Shown here in pieces: positions 1 through 64,000 of a DNA stretch of 64,000 nucleotides. The DNA is from Rhizobium sp. GN54. GTDB lineage: Bacteria; Pseudomonadota; Alphaproteobacteria; Rhizobiales; Rhizobiaceae. Position 1 is the first letter of the stretch. The number at the start of each line of letters is the position of its first letter. A program made the translations under genes and the position numbers. Below the pieces are notes generated by a model that was not told where the DNA came from, made no database searches, and was given only the letters and a program-made list of their open reading frames with translations. The stretch is taken from NCBI RefSeq assembly GCF_021026345.1, contig NZ_JAJNCZ010000001.1, forward strand, positions 868,001-932,000. Reading direction: 5' to 3'.

Positions 1-369
1 ACCCTTCTGGTGGCGGCGATCGAGGTAGCTGCGGAACAGGGAATACTGCTCGCTCGACGGTTCGGCCGGATACTCATAGCCCACGAGATCGGCATTGCCG
101 GCGAGCACGCGCCGCATCGAGCGGGTCGGCCGGAACTCGTTGACGAGGATGCGCACCGAGATGCACGCCCGGCAGGTTTCGCAGGCGGGGCGGTAGGCGA
201 TGTTCTGCGAACGGCGGAAGCCACCCTGGGTCAAGAGGTCGTTGAGTTCGGGCGCGCGCTCGCCGACCAGATGGGTGAACACCTTCCGCTCCATTTCATG
301 CGGCAGGTACGGGCAAGCAGCCGGAGCCGTCAGATAGAACTGGGGAGCAGGGGTTGTTTGGGTATTCAT
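1..369 (-). CDS. bpt: Aminoacyl-tRNA-protein transferase (Bpt/Ate family), 3' end beyond window
   Basis: Transfers an amino acid from aminoacyl-tRNA to the N-terminus of proteins, marking them for ClpAP-type degradation (bacterial N-end rule). The 123 visible residues start [16 protein letters not shown] and carry the family's N-terminal cysteine-rich region, CPY followed by CETCRACIS, then a run typical of the family ([24 protein letters not shown]). Bpt enzymes transfer leucine and Ate enzymes arginine; alphaproteobacterial members are annotated both ways and the visible part does not decide. The gene reads towards the left edge and lacks its C-terminal acyltransferase half. It sits beside the RDD and hemB genes, as is usual in rhizobia. 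Confidence 0.88.
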
Positions 370-557
370 GTTTTCGGCGCGCGACTCCAACCGGGCCTGA
401 CGATCAATATTAGCATGGCGCAGTTGAGCAAAAGGTCAACCGGTCCGGGCCGGGCGAAACATTACAAATGAAGGGCACCCGGAGCCTCCTTTCGAAGAAT
501 GCCGACAGCGCAATGGCTGAGGCGCGGCTTCGGCGGGCGCACCGGATGCAAACGGTG

Positions 558-1019
558 CTAGGTGCTCGATCGCCTGACGACGACGGTGCCGAGCAGGAGA
601 TCATGCAAGAGGCGGCTGCGGTCGGTGAAGAGACCGATCAGCAGGATGAACGGCGTCAAAAGCGCATTGCCGATCCAGAACAGCACGAGGTAGACGACGG
701 AGGTGAGGAAATCCATCGGCCGCCCGTCGGTGCGCATGACGACGAGATCCATCACGTTCATGCCGACGCTCGCCTGGTTCGGCCCGCCGACCGTCAGGCC
801 GAAATAGAGCATGGCGACAATGACGAACAGAGCCGGATAGAGCATCCAGCCGAGCCCCAGCGTGATGATGCCGAGAAAGAAGACGACCACCGCCGCCGGC
901 ACCCAGAGGAGCGCCACGATCGCATAGTCGATCAGGAAGGCGAAGATCCGTCGCGACAGCACGCCGCGGTAGGCGCGCCAGTCCGTGCTCGGCAGACGAA
1001 CCTCGTCAATATTGCTCAT
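558..1019 (-). CDS. RDD family integral membrane protein
   Basis: A 153-residue inner-membrane protein of the RDD family, function unknown; some members affect ion or compatible-solute transport. The N-terminal segment has the conserved arginine and aspartates (LSRRIFAFLIDYAIVALLW), followed by a second hydrophobic hairpin (about residues 45-75), a GPNQASVGM turn typical of the family, and a third membrane segment. The C-terminal DRSRLLHDLLLGT is the usual family ending. I chose the ATG at 1019 over one 24 bases upstream because TAGGAG lies about 8 bases before it. It is probably transcribed with or near hemB and bpt on the same strand. Confidence 0.85.
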   Translation of the reverse strand: MSNIDEVRLPSTDWRAYRGVLSRRIFAFLIDYAIVALLWVPAAVVVFFLGIITLGLGWMLYPALFVIVAMLYFGLTVGGPNQASVGMNVMDLVVMRTDGRPMDFLTSVVYLVLFWIGNALLTPFILLIGLFTDRSRLLHDLLLGTVVVRRSST

Positions 1020-1129
1020 CGAATGGCTCCTACGTTCAATCATGTTCCTGATATGGGAATTGCCGGTGCGAATGCAACAAACGCACGCGGTATCCTCCGG
1101 AAAGCCGATGCGACGACCTGTTCGGGCCG

Positions 1130-2137
1130 TCAGCCCTTCTTCGCCAGCGCCCTTGCCACCTCGACGGCGAAATAGGTCAGGATGCCGTCGCAGCCCGCGC
1201 GCTTGAAGGCCAGCAGCGTCTCCATCATCACCCGGTCGCCGTCGATCCAGCCGTTCATCGCCGCGGCCCTGATCTGCGCATATTCGCCGGACACCTGATA
1301 GGCGAACACCGGCAGGCCGAACGCCTCCTTCATCCGCCAGCAGATGTCGAGATAGGGCAGGCCCGGCTTGACCATCAGCATGTCCGCCCCCTCCTCGACG
1401 TCGAGTGCCGCGTCGCGGATCGCCTCGGTGCCGTTGGCGGGATCGATATAATAGGTCTTCTTGTCGCCCTTCAGCAGCCCGCCGGTGCCGATCGCCTCGC
1501 GATAGGGCCCGTAGAAGGCGGAGGCGAACTTCGTCGCATAGGACATGATGCCGACGTTCTGGTGGCCGGCCTCGTCCAGCGCCTGGCGGATCACGCCGAT
1601 CCGCCCGTCCATCATCTCGGACGGCGAGATGATGTCCGAGCCGGCGTCCGCCTGGACGACGGCAGCCTTCGCCACCTGTTCCACCGTCTCGTCGTTGACG
1701 ATCTCGCTGCCGCGCAGGATGCCGTCATGGCCGTGGCTGGTGAAGGGATCGAGCGCCACGTCGGTGATCACGCCGATCTGCGGCACGTGCTGCTTGAGCG
1801 CCCGCGTCGCCTGATTGATGAGATTGTCGGCGGCGAGGCTGTTCGACCCCGTCTCATCGCGCAGGCTCATCTCGATGTTGGGGAAGGTGGCGAGCGCCGG
1901 CACGCCGAGGTCGGCCGCCTCCTTCGCCGCCTCGACCAGGCGGTCCACGCTCATGCGGTTGACGCCCGGCATCGAGGGGATCGGCTCCACGACGTTCGCG
2001 CCGGGAACGACGAAGACCGGCCAGATCAGGTCGTCGACCGTCAGCCTGCTTTCCTGCACGAGGCGCCTCGTCCAGTCCGCCTTGCGATTGCGGCGCATAC
2101 GCCGGTGGCCGGTGATCTGGTCGACGATGTTGGTCAT
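1130..2137 (-). CDS. hemB: Delta-aminolevulinic acid dehydratase (porphobilinogen synthase)
   Basis: Condenses two 5-aminolevulinate molecules to porphobilinogen, the second common step of haem and other tetrapyrrole synthesis, in the cytosol. At 335 residues it has normal length. Both Schiff-base lysines are visible, in YATKFASAFYGPYREA and in MLMVKPGLPYLD. The metal-site region reads VALDPFTSHGHDG, with aspartates where zinc enzymes have cysteines, so this is the Mg-dependent or zinc-independent type common in alphaproteobacteria. The start at 2137 gives MTNIVDQITGHRRMRRN and has AAGGA upstream; two further in-frame ATGs upstream would add residues not expected in the family. Confidence 0.95.
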   Translation of the reverse strand: MTNIVDQITGHRRMRRNRKADWTRRLVQESRLTVDDLIWPVFVVPGANVVEPIPSMPGVNRMSVDRLVEAAKEAADLGVPALATFPNIEMSLRDETGSNSLAADNLINQATRALKQHVPQIGVITDVALDPFTSHGHDGILRGSEIVNDETVEQVAKAAVVQADAGSDIISPSEMMDGRIGVIRQALDEAGHQNVGIMSYATKFASAFYGPYREAIGTGGLLKGDKKTYYIDPANGTEAIRDAALDVEEGADMLMVKPGLPYLDICWRMKEAFGLPVFAYQVSGEYAQIRAAAMNGWIDGDRVMMETLLAFKRAGCDGILTYFAVEVARALAKKG

Positions 2138-2281
2138 GGGTCCTGTCCTTGCGAGGTTCTGTGTGCTCATGGCATGCCGATCGCTCCATAGCAGAATGCG
2201 GCGCCCGCGCGAATGCGGCACGAAGCCCTTGTTGCGGACATTGACGCTTTATGGGCGGTGGCGGGCTGCTATTGTCCGCCC

Positions 2282-2719
2282 ATGGCTTCTGATTCTCCAA
2301 ACGTGCCGCGATGGACGCTGACGGACACGCTGTACATGCTGTTCCTGCGGATGATGGCCATCTTGTGCCTGTGGTTCGCGTTGCAGTACTGGGCGATGCT
2401 GACCGGCTTCTCGCTGGAGGGGAGGGGGCGCTTTGACCTCCTGCCGTCGGCCTGGAAGGCGGCCTCGACGGCACTGGCCGTCATGTTCCCCGTGGCCGCC
2501 GTCGGCCTGTGGCTGCTGGCGCCCTGGGGGGCTGTCATCTGGGTGCTCGCAGCGGCGACCGAGATCGCCATGCACGCGTTCTATCCCTCCATCTTCGGCA
2601 TCAAGCCGCTGCTCGTCATCGCCCATCTCGCGGTGGCCGCCGTCTACGTGCTTTTCCAGCTTGCCCTGTTCCTGCAGCGGCGCAAGCAGGCGCGTCAGGT
2701 AAGGACTGATTTACCCTGA
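2282..2719 (+). CDS. DUF6163-type small membrane protein
   Basis: A 145-residue protein with four strongly hydrophobic segments (about residues 18-38, 58-78, 80-98 and 105-127) and a basic C-terminal tail (LQRRKQARQVRTD). It matches the pattern of the rhizobial DUF6163 family, which sits next to ldtR in this order; the family name is from memory. Function unknown. I chose the ATG at 2282 because the frame upstream of it overlaps the divergent hemB promoter region and has no membrane-protein character. It is divergent from hemB and lies 122 bases before ldtR, on the same strand. Confidence 0.72.
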   Translation: MASDSPNVPRWTLTDTLYMLFLRMMAILCLWFALQYWAMLTGFSLEGRGRFDLLPSAWKAASTALAVMFPVAAVGLWLLAPWGAVIWVLAAATEIAMHAFYPSIFGIKPLLVIAHLAVAAVYVLFQLALFLQRRKQARQVRTDLP

Positions 2720-2841
2720 GACAGGGTCGCGTTCCGGTAAGGCGCTGTTAAGGCTGCGGTTTAAGTAGAATTTTAGACGCATTCGATAGGGTCTCACTCA
2801 AGGCGGGAACAGACACCGCCACCAAAACAGTGAGGCAGAAA

Positions 2842-3351
2842 ATGAACACGAAGCTTAAGCCGCAGGCACCCGCCATCGACCAGCAGGAAGTTGCGATCCG
2901 CAATCTCTATCTGGAATCCCTCCACCTCGTCGAACGCCTGCACCGTCGCCTGCTCGACGTCATCAAGGATGAATTCGACCGTGCCGGCCGTTCCGACGTC
3001 AACGCCGTCCAGGCGCTGCTGCTCTTCAACATCGGCAACTCCGAACTGACCGCCGGCGAACTGCGCTCGCGCGGCTACTACCTCGGCTCGAACGTCTCCT
3101 ACAACGTCAAGAAGCTGGTCGACCTCGGCTTCATCAACCACCAGCGCTCCCGCGTCGACCGCCGCTCGGTCCGCATCAGCCTGACCGAGAGCGGCCAGGG
3201 AGTGGCCGAGACGGTCGCCAGGCTCTACGAGCGCCACATCGGCTCGATCCAGCAGGTCGGCGGCATCGGCGAGAACGAGTTCACCGAGATGAACCGCCTG
3301 CTGCAGCGCCTCGATCGCTTCTGGAACGATAGCATCCTGTACCGCCTGTGA
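2842..3351 (+). CDS. ldtR: MarR-family regulator LdtR of an L,D-transpeptidase
   Basis: A 169-residue winged-helix MarR-family regulator. The DNA-binding part is visible as TAGELRSRGYYLGSNVSYNV (recognition helix) followed by the wing (HQRSRVDRRSVRISLTESG). The sequence fits LdtR, which in Liberibacter and Sinorhizobium controls the adjacent L,D-transpeptidase gene ldtP and stress tolerance (established for those species; transfer here is inference). The ATG at 2842 has GAGG about 8 bases upstream; a GTG 12 bases earlier is the alternative. Here the presumed target ldtP is not the next gene: two opposite-strand genes lie between them. Confidence 0.85.
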   Translation: MNTKLKPQAPAIDQQEVAIRNLYLESLHLVERLHRRLLDVIKDEFDRAGRSDVNAVQALLLFNIGNSELTAGELRSRGYYLGSNVSYNVKKLVDLGFINHQRSRVDRRSVRISLTESGQGVAETVARLYERHIGSIQQVGGIGENEFTEMNRLLQRLDRFWNDSILYRL

Positions 3352-3367
3352 TGGCGCCGGAAAGGCG

Positions 3368-3402
3368 CGGTCGCCGTATGCCGGAACGCGAAACGGCGAC
3401 CG
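3368..3402 (+). terminator. Inverted repeat after ldtR, possible terminator
   Basis: Perfect 10-base arms (CGGTCGCCGT at 3368-3377 and ACGGCGACCG at 3393-3402) enclose a 15-base loop, 16 bases after the ldtR stop and 57 bases from the stop of the convergent SGNH-like gene. There is no T-run on either side, so intrinsic termination is uncertain. Confidence 0.35.
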
Positions 3403-3459
3403 CCCGTAGCGCTGCGCTGACGCCTGTCCGATGCAGGCGCGCGCGCCCCTGAACTGAAA

Positions 3460-4254
3460 TCAGCGCCAGTCGGAATTTCCGGCGAGGCGGTCGAGCGCCG
3501 CTTCCAGGATCAACGCGCCATAGTCGGCATTCATGTGCTGCAGGTCGTGCTCCGGATGGTCGCTTTCGCTGTCGAGACGGACCGAACCCCGGCTGTACCG
3601 GCTATCGGTCATCGCCCCGTCCACCAAGATGTGCGCCGGCGGACGCATGACCCGCTCGCTCCTCATTACCTTCTCGACCGCGTCGAAATAGACCGAGGCA
3701 AGTTCCCGCCCCTTTGCGCCTGTCAGAAGGCCAAGGACGGGATTTGTATACTGCGTCCGAAGCTTGGCGTCCGAGGATGGCAGCGGCGTGGGCATGTAGA
3801 GAACGGCTGCCGCGCCCTGCTGTGAAATCCGGCTGACGAACTTGTGCGCGAAGCTCTTGCGAACCTTCGCGGCAACCAGTTCCTCGAACACCTTGGTCGA
3901 GACCAGATCGAATTCCGCCGACGCGCCAAGTGCTCCGTCGTCCAGCAGCCAGTATGGCCGCCAGCGATCCGTCAACTCCATGGTCTTGAGCAGTCCGAGC
4001 CCCGCCGCGACCACGATGATCGCATCGTAAGATTCCAGCGCGATCGCTTCCGTATCCATGGTCTTTGAGAAATATCGCTGGGAAATCTGTGTGGTCGCGA
4101 CGACTTTGCCGTCCTGGACGGCGAGTTTGCGAAAATGGGCACCTGGCACCCCCAGGAACGAAAGCTGGTGGTCGTAATTTCCTTTCAGTCTTTCCCAGCC
4201 GAGCTTCAGTGCTCCGATATGGGAGTTTCCGATGACGCAGATCGCCCTCGCCAT
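3460..4254 (-). CDS. SGNH-hydrolase-like protein, partner of the GSCFA gene
   Basis: A 264-residue cytosolic-looking protein of unassigned function. It opens with MARAICVIGNSHIGALKLGW, where GNSH looks like block I of SGNH/GDSL hydrolases. Near the C-terminus HDLQHMNADYG could supply the Asp-x-x-His pair of the triad, so an esterase or acetyl-transfer role is possible but unproven. No signal peptide or membrane segment is visible. Its ATG overlaps the TGA of the upstream GSCFA gene by one base (TGATG), so the two are almost certainly translated as a pair. The open frame continues upstream through the GSCFA gene, but that part is out-of-frame shadow. Confidence 0.6.
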   Translation of the reverse strand: MARAICVIGNSHIGALKLGWERLKGNYDHQLSFLGVPGAHFRKLAVQDGKVVATTQISQRYFSKTMDTEAIALESYDAIIVVAAGLGLLKTMELTDRWRPYWLLDDGALGASAEFDLVSTKVFEELVAAKVRKSFAHKFVSRISQQGAAAVLYMPTPLPSSDAKLRTQYTNPVLGLLTGAKGRELASVYFDAVEKVMRSERVMRPPAHILVDGAMTDSRYSRGSVRLDSESDHPEHDLQHMNADYGALILEAALDRLAGNSDWR

Positions 4255-5339
4255 CAGGCAAACGCCTCCAGCAGCGCTTCTTCGCAGATCACGTTGTCGG
4301 AAGACTTCCCGGCAGAGCGCTTGCCTTTCGCCTTTTGGCGTTTCCCGTCCTTGCCGGCACCAGCGCCAGCCTTCACGCCATGTGCTTTCAAGAACGTCTG
4401 CATGACGTGCTTGACGCCGTGCGGGTTCACGGAGCGCATGTTCGGCTCGTAGAAGAAGCCGCGGGTGGAAGGAGAGGCGATGATCTCGTAGGAGGGGAAA
4501 TAGTCGATATCGTCGAACCGGTTGCAGAGCGAGCCGCATACGGCACGCAGGACGGATTTCGAATAGGTCGTCGCCACCAGCACGTTCTGCCCCGAGGCTG
4601 TCGCCGCCAGGGGCACGGGCGAGACGGTGAAGAGGAAGCGCATTGCGGGATTGATCGCCTTGAGGATTGTCCGCACCTCGATCATGTCCTGCAGGATCTC
4701 CACGAAATCGAAGTTGACGAAGGCGAACGTCTCGTCGTCGAACTGCCCGGCGACGACGCCGGGGCAGGTCGGGTAGACGACGCCCGAACCGGTCGCGCGC
4801 CAGGCCTCGGTGAGGCCGAGCGTGAAGATGAAGATATCCGTCCTCTCCAGCATCGCCCGCACCTTCCCGAGGTGCTTGGAGCGATGGGCCATGGCTTCTG
4901 CCAGGCTGTCGAGCCCGGTGGGCTCCACGGAGGGCCGGAGCGCGTCGTAGTAGCGCCCGTCGCGCGTCCAGAAATCGCCCTCCCGAACCGTTCCCGCCTG
5001 GCTGTCCTTCAGCAATTGCAGCAACTGGCGGGCTGTATAGATATTGCCGTAGCGGGCGGAATAGATCCCGTAGCCATAGGTCTCGGCGAACCGGCGATCA
5101 AGGTCCTCTGGCGGCGGCTCCTGGTCGATGACGGAAAAGCCGCTCGCCTTCAACGCCCGGCCGACATGCTGTGCAAAACAGCTGCCCGCCACCGCGATCC
5201 GGTCCGCGGGGCCGATCGGGAAACGGGGCGAATAGAGGTCCTCCATATCCAGAGGGTGCCTATCCGCCACGGCGCTGCGCCAGTATCGGGACGGGGGGAG
5301 GTCGGTGTAGGGCGTGGAAACGGGGCGGTCCGAGGTCAT
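4254..5339 (-). CDS. GSCFA domain protein
   Basis: A 361-residue protein with the family signature AVAGSCFAQHVGRAL at about residues 49-63 and a long conserved body (YGIYSARYGNIYTARQLLQL, FIFTLGLTEAW, FTVSPVPLAAT, YSKSVLRAVC). GSCFA proteins belong to the SGNH-like clan and are suspected of hydrolysing or modifying acylated polysaccharide; no member of this type has a settled substrate as far as I know. The core ends near residue 325, followed by a lysine/glycine/alanine-rich tail (KAGAGAGKDGKRQKAKGKR). No signal peptide is seen. It is translationally coupled to the SGNH-like gene and divergent from ldtP, which suggests an envelope-related role (inference). Confidence 0.82.
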   Translation of the reverse strand: MTSDRPVSTPYTDLPPSRYWRSAVADRHPLDMEDLYSPRFPIGPADRIAVAGSCFAQHVGRALKASGFSVIDQEPPPEDLDRRFAETYGYGIYSARYGNIYTARQLLQLLKDSQAGTVREGDFWTRDGRYYDALRPSVEPTGLDSLAEAMAHRSKHLGKVRAMLERTDIFIFTLGLTEAWRATGSGVVYPTCPGVVAGQFDDETFAFVNFDFVEILQDMIEVRTILKAINPAMRFLFTVSPVPLAATASGQNVLVATTYSKSVLRAVCGSLCNRFDDIDYFPSYEIIASPSTRGFFYEPNMRSVNPHGVKHVMQTFLKAHGVKAGAGAGKDGKRQKAKGKRSAGKSSDNVICEEALLEAFA

Positions 5340-5685
5340 CGATCTGCTCTTGTCGCAAGCGAATGACGAGAAAGCCGTGCCTGGAGATTATTTCAGCTTT
5401 TCCCGAAGTGTAAACGATCAATCGGAATGTGTTGGCTGAGAGGCTGGATACAGCACCGGACATCACCCCGCGATCACGCCTGCGTGAGGCCGGCGTGTTC
5501 GCGCCAGACACGCTTTGGCCATATTACTGTGACAGCGAGAGGATGGCTCCAGCCATGCAGGTTCGGCATGGCCGGTCTCCGTTTGTTAACCCTGTTCGTA
5601 TTAGGTTCCGTGGGATATGGGCCGTGTGGCGCAAGATTCGTACGGGCGATGGTCGCTTGCGGCCGGGCAGAGAATGGTAGGATAG
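5340..5685 (+). other. Intergenic region between the GSCFA gene and ldtP
   Basis: 346 bases without a convincing gene; short open frames here have no ribosome site and no protein-like composition. The region must hold the divergent promoters. TTTGTTAACCCTGTTCGTATTAGG around 5580-5605 is the most AT-rich stretch, but I cannot fit a clear -35/-10 pair. TAGGAT lies 6 bases before the ldtP start. Confidence 0.5.
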
Positions 5686-7011
5686 ATGTCTCGCAAGATC
5701 GGAATTGATGTGTTTTCGCGCCGCGCCTTCCTGCGGTCCGCAGCCACTGTCGGCGCTGCCGCCGTTGCCGGATCGGCCGCCGCCCAGACCGCGATCGACG
5801 ACATCCTCAACGCCACGGGGCGGGGCAACTGGGACGACCAGTTCGACGCCAAGGCGTCGCGCACCGCGACCGCTGTCGTCTCCAACAATCCGATCTTCGG
5901 CCCCGGCTCGGCCGGCCACATCCAGCAGGCGATCTTCGACTACCAGAACATCGTCTCCAGCGGCGGCTGGCCGATGGTCAATGCCTCGCAGAGGCTCGAG
6001 CTCGGCGTCAGCGACGGCTCCGTCCAGCAGTTGCGCCAGCGCCTGATCGTCTCGGGCGACCTGCCGCGCTCTGCCGGCATCTCGAACGCCTACGATTCCT
6101 ACGTCGACGGCGCGGTCAAGCGCTTCCAGGCCCGCCACGGCCTGCCCGCGGACGGCGTGCTCGGCGAGTTCACGCTGAAGGCGATGAACGTTCCGGCGAA
6201 TGTCCGTCTCGGCCAGCTCCAGACCAACCTCATCCGCATCCAGGCCATGTCCGGCGACCTCGGCCACCGCTTCGTGATGGTCAATATCCCGGCCGCCTAT
6301 ATCGAGGCTGTCGAGAACAATCGTGTGGCGCTCCGCCACGCCGCGATCGTCGGCAAGATCGACCGCCCGACGCATGCCATCAACTCCAAGATCTACGAAG
6401 TCATCCTGAACCCGTACTGGACCGCGCCGCGCTCGATCATCGAGAAGGATATCGTGCCGCTGATGCGCAAGAATCCGAGCTACCTGAAGGACAACGCCAT
6501 CCGTCTGCTCGACGGCAAGGGCAACGAGGTGGCGCCGGAGACGATCGACTGGTACGCCGACAAGGCGCCGAACCTGATGTTCCGGCAGGACCCCGGCAAG
6601 ATCAATGCCATGGCCTCGACGAAGATCAACTTCCACAATCCGAACAACGAGTACATGCACGACACGCCCTCGCAGGGCCTGTTCAACAAGCTGATGCGCT
6701 TCGAATCCTCCGGCTGCGTGCGCGTGCAGAACGTCCGCGACCTCATCACCTGGCTGCTGCGCGATACGCAGGGCTGGTCGCGCCAGGAGATCGAGCGCGT
6801 CATCGCCACCCGCCAGAACACCCCGATCAAGCTCGCCCAGGAAGTGCCAGTCTACATCGTCTACGTCACGGCCTGGTCGGCGACCGACCGCGTCGTGCAG
6901 TTCCGCGACGACATCTACGAGCAGGACGGCGTGGCCGAACTGGCGCTGCAGACCAATATCGGCGTCGAACAGGCCGCCGGCCCGATCGACAGGGACTTCC
7001 TGCCGCAGTAA
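5686..7011 (+). CDS. ldtP: L,D-transpeptidase with Tat-type signal (LdtP)
   Basis: A 441-residue exported YcbB-type L,D-transpeptidase that forms 3-3 cross-links or attaches proteins to peptidoglycan. The N-terminus has a twin-arginine motif (SRRAFLRSAATVGAAAVAG), so export is probably by Tat. A peptidoglycan-binding fold follows (YVDGAVKRFQARHGLPADG, about residues 140-165), then the YkuD-type catalytic domain (about 200-390), with HDTPSQGLF and SSGCVRV; the catalytic cysteine is residue 344. TAGGAT precedes the ATG. By analogy with Liberibacter and Sinorhizobium it should be the target of LdtR, encoded 2.3 kb upstream. A strong hairpin terminator follows. Confidence 0.9.
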   Translation: MSRKIGIDVFSRRAFLRSAATVGAAAVAGSAAAQTAIDDILNATGRGNWDDQFDAKASRTATAVVSNNPIFGPGSAGHIQQAIFDYQNIVSSGGWPMVNASQRLELGVSDGSVQQLRQRLIVSGDLPRSAGISNAYDSYVDGAVKRFQARHGLPADGVLGEFTLKAMNVPANVRLGQLQTNLIRIQAMSGDLGHRFVMVNIPAAYIEAVENNRVALRHAAIVGKIDRPTHAINSKIYEVILNPYWTAPRSIIEKDIVPLMRKNPSYLKDNAIRLLDGKGNEVAPETIDWYADKAPNLMFRQDPGKINAMASTKINFHNPNNEYMHDTPSQGLFNKLMRFESSGCVRVQNVRDLITWLLRDTQGWSRQEIERVIATRQNTPIKLAQEVPVYIVYVTAWSATDRVVQFRDDIYEQDGVAELALQTNIGVEQAAGPIDRDFLPQ

Positions 7012-7034
7012 GCCTGCCCGCCGCGACTTTCGCA

Positions 7035-7067
7035 GGGCCGTGCAATCGGAAGGTTGCGCGGCCCTTT
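7035..7067 (+). terminator. Intrinsic terminator after ldtP
   Basis: 11-base arms (GGGCCGTGCAA at 7035-7045 and TTGCGCGGCCC at 7054-7064) pair with a single G-T wobble around an 8-base loop and are followed by TTT. It separates ldtP from glyA. Confidence 0.75.
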
Positions 7068-7200
7068 CCGTTGCGGCCGTCGGCCGGCGTCGTAATTGTT
7101 CCAAAGCCCGGCTCGAAATGCCGCAATCGGCACAGCGGATATTGCCCTTGCCATGCGAGGACGATAAACACCGTGCCACCGTCTTACAGGAGCCTCGAGG

Positions 7201-8499
7201 ATGAGCCTTTCTTCCAACACCGAAGCATTCTTCTCCCGCTCGCTTGCCGATACCGATCCGGATATTTTCGGCGCGATCGAGAAGGAACTCGGCCGCCAGC
7301 GCCATGAGATCGAGCTGATCGCTTCCGAGAACATCGTCTCGCGCGCCGTGCTCGAGGCCCAGGGCTCGATCATGACCAACAAGTATGCCGAGGGCTATCC
7401 GGGCAAGCGCTATTACGGCGGCTGCCAGTTCGTCGACATCGCCGAGGAACTGGCGATCGAGCGCGCCAAGAAGCTGTTCGGCGTCAACTTCGCCAACGTC
7501 CAGCCGAACTCCGGTTCGCAGATGAACCAGGCGGTGTTCCTGGCGCTGCTGCAGCCGGGCGACACCTTCATGGGCCTCGACCTGAACTCGGGCGGCCACC
7601 TGACCCACGGCTCGCCGGTCAACATGTCCGGCAAGTGGTTCAACGTCGTCTCCTACGGCGTGCGCGAAGGCGACAACCTGCTCGACATGGACGACGTTGC
7701 GCGCAAGGCCGAGCAGCACAAGCCGAAGCTCATCATCGCCGGCGGCACCGCCTATTCGCGCATCTGGGACTGGAAGCGCTTCCGCGAGATCGCCGATTCG
7801 GTCGGCGCCTACCTGATGGTCGACATGGCCCACATTGCCGGCCTCGTCGCCGGTGACCAGCATCCCTCGCCGTTCCCGCATTGCCACGTCGCCACCACCA
7901 CGACGCACAAGTCGCTGCGCGGCCCGCGCGGCGGCGTCGTCCTGACCAATGACGAGGACATCGCCAAGAAGATCAACTCGGCCGTCTTCCCGGGCCTGCA
8001 GGGCGGCCCGCTGATGCACATCATCGCCGCCAAGGCCGTGGCCTTCGGCGAGGCGCTCAAGCCGGACTTCAAGGACTATGCCGCCCAGATCGTCAAGAAC
8101 GCCAAGGCGCTGGCCGAGACGCTGATCGCAGGCGGCCTCGACATCGTCTCCGGCGGCACCGACAACCACCTGATGCTGGTCGACCTGCGCAAGAAGAACG
8201 CCACCGGCAAGCGCGCCGAGGCGGCACTCGGCCGCGGCTACATCACCTGCAACAAGAACGGCATCCCCTTCGACCCCGAAAAGCCCTTCGTCACGTCAGG
8301 CATCCGCCTCGGCACGCCGGCAGGCACCACGCGCGGCTTCAAGGAGGCCGAGTTCAAGGAGATCGGCAACCTGATCGTCGAGGTCCTCGATGGCCTGAAG
8401 GTCGCCAATTCCGACGAGGGCAATGCTGCCGTCGAGGCTGCGGTCCGGGAGAAGGTGGTCAAGCTGACCGACCGCTTCCCGATGTATCCCTACATGTAA
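7201..8499 (+). CDS. glyA: Serine hydroxymethyltransferase
   Basis: Interconverts serine and glycine with tetrahydrofolate/5,10-methylene-THF, the main one-carbon source of the cell; PLP-dependent and cytosolic. At 432 residues it has normal length, with the PLP lysine at about residue 237 in [14 protein letters not shown]. Other landmarks are [25 protein letters not shown] and the folate-binding NLLDMDDV region. AGGAGCCTCGAGG lies directly upstream of the ATG. It starts a compact run glyA-nrdR-ribD-ribE with gaps of 9, 2 and -19 bases, so one transcript is likely. Confidence 0.97.
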
Positions 8500-8508
8500 G
8501 GAGGCGGC

Positions 8509-8988
8509 ATGCGCTGCCCCTATTGCGCCTCGGAAGATACCCAGGTGAAGGATTCCCGTCCTGCAGAGGACGGGACCGCCATCCGCCGCCGCCGCATCTG
8601 CCCGGATTGCGGCGGCCGTTTCACCACCTTCGAGCGGGTGCAACTGCGGGACCTGATGGTGCTGAAGAAGACGGGCAAGAAGGCCCCCTTCGAGCGCGAG
8701 AAGCTGATGAAGTCGTTCGAGATCGCGCTGCGCAAGCGGCCGGTCGATCGCGACCGGATCGAGCGGGCGGTCTCGGGCATCGTCCGCAGGCTGGAGAGCT
8801 CCGGCGAGACCGAGATCTCTTCGGAGCAGATCGGCCTGCAGGTGCTGGAGGCGCTGAAGGCGCTGGATGACGTGGCCTTCGTCCGCTACGCCTCCGTCTA
8901 CCGCGACTTCTCCCATGTGGACGATTTCGAAAAGACGCTCAGCGAGGTCGCCGCGAAGATCGCGCGCGACCCTGGCGACGAGGGCTGA
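8509..8988 (+). CDS. nrdR: Transcriptional repressor NrdR
   Basis: Nucleotide-sensing repressor of ribonucleotide reductase genes. The 159 residues begin with a zinc ribbon (CPYC at residues 3-6, CPDC at about 31-34), followed by the ATP-cone domain ([20 protein letters not shown] onwards). AAGGAGG sits ideally before the ATG. It is placed between glyA and ribD, the usual rhizobial order. Target sites (NrdR boxes) are not expected here, since no nrd genes are in the window. Confidence 0.95.
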
Positions 8989-8990
8989 GC

Positions 8991-10118
8991 ATGGCGGATG
9001 CGGCGGAAGACGAGCGCTTCATGGCCGCAGCGATCCGGCTGAGCCTGCGCAATCTCGGGCGCACCGGTACCAATCCGTCCGTCGGCTGCGTGCTGGTCAA
9101 GGACGGGCGCGTGCTTGCCACCGGCGTTACCGACATCGGCGGCCGCCCGCATGCCGAACGCATGGCACTCGGCGAGGCAGGCGAGGCGGCACGCGGGGCA
9201 ACCGCCTACGTCACCCTCGAGCCCTGTTCCCACCACGGCAGGACGCCGCCCTGCGCCGATGCGCTGATCGAGGCGGGGGTTGCGCGGGTGGTGGTGGCCG
9301 TGCGCGATCCGGACGAGCGCGTCTCGGGCAGGGGATTTGCCATGCTCGAAGCGGCGGGGATCGCGGTCGAGACCGGCGTGCTGGCTGAAGACGGGCGCCG
9401 GGCACTGGCCGCCTATCTCATGCGGCAGGTGAAGAAACGCCCCTATATCACTCTCAAGCTGGCGGTTTCTCCGGACGGCATGATCGGTCGGCTCGGCGCC
9501 GGCCAGCTTGTCGTCACCGGCCCCGTCGCGCGCGGGCAGGTACAGGTCCTGCGGGCTGCGAGCGATGCGATCCTGATCGGCGTCGGCACGGCCGAGGCGG
9601 ACGATCCGGAACTGACCTGCCGCCTGCCGGGGCTCGGCGACCGTTCGCCGATCCGCATCGTGCTGGATCGCGACCTGAGGCTGCCGCCCTATGGGAAGCT
9701 GGCGCTCACCGCAAACACGGTGCCGGTGATGGCGATCGCGACCGAGCCGCCGCGCTTCGACGAGGCCGAGGACCAGGCGTTTCTCGCCCGCCGCTCGGTG
9801 CTGGACGAGGCGGGCGTCGAGGTCGTGCAGTGCGATCCGCACAAGCTGCCGGTTCTCCTGTCGGCGCTGGCGTCGCGCGGCATTGCCTCGCTTCTGGTGG
9901 AAGGCGGCGCGTCCGTCGCGTCGAGCTTCCTTTCGGCGGGCCTCGTCGACCGCATCCATCTCTACGCGGGAGCGGTCCCCATTGGCGAAGGGGGGATCCG
10001 ATCCCCACTTGTGCCCGGAACGGCGCCCGCAGGCTTCTCGCTCGTGCGTACCCTGCGGTTCGGCCCCGATTTGTTGGAAGAATACGAAAGAGACTGGTCA
10101 TGTTCACTGGAATCGTAA
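8991..10118 (+). CDS. ribD: Bifunctional riboflavin deaminase/reductase RibD
   Basis: Carries out two steps of riboflavin synthesis: deamination of the pyrimidine from GTP cyclohydrolase II, then NADPH-dependent reduction of the ribosyl side chain. In its 375 residues the N-terminal deaminase has the zinc site HAERMAL and LEPCSHHGRTPPCADAL. The C-terminal reductase starts near residue 148 (RPYITLKLAVSPDGMIG) and has the late glycine motif LLVEGGASVASSFL. It begins 2 bases after nrdR and its last 19 bases overlap ribE, which implies coupled translation. Confidence 0.95.
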   Translation: MADAAEDERFMAAAIRLSLRNLGRTGTNPSVGCVLVKDGRVLATGVTDIGGRPHAERMALGEAGEAARGATAYVTLEPCSHHGRTPPCADALIEAGVARVVVAVRDPDERVSGRGFAMLEAAGIAVETGVLAEDGRRALAAYLMRQVKKRPYITLKLAVSPDGMIGRLGAGQLVVTGPVARGQVQVLRAASDAILIGVGTAEADDPELTCRLPGLGDRSPIRIVLDRDLRLPPYGKLALTANTVPVMAIATEPPRFDEAEDQAFLARRSVLDEAGVEVVQCDPHKLPVLLSALASRGIASLLVEGGASVASSFLSAGLVDRIHLYAGAVPIGEGGIRSPLVPGTAPAGFSLVRTLRFGPDLLEEYERDWSCSLES

Positions 10119-10720
10119 CGGATGTCGGCACGGTCGAGCGGGTCGAACCCATGAACGAGGGCGTGCGGCTGCGCGTGCGCACGGCCTATGACCCCTCGAC
10201 GATCGACATGGGGGCCTCGATCTCCCATGCCGGCACCTGCCTGACGGTGACGGCGCTGCCCACGGCAGGCTCCAATGAACGCTGGTTCGAGGTCGAGGCC
10301 TGGGAAGAAGCGCTGCGGCTGACCACGATCGCCGCCTGGAATGCGGGCACGCGCGTCAATCTCGAACGCTCGCTGAAGATCGGCGACGAACTCGGCGGCC
10401 ATCTCGTCTCCGGCCATGTCGACGGCAAGGCCGAGATCCTGTCCGTCGAGGCCGAGGGCGACGCCACCCGCTATACGCTGCGCGCCCCGGCTGGCCTCGA
10501 GCGCTTCGTCGCGCCGAAGGGCTCGGTCGCGCTCGACGGCACCTCGCTCACGGTCAACCGGGTCGAGGGCGACGTGTTCGACGTCCTGTTGATCCGGCAC
10601 ACGCTCGAGGTGACGACATGGGGCGAGCGCAAGGCTGGCGATTTCGTCAACTTCGAGGTCGACACCATGGCGCGCTATGCCGCCCGCCTCGCCGAATTCC
10701 CAACCTCAAAGACGATCTAG
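10100..10720 (+). CDS. ribE: Riboflavin synthase alpha chain
   Basis: Dismutates two 6,7-dimethyl-8-ribityllumazine molecules to riboflavin and the pyrimidine substrate of RibH. The 206 residues start MFTGIVTDVGTVERV, the near-invariant family N-terminus, and show the two-fold repeat, with GTCLTV in the first half and GTSLTVNRVEG in the second. The ATG lies inside the ribD 3' end (19-base overlap). The open frame continues upstream through ribD, but that part is shadow. Rhizobia often call this gene ribC or ribE. Confidence 0.95.
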   Translation: MFTGIVTDVGTVERVEPMNEGVRLRVRTAYDPSTIDMGASISHAGTCLTVTALPTAGSNERWFEVEAWEEALRLTTIAAWNAGTRVNLERSLKIGDELGGHLVSGHVDGKAEILSVEAEGDATRYTLRAPAGLERFVAPKGSVALDGTSLTVNRVEGDVFDVLLIRHTLEVTTWGERKAGDFVNFEVDTMARYAARLAEFPTSKTI

Positions 10721-10925
10721 ATCGTTCGTTCGAGGTCTAGCTCCGCTGGCGGATATCCACTTTAGCGGTACGCCCTCCTCCTGAAGACCGATCGCTATCC
10801 CCTCCGGGGTACCCGGCGCCACCGTATTCGGGGGCGCGGAGCGGGTGGACGCATGTTCCTTAACATCCCTGATTGCGGCAGGATGTGGTGTGTACGGTAG
10901 CGGATAGCGGTGCAAGGAGGAAGCT

Positions 10926-11735
10926 ATGTCTACGAACGGTAAGCAACGTTCCGAGTTCAACCGGGCTCGACGGAATTTCCTCGGCGCGGCCGTGGCCGCG
11001 GGCGCGAAGGCAGCGGCCATCGGTGTCGCGGCGACGAGCATGTTTCCCGGCAGCGCGCTCGCCCATCGCGGACGCAAGGGCAAGCCGGGCTGGGGGCCGC
11101 GCTGTTTCCTGCGCGGCACTGCGATCGCGACCCCGAAGGGGGAAGTGCTGGTCGAGAACCTTCGCGTCGGCGACCATATCACCACGGTGACCGGCAAGAG
11201 CATGGCCGTTCGCTGGATCGGCCGGCAGACCTTCAAGCGGACGGGCTCCGCCTGGACGAGGAACGTGATGCCGATCCGCATCGCGCGCGATGCGCTCGCC
11301 GATGGCGTTCCGGCGAAGGACCTCTATCTTTCGCCCTACCACCACCTGCATGTGGACGGCGTGCTGATCCAGGCCAAGGACCTGGCCAACGGTCGTTCGA
11401 TCGTTCCGGCAATGCCGAAGGGGCACGATACGGCCGATTATTTCCACATCCTGCTGGACAGCCACGAGATCGTGCTGGCCGAGGGTGCGCCGGCCGAGAC
11501 CTTCCGCATCGAGGCGGCCAACTACGAGATCTTCGCGAACTTCGCCGAAGTGACCAAGGTCATGCCGGATGCGGCCACGCTCACCATGGCGTCCTTCGCC
11601 CCGGTCATGCACCAGCGCGGCCGCGATCACCTCAAGGCCCTGCTGCGGACGGTCGTGATGCCGTTCGCCAAGAGGGACGACCCGATCGGCGACGCCCATG
11701 TGCGGCTTGCCGAGCGCGCAAGAACGCTCGCCTGA
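10926..11735 (+). CDS. Tat-exported stand-alone Hint (Hedgehog/intein-type) domain protein
   Basis: A 269-residue protein with a twin-arginine-like leader (ARRNFLGAAVAAG) and a probable cleavage site after SALA near residue 46. The mature part is essentially one Hint_2-type domain: RCFLRGTAIATPKGEVLVEN at its start, LRVGDHITTV, VRWIGRQTF, LYLSPYHHLHVDG, then HILLDSHEIVLAEGAPAETF. Hint domains can cleave the bond before their first cysteine, and here that would release only a short basic peptide. They normally sit inside large secreted repeat proteins, so a stand-alone exported copy is unusual. CAAGGAGGAAGCT precedes the ATG. It follows ribE after 205 bases and is probably transcribed separately. 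Confidence 0.78.
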   Translation: MSTNGKQRSEFNRARRNFLGAAVAAGAKAAAIGVAATSMFPGSALAHRGRKGKPGWGPRCFLRGTAIATPKGEVLVENLRVGDHITTVTGKSMAVRWIGRQTFKRTGSAWTRNVMPIRIARDALADGVPAKDLYLSPYHHLHVDGVLIQAKDLANGRSIVPAMPKGHDTADYFHILLDSHEIVLAEGAPAETFRIEAANYEIFANFAEVTKVMPDAATLTMASFAPVMHQRGRDHLKALLRTVVMPFAKRDDPIGDAHVRLAERARTLA

Positions 11736-11743
11736 ACCGGCCC

Positions 11744-11763
11744 GGGCTCCCCCGCGGGAGCCC
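11744..11763 (+). terminator. GC-rich hairpin after the Hint gene
   Basis: Perfect 8-base arms (GGGCTCCC and GGGAGCCC) with a 4-base loop, 8 bases after the stop codon, followed by GCTTGT rather than a clean T-run. A probable terminator, but weak on sequence alone. Confidence 0.5.
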
Positions 11764-11850
11764 GCTTGTCCCGGAAGCAGCCGCTGTCCGCGACTCCGAC
11801 CGGGCAAGGCCTTGTGCCGGGCAATCGTTCGAGCAGTCACCACGGGTGCC

Positions 11851-11960
11851 GTCGTGCCGGACTTGATCCGGCGTCCAGCGCGCGCAAGTCCTTGCGCGAA
11901 AAAGCGATCTTTCGCGCCGCAGACGCGGCGCTGCTGGCCCCGGATCAGGTTCGGGGTGAC
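11851..11960. repeat. 110-bp intergenic palindromic repeat, copy 1
   Basis: Begins GTCGTGCCGGACTTGATCC and ends ATCAGGTTCGGGGTGAC. It aligns without gaps to an equally long element at 62847-62956; shared cores are CGCGCAAGTCCTTGCGCGA and GCGCCGCAGACGCG. Both ends and the middle are inverted repeats, so the transcript would fold strongly. The 3' half recurs at 43070-43124. It lies in the 336-base gap between the Hint gene and the cupin gene, which otherwise holds only the hairpin at 11744. Confidence 0.75.
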
Positions 11961-12071
11961 AAATGACGGGCGCTCCCGACAAGGATTGCAGCAAACCGGG
12001 GGCGAGACAGTTTCGCGCCTTGCTGCCTCGGCGGGCGCAGAGCCATCTGTGTCGGGGAGGGGAGCGTTCAA

Positions 12072-12584
12072 TCAGCTCTCGTCCGCTCCCGGCTCGCCCT
12101 CCCAGTAGTCGACCGCGCTCTCCAGCCGGCCGAGGTAGCGGAACTCGACGGGGCCGCCGGCTTCCTTGCGGGTCTTGGCGAGGAACTTGCCGGAGTCCGG
12201 ATATTCGCAGATCTCGGTTGCCGCCATGGTCGAGATCGACAGGTATTTCAGCGGCACCTCTCCGGTATTGACCAGGTGATGGGCCGTGTCCGCCCCGCCG
12301 GCCGGCGCACCGAGCACATCGCCCGGCCCGACCGGATGGCGGGTCTCGCCGAAGCGGTAAGTGCCGGTCCCTTCGAGGATGACGAAGAGTTCCTCCTCGA
12401 CATGGTGGCTATGGAACGGACAGCCGGACTTGCCCGGCGGCACCTCGCTGTAGCCGATCCCGAGGTTCTTCAGCCCGAGCAGCCGGCCGAATGCGATGTC
12501 GCGCGATTCGTAGAGGCTGCCTCTCGTCCAGTGATCGAGCTTCGACCGGCCTGGGTTGACGACGGGTTTTGGGAGCTTTTCCAT
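12072..12584 (-). CDS. Metal-binding cupin protein
   Basis: A 170-residue single-domain cupin of unknown substrate. Cupin motif 1 is FHSHHVEEELFVILEGTG and motif 2 begins PGDVLGAPAGGADTAHHLVN, so the histidine and glutamate ligands for one metal ion are all present. The N-terminus (KPVVNPGRSKLDHWTRGSLY) and C-terminus (FRYLGRLESAVDYWEGE) are conserved-looking extensions. GGAGGAA lies 8 bases before the ATG at 12584. It is divergent from ribH, and the 217-base gap between them carries a perfect palindrome that could bind a regulator. Cytosolic; a sugar- or small-molecule-binding role is only a guess. Confidence 0.75.
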   Translation of the reverse strand: MEKLPKPVVNPGRSKLDHWTRGSLYESRDIAFGRLLGLKNLGIGYSEVPPGKSGCPFHSHHVEEELFVILEGTGTYRFGETRHPVGPGDVLGAPAGGADTAHHLVNTGEVPLKYLSISTMAATEICEYPDSGKFLAKTRKEAGGPVEFRYLGRLESAVDYWEGEPGADES

Positions 12585-12693
12585 GATCCGGTTCCTCCGA
12601 TGGCGGCTGTGACGCTCTCGCCGCGACTTCAGCGACAGCGATCGGGACACGTGTCCGGATCGCGCCTGCGACACATTGCGCATGGTTTGCGGG

Positions 12694-12715
12694 ATTCGCA
12701 CAGATGTGTGCGAAT
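12694..12715. promoter_or_regulatory. Palindrome in the cupin-ribH divergent region
   Basis: ATTCGCACA-GATG-TGTGCGAAT: 9-base arms without mismatch and a 4-base centre, 87 bases before ribH and 110 before the cupin start. The shape fits a TetR/GntR-like dimer site, but it could also be a hairpin. No regulator gene is adjacent. Confidence 0.5.
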
Positions 12716-12801
12716 TTCCTTGCCATCGCCGGCCCGTCGTGGTTTGACCGCGCCTCTGCCGCGACGATCCGCGTGCCATTTTTCCAACGTTCGGGTGACC
12801 C

Positions 12802-13263
12802 ATGGCAAATGCTGAAACCCCACATCTCCTCGTCGTCGAGGCACGTTTCTACGACGACATGGCGGACGCGCTGCTCGACGGCGCCAAGGCGGCGCTCGAC
12901 GCTGCGGGGGCGACCTACGACATCGTGACGGTTCCCGGCGCGCTGGAGATCCCCGGCGCCATCTCCATGGCGCTCGACGGCATGGACTACGGCGGCACCG
13001 AATATGACGGTTTCGTCGCTCTCGGTATGGTCATCCGCGGCGAGACCTATCACTTCGACATCGTCGCCAACGAATCCAGCCGCGCCATCATGGACCTGAC
13101 CGTCAGCGAAAGCCTGCCGATCGGCAACGGCATCCTGACGGTCGAGAACGACGAGCAGGCCTGGGCGCGCGCCCGCCGATCCGAGGGCGACAAGGGCGGG
13201 TTCGCTGCGCGCGCGGCGCTCAAGATGATCGAACTGAAGAAGAAACTGGGCGGCGTATCGTGA
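12802..13263 (+). CDS. ribH: 6,7-dimethyl-8-ribityllumazine synthase
   Basis: Penultimate step of riboflavin synthesis: condenses the ribitylamino-pyrimidine with dihydroxybutanone phosphate; forms pentamers or 60-mers. The 153 residues contain [32 protein letters not shown] (substrate site with the catalytic histidine) and the [12 protein letters not shown] segment. The start is [19 protein letters not shown]. Its stop overlaps the nusB GTG start by 4 bases, the standard ribH-nusB arrangement. Rhizobia may carry two ribH types; this one keeps the nusB linkage. I see no FMN riboswitch upstream. Confidence 0.95.
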
Positions 13264-13742
13264 CCAAGGACAAATCGGACCAGCCGGTAAGACAGGCGAA
13301 CCAGCGCGGGGCGGCCCGCCTTGCGGCCGTTCAGGCGCTCTACCAGATGGACATCAGCGGCAGCGGGGTCCTGGAGATCGTCGCCGAGTTCGAGGCGCAC
13401 CGTCTCGGCCAGGAGATCGACGGCGAGACCTACCTGAAGGCGGATCCCGCCTGGTTCCGCTCGATCGTCTCCGGCGTCGTGCGCGACCAGCGCAAGCTCG
13501 ACCCGCTGATCGGCGGCGCGCTGCAGGACGACTGGGCGCTGTCGCGGCTCGACGCCACGGTGCGCGCGATCCTGCGCGCCGGCGTCTTCGAACTCATCGA
13601 GCGCAAGGACGTGCCGGTGGCGGTCATCGTCACCGAATATGTCGAGATCGCCAAGGCCTTCTTCGAGGACGACGAGCCGAAGCTCGTCAACGCCGTGCTC
13701 GACCGGATCGCCAAGCAGGTCCGCACGGAGCGGAAGGCCTAG
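13260..13742 (+). CDS. nusB: Transcription antitermination/rRNA processing factor NusB
   Basis: RNA-binding partner of NusE (S10) in antitermination of rRNA operons. The 160 residues contain the family patterns [19 protein letters not shown] near the N-terminus and [34 protein letters not shown] and NAVLDRIAK towards the C-terminus. It starts with GTG inside the ribH stop (GTGA overlap) and depends on ribH translation for loading. An MFS gene follows 11 bases after the stop and may be in the same transcript. Confidence 0.95.
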
Positions 13743-13753
13743 AGGTTCCTGCG

Positions 13754-14977
13754 ATGACGGTTGCGGCGCAAGGTCTGGAAGGCGAACTGGCTGCCGCGCG
13801 CCGCAACGTGTTTCTGCTGTCGGCGGCGCAGGCGATCCTCGCCTCCGCGGGACCGATCGTCTTCGCCGTCGGCGGGCTTGCCGGCTACCAGCTGCTGGGC
13901 GAGGACAAGTCGCTCGCCACCGCGCCGCTGACGGGTTTCAACGTCGGCGTCGCCCTTGGCGCCGTCCTCGTCGCCATCCTCGCGCGCGCGCTCGGCCGTG
14001 CCAATGGCTTCATCGTCGGCGCGCTGCTGGGCGCAGCCGGCGGCCTGCTTTCGGCGATCGCCCTGTTCCGCTCCGATTTCTGGCTGATGGCGGCGGGCTT
14101 CCTGATGATCGGGGTCTCGAGCGGCTTTGCCCAGAAGATCCGATTTGCCGCAGCCGACGCCTCGCCTTCGTTCTACAAGCCGCGGGCGATCTCCTGGATC
14201 CTTGCTGGCGGCGTCGTTTCCGCCATCCTCGGTCCCCAGCTCGTCATCTTCACCAAGGATCTCTTCGAGCCCGTGCTCTTCGCCGGTGCCTTCGTGGCGC
14301 TCGTCCCGCTGTGCCTGTCGGCGATCGTGCTGTTTCTGATGCTGCGCCTGCCGGAGACCAGGATTTCGGCAGGCGTGCAGGCGGCGCCCGTCCGGCCGCT
14401 GGCCGAGATCGTGCTCACCCAGCGCTTCCTGACGGGCATGGTCTGCGGCATCGCCACCTATGCGCTGATGACCTTCATGATGACCGGTGCGCCGCTCGCC
14501 ATGGTGATCGGCTGCGGCTTCTCGCCGGAACTCGCCACCCTCGGCATCCAGTGGCACGTGCTTGCCATGTTCGCGCCGAGCTTCTTCACCGGCATGCTGA
14601 TCCAGCATTTCGGCACCGAGAAGGTGGTCGCGGCCGGCCTCCTGATCCTGATGGCCTGCGCGGCGATCGCCCATATGGGCATCGCGCTCTGGAACTTCTG
14701 GGGGGCGCTGATCCTGCTCGGCGTCGGCTGGAACTTCGGCTTCATCGGCTCCACTGCGATCGTCGCCTCCAGCTACCGCCCGCACGAGGCCGACAAGGTC
14801 CAGGGCTTCCACGACATCGTCCTCTTCGGCACGGTCGCGCTCGCGTCCTTCTCCTCCGGCAAGGTCTTCACCGCCTATGGCTGGCAGACCATCAACCTCG
14901 TCTTCTGGCCGGTGACGGGTATCAGCCTCTTCCTCGTTTTGATGCTGCTCTACCGCACGCGGGCAAGGGCCCGCTGA
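13754..14977 (+). CDS. MFS transporter
   Basis: A 407-residue inner-membrane protein with about 12 hydrophobic segments and MFS-type spacing: six segments, a cytosolic loop (LPETRISAGVQAAPVRPLAEI, about residues 198-218), then six more. The loop between segments 2 and 3 (ARALGRANG) is a weak form of the MFS signature. The substrate cannot be told. It starts 11 bases after nusB. Its 5' end is supported by MTVAAQGLEGELAAARRNVF, after which the first membrane segment follows at once. Confidence 0.82.
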   Translation: MTVAAQGLEGELAAARRNVFLLSAAQAILASAGPIVFAVGGLAGYQLLGEDKSLATAPLTGFNVGVALGAVLVAILARALGRANGFIVGALLGAAGGLLSAIALFRSDFWLMAAGFLMIGVSSGFAQKIRFAAADASPSFYKPRAISWILAGGVVSAILGPQLVIFTKDLFEPVLFAGAFVALVPLCLSAIVLFLMLRLPETRISAGVQAAPVRPLAEIVLTQRFLTGMVCGIATYALMTFMMTGAPLAMVIGCGFSPELATLGIQWHVLAMFAPSFFTGMLIQHFGTEKVVAAGLLILMACAAIAHMGIALWNFWGALILLGVGWNFGFIGSTAIVASSYRPHEADKVQGFHDIVLFGTVALASFSSGKVFTAYGWQTINLVFWPVTGISLFLVLMLLYRTRARAR

Positions 14978-15120
14978 TCTGCGCCTTTGGCAGGATAAGC
15001 CCTGCCGATCATTGTGATCTGGCGCCTGCGTCTTGACGCGGGCGATTCGCACTTGCACTCTGCCCCTGTCGTCAACCGCCCGTTTTGTGAGGAGGCAATC
15101 GGGTCGCTGGCGTTTTTTAT

Positions 15121-15145
15121 GGCCGTAGCTCTGGGAACTGCGGCC
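15121..15145 (+). promoter_or_regulatory. Leader hairpin just upstream of the hppA ribosome site
   Basis: 8-base arms (GGCCGTAG and CTGCGGCC, one G-T pair) around a 9-base loop end 5 bases before the GGAGG of hppA and follow a run of six T on the 5' side. It may affect hppA mRNA stability or translation; the function is not shown. Confidence 0.35.
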
Positions 15146-15165
15146 TCACAGGAGGAAATAGCGAA

Positions 15166-17301
15166 ATGGCCATATTGTTGGGCGTTATCGCATGCGGGTT
15201 GCTCTCGGTGGTTTATGCCATCTGGGCGACGCGGTCGGTGCTTGCCGCCGATCAGGGGAACGCCCGCATGCAGGAAATTGCAGGCTATATCCGGGAGGGG
15301 GCTCAGGCCTATCTCACCCGCCAGTACAAGACCATTGCAATCGTCGGGATCGTCGTCTTCATCGCCGCCTGGCTTCTTCTGTCATCCACCGCCGCCATCG
15401 GCTTTCTGATCGGCGCGGTGCTGTCCGGCGTCGCCGGCTTCATCGGCATGCACGTCTCCGTCCGCGCCAACGTGCGCACGGCGCAGGCGTCTTCGGTCAG
15501 CCTGGCGGCCGGCCTCGAGATCGCCTTCAAGTCCGGCGCCATCACCGGCATGCTGGTGGCGGGCCTGGCGCTCCTCGGCGTCTCGATCTACTACTGGTAC
15601 CTGACCGCGATCCTCGGCCATGATCCGGCCGCCCGCGAGGTCATCGATTCGCTCGTGGCACTCGGCTTCGGCGCCTCGCTCATCTCCATCTTCGCCCGTC
15701 TCGGCGGCGGCATCTTCACCAAGGGTGCGGACGTCGGCGGCGACCTCGTCGGCAAGGTCGAGGCCGGCATTCCCGAGGACGATCCGCGCAACCCGGCCAC
15801 GATCGCCGACAACGTCGGCGACAATGTCGGCGACTGCGCCGGCATGGCGGCCGACCTGTTCGAGACCTATGCCGTCTCGGTCGTGGCGACCATGGTGCTG
15901 GCGGCGATCTTCTTCGCCGGAACGCCGGTGCTGGCCGCGGCGATGGTCTATCCGCTGGCGATCTGCGCGGCCTGCGTGATCACCTCGATCATCGGCACCT
16001 TCTTCGTCAAGCTCGGAACCAACAACTCGATCATGGGCGCCCTCTACAAGGGTTTGATCGCCACCGGCCTGCTGTCGATCCTGGGCCTTGCGGCCGCGAC
16101 CTCGCTGACGGTCGGCTGGGGTTCGATCGGCATGGGCGGCGGCGTCGAGGTGACGGGGGCGAACCTGTTCGTCTGCGGCCTGCTCGGCCTCGTCGTCACC
16201 GCGCTGATCGTGGTCATCACCGAGTATTACACCGGCACCAACAAGCGGCCGGTCAATTCGATCGCGCAGGCTTCGGTGACCGGCCACGGCACAAACGTCA
16301 TCCAGGGCCTGGCGGTCTCGCTGGAATCGACCGCGTTGCCGGCGATCGTCATCGTCGGCGGCATCATCTCCACCTACCAGCTCGCCGGACTGTTCGGCAC
16401 CGGCATCGCGGTCACCGCCATGCTGGGGCTTGCCGGGATGATCGTGGCGCTCGACGCCTTCGGTCCGGTGACCGACAATGCCGGCGGCATCGCCGAGATG
16501 TCGCACCTGCCGCCGGAGGTGCGCAAGTCCACGGATGCGCTCGACGCGGTCGGCAATACCACCAAGGCCGTCACCAAGGGCTATGCGATCGGCTCGGCCG
16601 GCCTCGGCGCGCTCGTGCTGTTCGCCGCCTATTCGAACGACCTCGCCTATTTCGCCGCCAATCCGGAGCGCTATCCATACTTTGCCGGCATGGGCGAGAT
16701 CTCCTTCGATCTCTCCAATCCCTATGTGGTGGCAGGGCTGATCTTCGGCGGGCTGATCCCCTACCTCTTCGGCGGCATCGCCATGACCGCCGTCGGCCGG
16801 GCCGCAGGCGCGATCGTCGAGGAGGTGCGCCGGCAGTTCAAGGAGAAGCCCGGCATCATGCAGGGCACGGACAAGCCGAACTACGGCCGCGCCGTCGACC
16901 TTCTGACCAAGGCCGCGATCCGCGAGATGATCGTGCCCTCGCTGCTGCCGGTGCTGGCGCCGCTCGTCGTCTATTTCGGCGTGCTCCTGATCTCCGGCTC
17001 CAAGGCCTCGGCCTTTGCGGCGCTGGGCGCCTCGCTGCTCGGCGTCATCGTCAACGGCCTGTTCGTGGCCATCTCGATGACCTCCGGCGGCGGCGCCTGG
17101 GACAATGCCAAGAAGAGCTTCGAGGACGGCTTCGTCGACAAGGACGGCCATCGCCACATGAAGGGGTCCGAAGCCCACAAGGCGTCCGTCACCGGCGACA
17201 CGGTCGGCGATCCCTACAAGGACACGGCCGGCCCGGCTGTGAACCCGGCGATCAAGATCACCAACATCGTCGCACTTCTGCTCCTGGCCGTCCTGGCTTG
17301 A
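15166..17301 (+). CDS. hppA: K+-independent proton-translocating inorganic pyrophosphatase
   Basis: Couples pyrophosphate hydrolysis to proton pumping across the inner or acidocalcisome membrane. The 711 residues span about 16 membrane segments. The pyrophosphate-binding loops are [40 protein letters not shown] and, near the C-terminus, [18 protein letters not shown]. The segment [14 protein letters not shown] has lysine where K+-dependent enzymes carry alanine, marking the K+-independent class (family knowledge). AGGAGGAAATAGCGA precedes the ATG, and a hairpin sits just upstream of it. The gene ends in a strong terminator shared with the convergent lipoprotein gene. Confidence 0.96.
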
Positions 17302-17319
17302 GGGCAGGGAAACGAGAAA

Positions 17320-17349
17320 GGCCGCGGAGCGCAAGCTCCGCGGCCTTTT
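17320..17349 (+). terminator. Strong bidirectional terminator between hppA and the lipoprotein gene
   Basis: Perfect 11-base arms (GGCCGCGGAGC and GCTCCGCGGCC) with a GCAA tetraloop, followed by TTTT on the plus strand and CTTT on the minus strand. It serves convergent hppA and bamE. Confidence 0.9.
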
Positions 17350-17370
17350 GCATGGGGATCGTGGGCGCCG

Positions 17371-17838
17371 CTATTGCGGCTGGCTGAGCGCGTTGCGGAT
17401 CGCTGCGTTCGGATCGGCGCCGCCCTTCAGGAGCTGTCCGAGGAAGGTCTGCTCGACGCCGCCGGTCGGCGTGGTGCGCGAGATCATGTCGAACGGCACG
17501 CCGTCCTTCATCGTATAGTTGGCAAGGCGATCCACGTTGCCTTCCTTGTTGAAATAGACCGTCAGGATGCTCTGCTCGATCAGCTTCGGCTTCATGAAGG
17601 CGACCGGGCGCGAACGCTTCTGCGAGATGTAGTAGAAGACCTCGGTGTCGAAGGTCGCCGTCGTCGACGGCGTGCCGAGCGACAGCAGCACCTGTTCGCG
17701 CGAGGAGCCGACCGGGGCGAGCGCCAGCGTCTGTTCGTCGACGACATAGCCCTGGTTCAGGATCTCGCCGGTCTGGCATCCTGCAAGCACGGTGGTGGAA
17801 AGGCCGATGGCAATGGCTGCGTTGCGTAGCAATTTCAT
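17371..17838 (-). CDS. bamE: SmpA/OmlA (BamE)-type outer-membrane lipoprotein
   Basis: A 155-residue lipoprotein of the SmpA/OmlA family, the BamE component of the outer-membrane protein assembly machine. The signal peptide MKLLRNAAIAIGLSTTVLAGC ends in a lipobox (VLAGC, cysteine at residue 21). The mature domain has VGSSREQVLLSLGTPSTT and the strand pattern YYISQKRSRPVAF...ILTVYFNKEGNV. The ATG at 17838 gives a proper lipoprotein signal; the longer frame starts inside the divergent promoter region. The C-terminal tail (GADPNAAIRNALSQPQ) is longer than in enterics. Divergent from the bc1 chaperone gene. Confidence 0.82.
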   Translation of the reverse strand: MKLLRNAAIAIGLSTTVLAGCQTGEILNQGYVVDEQTLALAPVGSSREQVLLSLGTPSTTATFDTEVFYYISQKRSRPVAFMKPKLIEQSILTVYFNKEGNVDRLANYTMKDGVPFDMISRTTPTGGVEQTFLGQLLKGGADPNAAIRNALSQPQ

Positions 17839-18000
17839 GTCAGTCCCAAAATAGCGTCTCTTCAACGACAATCCCCTTGAGCCTAAGATGGCCGGCAAGC
17901 CATTGCAATTCGTGGGTGCTTCGGTAAACCAGCTTCGGCTGTCATGCAACACGACACTGGCAGCGCTCGCTCCTTCAATCAGCCAAAACTGGGCGTTATG

Positions 18001-18546
18001 ATGATTTTCGGCCTGCTGAAGAAAAAAAACTCAAACCAGCGGATCGTCGAGCGCCAGTACGGCCACCTGACCGCGGCCGCGCGGCAGCCCTATCTCTACG
18101 AGCGCCTCGATGTACCCGACACGGTGATGGGACGGCTGGAGATGCTGTCGGCGGTGATGATCGTCTACTTCCGCCGCACCCGTGCATCGGCGACGTCGGG
18201 CCAGGAGATCGCCCAGCAGATCGTCGACGCCTTCTTCCAGGACATCGATCATTCGATCCGGGAACTCGGCATCAGCGACGTCGGCGTGCCGAAGCGGATG
18301 AAGAAGCTCGCCGCCCGCTTCTACGGCCGGCTGGAATCCTATGCAGCCGCCCTCGATGCCGGCGACGAGACGGCCCTTGCGCAGGCGCTGAAACGCAATA
18401 TCTATCCGGAAACGGGCGAAGACGGCCCAGACATGCAGGAACTGGCGCGCTATCTCTTTGCCGCCGAGGCTCATCTGACGGCGCTGGATGAGGCGACCGT
18501 CGAAGCCGGTGAGGCGCTGCTGCCTCCGGCGGGCCCGGCCACCTGA
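18001..18546 (+). CDS. Ubiquinol-cytochrome c chaperone (CBP3 family)
   Basis: A 181-residue homologue of mitochondrial CBP3/UQCC1, an assembly or translation factor for cytochrome b of the bc1 complex. The conserved block (PDTVMGRLEMLSAVMIVYF, about residues 39-57) and the helix DVGVPKRMKKLAARFYGRLE are recognisable. No signal peptide. There are three candidate ATGs: 17944, 17998 and 18001. I chose the last, since MIFGLLKKKNSNQ is the usual family start; the upstream extension is not conserved-looking. DUF177 follows after 26 bases, probably in one operon. Confidence 0.85.
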   Translation: MIFGLLKKKNSNQRIVERQYGHLTAAARQPYLYERLDVPDTVMGRLEMLSAVMIVYFRRTRASATSGQEIAQQIVDAFFQDIDHSIRELGISDVGVPKRMKKLAARFYGRLESYAAALDAGDETALAQALKRNIYPETGEDGPDMQELARYLFAAEAHLTALDEATVEAGEALLPPAGPAT

Positions 18547-18572
18547 GACGGCAGGCCGCCAAGGACAGGACC

Positions 18573-19124
18573 ATGAAGAACATCGAAGACCAGCCGTTCT
18601 CCTATCTCGTGAAGGTGGGACATATCTCCTCCAACCCGGTGACGGTGAAAATCGCCGCCGACCCGGCGGAATGCCGGGTTCTGGCGCGGCAGTGGGGCGT
18701 CGTCGAGGTCAAGGCGTTCGCAGCCGAATTCGAGGTCCGGCGCTGGAAGAAGGACGGCGTCCGGCTGAAGGGCCGGGTCGCGACCGAGATCGTGCAGACC
18801 TGCGTCGTCACGCTCGAGCCGGTCGCCTCGAAGATCGACGAGCCGGTGGATGCGATCTTCGTGCCGGAGGGCTCCAAGCTCGCCCGGGCGGCCCTGACCG
18901 ACAGCGGCGAGATGCTGCTGGACCCGGACGGGCCCGACAGTCCCGAGACCTTCCACGGCGACACGATCGACGCCGGCGCGGTCGCCGCCGAATATGCCGC
19001 GATGGCGATCGACCCCTATCCGCGCAAGGAGGGTGTCGCCTTTTCCGCTCACGTGGAGAGTGCGGAAGCCGATGACGCAAAGCCGTCGCCGTTTGCCGCA
19101 TTGAAGGACTGGAAAAAGAGCTGA
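18573..19124 (+). CDS. YceD/DUF177 family protein
   Basis: A 183-residue cytosolic protein of the YceD family, linked to 23S rRNA accumulation and commonly encoded beside plsX. Family features: VTLEPVASKIDEPVDAIFVP in the middle (the first cysteine of the classical pair is kept in QTCVVTLEP), then an acidic stretch and a C-terminal SPFAALKDWKKS. In many bacteria rpmF lies between this gene and plsX; here it is missing from the block, as usual in rhizobia. Only about 100 bases separate it from plsX. Confidence 0.88.
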   Translation: MKNIEDQPFSYLVKVGHISSNPVTVKIAADPAECRVLARQWGVVEVKAFAAEFEVRRWKKDGVRLKGRVATEIVQTCVVTLEPVASKIDEPVDAIFVPEGSKLARAALTDSGEMLLDPDGPDSPETFHGDTIDAGAVAAEYAAMAIDPYPRKEGVAFSAHVESAEADDAKPSPFAALKDWKKS

Positions 19125-19226
19125 ATGGGCTTTCGGGCCCTCGACAATTCAGTTGTCACCCGGATGAAAAGCGGTATTTTGACCGAAATTCCGCCCCCGG
19201 GGCTGGAGAACAAGGACTGGACTCGC

Positions 19227-20285
19227 GTGGTCAGAATTTCCGTCGATGTCATGGGTGGCGATTACGGCCCGCAGGTCGTCATCCCTGGCATAGCCAAGGC
19301 GCTCGAACGTCACCCCGACATTCGTTTCTGCCTGTTCGGCATCGCTTCCCAATGCCTGCCGCTGCTCGACAGCTATCCCAAGCTCAAGGAAGCGAGCACG
19401 TTCACCGATTGCGAGATCGCGATCGCCATGGACGAGAAGCCGAGCCAGGCGCTGCGCCGCGGCCGCAACAAGTCGTCGATGTGGATGGCGCTCGACGCGG
19501 TCGCGAAGGGTGACGCGGACGTCGCGGTCTCCGCCGGCAACACCGGCGCGCTGATGGCGATGGCGAAGTTCTGCCTGAGGATGATGTCCGACATCGAGCG
19601 GCCGGCGATCGCCGGCATCTGGCCGACGCTGAAGGGCGAGAGCATCGTGCTCGATATCGGCGCCACGATCGGCGCCGACGCCAACCAACTGTTCGACTTC
19701 GCCCTGATGGGCGGGGCCATGGCGCGCGCGCTGTTCGAGATCGAACGCCCGACGCTCGGCCTGCTGAATGTCGGCGTCGAGGAGATCAAGGGCCAGGAAG
19801 AGGTCAAGGCGGCGGGCCAGCTCATCCGCGAGGCCAATTTTGACACGATCGACTATTATGGATTCGTCGAGGGCGACGATATCGGCCGCGGCACGGTCGA
19901 CGTCGTCGTCACCGAAGGCTTCGCCGGCAACATCGCGCTGAAGGCGGCCGAGGGCACGGCGCGGCAGATCGCCGAATACCTGCGCGCGGCGATGTCGCGG
20001 ACCTGGATGGCTAAGCTCGGCTACATCCTCGCCAAGAGCGCCTTCGACCGCGTGCGCGAGAAGATGGACCCGCGCAAGGTCAACGGCGGTGTCTTCCTCG
20101 GCCTCAACGGCATCGTCATCAAGAGCCATGGCGGCACCGATGCCGAGGGCTTCGCGGCGGCGGTGGACGTCGGCTACGACATGGCTCGCAACGGCCTGAA
20201 GGAAAAGATAGAAGAAGACCTCAAGAGGTATCATGCAGACAGACCCGTCGAAGGCGCGGCCGGCAGCATGAGCGACGGGATATAG
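19227..20285 (+). CDS. plsX: Phosphate acyltransferase PlsX
   Basis: Makes acyl-phosphate from acyl-ACP for phospholipid synthesis (PlsX/PlsY route). The 352 residues open [20 protein letters not shown], the family signature, and keep [11 protein letters not shown] and [18 protein letters not shown]-like segments. The start is a GTG (MVRISVDV); the frame is open 34 codons upstream without family similarity, and AAGGA lies 12 bases before the GTG. fabH begins 8 bases after the stop, so the two lipid genes are co-transcribed. Confidence 0.93.
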
Positions 20286-20293
20286 GAACAAAG

Positions 20294-21265
20294 ATGATCC
20301 GTTCAGTGGTTCGCGGTTTCGGGACGTCGCTTCCGAAGCGGGTGCTCACCAATCGTGAGCTGGAGAGCATGGTCGACACGTCCGACGAGTGGATCGTGCA
20401 GCGGACCGGCATCCGCCAGCGCTACATCGCCGGCGAAGGCGAGACGACGGCCTCGCTCGGCGAGGCGGCGGCGCGCGAGGCGCTCGACAGGGCAGGGCTG
20501 ACGGCGGCCGACATCGATCTCATCATCGTCGCGACCTCCACCCCGGACAACACCTTCCCGGCCACCGCCGTCAACATCCAGAACCGCCTCGGCATGCACC
20601 ATGGCTACGCCTTCGACCTCCAGGCGGTCTGTTCGGGCTTCGTCTACGGCATGGCGACGGCCGACGCCTATATCCGCGGCGGACTGGCGCGCCGGGTGCT
20701 GGTCATCGGCGCGGAGACCTTCTCGCGCATCCTCGACTGGACCGATCGCACGACCTGCGTGCTCTTCGGCGACGGCGCGGGCGCGATCGTGCTGGAGGCG
20801 CAGGAGGGCGAGGGGACGGTGGCCGACCGCGGCGTGCTGACGGCCCAGCTCCGTTCCGACGGCGCCCATCTCGAAAAGCTCTACGTCGACGGCGGTCCGT
20901 CAAGCACCGGCACCGTCGGCCATCTGCGCATGGAGGGCCGCGAGGTCTTCAAGCATGCCGTCGGCATGATCACCGACGTGATCGTCGCCGCCTTCGACGC
21001 CACCGGCCTGTCGATCGAGGACCTCGACTGGCTGGTTCCGCACCAGGCCAACCGCCGCATCATCGACGGATCGGCCAAGAAGCTCGGCATTCCGCTGGAG
21101 AAAGTCGTCGTCACCGTCGACCTGCACGGGAACACGTCCGCCGCCTCCATCCCGCTGGCGCTCGCATCCGCTGCCGCCGACGGTCGTATCAAGAAGGGCG
21201 ACCTGGTGCTCCTGGAAGCGATGGGCGGCGGTTTCACCTGGGGCGCGGTGCTGCTTCGCTGGTAG
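20294..21265 (+). CDS. fabH: 3-oxoacyl-ACP synthase III
   Basis: Starts fatty-acid synthesis by condensing acetyl-CoA with malonyl-ACP. The 323 residues have the catalytic triad: Cys113 in [13 protein letters not shown], His in [11 protein letters not shown] and Asn in LHGNTSAAS. The glycine-rich C-terminus [16 protein letters not shown] is typical. It lies 8 bases after plsX and about 106 bases before ihfA, the usual alphaproteobacterial order. Confidence 0.97.
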
Positions 21266-21371
21266 GAAAAATGCCCCGGCCCCCTACTTCAACGGTGCTT
21301 GACCGACAGCGGCAAGGGCAATACTCTTGCCGGATAAGCAAGCGCTTTCAATAAGAAAACGGTGGGAGAAG

Positions 21372-21710
21372 ATGAGCGGCAAAACCGTGACACGCGCAGA
21401 TTTGGCCGAATCCGTTTTTCGGAAGGTCGGTCTCTCCAGGACAGAATCGGCGGAACTCGTCGAAACCGTGATCGATGAGATCTGCAACGCCATCGTCCGT
21501 GGCGAAAGCGTGAAGCTGTCATCCTTCGCGACGTTCCAGGTCCGCGACAAGAACGAGCGCATCGGCCGCAACCCGAAGACGGGCGAGGAAGTGCCGATCT
21601 CGCCGCGCCGGGTCATGACGTTCAAGGCCTCCAACGTGCTCAAGCAGCGCGTTCTCAAGGCCCACACCGCCCGCAAGACCAGGCAGAAGGTGCAGGCGCC
21701 GGCGCCCTGA
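21372..21710 (+). CDS. ihfA: Integration host factor alpha subunit
   Basis: Sequence-specific DNA-bending protein, with IhfB, acting in recombination and transcription. The 112 residues contain the HU/IHF fold: [40 protein letters not shown], and the arm with [19 protein letters not shown] (the proline that intercalates into DNA). The ATG at 21372 has GTGGGAGAAG upstream; a longer frame exists but has no ribosome site. A basic, alanine-rich tail ([17 protein letters not shown]) extends beyond the E. coli length. Confidence 0.93.
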
Positions 21711-21836
21711 TCGCGGATCGCCTTGGGACGGCCCCGATTCTCCGCTTGAAAAAAGTGTGACAACCCGCTGAAATGCAAAGACTCAGCCGGCGCGCCCGGA
21801 ACGTGAGTCGAAAAAGCTTTTCGGTGAGGAGTTTCG

Positions 21837-22367
21837 ATGGAGAAGAGCCCCGACGCCTTCCGCACCATCAGCGAGGTCGCGGACGATCTCGACCTGCCGC
21901 AGCATGTCCTGCGCTTCTGGGAGACGCGGTTTTCCCAGATCAAGCCGATGAAGCGCGGCGGCGGGCGACGCTACTACCGCCCCGACGACGTCGAGCTTTT
22001 GAAGGGCATCCGCCACCTGCTCTACGATCACGGCTATACGATCAAGGGCGTCCAGAAGCTTTTGAAGAACAACGGCAACAAGTTCGTGGCGGCCATCGCC
22101 AGCGGCGACCTTGCCACCGTCGAGGCGCTGGCCGCCGCCAGCCAGGAAGAGCCGGCGGCGCCGAAGACGGCGGACGACGACCAGATCGTCGGCCGCGCCA
22201 AGGCGCCGACCAGCCGTCGCTTCTTCTCCTTCGTCGGCGGCGGCAACGAGGATGCGCCGGAAATCTCGATCGGCAAGAGCAGTGTCGGCAAGGAGGACCG
22301 CGCCCTTCTCCAGGAAGCGCTCTACGACCTCTTGGAATGCAAGCGCCTGCTCGATCAGGTGAGATAG
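21837..22367 (+). CDS. MerR-family transcriptional regulator
   Basis: A 176-residue MerR-type regulator. The winged helix-turn-helix is at the N-terminus ([25 protein letters not shown], then [20 protein letters not shown], up to about residue 80). The C-terminal half is low-complexity and holds no cysteine cluster, so no metal sensing is apparent. This gene regularly follows ihfA in alphaproteobacteria (by family knowledge); its targets are unknown. GTGAGGAGTTTCG precedes the ATG. Confidence 0.9.
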
Positions 22368-22419
22368 TAGAAGCCGCGTCCGGCGGGCGAACGCCGGCCG
22401 GCCCCGGCCGAAATACCCC

Positions 22420-22998
22420 TCAGAGCTTGCGGCTCAGGAACGGCGAGCCGCCCAGCCCGAACCGCCAGGGAACGTCGACCGCCTTGGTCAACCCGATGCG
22501 AACCCCGGAGCCTACGGCTGCAGGCGCCGTCGCGGGCGCGATCCGGAACGGCGGAAGGGTGACGGGCAGGCCGTCGAGCGCGTCCGTCACGCCGAGCGCC
22601 TGGCAGAGCCGGCCGGGACCGGCGCAAAGCCGCCGCAGATCGTCCAGCCCGCGCCGCTTGCGCATCGCCTCGATCCCCGTCGTCGGCTCGATCGCACGGA
22701 TCAGCACCGCGCTGCCGGGACGGCAGACCAGGTTCAGGCACCAGTGGATGCCATAGGAACGATAGACATAGGCATGGGCGGGCGGGCCGAACATCGCGCG
22801 GTTGCGCGGGGTCTCGCCGCGGAAGCTGTGCGAGGCGGGGTCATCGGGCGCATAGGCTTCCGTCTCCACGATCACGCCGCCGACGCCGTCGATCGCAAGC
22901 TGCACGCCGATCAGGTCCGGCGCAACGGCCTGCGCGTCGCGATCGAAGAAGTCCTGCCAGCCCGTCGCATCATTCAGGTCTATGTCACCCTGGTCCAT
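22420..22998 (-). CDS. 3-methyladenine DNA glycosylase (MPG/AAG family)
   Basis: Excises alkylated and deaminated purines from DNA. The 192 residues carry the AAG core: VIVETEAYAPDDPASHSFRG (with the catalytic glutamate), PPAHAYVYRSYGIHWCLNLV, VLIRAIEPTTGIEAMRKRRG and CAGPGRLCQALGV. The start is uncertain: 22998 gives MDQGDIDLND with AAGGCGGAG immediately before; an ATG at 23109 would add 37 basic residues and overlap the upstream gene by 59 bases. Convergent with the merR gene. Confidence 0.88.
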   Translation of the reverse strand: MDQGDIDLNDATGWQDFFDRDAQAVAPDLIGVQLAIDGVGGVIVETEAYAPDDPASHSFRGETPRNRAMFGPPAHAYVYRSYGIHWCLNLVCRPGSAVLIRAIEPTTGIEAMRKRRGLDDLRRLCAGPGRLCQALGVTDALDGLPVTLPPFRIAPATAPAAVGSGVRIGLTKAVDVPWRFGLGGSPFLSRKL

Positions 22999-23050
22999 CT
23001 CCGCCTTGTGCCATCCCGGGGACCGGATCGCAACGGGATGACGATCCGCC

Positions 23051-23266
23051 TCAGGCGTTGCCGGCCGCAGGGTGGTCTTCCGGTGGCGCGCCCGCTTTCT
23101 CTTCGACATAGCCCCAGTTGCTCGAGGCGAACGCGCGGGCCGCGTCCTCGGCCTTCTGCAGGGTCGGAAGATCGTGCAGCACGGTGCTGCGCCTGCCGAA
23201 CTGGAGCAGGGCGGTCTTGCTCGCCGGATCGTAATGCACGTTCAATGGAGGATGGGAGGGGATCAT
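23051..23266 (-). CDS. Small conserved-looking hypothetical protein
   Basis: A 71-residue soluble protein without recognised domain (MIPSHPPLNVHYDPASKTAL, then LPTLQKAEDAARAFASSNWG). Regular alternation and a normal amino-acid mix support it as real; AAGGCAGG lies 8-10 bases before the ATG. It is upstream of the glycosylase gene on the same strand and could be co-transcribed. Function unknown. Confidence 0.5.
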   Translation of the reverse strand: MIPSHPPLNVHYDPASKTALLQFGRRSTVLHDLPTLQKAEDAARAFASSNWGYVEEKAGAPPEDHPAAGNA

Positions 23267-23427
23267 GACAACCTGCCTTTCTGCCTCGGGAAATGACGGG
23301 GAAGGGGGAAAGTTCCGCCCCCGGTCGTGAGGGAATTTTGCATTGCCGGATGCACCCGCACGGAACTTTCGCCCCGGTGCCGCGTTGCAGGCACGGCGTC
23401 AGCACGCCGGCCGGGGCAGGCTGGCCG

Positions 23428-23471
23428 GGCACAGGAGACATCGGCACAGGGGACATCGGCGCAGGGGCATC
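23428..23471. repeat. Short tandem repeat upstream of glgX
   Basis: Two 15-base units (GGCACAGGAGACATC and GGCACAGGGGACATC) and a third, degenerate 14-base unit in the 319-base gap before glgX. No other feature is visible in this gap. Confidence 0.6.
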
Positions 23472-23585
23472 GGCAATGTCACACCCGAAATGTCACGCCG
23501 GCCCATGTAGCGACAGTCCATGTCGCACTGGCAAGGGCCCGAGGGCAGATCTCAAAACCAAACGAACCGATGGGGCGGCACGACC

Positions 23586-25676
<2,091 letters not shown>

Positions 25677-25941
25677 GGCGGAACCCGCAGGCTCGACCGC
25701 ATGGCCGACGCCAGCGCCCGCATCCCGGGACCGCAGCCCGTCGTCTTCGACCAAATTCCCATCGGGGCGGAACAAGCCGAAGCGCTCGGCGTTCCCCGTC
25801 CGCGCAGCCGTCAGGCCATGCCGTCAAGGGATGCCGCCAGGGGAGCAGCCGGGGAAGCGCGACGGGCAGCCGTCGCGCTATCGTCATGCGACTCACCTAT
25901 CGGATGCGCACAGAAGCATGCAGGGCCCAGGAGACCCCGAA

Positions 25942-26298
25942 ATGAACAGCCTCTATCCGCGCTGGACCGATCCGGTCCGCGTTCATCTGCAATCCGGACT
26001 GACGCGCACCTTCTCCTGCATCTACGACGCGCTGGATTTCCTTGAAAACGAATGGCCGACCCGTGACGGCGCGCTCTACGAGCGGGCGATCCGCCAGTGC
26101 CGCGAGGTGCTGGGGCGCTCCTTGCCCGCGCCGGTCGCCCGCGAGGCCTTCGCCTTCGCCTGCCTCGAGGCCGGCATGCCGGTCGCCGGCGACCGCCGCA
26201 ACCGCCAGCGGCAGGCCGCGCTCCGCGCCCCGTTCACCCCGGCCGACGGCGGCATCGCCGCCACCACCCGCATGGCGCACGCCCTCGCCGGCGCCTGA
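25942..26298 (+). CDS. DUF982 domain protein
   Basis: A 118-residue protein of the DUF982 family, which is abundant in rhizobia and of unknown function. The pattern VRVHLQSGLTRTFSCIYDAL followed by LENEWPTRDGALYERAIRQC and AFACLEAGMPV is typical. AGGAGACCCCGAA precedes the ATG at 25942. It lies 265 bases after glgX in a gap that otherwise shows nothing, and before tRNA-Pro on the opposite strand. Confidence 0.72.
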   Translation: MNSLYPRWTDPVRVHLQSGLTRTFSCIYDALDFLENEWPTRDGALYERAIRQCREVLGRSLPAPVAREAFAFACLEAGMPVAGDRRNRQRQAALRAPFTPADGGIAATTRMAHALAGA

Positions 26299-26506
26299 CG
26301 CGCAAACGCCGGGACTGTCCGGAGGCCATCGAGATGGAGAGGCGGGCCGACGACGGCTTCCGGTTCGCCAGCCTCAGGCAAGGCGATCTCGGCAAATCCA
26401 TCCGACGCAGGAGGGCTGCAGGCCACGGACAGCCCGTTCCGCACGAAGGTGTCACCCTGTCTCGGGAACAACTGCCGGCGATATCTCGGTGAAGGGGAAG
26501 GGAAAA

Positions 26507-26583
<77 letters not shown>

Positions 26584-26863
26584 AACCGAGGAAAGCCCTA
26601 TAGTCTCGGGCATTTGGAAGCAAGGGCAAAAATGGGTGGTCAAACGGAAAAAGAACAAACGGTGGGGAAACGCAGGTTAGGGTACAGAAAGTCCCACGAG
26701 AGTCCCACGGATGTTCTTGCTGTGTTCGTCTTGCAAAAAATAGCCTGGATGCGCACCCGTCGCACCGGGTCGAGACAGGATGCCATCCTGCAGATTTCCT
26801 AGCACTTAGCTCGCAACATGGCGGACCGCACCGAGCCCGAACGGAATCCTCGCGAACGGGTCC

Positions 26864-27727
26864 TTACGCCTCGCGCCCGAAAACCCGATAGAAATCCCGT
26901 TTCCAGCGAAAGACATCCATCTCATACTCGTCCAGCAAACGGCGGGTCTCCGCGCCCACGCTTCTTGTGGCTTGCAGTTCGTCAGATAGGCGGATCAGAT
27001 CCCTGGCGAACTCCCTAAGCTTGCGGACATCATCCTGATCGAGCCTTAACTGGCCGATACGGTGCTCGATTTTTACTGAAAGGCTTCTCAAAGCCGGGTC
27101 ATCAAAGTGCCGGACATCAGTCTCCAAGGAACTACTAAGTGCGTCGATCTCAGTTGCCAGATGAACGCTATTTGTAGATTGCATTTCCTTCCGCAACTCC
27201 GTCATGCGCTCCTGAGTTCTCTCGATCGCCACCCTCTCGAAAATATTGAAGAGCTGCCAGGATAGATAGTCGAGAAATGGCTGCTGGTTTCGCCTCAACT
27301 GCGCCTCATCAACATGCATTTCTTCAAGGCTTCGATTGAGGCTTTCATACCAATCGGCGGTCTGGTCCAGAGTTGGCGCAGCCATAATACGAGACCATTT
27401 GAACTGGTCGGATAGAATTTTGGAGGATACCGTGGCGTAGTTTCTGAGTGCTTCGAGTGCTCTATCGGCCTCGCTCACCTGCAGCCGTAGCTTTGCCTTC
27501 AGACCGAATATTTCGAAACTATCCAGGATTGGAATGTAGCAAATCACCAACAGGCCGACAGCGACGGAGGCCGCAACAGTTGCGGCTGCGGCCCGATCTT
27601 CAAAAAGCAACAAGAAGGATAGGGCTAGAAAAATTACCGCGATCACATTGAAGAGAATGAGTTGGATCCATCTTACCGCGGTCTTGATGTTGCCTATGAG
27701 TTTTCTCGCCACGCCGAATCTCCCCAA
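26864..27727 (-). CDS. Unrecognised membrane protein with cytosolic coiled-coil domain
   Basis: A 287-residue protein I do not recognise. The N-terminus has two membrane segments (about residues 20-42 and 48-68) joined by a short loop (LLFEDRAAAATVAAS). The rest, about 210 residues, is helical, charged and heptad-like (EADRALEALRNYATVSSKIL, RTQERMTELRKEMQ, LSVKIEHRIGQLRLDQDDV), so probably a cytosolic coiled coil. Base composition is plainly more AT-rich than both neighbours, and codons such as AAT, ATT and TTA are common, which suggests transfer. It sits between tRNA-Pro and the polysaccharide locus, on the same strand as the latter, with no partner gene. Confidence 0.65.
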   Translation of the reverse strand: MGRFGVARKLIGNIKTAVRWIQLILFNVIAVIFLALSFLLLFEDRAAAATVAASVAVGLLVICYIPILDSFEIFGLKAKLRLQVSEADRALEALRNYATVSSKILSDQFKWSRIMAAPTLDQTADWYESLNRSLEEMHVDEAQLRRNQQPFLDYLSWQLFNIFERVAIERTQERMTELRKEMQSTNSVHLATEIDALSSSLETDVRHFDDPALRSLSVKIEHRIGQLRLDQDDVRKLREFARDLIRLSDELQATRSVGAETRRLLDEYEMDVFRWKRDFYRVFGREA

Positions 27728-27809
27728 GCTCAGAATCTATTATTGGAACCGTGCAGTTGCCGTGGCAACAGACGTTCAGCTTGGGAAGCTGACAGCGTAG
27801 GCCCTTCTC

Positions 27810-28964
27810 CTACTTTACCATCCGCCGATACACCGCCTCCGTCTCCGCGATCATCCGCGGCAGGCCGTAGTCGCCCTGCTTCCGCGCCGCTTCGGTCTCG
27901 TAGCGGGCGAGGCGCTTGGGGTCGGAGGCCTTGACCAGGGCGCGGGCGAACTGGGCGGGGTCGTCGACATTGGCGACGAGGATGCCGTTGCGGCCGTCCT
28001 CCAGCACCGTCGAGGCGCCGCCGACCTCGGTCAGCACCAGCGGCCTGCCGGCGGCGGCGGCTTCCAGCATCACGTAGGACATCGCCTCGTAGCGGCTCGG
28101 CATCGCCAGCACGTCGATCGCGTCCATCGCCTGGCGGCCGGTATAGTGCATGGTCAGCCGGATGCGGTCGGCGGCGGGGCTTTTGGCGATCCTCTCGCGC
28201 ACCTGCCGCTCGAGTTCGCCCGAGCCGACCATCAGCAGATAGGCGTGCGGCAGCATGCGGGCGGCGATGGTGAAGGCGTCGATCAGGCGTTCCGGCGCCT
28301 TCTGTGCCGAGAGCCTGCCGACGAAGCCGAAGACGAGCGCATTGTCGGGGAGCGCGAGTTCGGCGCGGATGCGCCGGCGCAGGCCGTGGGCGGGTTCCTC
28401 GACGCCGTTGACGATGATCGAGAGCTTCCTGCGCGACATGCCGAGCGCACGCGCATGGGCGTATTCGTCGGCGGAGACGCAGATCAGCTGGTCGGTCAGG
28501 AAGCGGGCGAGGCAGCGCTCGATCAGGCCGTAGACGAAGTAACCCGCCGGTCCCAGGCCCGGATCCATGGTGCGGAAGGCATGCGGGGTATAGATCCGCG
28601 GCACGTGCGGGCCGGGCAGGCGGAGGCGCGTCAGCGCGCCGGCCTTGGAGCTGTGGCCGTGGACGGCGTCGAACGGCCCGTGTTCGCGCATCAGGCCGCG
28701 CAGGCGCCGCCAGGCGCCGAAATCCGATGGCCCGGGCGCGCGCGCCATGTCGATGGGATGAATGCCATCGAGCCCGAGCGACAGCAGTTCGCCGACGAAA
28801 CGCTCCTCCGCCCTGCGTGGCGAATAGGCGGCGTGGACGATGTGGCCGCGCTGCTTCAGGCCGCGGCAGAGGTCGAGGAAATGCCGGCCCGAGCCGCCGC
28901 CGCTCGGTTCCAGCACCTGCATCAGCCGCAGGGGGCGCGTGGCCCGGTCGCCGGCCCGCTTCAT
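27810..28964 (-). CDS. Glycosyltransferase family 4 protein
   Basis: A 384-residue GT4 (GT-B fold) transferase, probably adding a sugar to a lipid-linked exopolysaccharide unit on the cytosolic face. The N-terminal acceptor domain has EPSGGGSGRHFLDLCRGL and VHGHSSKAGALTRL. The C-terminal donor domain has NALVFGFVGRLSAQKAPERL and MPSRYEAMSYVMLEAAAAGR (the EX7E region). It is the last gene of the minus-strand polysaccharide operon. Its ATG overlaps the stop of the ligase-like gene by 4 bases (ATGA), so the two are co-translated. Confidence 0.9.
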   Translation of the reverse strand: MKRAGDRATRPLRLMQVLEPSGGGSGRHFLDLCRGLKQRGHIVHAAYSPRRAEERFVGELLSLGLDGIHPIDMARAPGPSDFGAWRRLRGLMREHGPFDAVHGHSSKAGALTRLRLPGPHVPRIYTPHAFRTMDPGLGPAGYFVYGLIERCLARFLTDQLICVSADEYAHARALGMSRRKLSIIVNGVEEPAHGLRRRIRAELALPDNALVFGFVGRLSAQKAPERLIDAFTIAARMLPHAYLLMVGSGELERQVRERIAKSPAADRIRLTMHYTGRQAMDAIDVLAMPSRYEAMSYVMLEAAAAGRPLVLTEVGGASTVLEDGRNGILVANVDDPAQFARALVKASDPKRLARYETEAARKQGDYGLPRMIAETEAVYRRMVK

Positions 28965-30208
28965 GGCACCCGCCTCGCGGCAAGGTGCTGCCGCCGGTGG
29001 CGGTGCTCGAGCGCGAGGCAGCCCCAGATGATGCCGACGATCAGATAGAAGTGGCGCCAGTGGTCGGTGTCGATGACGAAGCCGATGGCGGTATGGCCGA
29101 TAAAGGCGATGTAGGCGATCATCAGGTAGGGCTGCCAGGGCCGGTTGAGCAGCAGGTTGCGAAACCCGGCCCAGAGCGTCCAGGCCACCAGCGTCAGGTA
29201 GGAGAGGAAGCCGAGCCAGCCGTAGCTCGTCAGCGATTTCAGCCAGATGTTGTGCTCGTCTTCGGGAAAGATCGTGCTGAACACCATCGGGCCGATCCCG
29301 AGCGGATGCTCCATCGACATCAAGAAGCCGAGCCTGTGCCGGGCGAAGCGGCCGAGATGGCCGCCGTCATAGTCCTGCACGAGCTGGGTGCGGCTGGAGA
29401 AGAGGTCGGCGACCTGCGGGATCTGCAGCGCCACGATGAGGGCGAGCGCCATCGCGCCGACCGCGACGATGCTGAGGGTGAGGATCTTCAGCCGGAAGGC
29501 GCCGGTCCGCTCCTTGAGCAGCATCACGAAGACCATGGCGCAGGCGGAAAACAGGAACAGCGCCCAGGCGGCCCGCGAAAACGACAGGAAGAGCGCGAGC
29601 GCTATCACCAGGAGGCCGGCGACGTTCAGCGGCGCCTGGCTCAGCCGGTTCGCGAGCAGGCCGTGCATCAGGTAGAGGGCAGGGGCCACGAGGAAGGGGC
29701 CGAACACGTTGGGATCCTGGAAGGCGCCCTTGGCGCGGTCGTAGAGCGTGAACGCCTCGCTGCCGGGAAAGGCGTTGAAGTAGCCGAGGATGCCGAGAGA
29801 TGCGGTGATCAGCGCGCTGGCGACCCAGGCTCGGAAGATCAGTTGCAGCCGCTGCGGCTTCGCCTCGATGATGGCGGCGAAGAAGACGGCGGAGAGCGCC
29901 AGAAACAGCGAGACGGCGACATACATCGGCCCGCCCGCCATGTCCTGCATGACGGTGAGCGACAGCATGCCGCCGACGTTGAAGGCGAGGTAGAGCGCGA
30001 GCAGCGGTGCAACGCTGCGCGAGATGCGCAGGCCTAGGACGGCCCAGATCCCGATCAGCCCGACCATGAAGAGCTCGTAGGGCGCCGGCTCGGAAATCAC
30101 GAAGCCGGACAGGAACACCCCGAGCGTCACCAGGGAGGAGGCGATGAGGCCGACGGTCGCAAGCTGCGGCCGCATCGGCTGGCGCATCGGGATCGCGGCG
30201 GTACTCAA
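28961..30208 (-). CDS. O-antigen ligase/polymerase (Wzy/WaaL-like) membrane protein
   Basis: A 415-residue inner-membrane protein with about 10-12 membrane segments and the large periplasmic loop expected of Wzy_C/WaaL proteins (about residues 265-315: FSSRTQLVQDYDGGHLGRFA, then HPLGIGPMVF and DEHNIWLKSL). The DEHNIWL block is typical of polymerases. It should polymerise or ligate the repeat unit made by the neighbouring transferases. The most likely start is TTG at 30208, inside the upstream stop (TTGA overlap, GGAAAA before it); an ATG at 30187 is the alternative. Confidence 0.85.
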   Translation of the reverse strand: MSTAAIPMRQPMRPQLATVGLIASSLVTLGVFLSGFVISEPAPYELFMVGLIGIWAVLGLRISRSVAPLLALYLAFNVGGMLSLTVMQDMAGGPMYVAVSLFLALSAVFFAAIIEAKPQRLQLIFRAWVASALITASLGILGYFNAFPGSEAFTLYDRAKGAFQDPNVFGPFLVAPALYLMHGLLANRLSQAPLNVAGLLVIALALFLSFSRAAWALFLFSACAMVFVMLLKERTGAFRLKILTLSIVAVGAMALALIVALQIPQVADLFSSRTQLVQDYDGGHLGRFARHRLGFLMSMEHPLGIGPMVFSTIFPEDEHNIWLKSLTSYGWLGFLSYLTLVAWTLWAGFRNLLLNRPWQPYLMIAYIAFIGHTAIGFVIDTDHWRHFYLIVGIIWGCLALEHRHRRQHLAARRVP

Positions 30209-31776
30209 TATGCGTTTTCCGTATTGAGCAGCCGGATCGGCGTCAGGAACAGGATCTTCAGGTCGAACAGCAGCGACCAGTTCTCGATGTAATAGAGATC
30301 GAACTCAGTGCGGTAGCGGATCTTGTCGTCATGGTCGATCTCGCCGCGCCAGCCGTTGATCTGTGCCCAGCCGGTGACGCCGGGCTTGACCCGGTGGCGG
30401 GCGAAGTAGCCCTCGACCACGTCGACATACTTGCGGTCGTTCGTCTGCGCCTGGATCGCGTGCGGGCGCGGGCCGACGAGCGACAGCTCGCCTTTCAGCA
30501 CGTTGAAGAGCTGCGGCAGCTCGTCGATCGAGGTCTTGCGGATGAAACGGCCGACCGGGGTGACGCGCGGATCGCCCTTGGTGACGGCGGCCTTCGCCGT
30601 CGGGTCGGCCATGTCGGTGTACATGGAGCGGAACTTGTAGACCTCGATCACCTCGTTGTTGAAGCCGTGGCGCTTCTGCTTGAAGATGATCGGCCCCCTG
30701 GAGGTGAATTTCACCGCCAGCGCCGCCCCGATCATGACCGGCCAGAGCAAGAGCAGCGCCACCACGCTGAAGGCGATGTCGAAGATGCGCTTGGCGACCT
30801 TGTCCCAGTCGGCGATCGGCTTGTCGAAGATGTCGAGCATGTGCACGGCGCCGACCTGCGAATAGCTGCGCGGACGGAAGCGCAGGCCGTTCGAATGCGC
30901 CGCAAGCCGGATGTCGACCGGCAGCACCCAGAGCTTCTTCAAAAGCGCCAGGATACGCGCCTCGGCCGAAAGCGGCAGCGAGATGATCAGCATGTCGATG
31001 CGGGCAAGCCGCGCGAATTCGACCAGCTCGGCGATCGTCCCGAGCTTCGGATAGCCCGCCACGACCGAGGGCGAACGGCGCTCGTCGCGGTCGTCGAAGA
31101 TGCCGCAGATGCGGATGTCGTTCTCCGGCTGGCGTTCCAGCGCCCGGATCAGCTCCTTGGCGGGTTCGCCGCCGCCGGCGATCACCGCGCGCCGCTCCAT
31201 CGTGCCGTTGCGGGCCCAGCGCCGGATCGAATAGGCGATCAGCTGCCGTTCAGTGACGAGATAGAGCGCGCCAAGCACGAACCACAGCACGAACCAGACG
31301 CGGGAGGTCGCCTCCGCCGTCTTGAAGAAGAACAGCGCCAGCGCCATGGCCGCGAAGGCGACCGCCCAGGCGCCGAGGATCCGTGGGATCATCCGCCAGG
31401 CGGCGCGCAGCGAGGGGATCTGGTAGGCGTCGACGAGATGCAGCAGGAGAACCCCGAGCGCCGACCCGCCGGCGACCACGCCGACATAGAACAGCACGAG
31501 GTCCATCGGCGGGGCGACGTAGAAGGTGGTGGTCGCATAGCCGATCAGGAACAGGACGCTGAACTCCAAAAGCCGCAGCAGTCCGGTAATCATGTTCGGC
31601 GAATAGCTCTCGGCGCGGAACTGCAGGGCGATCTGCTGCGCGAGCGCATTCAGCTCGACCGTCTTGCCGCCGTCCTCCTGGTCCGGCTGCACGCCCTGGG
31701 CAATGGTGCGCACCTCCGACACCTTGCGCCGGATCTGCTCGGGATCGAAGGCATCTGGCTTGTCGATATGGTTCAT
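30205..31776 (-). CDS. Undecaprenyl-phosphate hexose-1-phosphate transferase
   Basis: A 523-residue WcaJ/PssA-type initiating transferase that puts the first sugar phosphate on undecaprenyl phosphate. Order: four membrane segments (about residues 60-185), a CoA_binding_3/NAD-like domain (RRAVIAGGGEPAKELIRALE), then a membrane re-entrant helix (KRIFDIAFSVVALLLLWPVM) and the bacterial sugar-transferase domain (IIFKQKRHGFNNEVIEVYKF, RKTSIDELPQLFNVLKGELS, VGPRPHA, VKPGVTGWAQINGWRGE). The ATG at 31776 gives MNHIDKPDAF; the longer frame is shadow. It is upstream of the ligase-like gene with overlapping stop and start. Confidence 0.92.
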   Translation of the reverse strand: MNHIDKPDAFDPEQIRRKVSEVRTIAQGVQPDQEDGGKTVELNALAQQIALQFRAESYSPNMITGLLRLLEFSVLFLIGYATTTFYVAPPMDLVLFYVGVVAGGSALGVLLLHLVDAYQIPSLRAAWRMIPRILGAWAVAFAAMALALFFFKTAEATSRVWFVLWFVLGALYLVTERQLIAYSIRRWARNGTMERRAVIAGGGEPAKELIRALERQPENDIRICGIFDDRDERRSPSVVAGYPKLGTIAELVEFARLARIDMLIISLPLSAEARILALLKKLWVLPVDIRLAAHSNGLRFRPRSYSQVGAVHMLDIFDKPIADWDKVAKRIFDIAFSVVALLLLWPVMIGAALAVKFTSRGPIIFKQKRHGFNNEVIEVYKFRSMYTDMADPTAKAAVTKGDPRVTPVGRFIRKTSIDELPQLFNVLKGELSLVGPRPHAIQAQTNDRKYVDVVEGYFARHRVKPGVTGWAQINGWRGEIDHDDKIRYRTEFDLYYIENWSLLFDLKILFLTPIRLLNTENAY

Positions 31777-31832
31777 GGTTCCACCCGGGACGTTAATCCC
31801 GACCGGATAGCACAGAGCTCCTAAGAAAACGC

Positions 31833-33014
31833 TTACGCGAGTTGTGATGTAGCGGTACAACCTGCGCTGCGTCCTGCCGGCGGCAGCAGGTCGCGATAGA
31901 GCGTCATCGTCGTGGCGGCCATCACCGAGGCCGAGAAGGTGGCCTTGAAGCGTTCGGGATCGGGCATGGCCCGGCAGCGCCATTTCGGCTCGGTGACCGA
32001 CAGCGCCATGCAGGTGGCGAGCGCATCGGCGTCGGCGGGGGCGGCGAGCGCGATGCTGTCCTCGCCCAGGACCTCGGGAATGCCACCGACACGGCTGGCG
32101 ATCACGGGCACGTCGGCCGCCAGCGCCTCCAGCACGATATAGGGCATGGCCTCGGCGCGGGAGGGAACGACGACGGCATGCGTCATGGCAAAGGCATCGC
32201 GCGCCTTCATCGCCGGCATCATGGCGATCCGCCTTCCAAGCCCGAGCTGCAGCATGGTGCGCTCGTACTTGTCCTCGTCCGGCCCGTCGCCGATCATCAG
32301 CGCCGACAGCGGCCGTCCGACCCGGCGCTCGGCCCGGGCGAAGGCGTCGATAAACACGTCCGGCCCCTTCAGGTCGCGCAGCATGCCGATATAGAGGAAG
32401 TCCGCTGCCCCTTCCCGGGGGTAGACCGTGTCGAAGTCGCGGTCGCTGATGCCGTTATAGATGCGTTCGCTGCGGCAGCGCGGCTTGCCGACCTTGGCGA
32501 CATAGGTGTCGCGCTCGAAGTCGCAGACGAAGACGATGGCATCGGTGAAGGACTCGAACAGGCGTTCGAGGCGGAAGATCGTCCTTCCCGCGATCGTCTG
32601 GCGGGTGAAGTGCAGGCTGCCGCCATGCGGGGAATAGAGGCGGGCTACGCGATACCTGTTGACCCGCAACACTGAGCCGATGAGCCTGGCGATGGCGCCG
32701 CCCTTGGCGCCATGACCGTGAAGCACATCCGGCCGCAAGTTTCTGATTTCACGATAGCTCTTCCACAGTGCCCGCAGATCGCCCGGGTTGACCGAGCGGC
32801 GGATGGGCAGGCGGAAGACGCCGAGCGAGAGAAAGGGGCGGATCTCGTCGAACAGCGCGTCCTCGTAGGTTCCGCCGGTGCTGCTGTCGCAGACGATGCC
32901 GACCTCGTGGCCCTGGCGGGCGTGATACTCGGCGAGATCGCGCACGTGACGGAAGATCCCGCCGATCGGAGACCGGAAGCAATGGATGATGCGCAACGGT
33001 CCCTGGTCGGTCAT
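31833..33014 (-). CDS. Glycosyltransferase family 4 protein
   Basis: A 393-residue GT4 transferase, similar in layout to the other one in this locus but clearly divergent. The N-terminal part has HCFRSPIGGIFRHVRDLAEY and VLHGHGAKGGAIARL; the donor domain has FLYIGMLRDLKGPDVFIDAF and VPSRAEAMPYIVLEALAADV. Such enzymes build the lipid-linked repeat unit. It starts 5 bases after the stop of the Wza-type gene, with no clear ribosome site, so coupling is likely. A longer open frame covers the Wza gene but is antisense-type shadow. Confidence 0.9.
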   Translation of the reverse strand: MTDQGPLRIIHCFRSPIGGIFRHVRDLAEYHARQGHEVGIVCDSSTGGTYEDALFDEIRPFLSLGVFRLPIRRSVNPGDLRALWKSYREIRNLRPDVLHGHGAKGGAIARLIGSVLRVNRYRVARLYSPHGGSLHFTRQTIAGRTIFRLERLFESFTDAIVFVCDFERDTYVAKVGKPRCRSERIYNGISDRDFDTVYPREGAADFLYIGMLRDLKGPDVFIDAFARAERRVGRPLSALMIGDGPDEDKYERTMLQLGLGRRIAMMPAMKARDAFAMTHAVVVPSRAEAMPYIVLEALAADVPVIASRVGGIPEVLGEDSIALAAPADADALATCMALSVTEPKWRCRAMPDPERFKATFSASVMAATTMTLYRDLLPPAGRSAGCTATSQLA

Positions 33015-33019
33015 CGGAA

Positions 33020-33598
33020 TCAGAACAGGCGTTCGCGGACATAGATGGTGTCGCCGGCGAGGATCGGTTCGGAGATCGATATGCGCCCGGTGATGATCCT
33101 TCCGTTGACCTTGCGGGTCACGTCGACGTTCGACTGGTTCGCCCGCGGTGAGAAGCCGCCGGCAACGGCGATCGCGTTCTGCACCGTCATGCCGGCCACG
33201 TAGCTGTACTGCCCCGCCTGGCCGACCTCGCCCATGAGGTAGATCGAGCGGTAGTTGGCCACCTCGATCGATACGTCCGGATCGCGCAGGTAGCCCTGCC
33301 TGAGCTTGCCGGCGATGATGCTCTCCATCTCCTGGATCGTCTTGCCGCGTGCGGGCACCGAGCCGACCAGCGGGAAGGCGATGTAGCCGGCCTGGTCCAC
33401 GAGATAGGTGTTGCTGAGGCTCTGCTGCTCGAACACGGTCACGCGCAGGCGGTCGCCGCTGTCGAGGCGGTAGGGCTGGATCGTCGCTTCCTGAAACGAC
33501 TTCGGTGCCGGGCGATAGCCGCTGCAACCGGTCATCACGACCGTCGCAATGGCGGCGATTGCGAGCGCAGCGCCTCTGGTTGTAATTGCGAATGCCAT
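33020..33598 (-). CDS. Wza/ExoF-type polysaccharide export lipoprotein
   Basis: A 192-residue outer-membrane polysaccharide exporter. The signal peptide MAFAITTRGAALAIAAIATV leads to a lipobox (VMTGC, cysteine at residue 24). The Poly_export domain (YRLDSGDRLRVTVFEQQSLS) is followed by SLBB-type repeats (YLMGEVGQAGQYSYVAGMTV, AIAVAGGFSPRANQS). It is shorter than E. coli Wza (about 380), as usual for the rhizobial small type. First gene of the minus-strand polysaccharide operon and divergent from the Wzc-like gene across 209 bases. Confidence 0.9.
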   Translation of the reverse strand: MAFAITTRGAALAIAAIATVVMTGCSGYRPAPKSFQEATIQPYRLDSGDRLRVTVFEQQSLSNTYLVDQAGYIAFPLVGSVPARGKTIQEMESIIAGKLRQGYLRDPDVSIEVANYRSIYLMGEVGQAGQYSYVAGMTVQNAIAVAGGFSPRANQSNVDVTRKVNGRIITGRISISEPILAGDTIYVRERLF

Positions 33599-33807
33599 TC
33601 GCCTTGCCTGTCGGGATTGGTTCCTGTCTGCAGCCGTTATCCTCCTGTTAGGGTTAATGGCCGGTAAATGTTGCAACGCGTGGATGCTGTTTCCTGCGTT
33701 CGGCGGCAGTTTTTTGAATGCAGGGTTGCAGGCGTGGCCCGCATTAACGCTTGGGTTACCATGATTGTTTACCGTGCGAAGAAACTGCGCGTTCACGGAG
33801 TATGCAG

Positions 33808-36036
33808 ATGTCAGGCGGATATGGGGCACAGGACGACGTCGATATCGACCTCGGCGGGCTGGTCCGTGCGATCTGGAACAGGCGCGGGCAGGTGCTGCTT
33901 GCGACTGTCGTCTCCGCCGGCCTGGCGTTTGCCGCTTCCAGCATGATCGCGCCAACCTTCAGCAGCGAGACACGCCTGCTGATCGAGGCGCGCGAGCCGG
34001 CCTATACGACGGGCGTCGACCGCAGCGCCGTGCGCGAGCCGGCGTTCGACGAACTCGACGTCGTCAGCCAGGTCCAGCTCCTGAAGTCGGCGGACCTCAT
34101 CAAGCAGGTCGCCCGCGACATGAAGCTCTATGAGCTTGCCGAGTTCGATCCCGCCGCCAATCCGTCCGCGCTCTCCGATATCCTGGTCGCCTTCGGCCTG
34201 AAGAAGAACCCGCTCGATCTGCCGCCGGAGGAGCGGGTGCTCAAGGAGTTCGAGGACAAGCTCGTCGTCTATCAGGTGGAGAAGTCGCGCGTGGTCGCGA
34301 TCCAGTTCACCTCGGAGGACCCGCTGCTCGCCGCCGCCATTCCGAACGAGATGGCCAAGGTCTATCTGTCGCTGCAGAGCGGGGCCAAGCTCGACACCAA
34401 TTCCGAGGCGAGCCGCTGGCTCGAGCCCGAGATCGCCAACCTGCGCGAGAAGGTGCGCGAGGCGGAGGAGAAGGTGGCGCAGTACCGCTCGAGCTCCGAT
34501 CTCCTGCCGACCGGGGAGAACGCCACCTTCGCCGTCAAGCAGCTGAACGACGTATCGGGCGAGCTCGCCCGCGTCCGCACCGAGAAGGCGACGGCCGAGG
34601 CGAGGGCGGAGAGCGTGCGCGCGGTGCTGAAGAGCGGCGGCGCCCCCGATACGCTGAGCGACGTCGTCGGCTCGCAGATGATCCAGCGGCTGAAGGAAAG
34701 CGAGGCGCAGATCCAGGGTCAGGTCTCCGACCTTTCGACGAGCCTACTCGAGCAGCATCCGCGCCTGAAGGGCCTGCGCTCCCAGCTTGCCGGGATCCGC
34801 GCCCAGATCACCGCCGAAACCTCGAAGATCCTCGCCAGCCTCGAAAACGACGCGAGGGTCGCCCGCCTGCGCGAGCAGCAGCTGATCCAGCAGCTCAACG
34901 CGGTCAAGGCCGACAGCGCCCGCGCCGGCGAGGACGAGGTCGGGCTGAAGGCGCTGGAGCGCGAGGCCACGGCCCAGCGGCAGCTGCTGGAGACCTATCT
35001 CGCCCGCTACCGCGAGGCGACGTCCCGTTCCGATGCCAGCTCGACGCCGGCCGATGCGCGGATCATTTCCGCAGCCGTTCCGCCGACCGAGCGCCAGTTC
35101 CCCAAGGTGCTGCCGATCACCATCGTCGGCGGGCTCGCCGGCTTCCTTCTGTCCTCGGTGGCGATCCTGCTCGCCGAGCTCTTCAGCGGCCGCGGATTGC
35201 GGCCCGTCTTGCCCGGCAATCCGGCGCCGGACGGCGATTTCACCGACGAGGCGGAGGTCGAGCGCCGACCGCTTGTTCGTGCGGATGTTGCCGCGGCACG
35301 GCAGACCGTGGCCGGAGCGGGCATCGCCGCCTACGCCGAGGCGCAGACGCCGGACTTCCGGTCGGTTCCGGCCGCGTATGATGCCGAGGAGGAGGACGAT
35401 GCGGCGTCCCTCGCAGCGTCCCCTGTCGTGGACGATGGCGACGACGAGGACGACTTCACAGTCGCCGCCGTGGCGCGGAACATGACCGAGAACGATGTCG
35501 CCGTCGCGATCGCCGTTTCCCCGTCCGGCGATGCCGGGTCGGCCGCGACCGTGGCCTTGGCCCGCACGATTGCGGACAGGGGCCGCAAGACCGTGCTGGT
35601 CGACCTGACCGGATCGGCCCTGCCGACGCGGCTGATGACGGGAACGACCCGCCTTGCCGGCGTGACGGACCTGCTCGTCAGCGATGCGGCCTTCGCCGAT
35701 ATCCTTCACGGCGACGAGGCTTCCGACGCGCACGTCGTCGCGCGCGGCAATGCCGACATCAAGCGCGCGATGCGCGGCATCGATCGGTTGTCGATGATCG
35801 TCGATGCGCTTTCGGATGCCTACGAGACCGTCATCGTCGAATGCGGCCCGGCCGATGTCGCCGGCGTGCACCGGCTGACGCCGTCGGGACAGGCCGAGAT
35901 CATCCTCTCCATCCCGGGCGCGGACGAGGATCGCGTCGTCGAGACGATCGGCAGGTTCGCCGACGCCGGCTACAGCGAGATCGTGCTGATGACCGGGACA
36001 GGTACACCGCCGCGCCCCGGCCGGCGCGCGGCCTGA
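33808..36036 (+). CDS. Wzc/ExoP-like polysaccharide co-polymerase with decayed kinase domain
   Basis: A 742-residue inner-membrane chain-length/export protein. A Wzz domain with the first membrane segment (about residues 30-50) is followed by a long periplasmic coiled coil (about 200-400), a GNVR-type segment, and a second membrane segment (VLPITIVGGLAGFLLSSVAI, about 430-450). The cytosolic part has an acidic linker and an ATPase-like fold (about 560-740). The P-loop position reads SPSGDAGSAATVALA, with no lysine, the Walker A' aspartate motif is reduced to VDLTGS, and there is no tyrosine-rich tail, so tyrosine-kinase activity is unlikely. The start at 33808 has GGAG 7 bases upstream. Divergent from the exporter gene. 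Confidence 0.88.
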   Translation: MSGGYGAQDDVDIDLGGLVRAIWNRRGQVLLATVVSAGLAFAASSMIAPTFSSETRLLIEAREPAYTTGVDRSAVREPAFDELDVVSQVQLLKSADLIKQVARDMKLYELAEFDPAANPSALSDILVAFGLKKNPLDLPPEERVLKEFEDKLVVYQVEKSRVVAIQFTSEDPLLAAAIPNEMAKVYLSLQSGAKLDTNSEASRWLEPEIANLREKVREAEEKVAQYRSSSDLLPTGENATFAVKQLNDVSGELARVRTEKATAEARAESVRAVLKSGGAPDTLSDVVGSQMIQRLKESEAQIQGQVSDLSTSLLEQHPRLKGLRSQLAGIRAQITAETSKILASLENDARVARLREQQLIQQLNAVKADSARAGEDEVGLKALEREATAQRQLLETYLARYREATSRSDASSTPADARIISAAVPPTERQFPKVLPITIVGGLAGFLLSSVAILLAELFSGRGLRPVLPGNPAPDGDFTDEAEVERRPLVRADVAAARQTVAGAGIAAYAEAQTPDFRSVPAAYDAEEEDDAASLAASPVVDDGDDEDDFTVAAVARNMTENDVAVAIAVSPSGDAGSAATVALARTIADRGRKTVLVDLTGSALPTRLMTGTTRLAGVTDLLVSDAAFADILHGDEASDAHVVARGNADIKRAMRGIDRLSMIVDALSDAYETVIVECGPADVAGVHRLTPSGQAEIILSIPGADEDRVVETIGRFADAGYSEIVLMTGTGTPPRPGRRAA

Positions 36037-36052
36037 ACCGGCCCCGCCGAGG

Positions 36053-37336
36053 CTATTCGTCGTTGGTCGCGGCGGGCCGGACGAATTCGGTCTTGCCCGA
36101 GCGCAATCGCTGCACGAAGCCGTAGAGCCTCGGGTTCTGCTTGATCGAGCGCTTGGCGGCCGCCCGCGCCCGGTGCAGCGCTGCGACGGCGCTTCCCGAA
36201 AGCGTCGTCGGCCAGAGCAGGTCGTATTGCGCCGTCTCGATGTTGCACCAGGAGCGCTTGTAGGCCTGGTCGCCGATGCCGAAATCGAACAGGGCGACGC
36301 CTTCGCCGCAGAGCTTCTCGATGATCAGGTGGAACAGGGTTTCGCCGGGGCTCGTCTCGGGCGCAAAGCCGTCGTCGATGGAGCCGAACTGGCAGATGAC
36401 ATGGTCGCCCTTGCGCGACAGGCCCGCAATCGCGATGACCCGGCCGGCCTCGCTGCCGCTGCGGATCCGGAGCGCATGCAGTTGCAGCGGATAGCTGTCG
36501 GGCCCGGCGGGAATGGCCGCAAGGGTGCGGAAGAAGGCCTGCGTCTGCGCGTCCCGGAAGACGTTCGGCAGGCCAAGCGCCTCGAAGCGCGCCGCCTTCT
36601 GCTGGAAGAACAGGCCGAGCATGCGGCAGGCCTCGGCGCGGCCTTCGGCAATCACGTGCTCATGGCCGCCGAACGCCTCCAGCCGCCGTTCGCACTGGCG
36701 GAACTTCTTGCGCCGGCGCTTGGCGTTTACCTGCGCGAGCGTGCGGTCGAAATCGGCGTGAAGCGTGAGCTGGAAGGCCGCGTTCTGGTTCAGGACCGCA
36801 GGCAGGTGCGAGAAGGGATGCTCCTGTCCGCGCCAGTCGAGTGGCATGTTTTCCAGCATGATGAGATCGAAATAGCGGGCGAACTGGCCGCGCGCCTGGT
36901 CGAGCGCCTGGCGCAATACCGCCGGCGGGGCCAGCGTGCTGAAGGCTTCGGTGTAGAGGCCGGTATTGATGTTGCTGAAGCGCGAGCCGAGGAAGCGGGC
37001 GATCCGGACCGGCCCGTGCCGCACGATCTCCAGCGGCAGGATCATTTCCGTCCGCCCGGCATGCACCCCTTCGACGATCAGGAGCCGGCTGTCGTGGGTG
37101 GAGGCCCAGGCATGGCACCAGTCGTAGCCCTGGTGCAGCGACAGGGCGTTGCCGGCCTCGAGCGTCCGCCAGGTCGCCTCCAGCGCCTCCATCCGGTCGT
37201 GCAACTGGATGGCGAAAGGGACCGCGGCAGAGCGACGCTCGCCACCGGGAACATACCGCGCCAGTTTGCCCAGGACGTCTCCGTCCGCAGGCATGATCTG
37301 GAAATCAAGCTGCATTGCCCGCGCTTTCGATGCCAT
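36053..37336 (-). CDS. BcsL/CelD-type GNAT acetyltransferase
   Basis: A 427-residue cytosolic protein of the Acetyltransf_6 (CelD/BcsL, FemAB-like) family often found with polysaccharide and cellulose genes, probably acylating a sugar or its precursor. Visible pattern: ARFLGSRFSNINTGLYTEAF in the first half; FDRTLAQVNAKRRRKKFRQC in the middle; then FDFGIGDQAYKRSWCNIE and a basic tail (RARAAAKRSIKQNPRLYG). CAGGAGCACG directly precedes the ATG at 37336. Convergent with the Wzc-like gene, 16 bases apart, so transcribed separately but functionally linked by position. Confidence 0.85.
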   Translation of the reverse strand: MASKARAMQLDFQIMPADGDVLGKLARYVPGGERRSAAVPFAIQLHDRMEALEATWRTLEAGNALSLHQGYDWCHAWASTHDSRLLIVEGVHAGRTEMILPLEIVRHGPVRIARFLGSRFSNINTGLYTEAFSTLAPPAVLRQALDQARGQFARYFDLIMLENMPLDWRGQEHPFSHLPAVLNQNAAFQLTLHADFDRTLAQVNAKRRRKKFRQCERRLEAFGGHEHVIAEGRAEACRMLGLFFQQKAARFEALGLPNVFRDAQTQAFFRTLAAIPAGPDSYPLQLHALRIRSGSEAGRVIAIAGLSRKGDHVICQFGSIDDGFAPETSPGETLFHLIIEKLCGEGVALFDFGIGDQAYKRSWCNIETAQYDLLWPTTLSGSAVAALHRARAAAKRSIKQNPRLYGFVQRLRSGKTEFVRPAATNDE

Positions 37337-37494
37337 CGTGCTCCTGCCGGGGCCACACCGGGATCGGCGGACCTTACATCGCCATGGCCGCCAACCGGTT
37401 TATTTCCCGTGCCCATGCGCCGCGGGCGCCGGCGAAATCCGCAACTACGGTTACCGGTCGGCTAACGGGACAGTCGAAACGAGCCGCATGACGT

Positions 37495-37710
37495 CTACTT
37501 TCGCGGCTTGGCCGGCTTTTCCATCCACTTGATGATCAGCATCGCCGGCAGGATCCACAGGAGCCCGGAGAAGAGGAAGTAGAGCATGTGCACCCACCAG
37601 GGCGAGGCCCCAAGCGTCAGCGAGGCGATGGTCGTGGCGACCAGCGCGTAGACGATCACGAGGATGATGATCAGGATCGTCCCGATCAGTTTGCGCAGGC
37701 GAGGGGGCAT
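37495..37710 (-). CDS. DUF2842 small membrane protein
   Basis: A 71-residue protein with two membrane segments (IGTILIIILVIVYALVATTI and the WWVHMLYFLFSGLLWILPAM region) and a basic tail (KWMEKPAKPRK). It matches the DUF2842 family, found in alphaproteobacteria next to COX15/ctaA. Function unknown. The ATG at 37710 gives MPPRLRKL and matches the family length better than the ATG at 37743. Divergent from ctaA. Confidence 0.8.
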   Translation of the reverse strand: MPPRLRKLIGTILIIILVIVYALVATTIASLTLGASPWWVHMLYFLFSGLLWILPAMLIIKWMEKPAKPRK

Positions 37711-37838
37711 GAAGGGTCCCGTATGGTTGCACGGCATCCGCATCGGCGGGACCCCGCGACCGGATGCCGCAAAGGCATATCGGACTTGTTTTGCATGGCA
37801 TCGTGTTGCAAATCAACGGCGACAAGACAGGAGCAGCC

Positions 37839-38939
37839 ATGACCATCACCTCCGCGACCGAACGACAGCTCTTGAGCGACATCGACCGCGTCGACCGCAA
37901 CCGCCGGGCCGTGCGCCTGTGGCTTGGTATCGTCCTCCTGACGCTGTTTGCGCTCGTCCTCGTGGGCGGGGCGACGCGGCTGACCGGATCCGGCCTGTCG
38001 ATCACGGAATGGAAGCCGATCCACGGCGTCATCCCGCCGCTGACCGAGGCGGAGTGGCAGGAGGAGTTCGACCTCTACAAGCGCATCCCGCAATATTCGG
38101 AGCTCAACAGCGACATGACGGTGGAGAGCTTCAAGTCGATCTTCTGGTGGGAGTGGGCGCATCGGCTGCTCGCCCGTTCGATCGGCATCGTCTTCGCCCT
38201 GCCGCTCGTCTTCTTCTGGGTCACGGGCCGGATCGAACGCCGGCTGCGCTGGCCGCTGGTCGGCCTGCTGGCGCTGGGCGGCTTCCAGGGCTTCATCGGC
38301 TGGTGGATGGTGTCGTCGGGCCTGACGAAGCTCGTCTCGGTCAGCCAGTACCGGCTTGCCACCCATCTCGTCATCGCCTGTCTGATCTTCGCCGCCTGCG
38401 TCTGGATCATGCGCGGGCTGTCGCCGCACAGCGACGATCCGGCCCCGGCCGGCAATTCCAGGAGATGGGCGGCGGCGATCGCCTGCATGGCGATCTTCCA
38501 GATCTATCTCGGCGCACTGGTCGCCGGCCTCGACGCAGGGCTGACCTACAACACCTGGCCCCTGATGGACGGCGCCGTCGTGCCGGGCGGTCTCTTCGTC
38601 CAGCAGCCCTGGTGGATCAACCTGTTCGAGAACCCCAAGACGGTGCAGTTCCTGCACCGCTGCGGTGCCTATCTGCTCTTTGCCATGGCACTGGTGCACA
38701 TGATCGCCTCGCTGCGCGCAGCACCCGGGACCACCCACGCCCGCCGCACCGTGCTGCTCTTCATCCTCGTCTGTCTGCAGGCGCTGATCGGCATCCTGAC
38801 GCTGATCTGGCAGGTGCCGCTCGGCTGGGCGCTGGCGCACCAGGGCGGCGCCCTCGTCGTCCTCGGCTTCGCCATCGCCCACTGGCGCGGCTTCGTCGGG
38901 GAGTATCCGAAGCCGGTGGCGATCGAGGTGAGGGAGTAG
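37839..38939 (+). CDS. ctaA: Haem A synthase (COX15/CtaA type 2)
   Basis: Oxidises the C8 methyl of haem O to give haem A for cytochrome c oxidase. The 366 residues have eight membrane segments and the paired histidines: [42 protein letters not shown] and [31 protein letters not shown] near the start is the family signature. CAGGAGCAGCC precedes the ATG at 37839. Convergent with argC; the gap carries an inverted repeat and terminator. Confidence 0.95.
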
Positions 38940-38949
38940 GGGAGGCAGT

Positions 38950-39090
38950 AGGCAATAGCCAATAGGCAATAGGCAATAGGCAATAGGGGACTGGCCTCGC
39001 GACGAAAGCCTGGCCCGGACAATGAAAGGGCGCGTCCCGATTCCGGGAACGCGCCCTTCTGTACTGCCTATTGCCTATTGGCTATTGCCT
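38950..39090. repeat. Long inverted repeat built from CAATAGG heptamers
   Basis: Two perfect 26-base arms (38950-38975 and 39065-39090), 89 bases apart, made of tandem heptamers (AGGCAAT/AGCCAAT types); the left array continues to about 38985. The right arm contains the last codons and stop of argC. A second hairpin lies in the loop. The DNA could form a large cruciform, and the RNA a long stem. Confidence 0.85.
39026..39058. terminator. Hairpin between convergent ctaA and argC
   Basis: 13-base and 14-base arms (AAGGGCGCGTCCC and GGGAACGCGCCCTT) pair with one bulged base around GATTCC. It sits between the two convergent stops and inside the larger inverted repeat, and is probably bidirectional. 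Confidence 0.7.
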
Positions 39091-40014
39091 CAACATCAGA
39101 TCCATATTCTGCACCGCGGCTCCCGAGGCGCCCTTGCCGAGATTGTCGAGCAGGGCGACGAGGTTGACGTGGGGGGCGCCGGCGGTGCCGAAGACGAAGA
39201 GCTTCATCCGGTCGGTGTCGGCGAGTTCCACCGCGTTGACGCGGGGCAGCGCTGCGCTGTCCTTCAGGTCGACCACCTCGACGATGTCCTGGCCGGCATA
39301 GTGGTCTGCAAGGGCGGCGTGGATCGAGCCCAGCGAGGCGTTGTCGTTGAGGTCGGCCAGGTAGAGCGGCACCTGCACGATCATGCCCTGCGCGAACTTG
39401 CCGACCGAGGGCGAGAACAGCGGTGCGCGGGAGAGAAGCCCGTGCACCTGCATCTCCGGCACGTGCTTGTGCTTCAGCGGCAGGCCGTAGAGGAAGTGCG
39501 GAGCGTCGATAGGATCGGCATGGCCGGCATCCTCCATCTGCGCAATCAACTGCTTGCCGCCGCCGGTATAGCCGGAGACGGCGTTGACAGTGACCGGATA
39601 GTCCTCCGGCAGGAGGCCGGCGGCGCGCAAGGGGCGGATCAGGCCGATTGCACCAGTCGGATAGCAGCCGGGATTGGCGACGTGGCGGGCCGAGGCGATC
39701 TTCTTCGCCTGCGCCCCGTCCATCTCGGCAAAGCCGTAGGCCCAATTCGGATCGATCCGATGGGCGGTCGAGGTGTCGATGATGCGCACGGAATTGTTGC
39801 CGGCGACCATGGCGACCGCTTCCTTCGCCGCATCGTCGGGCAGGCAGAGAATGGCGATGTCGGCGGCGTTCAGCAGATCCTCGCGCATCGTGTTGTTGCG
39901 CCGCTCGGCCTCGGGAATCGACAGGAGCTCGACATCGGCGCGCCCGGCCATGCGCGTCCGGATCTGCAGGCCCGTCGTGCCGTGTTCGCCATCGATGAAG
40001 ATCTTCGGTTTCAT
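39082..40014 (-). CDS. argC: N-acetyl-gamma-glutamyl-phosphate reductase (short type)
   Basis: Third step of arginine synthesis: NADPH-dependent reduction of N-acetylglutamyl phosphate. At 310 residues it is the short type 2 form. The nucleotide-binding start is [19 protein letters not shown], the catalytic cysteine is in [15 protein letters not shown], and [13 protein letters not shown] and HKHVPEMQ follow. The last codons (Met-Leu-Arg-Gln) and TAG lie inside the right arm of the heptamer inverted repeat, so the C-terminal end was shaped by the repeat. In rhizobia this gene usually lies downstream of rpsI, as here, though genes intervene. Confidence 0.95.
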
Positions 40015-40162
40015 GGGACTGCCTTTCGCTCTGCCGGACGCCGGTCGCGGCCGGCGCGCTGCGTCGCGCAGGGCCGGACGGTCTGTGGCTGCCTATAGCG
40101 CCTCGGCATGACGCTTTCAATGCAAAGCGTGGGGCGGGCCGGAGCAGAGGGTTGGAGGCTGG

Positions 40163-40322
40163 GCACGTTCCCTTTCCCCGCCTGCGGGGAGAGGGGTAGG
40201 GTGAGGGGCAAAGGGGAGAGGGTCAGGGTGAGGGGCAAAGCTCCGGCCGGCTACGGGCACACTCAGGCAACTGCCCCTCATCCGCCCTTCGGGCAACTTC
40301 TCCCCGCAGGCGGGGAGAAGGA
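40163..40322. repeat. Composite REP-like repeat, copy A
   Basis: Starts GCACGTTCCCTTTCCCCG and ends GGCGGGGAGAAGGA. Left and right thirds are inverted copies of the common rhizobial CTCCCCGCCTGCGGGGAG and CTTCTCCCCGCAGGCGGGGA palindromes. Copy A has a 27-base internal duplication of the GGTGAGGGGCAAAG unit that copy B lacks. It lies in the 552-base gap between argC and the ureohydrolase gene, which holds no gene. Confidence 0.85.
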
Positions 40323-40415
40323 CGGGTGCCGTGGCCGTATCGCCGGATAATCAAGGCCGTTCAGGCCGGGGACAAGGCCGGCACAGGTTCGAACCGGGGG
40401 CAAGGCCGGCTTGAG

Positions 40416-40548
40416 GCACGTTCCCTCTCCCCGCCTGCGGGGAGAGGGTTAGGGTGAGGGGCAAAGCTTCAGACGGCTACGGGCACACTCAGGCAACTGC
40501 CCCTCATCCGCCCTTCGGGCACCTTCTCCCCGCAGGCGGGGAGAAGGA
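40416..40548. repeat. Composite REP-like repeat, copy B
   Basis: Same element as copy A in direct orientation, 133 bases, about 95 bases further on, with only scattered differences (for example ACCTTC for AACTTC). The spacer between copies is rich in AAGGCCGG/CAAGGCCGG words. Confidence 0.85.
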
Positions 40549-40566
40549 CAGGGGCTGCGCGGCAGG

Positions 40567-41520
40567 CTAGCGTCGTTCCGCCAGCCAGCCGGCGCGCAGG
40601 CCCAGCATGTACATGGCGATGGTCGAGGCGGCGATGGCGGTGATGTCGGCGTGGTCGTAGGCGGGCGCCACCTCGACGACGTCTGCGCCCTTGATGTGCA
40701 GCGCGCCGAGATGGCGCAGGACCGAGAGGATCTTGGCGCTCGACGGTCCCCCGGACACCGGCGTGCCGGTGCCGGGCGCATAGGCCGGGTCGAGGCAGTC
40801 GATGTCAAAGGTCAGGTAGCACGGCCGGTCGCCGACATGGCGGACGATCGTATCGGCAATCGCGGACGCGGGCATGTCCTCCACCTCGTAACCATAGAGG
40901 ATGCGGATGCCGCAATCCTCCGGCGCATGGGTGCGGATGCCGACCTGGATCGAGGTATCCGGGTCGATGACGCCGTCCCTGACCGCGCGCGCCACGAAGG
41001 AGCCGTGGTCGATGCGGCCCTTCTCGTCCGGCCAGGTGTCCTGGTGGGCGTCGAACTGCACGAGCGACAACGGCCCGTGGATTGCCGCATGCGCCTTCAG
41101 CACCGGCCAGGTGACGAAATGGTCGCCGCCGAGCGTGAGCAGGAAAGCGCCGGATTTGAGGATCTTCGCGGCCTCGCGCTCGATCGTAGCCGGCGTCTTC
41201 TGGTGGTTCCCGTAGTCCAGCAGGCAGTCGCCGTAGTCGATCACCGCCATGTTTTCGAACAGGTCCTGCTCGAAGGGATATTGCGGATCGTTGTCCATGA
41301 TCGCCGACGCCCGGCGGATCGCCTGCGGCCCGAAGCGCGCGCCCGGACGGTTGGAGGTGGCGGCGTCAAAGGGAATGCCCCAGACGACTGCGTCGACGTC
41401 CTTCAGGTTCTTGGTGTAGCGCCGGCGCATGAAGGAGAGGATGCCCGCATGGGTCGGGTCCGAGGCCGCAGCCTTCAGCGATTTCGCCGTGATCGCGTGA
41501 TCGATCGTCCTGTTTGCCAT
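40567..41520 (-). CDS. speB: Agmatinase-type ureohydrolase
   Basis: Manganese ureohydrolase (agmatinase, guanidino-acid hydrolase or arginase group), releasing urea from a guanidino compound. The 317 residues have all three metal motifs: LTLGGDHFVTWP, QFDAHQDTW and TFDIDCLDPAYAPGTGTP. The N-terminal region (GIPFDAATSNRPGARFGPQA) fits the agmatinase side. The substrate cannot be fixed by eye, so the symbol is provisional. AAGGAGG precedes the ATG at 41520. It stands alone between repeats and phhA. Confidence 0.85.
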   Translation of the reverse strand: MANRTIDHAITAKSLKAAASDPTHAGILSFMRRRYTKNLKDVDAVVWGIPFDAATSNRPGARFGPQAIRRASAIMDNDPQYPFEQDLFENMAVIDYGDCLLDYGNHQKTPATIEREAAKILKSGAFLLTLGGDHFVTWPVLKAHAAIHGPLSLVQFDAHQDTWPDEKGRIDHGSFVARAVRDGVIDPDTSIQVGIRTHAPEDCGIRILYGYEVEDMPASAIADTIVRHVGDRPCYLTFDIDCLDPAYAPGTGTPVSGGPSSAKILSVLRHLGALHIKGADVVEVAPAYDHADITAIAASTIAMYMLGLRAGWLAERR

Positions 41521-41612
41521 CCGCCGTCCTCCTTGGATCGCAGGACGTTGGCCAATCGGCGCCGGGAAGACAAGGGGGCGCGGTGGCAATTTCCACCGCG
41601 CGTTTCACCCGT

Positions 41613-42404
41613 TCACGACGCCTTGGCGGCGAAGGCGGGCGGGAAATCGCCGAGCACCCTGGCCTCGCGGATGGCCGCGCCGATGTCCTGGTCGTTGATG
41701 GCGTCGAGGTCGGCGAAGCTGTCGATCACGTAATAGATCGGCTGGACGATGTCGATCCGGTAGGGCGTGCGCAGCACCGTCATCAGGTCGAACGGGCGGA
41801 ATTCGCAGGCTTTCTCCACCATCGCCGCCCGCGTCTCGTTCGGGGAGGAGACGATGCCGGCGCCGTAGCAGCGGCGACCCTTCTCCGTGTTGATCAGCCC
41901 GAACTCGACGGTGAACCAGAAGATGCGGAACAGGTGCCAGGAGTAATCCTTGCCGAGGGCGACGGCGTTTTCGCCGAAGCGGCGGACGAAACGCGCATAG
42001 GCGGCGTTGGTCAGCAGCGGGCAATGGCCGAAGACCTCGTGGAAGATATCCGGCTCCTCGATATAGTCGATATGTTCGCGCCGGCGGATGAAAGTGGCGA
42101 GCGGAAACTTGCCCTCCGACAGGAGCTGGAAGAATTTCGACGGCGCGATCAGCGCCGGCACGCCCTCGACGCCGAAACCGGTCGCCCGCTTCAGCCGCTG
42201 ATCGACGTCGCGCAACTGCGGCACGCGCGGCGCGTCGAGGCCGAGGGTCTTCACGCCGGCGAGATATTCGTCGCAGGCCTTGTCGGCAAGAAGCGCGATC
42301 TGGCGGGCGTAGAGCTCGCTCCAAATCGCATCCTCCTCCGCGGTGTAGGGGTAGGTGCCGTTATCGTCGGGCAGTTTCGCTGTGTATGTGCTTTCCTTCG
42401 GCAT
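41613..42404 (-). CDS. phhA: Phenylalanine 4-monooxygenase
   Basis: Iron- and pterin-dependent hydroxylation of phenylalanine to tyrosine. The 263 residues have the iron ligands HEVFGHCPLL (two histidines) and the glutamate in IFWFTVEFGLI; pterin-site region FQLLSEGKFPLATFIRRREH. Length is normal for the bacterial single-domain enzyme. GGGAGGCGAGG lies directly before the ATG. Divergent from an Lrp-type gene 134 bases away, a common pairing in which the Lrp protein controls phhA (inference). Confidence 0.95.
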   Translation of the reverse strand: MPKESTYTAKLPDDNGTYPYTAEEDAIWSELYARQIALLADKACDEYLAGVKTLGLDAPRVPQLRDVDQRLKRATGFGVEGVPALIAPSKFFQLLSEGKFPLATFIRRREHIDYIEEPDIFHEVFGHCPLLTNAAYARFVRRFGENAVALGKDYSWHLFRIFWFTVEFGLINTEKGRRCYGAGIVSSPNETRAAMVEKACEFRPFDLMTVLRTPYRIDIVQPIYYVIDSFADLDAINDQDIGAAIREARVLGDFPPAFAAKAS

Positions 42405-42537
42405 CCTCGCCTCCCATCGCTGCGGACCAGGTCCGCATCCTCTTCGGAAAATTGTAGGCGAAGTCGGCGGATAGACTTTTCAATCTGGCGGCCGGATACT
42501 GCGATGCTGAATGAAAATCGCGGGGAGGGCGATATTC

Positions 42538-42999
42538 ATGAAAGAAATTGATCAGTCCGGCCTGCGGCTTCTCCGTCTGCTGCAGCAGGATTGCAGCCTG
42601 GCGCTCGCCGACCTCGCCGAGCGCGCGGGCATGTCGCAGAGCACCGCCTGGCGCAAGGTGCAGGACCTGGAGGCGGCGGGCGTGATCCGCAGGCGGGTGG
42701 CGCTGCTCGACGCGCGCCGGCTCGACCTCAAGCTCTGCGTCATCGCCCATGTGACGCTCGACGACCACCACGAGGAGGCGATCGAATCCTTCTCCGCCGT
42801 CGTCAGGACCCATCCCGAGATCATGGAGTGCTACGCGCTCTCCGGCGCCTTCGACTACATGCTGAAGATCCGCGCCGCAGACGTGGAAAGCTACGAGGCC
42901 TTCATGACCCGTCACCTCTTGCGCAACCCGCATGTCCGCAACGTCGTTTCATCTTTCGTATTGCGCGAGATGAAGGCCTCGACGGAATTGCCGATCTGA
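42538..42999 (+). CDS. Lrp/AsnC-family transcriptional regulator
   Basis: A 153-residue Lrp/AsnC protein. The HTH is at the N-terminus (LLQQDCSLALADLAERAGMS then STAWRKVQDLEAAGVI), followed by the RAM ligand-binding domain (IMECYALSGAFDYMLKIRAA). The start at 42538 (MKEIDQSGLRLL) has GGGAGG 13 bases upstream. Its position divergent from phhA suggests it senses phenylalanine or tyrosine and regulates that gene. The shared 134-base region is AT-rich around 42450-42480 (GGAAAATTG, CTTTTCAATC), a plausible binding zone. Confidence 0.9.
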   Translation: MKEIDQSGLRLLRLLQQDCSLALADLAERAGMSQSTAWRKVQDLEAAGVIRRRVALLDARRLDLKLCVIAHVTLDDHHEEAIESFSAVVRTHPEIMECYALSGAFDYMLKIRAADVESYEAFMTRHLLRNPHVRNVVSSFVLREMKASTELPI

Positions 43000-43069
43000 G
43001 GCGGTTTTTGGGTGCATGGTGGGCGAGGGCACGACGTGTGCCGATGTCGGCTCGTATGAGGATTCCCTC

Positions 43070-43124
43070 GCGCCGCGGACGCGGCGCTGCTGGATGCCGG
43101 CCCCGATGTAAAGTCCGGCATGAC
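43070..43124. repeat. Partial copy of the 110-bp intergenic repeat
   Basis: GCGCCGCGGACGCGGCGCTG followed by GATGCCGG...GTCCGGCATGAC matches the 3' half of the elements at 11851-11960 and 62847-62956. It lies in the 446-base gap between the lrp gene and rpsI. Confidence 0.6.
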
Positions 43125-43224
43125 GGCAGGGGGGATGCGAGCGGGCGGTCTCCGCTCGCGCAGGGGAAAATTGTGGGCACGGTTGTCGCTGGCGGCTGGC
43201 CGCCGAGGTGCCCCCATGCTCGAC

Positions 43225-43339
43225 GTCATCCTCGGGCTTGTCCCGAGGATCTGGTGCGTTAAAGATATCAATCAGTTGATGGGAATGTTGGCGCAGGATG
43301 GCGGCGTGGTCGGATCCTCGGGACGAGCCCGAGGATGAC
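43225..43339. repeat. Inverted repeat of ATCCTCGGG palindromes
   Basis: 27-base arms (43225-43251 and 43313-43339) are reverse complements with one mismatch; each arm is itself a near-palindrome (CCTCGGGCTTGTCCCGAGG). The 61-base loop (GTTAAAGATATCAATCAG...) is AT-rich. It resembles a small palindromic mobile repeat; no coding capacity. Confidence 0.75.
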
Positions 43340-43390
43340 GACACTGCGCGCGTATCGCGACGCGAAGCCTCCAAAAACAAACCCCATAAC

Positions 43391-43418
43391 GAGAAAGGCC
43401 GGGACGAGCCCGGCTTTT
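43391..43418 (-). terminator. Terminator of the rplM-rpsI operon
   Basis: On the minus strand GCCGGG-CTCGT-CCCGGC is followed by CTTTCTC, 28 bases after the rpsI stop. A clear short hairpin with a modest T-tail. Confidence 0.75.
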
Positions 43419-43445
43419 CCGATAGATGCGAAGTTCGTAGAGCGA

Positions 43446-43922
43446 TCAGCGCTTGGAGAACTGGAACGAACGGCGGGCCTTGGCCTTGCCGTACTTCTTG
43501 CGTTCGACGACGCGCGAGTCGCGGGTCAGGAAGCCGCCCTTCTTCAGGACCGGGCGCAGGCCCGGCTCGAAGTAGGTGAGCGCCTTGGACAGGCCGTGAC
43601 GGACCGCACCGGCCTGGCCGGAGAGGCCGCCGCCAGCAACGGTGGCGTCGATGTCGAACTGGCCTTCGCGGGCGGCTGCGACGATCGGCTGCTGCAGGAT
43701 CATCTGCAGGACCGGACGGGCGAAGTAGGCCTCGAAGGACTTGCCGTTGACGGTGATCTTGCCGGAGCCGGGCTTGACCCAGACGCGTGCGACGGCGTCC
43801 TTGCGCTTGCCGGTGGCATAGGAGCGGCCCTGGGCGTCAACCTTCTTGACGTGAACCGGGGCGGAGGAAGCCGTTTCGGCCGCAGCCGTGCCGAGGTCCT
43901 TCAGGGAAGAGAGGTCAGCCAT
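43446..43922 (-). CDS. rpsI: 30S ribosomal protein S9
   Basis: Small-subunit protein near the P-site tRNA. The 158 residues carry an alanine-rich N-terminal extension typical of alphaproteobacteria, then [20 protein letters not shown] and the basic C-terminal tail [20 protein letters not shown], whose last arginine contacts tRNA. It starts 2 bases after the rplM stop in the standard rplM-rpsI operon. Confidence 0.98.
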
Positions 43923-43924
43923 AC

Positions 43925-44389
43925 TCAGGCGCTCCTTACGTTCTTGCTGTTCAGCTTGGCGACGTCGAGGACGGCCGGCTGCTGTGCTTCGTGCGGATGG
44001 TTCGAACCGGCATAGACGCGCAGGTTCTTCATCTGGCGACGGCCGAGGGGGCCACGCGGGATCATGCGTTCGACGGCCTTCTCGAGAACGCGCTCCGGGA
44101 AGCGGCCTTCGATGATCTGGCGCGCGGTGCGCTCCTTGATGCCGCCGGGATAGCCGGTGTGCCAGTAGTACGTCTTGTCGGAGTACTTCTTGCCGGTCAG
44201 GACGACCTTCTCCGCGTTGATGACGATGACGTTGTCGCCGTCGTCGACATGGGGGGTGTAGGTGGCCTTATGCTTGCCGCGCAGGTGGTTTGCGATGATG
44301 GTGGCGAGGCGACCGACAACGAGCCCTTCGGCGTCGATGAGGATCCACTTCTTTTCCACCTCGGCGGGCTTCTGTGAGAAGGTTGCCAT
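43925..44389 (-). CDS. rplM: 50S ribosomal protein L13
   Basis: Early-assembling large-subunit protein. The 154 residues contain [40 protein letters not shown], the signature HTGYPGGIK and [20 protein letters not shown]. First gene of the rplM-rpsI operon; a good sigma-70-type promoter lies about 120-150 bases upstream (44512-44540). Confidence 0.98.
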
Positions 44390-44511
44390 GGTAAAGCTCT
44401 TTTCGTTTGGGACCCGAGGCGCGAACGCCCGGGCGTTTCTTGTTGCTTGGTCGGCAGGCGCAGGGCCGTGCCAAAACGAAAGCGTCCCGAAGGGACCGCG
44501 ATCTGCGGCGG

Positions 44512-44540
44512 CTTATAGGCGAAGCGCATCCGGGCGTCAA
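44512..44540 (-). promoter_or_regulatory. Sigma-70-type promoter of rplM-rpsI
   Basis: On the minus strand TTGACG (44540-44535), a 17-base spacer and TATAAG (44517-44512): close to consensus and with ideal spacing. The leader to the rplM ATG would be about 115 bases, long enough for autoregulation by L13. Confidence 0.75.
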
Positions 44541-44617
44541 GCGAGGCTGTTTTGATGGCGGCGATAAAGATATATTAAAATCAATTACTTAGTATTGTGG
44601 TGCCTCAATACCACAAA

Positions 44618-45055
44618 TTATCTCGGTGGAATCGAATAGGTCGCGGTCGCGTGCGCCACCAGTTCGCCCTCCGTTCCGGCCGAGATTGCGGCCTCGATCA
44701 CCGCCAGCCGCTTGCCGAGTTTCAACAACCGGCAGTCGCAGGCGAGCGGCCCCGGCTCCGGCTTGCGCAGGAAATTGATGTTCAGATTGGTGGTCACCGC
44801 CAGCGCCACCGGCCCGATATGGGCGAGCACCGCGCAATAGGCGGTGACGTCGGCAAGCGCGAACATCGTCGGCCCGGAGACGGTGCCGCCTGGGCGCAGG
44901 TGCTTTTGCGAAGGAGAGAGCCGCATCGCGACGGTGCCGGGGCCGACGGCGGTCACCTCGAACAGCTTGCCGTCGGTGTGGATCTCCGGAAAGTCCGTCT
45001 CCAGGAAGCGGTTGAGGTCCTCGACCGTCATGACCGGGGTGAAGTGCGTCGCCAT
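44618..45055 (-). CDS. PaaI-family hotdog thioesterase
   Basis: A 145-residue hotdog-fold acyl-CoA thioesterase. Pattern: SPSQKHLRPGGTVSGPTMFA (with the helix residue ALADVTAYCAVL next) and TTNLNINFLRKPEPGPLACD, ending ATATYSIPPR. The usual PaaI HN..G..HGG motif is replaced by HLRPGGTVSGPTMF, so the exact catalytic residues are uncertain. AGGACGACGAGAGG precedes the ATG. Divergent from the enoyl-CoA-hydratase-like gene 109 bases away; both act on acyl-CoA, so a shared role in CoA-ester clean-up is plausible (inference). Confidence 0.85.
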   Translation of the reverse strand: MATHFTPVMTVEDLNRFLETDFPEIHTDGKLFEVTAVGPGTVAMRLSPSQKHLRPGGTVSGPTMFALADVTAYCAVLAHIGPVALAVTTNLNINFLRKPEPGPLACDCRLLKLGKRLAVIEAAISAGTEGELVAHATATYSIPPR

Positions 45056-45164
45056 CCTCTCGTCGTCCTTTCGTTTCGGCCGTGATGGGGCGAGCCCGCC
45101 CTTGAAAGCCGCCTGCGGCACGTCTACCACGGGAGCAGGAACGACGAACAGGGAGAATGCCGCC

Positions 45165-45986
45165 ATGGCTGACGTGGTCCATTTGCACAAGGGGGAGGCG
45201 GGAGGCCTGGTGCTGAAGGAGCGCAACGACGCGGTCCTGCGGCTGACGCTCAACAACCCGCCGGCGAACGTGCTTTCGATCGCCCTGATGGAGGCGCTGT
45301 CGGCAGCCCTCGACGAGGCCGCGGCCGACGAGACGGTGCGCGTCGTGGTCCTGGCCTCGGGCGGCAACCTCTATTCCGCCGGCCACGACCTGAAGGAGAT
45401 GACGGCGCACCGCAGCGACCCCGATGGCGGCCGCGCCTTCTACGACAAGACCCTGCGTATGGCCGCCGACCTGATGCTGAAGATCGCCGGACTGCCGCAG
45501 CCCGTACTCGCCGAGATCGACGGGCTCGCGACGGCGGCCGGCTGCCAGATCGTCGCGACCGCGGACCTTGCGATCTGCACCGATACCTCCGCCTTCTGCA
45601 CGCCGGGCGTCAATATCGGCCTCTTCTGCTCCACGCCGATGGTGGCGGTGACGCGGGCCGCCCATCCCAAGCAGGCGATGGAGATGCTGCTCACCGGCGA
45701 GACGATCGACGCCTCCACCGCCAAGGACTTCGGCCTCGTCAACCGCATCGTGCCCAAGCAGTACCTGCGCCAGGTGGTCGACAAGTATTGCGCCGTCATC
45801 GCCTCGAAGTCGCCGCAGGCGCTGCGGATCGGCAAGGCCGCCTACCGCGCCCAGGCCGGCCTGCCGCTGCCGGAAGCCTATGACAAGGCCGTTTCGATCA
45901 TGATCGACAACATGCTGGTGGACGACGCCAAGGAAGGCATCGGCGCTTTTCTGGACAAGCGGATGCCGGAGTGGAAGGGGGAATGA
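45165..45986 (+). CDS. Enoyl-CoA hydratase/isomerase family protein, ECHDC3-like
   Basis: A 273-residue crotonase-fold protein. The CoA-binding and oxyanion-hole regions are visible (LRLTLNNPPANVLSIALMEA, SAGHDLKEM, GLATAAGCQIVATADLAICT). The stretch CTPGVNIGLFCSTPMVAVTR closely recalls the ECHDC3 subgroup, whose members lack the usual pair of catalytic glutamates; I see none at the expected places here either, so true hydratase activity is doubtful. GGGAGAATGCCGCC lies before the ATG at 45165. Its stop is 2 bases from the stop of the convergent toxin gene. Confidence 0.87.
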   Translation: MADVVHLHKGEAGGLVLKERNDAVLRLTLNNPPANVLSIALMEALSAALDEAAADETVRVVVLASGGNLYSAGHDLKEMTAHRSDPDGGRAFYDKTLRMAADLMLKIAGLPQPVLAEIDGLATAAGCQIVATADLAICTDTSAFCTPGVNIGLFCSTPMVAVTRAAHPKQAMEMLLTGETIDASTAKDFGLVNRIVPKQYLRQVVDKYCAVIASKSPQALRIGKAAYRAQAGLPLPEAYDKAVSIMIDNMLVDDAKEGIGAFLDKRMPEWKGE

Positions 45987-45987
45987 G

Positions 45988-46257
45988 TTATTCGTAGTGA
46001 TAGCGGCAGGCGGCGATTTCGAGTTGCTGCGTCTCACCTGTACCGGTGAGACGATAGACCAGCCGGTGTTCCTGCGTGATGCGGCGTGACCAGAAGCCCT
46101 TCAGTTCGCCCCGGAGCGGTTCCGGCTTGCCGAGGCCGGAAAAGGGTGTGCGCTGGCAGTCCCGTATCAGGGCGAGAAGCTTTGCGAGCGTCTTCCGGTC
46201 GCCTTCGACCCAGTAGGTGAAGTCGTCCCAGGCTTGCGACGAGAAGGTCAGCTTCAC
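45988..46257 (-). CDS. yoeB: YoeB-type toxin (RelE superfamily mRNA interferase)
   Basis: An 89-residue ribosome-dependent mRNA-cleaving toxin. The family pattern is complete: FSSQAWDDFTYWVEGDRKTL, GKPEPLRGELKGFWSRRITQ, EHRLVY, and the C-terminal CRYHYE with the catalytic His-Tyr pair. The glutamate of GEL and the arginine of SRRI match the known active-site residues. Its ATG overlaps the stop of the antitoxin gene (ATGA), the normal arrangement. Nothing looks broken, so the toxin is probably active. Confidence 0.94.
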   Translation of the reverse strand: MKLTFSSQAWDDFTYWVEGDRKTLAKLLALIRDCQRTPFSGLGKPEPLRGELKGFWSRRITQEHRLVYRLTGTGETQQLEIAACRYHYE

Positions 46258-46526
46258 TTGCGCGACGCCGCCAGCAGGTCGTCCATCGTCCTGGTCGTGC
46301 CCTTGCCCGCGTCGAGTTCCTCGACCGATCGGAGCAGGCGATCGCGGTTCGCCGGGGTTGCCAGCAGATAGATCGTTTCCTTCCAGCTCTCGAAGTCGGC
46401 CAGCGACATCACCACCATCGGTTCGCGGTTCTGCCGCGTTACGATCAGTTCGTCATGGTCGCTTTCGATCTGGTCGAAGTGCCTGGCCATGTTGGCGCGC
46501 AAATCGGAAAGGCTGACGATTTTCAT
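46254..46526 (-). CDS. yefM: YefM/Phd-type antitoxin
   Basis: A 90-residue Phd/YefM antitoxin. The N-terminal DNA-binding part is MKIVSLSDLRANMARHFDQI, followed by DELIVTRQNREPMVVMSLAD and the toxin-binding C-terminal tail (LLRSVEELDAGKGTTRTMDD). The ATG at 46526 has AGGAG 8 bases upstream; an ATG 30 bases earlier would lie inside the operator. It should repress its own operon with YoeB through the TGTACA sites just upstream. Confidence 0.94.
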   Translation of the reverse strand: MKIVSLSDLRANMARHFDQIESDHDELIVTRQNREPMVVMSLADFESWKETIYLLATPANRDRLLRSVEELDAGKGTTRTMDDLLAASRK

Positions 46527-46537
46527 CTCTCGGCTCC

Positions 46538-46555
46538 TGTACGGATCTCTGTACA
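46538..46555 (-). promoter_or_regulatory. Operator of yefM-yoeB: paired TGTACA sites
   Basis: TGTACG (46538-46543) and TGTACA (46550-46555), centres exactly 12 bases apart, directly before the yefM ribosome site. TGTACA cores at 12-base spacing are the known YefM-YoeB operator architecture in E. coli. Seen directly; binding is inferred. Confidence 0.75.
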
Positions 46556-46600
46556 TTAGCGGAGCGAGGCGGAGAGTTCAATGATCTGCTCGCCGATATC

Positions 46601-47437
46601 TCACCCCAGCCGCAGCACCAGAACGCCCGCGGCAATCGTGGCGCCCGCGATGTAGCGCCAGATACTGGCCTTCTCCTTGAGGAACACGACCGAGATCACC
46701 AGTGCGAACAGGATCGCGGTCTCGCGCAGTGCTGCCACGGTTGCGACCGGCGCCTTCGTCATCGCCCACAGCGCCAGTCCGTAGGAGGCGATCGAGCCGC
46801 CGCCGCCGATCAGGCCGCGCTGCCAGTTGCGCCGGACGTGGTTGGTGACGACGTCGAGCCCGCGCTGCCAGATGGCCCACGAAAACAGCAGAACCGGCGG
46901 CAGCAGCGCCATCCACAGCGTATAGGATATGGCATTGCCGGAAAGGCGCGCGCCGGCGCCGTCGATGAAGGTGTAGCAGGCGATGACGCAGGCGTTCGCC
47001 AGCGCCAGGAGGAAGGCGCGGCGGCTGCCGTGGCGGCTCTCGAAGGCGAGCGTCAGCACGCCGGCGCAGATGATCAGGATGCCGGCGAGTGCGCCGGTGG
47101 AAAGATGCTCACCGAGCACGATGCCGCTGGTGGAGGCGACGATGAGCGGGGCGGCACCCCGCATCAGGGGATAGACGAGGCCGATGTCGCCGGCCCGGTA
47201 GGCGGCGGCGACAAGCTGGAAATAGGCGAACTGGAACAGCGCCGAGACGGCGATGAAGGGCCAGGCCGAGGGGGCGGGCAGCGGCACGAAGGGAAGGAAC
47301 GCCAGCCCGAACACGCCGGCGCCGAGCGCGATCATCGCCGCATCGAGCGACTTGTCGCTACCCGCCTTCACCATGGCGTTCCAGGTGGCATGCAGGGCCG
47401 CGCCGAGAAGCACGAGCGCAATCACGTCTATCGGCAC
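46601..47437 (-). CDS. EamA/DMT-family transporter
   Basis: A 278-residue inner-membrane protein with about ten membrane segments in two EamA repeats (LLGAALHATWNAMVKAGSDK near the start; MTKAPVATVAALRETAILFA then VVFLKEKASIWRYIAGATI in the second half). Substrate unknown; such proteins export amino acids or metabolites. The best start is a GTG at 47437 (MPIDVIALVLL) with GAGG upstream; the open frame continues upstream without membrane character. Confidence 0.82.
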   Translation of the reverse strand: MPIDVIALVLLGAALHATWNAMVKAGSDKSLDAAMIALGAGVFGLAFLPFVPLPAPSAWPFIAVSALFQFAYFQLVAAAYRAGDIGLVYPLMRGAAPLIVASTSGIVLGEHLSTGALAGILIICAGVLTLAFESRHGSRRAFLLALANACVIACYTFIDGAGARLSGNAISYTLWMALLPPVLLFSWAIWQRGLDVVTNHVRRNWQRGLIGGGGSIASYGLALWAMTKAPVATVAALRETAILFALVISVVFLKEKASIWRYIAGATIAAGVLVLRLG

Positions 47438-47687
47438 GACATACCTCGGTCGGTTCGGATGGCGGGTACGCGGGCATTGCGACCCGAACCCTACATCTTC
47501 CGAAATTCCGCCCTTGGCAATCGGGCGCCTGCCTCGCCCCCGGGAAAATCTCCCTGCCGCGGATCCGTCCGGAGCCGGCCTGGCCGCCGTATTCGCCATC
47601 GCGAACGAAATGACGTATCATGAACGATTGATACGGATCGGGAGCGCAAGGCGGGGCCGGCCTTGCGGTTGCCGCAGGGAGGCATCG

Positions 47688-48125
47688 ATGAACCACGATC
47701 ACTATGCCAGCGCCTATATCTGCAACATCCTGCGCCAGGTCCATACGATCGCCGTCCTTGGCGCCTCGCCCAACCCCTCGCGCCCCTGCCACGGCGTGAT
47801 GGATTTCCTGATCGCCAAGGGCTACCACGTCATTCCCGTCAATCCCGGCCATGCCGGCAAGCAGATCCTCGGGCAGACCGTCGTCGCCCACCTGTCCGAC
47901 ATCGGCGAACCGGTCGACATGGTGGACGTGTTCCGCGCGCCGTCGCAGCTGTCGGCCGTCGTCGACGAGGTGCTGGCGCTGGATCCGCGGCCGGCGGTGA
48001 TCTGGGGCGAATACGGCGTGCGCGACGATGCCGCGGCCGAGAAGGCCGAGGCCGCCGGCCTGCGCGTGGTGATGGACCGCTGCCCCGTCACCGAATTTCC
48101 GCGCCTGACCCACCGCGCGTCCTGA
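47688..48125 (+). CDS. CoA-binding (YccU-like) protein, tandem copy 1
   Basis: A 145-residue CoA-binding-fold protein of the YccU group. The Rossmann-type nucleotide loop is TIAVLGASPNPSRPCHGVMD, followed by GYHVIPVNPGHAGKQILGQT, VDMVDVFRAPSQLSAVVDEV and VVMDRCPVTEFPRL. The biological role is unknown; the related domain binds CoA in succinyl-CoA synthetase. GCAGGGAGGCATCG precedes the ATG. It is followed 79 bases later by a close paralogue. Confidence 0.88.
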   Translation: MNHDHYASAYICNILRQVHTIAVLGASPNPSRPCHGVMDFLIAKGYHVIPVNPGHAGKQILGQTVVAHLSDIGEPVDMVDVFRAPSQLSAVVDEVLALDPRPAVIWGEYGVRDDAAAEKAEAAGLRVVMDRCPVTEFPRLTHRAS

Positions 48126-48204
48126 TCCGGCCTGACCTTACGTCAGTCGCGTATTGACAAGAGCCGCAGTCTTCCCATCCTTTCGGCTTAAACGAGGATG
48201 CGGC

Positions 48205-48633
48205 ATGAATCACGACAGCTACAGCGACTTCTACCTGGCCGAAATCCTGCGGCAGACGCGCGTGATCGCGCTGGTCGGCGCATCGCCCAATCCCGAGCGC
48301 CCCAGCAACCGCGTCATGGCCTTCCTCCTGCGCAAGGGCTATCGCGTCATCCCCGTCAATCCGGGGCAGGCAGGCAAGGAGATCCACGGCCAGAAGGTCT
48401 ATGCCCGCCTTGCCGACATTCCCGATCCCGTCGACATGGTCGACGTCTTCCGCGCCGCCCATGCGCTTCCGGCCCTCGTAGACGAGGTGCTGGCGCTGGA
48501 CCCGCCGCCGAAGGCGATCTGGGGGCAACTGACCGTCCGCGACGACGTGGCCGCCGCGAAGGCCGAGGCTGCCGGCATCAAGGTCGTGATGGACCGTTGT
48601 CCGGCGATCGAACATCCCCGGCTGATCGGCTGA
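48205..48633 (+). CDS. CoA-binding (YccU-like) protein, tandem copy 2
   Basis: A 142-residue paralogue of the preceding gene; both begin MNHD-Y and share the order VIALVGASPNPERPSNRVMA, GYRVIPVNPGQAGKEIHGQK, DPVDMVDVFRAAHALPALVD, VVMDRCPAIEHPRL. Roughly half or more of positions are identical by eye, so it arose by tandem duplication. A weak AACGAGGATGCGGC lies before the ATG. The next gene, 251 bases away, is the sulfhydrylase. Confidence 0.88.
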   Translation: MNHDSYSDFYLAEILRQTRVIALVGASPNPERPSNRVMAFLLRKGYRVIPVNPGQAGKEIHGQKVYARLADIPDPVDMVDVFRAAHALPALVDEVLALDPPPKAIWGQLTVRDDVAAAKAEAAGIKVVMDRCPAIEHPRLIG

Positions 48634-48736
48634 CCGTTTCCGAGTTTCCCGGTCTCGCGGCGCGCGACTTTTCGTCGCGAAAGGGAAATGCGCACAGCCA
48701 TTTCCGGTTGAACCCGCCGGATAGCGAAAACTTTCT

Positions 48737-48765
48737 TTGACCGTCTCCGCCGGCTCTGGAATAGT
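48737..48765 (+). promoter_or_regulatory. Possible promoter of the sulfhydrylase gene
   Basis: TTGACC (48737-48742), 17 bases, AATAGT (48760-48765), 120 bases before the start codon. The -35 is good, the -10 poor. The leader contains no SAM-II riboswitch that I can recognise. Confidence 0.35.
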
Positions 48766-48884
48766 TCGGGGCGCATGCCGATGACGGGCGCGAGAAGAGC
48801 GGCCGGACACGCAAGGCTTTGAAAAAAGACGCGGAATCACAGGGGCACGGATGCCGAGGAAGGCGCGTGCCGGAGGAGGATGAC

Positions 48885-50168
48885 ATGACGAAAAACAAGC
48901 CGGGCTTCGCCACGCTCGCGATCCACGCGGGCGCTGCCCCCGATCCGACGACGGGCGCGCGCATCACGCCGATCTACCAGACGACGAGCTTCGTCTTCGA
49001 GGATGCCGAGCATGCGGCCTCGCTGTTCGGCCTGCAGGCTTTCGGCAACATCTACACCCGCATCATGAACCCGACCCAGGCGGTGCTGGAAGAGCGCGTG
49101 GCAGCCCTTGAAGGCGGCACGGCGGCGCTCGCCGTCGCCTCCGGCCACTCTGCCCAGCTTCTCGTCTTCCACACGCTGATGCGCCCCGGCGACAACTTCG
49201 TCTCCGCCCGCAAGCTCTATGGCGGCTCGATCAACCAGTTCGGCCATTCGTTTGCGAATTTCGACTGGCAGGTGCGCTGGGCCGATACCGACAGGCCGGA
49301 AAGCTTCGAGAGCCAGATCGACGACCGCACCAAGGCGATCTTCATCGAGAGCCTCGCCAATCCCGGCGGCACCTTCGTCGATATCGCCGCGATCGCCGAG
49401 ATCGCCCACCGGCACGGGCTGCCGCTGGTGGTCGACAACACCATGGCGACGCCCTATCTCGTCCGCCCGTTCGAGCACGGCGCCGACATCGTCGTCCATT
49501 CGCTGACCAAGTTCCTCGGCGGCCACGGCAACTCCATGGGCGGCATCATCGTCGACGGCGGCACCTTCGACTGGTCGGCATCAGGAAAATATCCGGCCCT
49601 GTCCGAACCGCGCGCCGAATATGCCGGCATTGTGCTGCACCAGACCTTCGGCAACTTCGCCTTCGCGATCGCCTGCCGCGTGCTCGGCCTGCGCGACCTC
49701 GGCCCGGCGATCTCGCCCTTCAACGCCTTCCAGATCCTGACCGGCATCGAGACGCTGCCGCTGCGCATGCAGCGCCATTGCGACAACGCGCTCGCCGTTG
49801 CCAAATGGCTAAAGGCCAGCGACAAGGTGTCCTGGGTGAACTATTCCGGCCTCGAGGCCGACCCGAACCACGCGCTGCAGAAGCGCTATTCGCCGAGCGG
49901 CGCCGGCGCCGTCTTTACCTTCGGATTGAAGGGGGGCTACGAGGCGGGGAAACGCTTCGTCGAGGGGCTGGAGATGATCTCCCACCTCGCCAATATCGGC
50001 GATACCCGCTCGCTGGTGATCCACCCGGCCTCCACCACCCACCGCCAGCTCTCGCCCGAGCAGCAGACCGCCGCCGGCGCCGGTCCTGATGTCGTCCGCC
50101 TGTCGATCGGTATCGAGGACGCCGCCGACATCATCGCCGACATCGAGCAGTCGCTGGCGAAGGCGTAG
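48885..50168 (+). CDS. metY: O-acetylhomoserine sulfhydrylase-type PLP enzyme
   Basis: A 427-residue Cys/Met-metabolism PLP enzyme; by length and motifs an O-acetylhomoserine (thiol)-lyase that makes homocysteine directly from sulfide. Pattern: PIYQTTSFVFEDAEHAASLF, YTRIMNPTQAVLEERVAALE, PGDNFVSARKLYGGSINQF and the PLP lysine in VVHSLTKFLGGHGNSMGG. The C-terminal HPASTTHRQLSPEQQTAAG is typical. GAGGAGGATGAC directly precedes the ATG at 48885. Alternatives in the family use O-succinylhomoserine. Confidence 0.92.
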   Translation: MTKNKPGFATLAIHAGAAPDPTTGARITPIYQTTSFVFEDAEHAASLFGLQAFGNIYTRIMNPTQAVLEERVAALEGGTAALAVASGHSAQLLVFHTLMRPGDNFVSARKLYGGSINQFGHSFANFDWQVRWADTDRPESFESQIDDRTKAIFIESLANPGGTFVDIAAIAEIAHRHGLPLVVDNTMATPYLVRPFEHGADIVVHSLTKFLGGHGNSMGGIIVDGGTFDWSASGKYPALSEPRAEYAGIVLHQTFGNFAFAIACRVLGLRDLGPAISPFNAFQILTGIETLPLRMQRHCDNALAVAKWLKASDKVSWVNYSGLEADPNHALQKRYSPSGAGAVFTFGLKGGYEAGKRFVEGLEMISHLANIGDTRSLVIHPASTTHRQLSPEQQTAAGAGPDVVRLSIGIEDAADIIADIEQSLAKA

Positions 50169-50182
50169 TGCGGGACGGGTCG

Positions 50183-50896
50183 ATGGAGAAAAGATCACCT
50201 CGCCTGGCCGTGCTGATCGACGCGGAGAATGCCTCGCCCAGGATCGCCGACGGCCTTTTTGAGGAGATTGCCAAGATCGGCGAGGCGAGCGTGCGCCGCA
50301 TCTATGGCGATTTTTCCGGGACGCAGATGAAGGGATGGGCGGAGACCCTGACGCGACATGCCATCATACCGCAGCAGCAGTTTTTGACCACGAGCGGAAA
50401 GAACGCAGCCGATATTGCGCTCGTGATCGACGCGATGGACCTTCTGCATAACAGTCGCTTCGACGGCTTCTGCCTCGTCTCCTCCGATAGTGACTTCACC
50501 CGTCTTGCGGCCCGAATCCGCGAGCAGGGCATCGATGTCTTCGGATTCGGGGAGCAGAAGACCCCCGAGAGCTTCCGGCAGGCCTGCAGGCGCTTCATCT
50601 ATACGGAGAACCTGCTGCCGCCCGGAAATGGCGAACAGGCGGTGAAGACGGCCCTCCGGCCGCCCAGTGTCGCGATTTCCCTGATCCGCAAAGTCCTGTC
50701 GGAGGCGGCCAATGAAGACGGGTGGTTGGCGCTGGCCGCCGTCGGCAGCCAGCTCTCAAACCTTGCGCCGGACTTCGATCCACGCACCTTCGGCTATCGC
50801 AAGTTGAGTGATCTCGTTCGCGGTACCGGCAGCTTCGAGATTAAGAACGGGGATGGTGGAATGAAGATCCGCCGTTCGGGACAGGAGAAGACATGA
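50183..50896 (+). CDS. NYN-domain nuclease with LOTUS/OST-HTH domain
   Basis: A 237-residue protein. The NYN (PIN-like) nuclease domain has the acidic residues of the metal site: LAVLIDAENASPRIADGL, KNAADIALVIDAMDLLHNSR and FCLVSSDSDFTRLAARIREQ. The C-terminal 70 residues (VAISLIRKVLSEAANEDGWL, FDPRTFGYRKLSDLVRG, FEIK) match an OST-HTH/LOTUS domain, which binds RNA. It is thus a candidate RNase, the bacterial relative of limkain/MARF1-type proteins; targets unknown. ATG at 50183; a GTG overlaps the metY stop. The next gene overlaps its stop by 4 bases. Confidence 0.88.
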   Translation: MEKRSPRLAVLIDAENASPRIADGLFEEIAKIGEASVRRIYGDFSGTQMKGWAETLTRHAIIPQQQFLTTSGKNAADIALVIDAMDLLHNSRFDGFCLVSSDSDFTRLAARIREQGIDVFGFGEQKTPESFRQACRRFIYTENLLPPGNGEQAVKTALRPPSVAISLIRKVLSEAANEDGWLALAAVGSQLSNLAPDFDPRTFGYRKLSDLVRGTGSFEIKNGDGGMKIRRSGQEKT

Positions 50897-51237
50897 CCAA
50901 CGCCCTTGCCTTCGACCTTTCCGCCATCGAGCCCGAGGTTGGCCGCCCGGCCGCCGACCGGCTGATCGCGGGCGACCCGCAGTTTCGCACCTGGAACCTC
51001 GAGGAGGCGGAGGGCGGGCTCTATTGCGGGGTGTGGGAGGCGACGCCCGGCAAGTGGCGCATCGAATATGACGAGTGGGAGTATTTCAACCTCCTCGAGG
51101 GTCGTTCGATCGTCACCTCGGAGACGGGCGAGGTGTTCGACCTGCAGGCCGGCGACCGGCTGATCCTCAGACCGGGCTTCAAGGGAACCTGGGAAGTCGT
51201 TGAAACGACTCGCAAGGACTATGTGATCCGGCTTTAG
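50893..51237 (+). CDS. Cupin_3 (EutQ-like) protein
   Basis: A 114-residue single-domain cupin of the Cupin_3 family: GGLYCGVWEATPGKWRIEYD, EWEYFNLLEGRSIVTSETGE and LQAGDRLILRPGFKGTWEVV. The histidines of classical cupins are absent, which is normal in this family; substrate unknown. The ATG overlaps the stop of the NYN-LOTUS gene (ATGA), so the two are translationally coupled. The C-terminus ends TTRKDYVIRL. Confidence 0.82.
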   Translation: MTNALAFDLSAIEPEVGRPAADRLIAGDPQFRTWNLEEAEGGLYCGVWEATPGKWRIEYDEWEYFNLLEGRSIVTSETGEVFDLQAGDRLILRPGFKGTWEVVETTRKDYVIRL

Positions 51238-51375
51238 GGTGAGGCCCGGTTGACCGGAAGCGTCGTGGGGTTCGCGATCGGTCCAATTTCGGATCGACCG
51301 CACGGGGCGTGGTGACGGCGCGCCGCATATTCACCGAGCATCCGGAGAAATTCTGCCGGCCCGCCCTGAGGGCGC

Positions 51376-52623
51376 CTACCATTCGAGATCCAGCCGCTCC
51401 AGTCCGTGGAAGTGATAGACGTCCTTCACGGTCGGCGTCTGCGCCAGCCGCAGTCCCGGCAGGCGCTGGAAGAGCAGGGGCAGCACGATGTTCAGCTCCA
51501 GCCGGGCGAGCGGCGCGCCGATGCAGAAATGGATGCCGGCGCCGAAGGAGAGGTTGGCGCCCTCGTCGCGGTCCGGGCGGAAGGCGAGCGGATCGTCGAA
51601 CTTCCGTGGATCGAGATTGGCGGCCGCAAGGATGAGCGCGACCTTGTCGCCGCGCCGGAACGGGATGCCCTCGACTTCGACGTCCTCGAGCGCATAGCGC
51701 TGGAAGATGTGCACCGGAGCGCAGATGCGCAGACACTCTTCCACCGTCCGCCCGGTCGCCGTCTCGTCGGCGAACATCGACTGCGGCGGCAGCCCGCTGT
51801 CGAGGATGACGCGGACGGCGTTGCCGATCTGGTGCACGGTCGCCTCATGGCCGGCATTGAGCAGCACGATCGTCGTCGAGATCAGCTCGTCGTCGGTCAG
51901 CAACTGGCCCTTGTGCTCGGTGTGGATCATGTGGCTCAGAAGGTCGTCGCGCGGCTCGGCGCGGCGCTCGGCGATGACGGTGCGGACGTAGTCGGCGAAT
52001 TCTTCGGCTGCCCTGTCGGCGGCGCGCTCGTCGGCCTCGGTGCGGCCGAACATGTACATGCGCACATAGGCATGGCTCCATTTCAGGAGCTGCGGCCCCA
52101 TAGCATCGGGGATGCCGATCATCCGGGCGATCATCGTCACCGGCACGATGTCGGCCAGGGCGGAGAGCAGTTCGACCTTGCCGTCCGTCTCGAAACGGTC
52201 GATGAGCCCGTTGGCGAGCGCGGTGATCTCCGGTCGCAGGCGATCGATCTGACGGGAGACGAAGGCGCGGTTGACCAGCGTGCGCAGCCGCGTGTGCTCC
52301 GGCGGCTCCAGTTCCAGCAGCGACCAGGCCTCGGCCGCATCGAAGTGCTTCAGATGCGGCATCGGCGCGGCCATGCCCAGTTCCTCGCGGCTCGCCACAT
52401 GCAGGATCTGCCGGCCGAAGCGGCGATCGCGCAGGAGCGCGTTCACCTGGTCGTAGCCGGTGAAATACCACTGCTTCTGCTCTTCCCAGTAGAAGGTCGG
52501 GCAATGGGCGTGCAGCGCCGCATAGACCGGGTTCGGATCGCGGTAGAAGGCGGGGTCGCGGGCATCGAGGGAGACGCGGCGGCTGGCGGCGTCGATGGAG
52601 AGGAAGGCGAACGGCTTGGACAT
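51376..52623 (-). CDS. Cytochrome P450
   Basis: A 415-residue soluble class I P450 of the CYP101/CYP107-like bacterial type. The haem-ligand cysteine is Cys367 in FGAGIHFCIGAPLARLEL; the I-helix oxygen motif is LLNAGHEATVHQIGN and the ERR region begins EECLRICAPVHIFQRYAL. Redox partners (ferredoxin and reductase) are not encoded nearby. Substrate unknown. The ATG at 52623 has only a weak TAGGTC upstream. Isolated gene on the minus strand, convergent with the cupin. Confidence 0.93.
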   Translation of the reverse strand: MSKPFAFLSIDAASRRVSLDARDPAFYRDPNPVYAALHAHCPTFYWEEQKQWYFTGYDQVNALLRDRRFGRQILHVASREELGMAAPMPHLKHFDAAEAWSLLELEPPEHTRLRTLVNRAFVSRQIDRLRPEITALANGLIDRFETDGKVELLSALADIVPVTMIARMIGIPDAMGPQLLKWSHAYVRMYMFGRTEADERAADRAAEEFADYVRTVIAERRAEPRDDLLSHMIHTEHKGQLLTDDELISTTIVLLNAGHEATVHQIGNAVRVILDSGLPPQSMFADETATGRTVEECLRICAPVHIFQRYALEDVEVEGIPFRRGDKVALILAAANLDPRKFDDPLAFRPDRDEGANLSFGAGIHFCIGAPLARLELNIVLPLLFQRLPGLRLAQTPTVKDVYHFHGLERLDLEW

Positions 52624-52701
52624 GCGCCAAGACCTAGTCGATTTCGCGCAAGGTGAAAAGCGCGTCTTAGAGAGCGGCGACCGGCGGGACGGCGTCTCCC
52701 G

Positions 52702-54471
52702 CTATTCGCCCACGGCCACGCCCTCGCGCCGCGGGTCGGCGCTGCCCTTCAGGCCGTCCGCGGTGATCTCGATCGCGTGCAGGCCGGAGCTCATGTCGCC
52801 GGTCTTCACCTCATAGCCGAGCGCCTGAAGCGGCCCGGCCAGCTTTTCCGCATCCGTTCCGGCCTCGATCTCGAAGGGGCCGAAGCGGTTGAGCAGGTGC
52901 GGCATTGCGACAATCTGGCTGACGTCCATGCCCCAGTCGATATAGGCGATGAGCGCCTGGGTGACATAGCCGATGATCTGGCTGCCGCCGGGAGAGCCGA
53001 TCGCAAGCAGCGGCCTGCCGTCCTTCATCACGATCGTCGGCGCCATCGACGAGCGCGGCCGCTTGCCCGGCTCGACCCGGTTTGCGACCGGCACGCCGTT
53101 GTCGTGGGTGGTGAAGGAGAAGTCGGTCAGTTCGTTGTTGAGCAGGAAGCCGCCCGTCATCAGCCGCGAGCCGAAACCGTTCTCGATCGTCGTCGTCATC
53201 GACACGACGTTGCCATCGCGGTCGACGATGACGAAGTGGCTGGTGGAGGGCAATTCCAGCGCCGTGTCGCGGCCGAACAGGAGCGCGTGGTCCCATTCCG
53301 GCTCGCCCGCCTTCACCGCGTCGCCGGCCAGCGCCCTGTCGCCGTCGAGCAGGGCCGCACGCTTGCCGAGATAGTCCTTCTGAAGCAGGCCCTTGATCGG
53401 GGCCGGCACGAAATCGGTATCGGCGAGATAGCGGCCGCGATCGGCAAAGGCGAGCCGCTGCGCGTCGCCGATGATGCGCCAGCTCTGCGGATTGTCGCGG
53501 CCGAGGCCCTTGATGTCGAAGTTCTCGATCATGCCGAGCGTCTGGCCGACGGCGACGGCGCCGGACGACGGTGGTCCCATGCCGCAGACGTCGAAGGCGC
53601 GATAGGCGATGCAGACCGGTTCGCGCGTACGCACGCGATAGCCGGCAAGGTCGTTCAGCACCAGCACGCCGGGATTGCCCGGCGCCATCCGCACGGTATC
53701 GACGATCGCCTCGGCGATCGGGCCGGAATAGAAGGCGTTCGCGCCGCCGTCCGCGATCGCGCGCAGCGTGGCGGCATAGGCGGGGTTCTTCAGGATGGCG
53801 CCGGCCTTCAGCGGCGCTCCGGCGGCGTCGAAGAAATACTCCCGCGTGGCCTCGAACGTCTTCAGCCCGTCGCCCTCTTCGGCGATCAGGGCTGCGAGGC
53901 GCGGGGAGACCGCGAAACCGGCCTCCGCAAGGGCCGCCGCCGGCTCGAACAGGCGCCTCCAGTCCATCCGGCCGTAGCGGTTGTGGGCCTCCTGCAGCAG
54001 CCGCACCGTGCCGGGCGTGCCCACGGAGCGCCCGCCGACGACCGCGTCCATGAACTCCATCGGCTGGCCGTCCTTGTCGAGGAAGAGCTTCGGCGTCGCC
54101 CGCTGCGGCGCGGTTTCGCGGCCGTCGAGTGTCACGAGCCGCTTGCGGCCGGCGTCGTAATAGACCAGGAACGCGCCGCCGCCGAGGCCGGAGGATTGCG
54201 GCTCGACGAGGCCGAGCACCGTCTGGACGGCGACAGCCGCGTCGATGGCGCTGCCGCCCTGCTTCAGGATCTCCGCGCCGGTAGCGGCTGCGATCGGATT
54301 GGCGGCGGCGACCATGTAGGATTTCGCCGTGACGAGCCTGGCCGTCGTCGCCTGGGTCGGGGCCTGCGTCGCAGCCTCCGGTGCGGTCGCATCCGAGGCC
54401 TGCTGCGATGTGGCGGGAGCGGCAACAAACGCGAGTGCGGCGACGGCGTAGGCGAAAAGCTTCCTCGGCAT
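52702..54471 (-). CDS. ggt: Gamma-glutamyltranspeptidase (periplasmic)
   Basis: Hydrolyses or transfers the gamma-glutamyl group of glutathione and related peptides. The 589-residue precursor has a signal peptide (MPRKLFAYAVAALAFVAAPA) and a Gln/Thr/Ala-rich linker. The chain self-cleaves before the nucleophile Thr410 in ELPSTSHFVIVDRDGNVV. Further marks: SGLGGGAFLVYYD, TLDGRETAP and MTTTIENGFGSRLMTGGF, then GKRPRSSMAPTIV. 54472-54783 upstream is the shared gap with clpP. Confidence 0.94.
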   Translation of the reverse strand: MPRKLFAYAVAALAFVAAPATSQQASDATAPEAATQAPTQATTARLVTAKSYMVAAANPIAAATGAEILKQGGSAIDAAVAVQTVLGLVEPQSSGLGGGAFLVYYDAGRKRLVTLDGRETAPQRATPKLFLDKDGQPMEFMDAVVGGRSVGTPGTVRLLQEAHNRYGRMDWRRLFEPAAALAEAGFAVSPRLAALIAEEGDGLKTFEATREYFFDAAGAPLKAGAILKNPAYAATLRAIADGGANAFYSGPIAEAIVDTVRMAPGNPGVLVLNDLAGYRVRTREPVCIAYRAFDVCGMGPPSSGAVAVGQTLGMIENFDIKGLGRDNPQSWRIIGDAQRLAFADRGRYLADTDFVPAPIKGLLQKDYLGKRAALLDGDRALAGDAVKAGEPEWDHALLFGRDTALELPSTSHFVIVDRDGNVVSMTTTIENGFGSRLMTGGFLLNNELTDFSFTTHDNGVPVANRVEPGKRPRSSMAPTIVMKDGRPLLAIGSPGGSQIIGYVTQALIAYIDWGMDVSQIVAMPHLLNRFGPFEIEAGTDAEKLAGPLQALGYEVKTGDMSSGLHAIEITADGLKGSADPRREGVAVGE

Positions 54472-54685
54472 GGAATCCCCCTCGAAATGGCCGCAATACT
54501 ATGGCTCCGTGCGACCCGCGTGGCAATCGACAGCACCCGGGACAGGGGCATCAGGTTGCGAGCGGCGAAGCGGCGGAAGGCAGGCTTCCTTTACGCTCCG
54601 GGCCCATTGCGCTGTGGATATCGGCCAAAGGGTTTCGCCGGTTAACCCCAATCTGCCATTGACCGGACCCAAAGTTCCTGCGCGT

Positions 54686-54716
54686 CTTGAAGTAGGGCAC
54701 CGGGACACTCTATGTA
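54686..54716 (+). promoter_or_regulatory. Heat-shock (sigma-32/RpoH) type promoter of clpP
   Basis: CTTGAA (54686-54691), 18 bases, then CTATGTA (54710-54716), about 70 bases before the clpP ATG. It matches the alphaproteobacterial RpoH pattern (CTTGAA, 17-18 bases, CYTAT-rich -10). The rest of the 312-base ggt-clpP gap shows no other feature. Confidence 0.65.
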
Positions 54717-54783
54717 GGGACTATGAAGAACTGTTGATTCCCGGCGCTTCGCAAAGGTTTCGGGCACATTGAAAAGGGTTGAT

Positions 54784-55416
54784 ATGAGAAATCCCGTTGA
54801 TACCGCGCTGGGCCTCGTGCCCATGGTTGTCGAGCAGACCAACCGCGGCGAGCGCTCCTACGACATCTTTTCCCGCCTGCTGAAGGAACGCATCATCTTC
54901 CTCACCGGGCCGGTGGAAGACAGCATGGCGACCCTCGTCTGCGCGCAGCTCCTCTTCCTCGAGGCCGAAAACCCGAAGAAGGAGATCGCGCTCTACATCA
55001 ATTCCCCGGGCGGCGTCGTCACGTCCGGCATGGCGATCTACGACACCATGCAGTTCATCAAGCCGGCCGTGTCGACGCTCTGCATCGGCCAGGCGGCCTC
55101 GATGGGCTCGCTGCTGCTCGCTGCCGGCCACAAGGACATGCGCTTCGCCACGCCGAACTCGCGCATCATGGTGCACCAGCCCTCCGGCGGCTTCCAGGGC
55201 CAGGCCTCCGACATCGAGCGCCACGCCAGGGACATCATCAAGATGAAGCGCCGCCTCAACGAGGTCTACGTCAAGCACTGCGGCCGCACCTACGAGGAAG
55301 TCGAGCAGACGCTGGATCGCGACCATTTCATGAGCGCGGACGAAGCGCTCGACTGGGGTCTCGTCGACAAGGTCATCACCACGCGCGAGGCCGTCGAGGG
55401 CGCGCAGGCCGACTGA
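54784..55416 (+). CDS. clpP: ATP-dependent Clp protease proteolytic subunit
   Basis: Serine protease forming the 14-subunit chamber that works with ClpX and ClpA. The 210 residues have the catalytic Ser106 in [15 protein letters not shown] and His131 in [30 protein letters not shown] is the family signature. The ATG at 54784 follows GAAAAGGGTTGAT; an in-frame TTG 15 bases upstream is less likely. clpX is 281 bases downstream with its own possible signals. Confidence 0.97.
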
Positions 55417-55566
55417 TTGCGGGGGATTGGGCGTGGGTCGGATCTGCAATGACGCATTTGTAATGGTCCAAGGGCTTTATCCGCGCGCCAAAGACGTTAA
55501 TAATGGCCGTCACGCCGTGGTCACATATCGTGATGCGGCGGACGGTAGGGTGGGGGTTTCGTTGCC

Positions 55567-55589
55567 ACCGGTCGATCGTCTCGACCGGT
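55567..55589. promoter_or_regulatory. Perfect inverted repeat between clpP and clpX
   Basis: ACCGGTCGA-TCGTC-TCGACCGGT, 9-base arms without mismatch, 108 bases before clpX. It could be a protein-binding site or an mRNA hairpin; no T-run follows. The remaining 281-base gap shows only AAGACGTTAATAATGG near 55490. Confidence 0.5.
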
Positions 55590-55697
55590 CAGTACCCCGA
55601 AGGGCCCGGATGGGCCGGCATAAGAGCCGGACCGCGGGGCGGGTTGAGTGGTCCGCGCAGACGTTTCGTTTGTGCGAAGTGCCGGAAGGAAAGTGAT

Positions 55698-56975
55698 ATG
55701 AGCAAGGTCAGCGGCAGCAACGGCGGCGACTCGAAGAACACTCTCTATTGTTCATTCTGCGGCAAGAGCCAGCACGAAGTCCGCAAGCTGATTGCCGGAC
55801 CGACGGTGTTCATCTGCGATGAATGCGTCGAACTGTGCATGGACATCATCCGCGAGGAGAACAAGACCTCGATGGTGAAGTCCCGCGACGGCGTCCCCAC
55901 GCCCCAGGACATCATCAAGGTCCTCGACGAATATGTGATCGGCCAGCAGCAGGCCAAGCGCATCCTCTCCGTCGCGGTGCACAACCACTACAAGCGCCTG
56001 GCGCATGCCGCCAAGGGCTCCGACGTCGAACTGGCGAAGTCCAACATCATGCTGGTCGGCCCGACCGGCTGCGGCAAGACCTACCTTGCCCAGACGCTCG
56101 CCCGCATCATCGACGTTCCCTTCACCATGGCCGATGCGACGACGCTGACCGAAGCCGGCTATGTCGGCGAGGACGTCGAGAACATCATCCTGAAGCTCCT
56201 GCAGGCAGCCGACTACAATGTCGAGCGCGCCCAGCGCGGCATCGTCTATATCGACGAGGTCGACAAGATCTCGCGCAAGTCCGACAACCCGTCGATCACC
56301 CGCGACGTGTCGGGTGAGGGCGTGCAGCAGGCACTGCTGAAGATCATGGAAGGCACGGTCGCCTCGGTTCCGCCGCAGGGCGGCCGCAAGCATCCGCAGC
56401 AGGAATTCCTGCAGGTGGACACGACCAACATCCTGTTCATCTGCGGCGGCGCGTTTGCCGGCCTCGACAAGATCATCTCCGCCCGCGGCGAGAAGACCTC
56501 GATCGGCTTCGGCGCCATGGTCCGCGCCCCGGAAGACCGCCGCGTCGGCGAGGTGCTGCGCGAGCTGGAGCCGGAGGATCTCGTCAAGTTCGGCCTGATC
56601 CCGGAGTTCATCGGCCGTCTGCCGGTTCTTGCGACGCTCGAGGACCTCGACGAGGACGCGCTGATCCAGATCCTGTCGGAGCCGAAGAACGCACTCGTCA
56701 AGCAGTACCAGCGCCTGTTCGAAATGGAAGACGTGGAACTGACCTTCCACGAGGACGCGCTGCGCGAGATCGCCCGCCGCGCCATCATCCGCAAGACCGG
56801 CGCGCGCGGCCTGCGCTCGATCATGGAGAAGATCCTGCTCGACACCATGTTCGAGCTGCCGACGCTGGAAGGCGTGCGCGAGGTCGTCATCTCCGACGAG
56901 GTGGTCAAGGGTTCCGCCCGCCCGCTCTACATCTACTCCGACCGTTCCGAGGAAAAGGCGAACGTTTCGGCCTGA
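55698..56975 (+). CDS. clpX: ATP-dependent Clp protease ATP-binding subunit ClpX
   Basis: Hexameric unfoldase feeding ClpP; in alphaproteobacteria central to cell-cycle proteolysis (CtrA turnover in Caulobacter). The 425 residues have an N-terminal zinc domain ([25 protein letters not shown]), Walker [16 protein letters not shown] near residue 120, Walker [11 protein letters not shown], sensor and [18 protein letters not shown]. The ATG at 55698 follows GGAAGGAAAGTGAT; the open frame upstream is not conserved. Confidence 0.98.
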
Positions 56976-57464
56976 TCGGGATTTCGCTTACCGGGGATCC
57001 GCCAGGGGCGGGTCCTCTCGCCGCAGGTCCGGTCTGCCGGCTCCGGCTTCGGCAGGCGGGCAGACGGCCCGGCAGCAGGGAGGATGCGGCAATATCGCAT
57101 GGCATGGCTGCGCCTGCCGCTCGGCTGGCGCGATCTTTCTCGGCACAGGAATGCAGGCAGCCCGTGGGCGGTGTCCCGGACGGTGGTACCGGGCGCCGGG
57201 AATCGAACGGGATTTCAGGACTTTACTGAGGAATGCCCGGCGCACGGGGTGCGCGACAGGCAAGCTTCGCGACAGGGGCGGGCCTAGTGTGGCTTCCCTT
57301 GCATGAGGCGCCCGGCGTCACCGGGCGACAGGGGCCCCGGGGTGCGCGGGGTTGAAAAGTGGTCGATTGAAATCCACTTGAGGGTGGAAGAAAGTTAGCC
57401 GGCTCGGCGCAACAGGGCGCTCCGGCATCAGCTCCCGGCAACGGGAAGTTGGAAAGGACATGAC
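56976..57464 (+). other. Intergenic region between clpX and lon
   Basis: 489 bases without a supported gene; open frames here are arginine-rich shadow. AAGTGG (57356-57361) and CCACTT (57373-57378) form a small inverted repeat within the probable lon promoter zone, and GTCTGCC/GGCAGAC arms (57032-57065) may form the clpX terminator. I see no good RpoH-type promoter for lon here. Confidence 0.45.
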
Positions 57465-59888
<2,424 letters not shown>

Positions 59889-59934
59889 CGGTCGACAGCT
59901 AGGAAGAAATTCTCCCCATAGAGGGGAGTTTCGG

Positions 59935-59962
59935 GAGGCCGGCAGCAATGCCGGCCTCTTTT
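59935..59962 (+). terminator. Terminator after lon
   Basis: Perfect 9-base arms (GAGGCCGGC and GCCGGCCTC) around AGCAAT, then TTTTCT. A smaller hairpin (CTCCCC/GGGGAG) lies just upstream at 59912-59928. Confidence 0.9.
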
Positions 59963-60098
59963 CTGTCGAAAAAGCCTGTGAAAAGCCCGGAATATCAGCA
60001 TTTACGGACGAAATCCGGTTGCGGCGGAAGGGTCGATGCGTATTCTGCCCTCGACTTGTACATGAGTCGTTTCGAACCGTATTGAAAGGGGTGGAAAC

Positions 60099-60374
60099 AT
60101 GAACAAGAACGAACTCGTCTCCGCAGTCGCTGAGAAGTCCGGCCTGTCGAAGACGGATGCCGCATCGGCTGTCGATGCTGTATTCGAGACGATCCAGGGC
60201 GAACTGAAGAGCGGTGGCGACGTCCGCCTCGTCGGTTTCGGCAATTTCTCCGTCTCCCGCCGCGAAGCATCGAAGGGCCGCAACCTTTCGACCGGCGCAG
60301 AGATCGACATTCCGGCCCGCAACGTGCCGAAGTTCTCGGCCGGCAAGGGCCTGAAGGACGCCGTCAACGGCTGA
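60099..60374 (+). CDS. hupB: DNA-binding protein HU
   Basis: Abundant non-specific DNA-bending nucleoid protein. The 91 residues start MNKNELVSAVAEKSGLSKTD and have VGFGNFSVSRREASKGRNLS followed by the arm and PARNVPKFSAGKGLKDAVNG; the intercalating proline is in IDIPARN. Standard position directly after lon. Ends in a strong terminator. Confidence 0.97.
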   Translation: MNKNELVSAVAEKSGLSKTDAASAVDAVFETIQGELKSGGDVRLVGFGNFSVSRREASKGRNLSTGAEIDIPARNVPKFSAGKGLKDAVNG

Positions 60375-60410
60375 TCCTCCAGCGATCATTTCGGCTTCGT
60401 GCCGACGGAA

Positions 60411-60435
60411 GGGCCCGGTTTTCCGGGCCCTTTTT
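60411..60435 (+). terminator. Terminator after hupB
   Basis: Perfect 8-base arms (GGGCCCGG and CCGGGCCC), TTTT loop, then TTTTT: a textbook intrinsic terminator, 13 bases before the Pho-box motif of the next gene. Confidence 0.93.
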
Positions 60436-60447
60436 CGTTGCCGTGGA

Positions 60448-60476
60448 CTGTCGTCAATCTGTCATCTGATCGTCAT
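60448..60476 (+). promoter_or_regulatory. Triple Pho-box motif upstream of the phytase-like gene
   Basis: Three direct 7-mers at 11-base period: CTGTCGT (60448-60454), CTGTCAT (60459-60465) and TCGTCAT (60470-60476), each separated by 4 bases. This is the PhoB box architecture; CTGTCAT is the exact consensus half. A possible -10 (TGTAAC) lies at 60482-60487, and the gene starts at 60540. Confidence 0.75.
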
Positions 60477-60539
60477 CGCCTTGTAACGGGCGGGGACCAC
60501 AAACCCCGGCATTCCTTGACGCACACTCCGGAGGATCAG

Positions 60540-62732
60540 ATGAAATCCCGTTCCATCATTGCCGGCCTCGCAGCCGTGCTGGCCGCCTCGGTCGCGACCG
60601 CGGCACAGGCCGAGCCCGTCTTCAATCGCATTGCTTCCTTTGCCGTCGCCGACAACATGCCTGATGGTACCGATCCGAAGACGCCGACGTCCTCCGAGAT
60701 CATCGCGGCGACCGAGGACGGCAACACGCTCGTCTATTCCGACAGCCCGCTGAAGGCGATCGGCTTCATCGACATCACCGATGCGAAGGCGCCGAAGGCG
60801 GCCGGCACCGTCGCCTTCGAAGGCGAGCCGACCTCGGTCGGCGTCGCCGGCGGCAAGGCGCTCGTCGCCGTCAACACCAGCGAGAGTTACGTCAAGCCGT
60901 CGGGCTTCCTCGCGGTCGTCGACATCGCCACGAAGGCGATCGAGACGACCTGCGACCTCGGCGGTCAGCCGGATTCGATCGCGCTCAACAAGGACAGGAC
61001 GATCGCCGCCATTGCGATCGAGAACGAACGCGACGAAGAGGTGAACGACGGCGCGATCCCGCAGATGCCGGCGGGCGACCTGGTGCTCGTCTCGCTCAAG
61101 GACGGCGCGCCGGACTGCGCGAGCGTCAAGCACGTCGCGCTGACGGGGCTTGCCGATATCGCCGGCGACGATCCGGAACCGGAATTCGTCTCCTTCAACG
61201 GCAATGACGAGATCGCGCTGACGCTGCAGGAAAACAACTACATCGTCATCCTCGACGGCAAGACCGGCACGGTGAAGTCGCACTTCTCCGCCGGCGCCGT
61301 CGACCTGGACAAGATCGACACCAAGCGGGACGGCAAGATTGCCTTCACCGGCAAGAAGGAAGGCCAGAAGCGGGAGCCCGACGCCGTGAAGTGGCTGGGC
61401 GACGACCGGCTGGTCGTGGCCAACGAGGGCGACTGGGAAGGCGGCAGCCGCGGCTTCACCATCTTCGACACGACCGGCAAGGTCGTCCACGAGAGCGGCC
61501 CGTCGCTCGAATACGCGATCGCCTCGATCGGCCACTACCCCGACAAGCGCAACTCCAAGGGCGTCGAGCCGGAAGGCCTCGAGGCTGCGACCTTCGGCGA
61601 AGACAACCTCTTCTTCGTGCTCGCCGAGCGCGCATCGATCGTCGGCGTCTACAAGGACACCGGCGCCGAGCCGGAACTGCTGCAGCTCCTCCCGTCGGGC
61701 ATCGGCCCGGAGGGCGCCGTCGCGATCCCGTCCCGCAACCTGCTGGTGACCGCGAACGAGACCGATCTCGTCGAGGACAACCTGGCGCGTTCGCACGTCA
61801 TGATCTACGAGCGGGCCGAAGGCACGGCCGCCTATCCGCAGATCAAGTCCGCCGACAAGGACGGCCTGCCGGTCGGCTTCGGCGCGCTCTCCGGCCTCGC
61901 CGCGGCGAAGGACGAACCCGGCAAGCTCTTTGCCGTCAGCGACTCGGTCTATTCATCGGATCCGGCGATCTTCACGATCGACGCCACCCAGAAGCCGGCC
62001 CTGATCACCGAAAAGCTCGGCATCACCCGCGACGGCGCTCCGGCGCAGAAGCTCGATATCGAAGGCATCGCCAATGACGGGGAGGGCGGTTTCTGGCTCG
62101 CTTCCGAGGGCAATTCCGACAAGCTCTATTCCCATGCGATTCTGCATGTGAACAAGAAGGGCGAGATCAAGAAGGAGATCGCGATCCCGGCCGAACTGCG
62201 CGCCCACGAGATCCGCTTCGGCTTCGAGGGCATCACCACGGTCGGCGAGGGCGACGACACGGTGCTGTGGATGGCCGTCCAGCGCGAGTGGAAGGACGAC
62301 GAGAAGGGCTTCGTCAAGCTCGTCTCCTACAAGCCTTCGACCGAGGAATGGGGTGCCGTCCGCTATCCGCTGGAAAAGGCTGAGGCCGGCTGGGTCGGCC
62401 TGTCGGAGATCACCGTCAACGGCGACTACGCCTACATCATCGAGCGCGACAATCTTCTCGGCAAGGACGCGAAGCTGAAGAAGCTCTACCGCGTCGCGCT
62501 CGCTGACCTGAAGCCGGGCAAGCTCGGCGAAACGCTGCCGACGGTGAAGAAGGAAGAGGTCCGCGACCTCATCCCCGACCTGAAGGCGCTGAACGGCTAC
62601 GTCGTCGACAAGGTCGAAGGCTTCACCATCGACGCCGCCGGCAACGGCTATGTCGTGACCGACAATGACGGCGTCGACGACTCCTCCGGCGAGACCCTGT
62701 TCTTCAGCATCGGCCCCGTCAACGCCATGTGA
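60540..62732 (+). CDS. Secreted esterase-like phytase-family protein
   Basis: A 730-residue exported protein. The signal peptide MKSRSIIAGLAAVLAASVAT ends at AQA near residue 24. The N-terminal half looks like a beta-propeller (PLKAIGFIDITDAKAPKAAG, GGQPDSIALNKDRTIAAIAI), and the C-terminal half matches the esterase-like phytase domain (GFGALSGLAAAKDEPGKLFA, KLDIEGIANDGEGGFWLASE, FGFEGITTVG, YVVDKVEGFTIDAAGNGYVV). Actual substrate unknown. Ribosome site CCGGAGGATCAG. The Pho-box motif upstream implies induction by phosphate starvation and so a phosphate-scavenging role (inference). Confidence 0.88.
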   Translation: MKSRSIIAGLAAVLAASVATAAQAEPVFNRIASFAVADNMPDGTDPKTPTSSEIIAATEDGNTLVYSDSPLKAIGFIDITDAKAPKAAGTVAFEGEPTSVGVAGGKALVAVNTSESYVKPSGFLAVVDIATKAIETTCDLGGQPDSIALNKDRTIAAIAIENERDEEVNDGAIPQMPAGDLVLVSLKDGAPDCASVKHVALTGLADIAGDDPEPEFVSFNGNDEIALTLQENNYIVILDGKTGTVKSHFSAGAVDLDKIDTKRDGKIAFTGKKEGQKREPDAVKWLGDDRLVVANEGDWEGGSRGFTIFDTTGKVVHESGPSLEYAIASIGHYPDKRNSKGVEPEGLEAATFGEDNLFFVLAERASIVGVYKDTGAEPELLQLLPSGIGPEGAVAIPSRNLLVTANETDLVEDNLARSHVMIYERAEGTAAYPQIKSADKDGLPVGFGALSGLAAAKDEPGKLFAVSDSVYSSDPAIFTIDATQKPALITEKLGITRDGAPAQKLDIEGIANDGEGGFWLASEGNSDKLYSHAILHVNKKGEIKKEIAIPAELRAHEIRFGFEGITTVGEGDDTVLWMAVQREWKDDEKGFVKLVSYKPSTEEWGAVRYPLEKAEAGWVGLSEITVNGDYAYIIERDNLLGKDAKLKKLYRVALADLKPGKLGETLPTVKKEEVRDLIPDLKALNGYVVDKVEGFTIDAAGNGYVVTDNDGVDDSSGETLFFSIGPVNAM

Positions 62733-62755
62733 TCGGCCGGACGCGAAATGAAAGA

Positions 62756-62783
62756 GGCCGGGGGCACCGCTCCCGGCCTTTTC
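62756..62783 (+). terminator. Terminator after the phytase-like gene
   Basis: 8-base arms (AGGCCGGG and CCCGGCCT) around a 9-base loop, followed by TTTTC and, a little later, TTTTT; 24 bases after the stop. Confidence 0.8.
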
Positions 62784-62846
62784 GGCTTTTTGACACGGGC
62801 TTGTCTCGGCGTCCATGTCCTCGGATGGGCCGCTACCAGCACTCCC

Positions 62847-62956
62847 GTCATACCGGCCCCGAGCCGGTATCCAGCCCGCGCAAGTCCTTGCGCGATAAAG
62901 CATTTCCGGCGCCGCAGACGCGACGCAGCTAGGCCCCGGATCAAGTCCGGGGTGAC
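62847..62956. repeat. 110-bp intergenic palindromic repeat, copy 2
   Basis: Begins GTCATACCGGCCCCGAGCC and ends ATCAAGTCCGGGGTGAC; gap-free counterpart of 11851-11960. It sits in the 275-base gap between the phytase-like gene and the convergent marR gene, just past the terminator. Confidence 0.75.
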
Positions 62957-63007
62957 GGAAGGAGTGGATGAAAAGCTCCGGCTGGCGACAGCCGCGGTCT
63001 GGCGGGA

Positions 63008-63481
63008 TCAGTTCGCCTGGCGGCCCGGGACCTCTTCGGCCTCGTCCCGCGCCCGCTGGAGCTCCAGCGTCTGCGCGCTGAGGCATTCGAGAATCTCGGC
63101 GAGTTGCGCCTTCTGCTCCTCGTCCAGCACCTCGAAGATCGCCTTGACGATCTTGTGCTTGGGCTCCATGGCCGCGTTCATGACCGCAAGCCCTGTCTCC
63201 GTGATCGATACGATCTTGGCGCGGCGGTCCTTCGGATCCGGCTCGCGCACGACCAGCTTGTCGCGCTCCAGCCCGTCGATCGCTTCGGTGACCGTCCGCG
63301 GCGCGAAGCCGAGTGCTGCGGCGATGTCGGTCGAGCGCTGCGGGCCTTCGCAGGACAAAAGGAAGAGGAACTTGCTGCGTGCAAGCGACACGCCTTCGTC
63401 CATCATGCATTCATTCACCAGGCGGCTCACCTGGTGATAGATCTTGAACATGCCCTGGGCGATTTCGAGCGTATCGGTCAT
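63008..63481 (-). CDS. MarR-family transcriptional regulator
   Basis: A 157-residue MarR-type regulator. Winged helix: RSTDIAAALGFAPRTVTEAI (helix-turn-helix) and LVVREPDPKDRRAKIVSITE (wing with the conserved DRRA); the flanking helices form the dimer (FKIYHQVSRLVNECMMDEGV). The ATG at 63481 gives MTDTLEIAQGM; a longer start would include the operator palindrome. Ligand and targets unknown; it probably represses itself via the palindrome 7 bases upstream. Confidence 0.92.
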   Translation of the reverse strand: MTDTLEIAQGMFKIYHQVSRLVNECMMDEGVSLARSKFLFLLSCEGPQRSTDIAAALGFAPRTVTEAIDGLERDKLVVREPDPKDRRAKIVSITETGLAVMNAAMEPKHKIVKAIFEVLDEEQKAQLAEILECLSAQTLELQRARDEAEEVPGRQAN

Positions 63482-63487
63482 GAGGTC

Positions 63488-63503
63488 CAATATAGTTATA
63501 TTG
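63488..63503. promoter_or_regulatory. Palindromic operator candidate of the marR gene
   Basis: CAATATA-GT-TATATTG, perfect 7-base arms with a 2-base centre, ending 6 bases from the marR start. Its size, AT-richness and location fit MarR dimer sites; its position would block translation start or promoter use. Confidence 0.7.
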
Positions 63504-63667
63504 AGGTACCATGTCAAAAGATTTGAAGGTTCTTTTTGGGAACCGGCTTCATTTATTGAACAATCATTTCGCTTTCTTCAACGGCCTGTCGAAATTCATT
63601 GGTGAATAAGCGCCGGGACGGCCTGAAAGAGCATTGACCGGGGTGCCCCTGCGCGGAAAGGTCGGCC

Positions 63668-64000
63668 ATGCCTTTCCGCTTCCTGCATACCGCCGATCTG
63701 CATCTGGATTCGCCGATCGCGTCGCTTGCCCTGCGCAACGGCGACCTGGCGGATCTCGTGCGCGGCGCCTCGCGCCGGGTTTTCGAGCGCATCGTCGATC
63801 TTGCGATCACCGAGGAGGTCGATGCGCTGCTGGTCGCCGGCGATCTCTACGACGGCGCGCAGACGTCGATGGCGACGGCGCTGTTTCTTTCGGCCCAGAT
63901 GCGACGGCTGGAGGCCGCGGGCATCCGCGCCTTCATCATCCGCGGCAATCATGACGCCCAGTCGCAGATCACGCGCGAACTGACCTTCCCGCCGAACGTT
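63668..64000 (+). CDS. SbcD/YhaO-like DNA repair metallophosphoesterase, 3' end beyond window
   Basis: The first 111 residues of a calcineurin-type nuclease. The metal motifs are in order: FLHTADLHLDSPIASLALRN, LLVAGDLYDGAQ and FIIRGNHDAQSQIT. The N-terminus MPFRFLHTADLHLDSP recalls YhaO/SbcD DNA repair exonucleases (Mre11 relatives), whose partner ATPase gene normally follows and would lie outside. No clear ribosome site beyond GGTCGG; the start is the first ATG before the motif. Divergent from marR. Confidence 0.88.
   Translation, partial: MPFRFLHTADLHLDSPIASLALRNGDLADLVRGASRRVFERIVDLAITEEVDALLVAGDLYDGAQTSMATALFLSAQMRRLEAAGIRAFIIRGNHDAQSQITRELTFPPNV

Follow-up and report, generated by a model that had tools for sequence, protein, structure and literature searches.

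The region upstream of a gene for a 730-residue protein in the window (the whole 64,000-nucleotide stretch of DNA analysed here) is very probably a PhoB-activated promoter, at which PhoB would bind and induce expression of a putatively exported propeller protein in this organism. This reading is carried by a repeat array, by the conservation and promoter geometry of that array before orthologues and by the presence of PhoB in the same genome, all of which can be read directly from the genomes, and by the PhoB-dependent induction already published for the orthologue of Sinorhizobium meliloti. The features concerned are collected in Table 1.

Table 1. Features of the hupB to MarR interval of the window
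Feature	Position	Strand	Basis or detail
hupB, HU-family DNA-binding protein, upstream neighbour	60099-60374	+	PF00216
hupB intrinsic terminator, AGGGCCCGG-TTTT-CCGGGCCCT then T run	60410-60431 by eye; shorter stem 60406-60425 by scan	+	
Distal Pho box, half-sites CTGTCGT (60448-60454) and CTGTCAT (60459-60465)	60448-60465	+	Consensus and matrix scores
Promoter-proximal Pho box, half-sites TCGTCAT (60470-60476) and TTGTAAC (60481-60487), the latter at the putative -35 position	60470-60487	+	Matrix; register of orthologues
CACAAA, conserved CANAA element, putative -10	60498-60503	+	Orthologue alignment columns; function inferred
GGAGGA, Shine-Dalgarno-like	60530-60535	+	Direct reading
730-residue protein gene, SMc01907 orthologue	60540-62732	+	ATG at 60540
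MarR-family regulator, downstream neighbour, SMc01908 counterpart by position	63008-63517	-	Profile search, gene order

Four half-sites, best read as two tandem boxes

The earlier note on this DNA described a three-part Pho box, formed by the 7-mers CTGTCGT, CTGTCAT and TCGTCAT at an exact 11-base period in the interval from the hupB terminator to the gene at 60540. The coordinates bear out the three 7-mers and their spacing, and the identification as a Pho box stands on the strength of conservation, the match to a btaA matrix and the geometry of PhoB-dependent promoters. The number of parts needs revision, because TTGTAAC had been overlooked. Four half-sites lie in register at the same exact 11-base period, beginning at 60448, 60459, 60470 and 60481, and the orthologue alignment places TTGTAAC within the box that fits the layout kept in relatives.

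Given that the proximal box fits the register of a box, 10 bases and a CANAA element, the four-part array is best read as two tandem Pho boxes, with the distal box at 60448-60465. The array carries the marks by which we recognised a Pho box, namely two 7-base direct repeats near CTGTCAT at an 11-base period, conservation before orthologues, and a match to a matrix derived from another reported PhoB target (btaA), and PhoB is encoded in the same genome.

The S. meliloti orthologue

By position and annotation, SMc01907 of S. meliloti is the orthologue of the window gene: SMc01905 is Lon (PMC8175422), SMc01908 is a MarR-type regulator (PMC11633110), and the gene order lon-hupB-gene-MarR is common to S. 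meliloti record CP090106 and the window. Phosphate limitation is reported to induce SMc01907 strongly, and this induction to depend on PhoB (PMC3596328, citing Krol and Becker 2004, Yuan 2006 and Zaheer 2009). The suggestion that the gene lies outside known Pho regulon lists was therefore wrong and is corrected here. PhoB control of the gene is already known from the S. meliloti orthologue, and the switch is mostly ordinary in the sense that the same control has already been reported for the corresponding gene of a second root bacterium.

The S. meliloti protein is 80% identical to that of the window. The region upstream of the S. meliloti gene likewise has a Pho box, CTGTCAT-N4-CTGTTAC, followed 10 bases on by CAAAAG, but carries two half-sites whereas the window carries four.

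Conservation upstream of orthologues

We read 153 upstream regions, comprising 70 from genomes of the family, 80 that were the best of 521 named loci and 3 from outside the family, with some genomes present in both the family and the named sets. The protein is present in 74 of 151 family genomes; 70 of these were used, the others being G083 (not fetched), G026 (split) and G139 and G058 (fragments). Nine of the 153 upstream sequences are duplicates, leaving 144 distinct ones. A class-wide sample of 240 genomes contains the protein in 8, the window's own counted, and 3 of the other 7 proteins are full-length. The nearest named relative among the best 80 of 521 is Mycoplana azooxidifex (Rhizobiaceae), with 95% protein identity.

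At these loci, the conservation of CTGTCAT pairs is specific to a single spacing. With spacing 11, the best pair scores 11.99 out of 14 on average over the 153 loci; spacings of 8-10 and 12-15 give means of 8.5-9.4. The reversed consensus yields a mean of 9.65 and reaches at least 12 in 6 of the 153 loci, compared with 99 for the true consensus. Control means are 8.15 for letter shuffles, which preserve single-letter composition only, and 8.43 for the 200 bases before hupB at 76 of the same loci. A hupB match lies on the same strand within 700 bases upstream in 76 of the 153 loci, and the pair score in the other 77 is 11.96.

Scores of at least 11 out of 14 are found in 58 of the 70 family genomes and 77 of the 80 named loci. 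Lower scores occur in 12 and 3 of these, respectively, and a level of 12 bits was missed by 4 of the 70 family genomes. Outside the family, none of the three loci with a full-length relative attains 11 out of 14 or has a clear box. When the motif was learned from the orthologue sequences themselves, 140 of the 144 distinct sequences contained a site of at least 6 bits. A lack of conserved 11-base-spaced repeats before orthologues had been named in advance as grounds for abandoning the Pho box; the repeats are conserved.

The length of the array varies among orthologues. Two half-sites in register are present in 95 of the 144 distinct sequences, three in 17 and four in 25, with 7 sequences set aside as weak. 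Extra half-sites at offsets of 9, 10, 12 and 13 were seen in only 2, 7, 0 and 0 sequences. Four half-sites are found in the window, in its close relatives L002, L003 and L058 and in M. azooxidifex (L055), and three are found in Mycoplana dimorpha. The four-part array, the variation in array length among two, three or four half-sites, and the conserved weak -10 described below may be new.

Matrix scores and comparison with chance

Two matrices were used. One was trained on btaA upstream regions only, taken from 30 of 63 btaA-bearing genomes, and is the sole matrix independent of the esterase-like gene. The other was learned on the orthologues, with seven loci of the window's clade deliberately excluded from training. 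Matrix scoring of the array, which had been suggested as a check, was run with the btaA matrix and puts 60448 at the top of the window with 15.7 bits, a small lead over the best unrelated site (14.1 bits at 1222). Next are an unrelated site (13.1 bits) and 60470 (13.0 bits), and 60459 takes seventh place with 11.4 bits. The same matrix gives at least 10 bits in the orthologue upstream regions of 66 of the 70 family genomes, as opposed to 17 of 1400 shuffles that preserve single-letter composition only. Among the btaA regions, 11 of 30 reach 11 out of 14 against the consensus, and three (L207, L208 and L214) have no plausible box. With the orthologue-trained matrix, registers of the array take the top three places in the window at 18.4, 16.4 and 16.0 bits (the last being 60470), and the next site scores 9.7.

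What stands out at the array is the strength of the matches rather than their number in the window. A loose search of the window, allowing the consensus pair up to three mismatches, shows no enrichment (2 matches against 2.63 expected), and both matches fall inside the array. The best consensus scores of the entire window for a pair (13 of 14), a triple (18 of 21) and a quadruple (22 of 28) are all located in the array, and each was equalled in 0 of 200 first-order Markov sequences. Across the whole genome, both strands included, pairs with at most two mismatches number 24, versus 1 for the reversed pattern. Two of the 24 are registers of the array, and the array at 60448 is among five sites with a single mismatch.

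Probable promoter layout

The box-anchored alignment of orthologues revealed a CANAA element that begins 10 bases after the box and that emerged without being put in; its conserved columns are 28, 29, 31 and 32. The second alignment, used for counting half-sites, was seeded with CANAA. In the window, the corresponding order is the proximal box, a 10-base spacer and a non-canonical putative -10, and this layout is kept in orthologues. The -10-like element shuns T at its sixth position (2% in the orthologue alignment), and a consensus sigma-70 scan detected no promoter in this region. From its placement, which is where a PhoB-activated promoter would have its -10, we infer that the CACAAA element serves as the -10.

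The btaA upstream regions of Rhizobiaceae resemble the window in having a box and 10-base spacing, with TA straight after the spacer in 20 of 30. They differ in carrying TA.... where the window gene and its orthologues carry CANAA. Like the window, PhoB-dependent promoters of Escherichia coli have paired 7-base direct repeats that form 11-base units. Their box takes the place of the -35 element, as the proximal box of the window would, and among them the ugp promoter also has multiple boxes (PMC4415409, PMC3616915). The window departs from the E. coli promoters in its putative -10, which is CANAA with T shunned at the sixth position. For S. meliloti, the box is reported to overlie the -35 in 16 of 33 genes that have predicted boxes and mapped starts (PMC3616915).

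PhoB and Pho-type sites elsewhere in the genome

The genome encodes PhoB, with a score of 342.4 bits against TIGR02154 (cut-off 296.2). This model has 52 matches in the genome, and the PhoB protein is the only one above the cut-off. A minority of the 24 genome sites described above were assigned to a known Pho gene. Near some of the sites lie genes for a DUF47 protein, a DUF3419 protein and a solute-binding protein. We take DUF47 to be of the Pit-accessory type and DUF3419 to be of the BtaA type. Separately, btaA-btaB are named as Pho regulon genes in PMC3596328.

Several other Pho-box-like sites were seen with the orthologue-trained matrix. A very strong one (22.3 bits, G000:C22:305726-305743) lies directly 5' of a DUF2794 gene, which on this sequence evidence is a possible PhoB target. 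The spacer between a DUF3419 gene and a beta-lactamase-family gene (L044, about 1449-1518) has sites on both strands, at 14.9 and 20.1 bits, an arrangement that suggests divergent PhoB control. Strong sites are also present at L033, L035 and L049 (20.0, 21.9 and 20.6 bits, respectively), and a TctC-type receptor gene adjoins L033 on the opposite strand.

Other genes gave weaker or no sites. The orthologue-trained matrix found no good, correctly oriented site in the stretch examined at the PhoX-family gene (G000:C1:1095395-1097005), although phoX of S. meliloti is reported to be PhoB-dependent (PMC3596328). At phnC, scored with this matrix only, the site reaches a weak 9.6 bits. A search for PstS with TIGR00975 returned nothing at threshold in the organism's own genome, and a pstA search served to place the organism's own pst genes. 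Upstream of a pstS-like gene identified by eye, the reverse strand of G000:C24:259600-263600 (about 2023-2051) carries ATGTCAT, GTTTCGC and CTGACAT at an 11-base period. This array of weaker half-sites scores 3.9 bits with the orthologue-trained matrix and 13.6 with the btaA matrix.

The gene product

The 730-residue protein has a putative N-terminal export signal, judged by eye. As delimited by profile and model, one beta-propeller follows in the N-terminal half, at about residues 24-427, and a second, the PF13449 'Phytase-like' domain, covers residues 446-710 at the C-terminal end. The PF13449 match scores 196.2 bits against a gathering cut-off of 27.6, placing the protein in that family. 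The similarity to choice_anch_I (NF038117) is partial and confined to the N-terminal half, at 86.6 bits against a cut-off of 300, and so falls short of membership.

The predicted structure of the whole protein is nearly all strands (mean pLDDT 86.3), and its fold matches are mostly generic beta-propellers. In the model, the N-terminal part aligns with beta-propellers such as Rrp9 (Z 35.1, 314 aligned) and YncE (Z 33.7, 299 aligned), both at an rmsd of 2.5. The C-terminal part, modelled alone (pLDDT 87.3), aligns across 205 positions with glutaminyl cyclase (Z 19.3, rmsd 2.9) and across 231 positions each with SCAN, a calcium-activated nucleotidase (Z 16.4, rmsd 3.6), and with paraoxonase-1 (Z 14.2, rmsd 4.3), and sugar hydrolases and others are also among its matches. 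A fold in common is no demonstration of function. A sequence search of solved chains found none matching at E 0.001 or better, with propeller folds the only likeness. PhoX and beta-propeller phytases are absent, in either list, from the 50 fold matches listed for the C-terminal domain, an absence that is not probative.

The name 'phytase-like esterase' is a Pfam label, that of PF13449. The likely role of the product is phosphate scavenging through release from phosphate esters. A protein of Nodularia with the PF13449 label 'esterase-like activity of phytase family protein' resembles the S. meliloti orthologue in its strong induction by phosphate limitation (PMC9846622), but it is cyanobacterial, and the comparison covers label and induction. 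An 'atypical alkaline phosphatase' of Synechococcus is mentioned in PMC11098088, and choice_anch_I matches occur in our Synechococcus elongatus control genome; a link from the window protein to that phosphatase is a lead only. At the genome's two other PF13449 genes, the stretches examined contain no Pho box: whichever way they are read, the best sites score 4.8 and 4.9 bits with the orthologue-trained matrix. The box thus belongs with the window gene and not with the domain.

Proposed mechanism and alternatives

When phosphate is short, PhoR phosphorylates PhoB. At the window promoter, PhoB dimers would then bind head to tail on the adjacent boxes at 60448-60465 and 60470-60487, with both boxes used jointly. 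The proximal box would stand in for the -35 element and place RNA polymerase on the weak -10-like CACAAA at 60498-60503, which would put the transcription start near 60510. The resulting double-propeller protein would be exported, and outside the cytoplasm it would most likely free phosphate from organic phosphate esters.

PhoB might instead bind the array chiefly to repress or fine-tune the gene, as with S. meliloti SMc02862, for which it has been proposed that boxes farther upstream of starts may mediate repression (PMC3616915). We regard this as very improbable, since the proximal box lies in the putative -35 position, 10 bases before the conserved -10-like element, and SMc01907 is reported to be induced, not repressed (PMC3596328).

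The repeats could also be the target of an OmpR-family regulator other than PhoB that recognises direct repeats of a similar kind, and the 52 matches to the PhoB model, of which one alone exceeds the cut-off, indicate that other response regulators abound in this genome. However, CTGTCAT in 11-base units is the sequence given for PhoB (PMC4415409), the btaA-trained matrix matches the array, and the S. meliloti orthologue is reported to depend on PhoB (PMC3596328), such that binding by a different regulator is very unlikely. The lack of enrichment in the loose window search would suit an array of chance repeats devoid of any regulatory role. Such an origin is nevertheless scarcely credible when nearly all distinct orthologue sequences hold a site, when the enrichment is confined to spacing 11 and persists where no hupB match lies within 700 bases, and when the independent btaA matrix agrees. 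Activation by PhoB is consequently the reading we retain.

Implications

On a broader and more tentative view, which we hold to be possible but doubtful, this conserved, mostly Rhizobiaceae Pho gene would encode a kind of exported phosphatase that has so far gone unrecognised, in which two propellers are fused and which differs from PhoA, PhoD and PhoX. Over evolution its PhoB array would have shifted between two and four half-sites, changes that might tune the response, and the conserved weak -10 would keep the gene silent without PhoB. With respect to the gene itself, a loosely annotated exported protein is now firmly placed within the response of much of the Rhizobiaceae to phosphate starvation, and the box accompanies the gene even where hupB is not found adjoining it.
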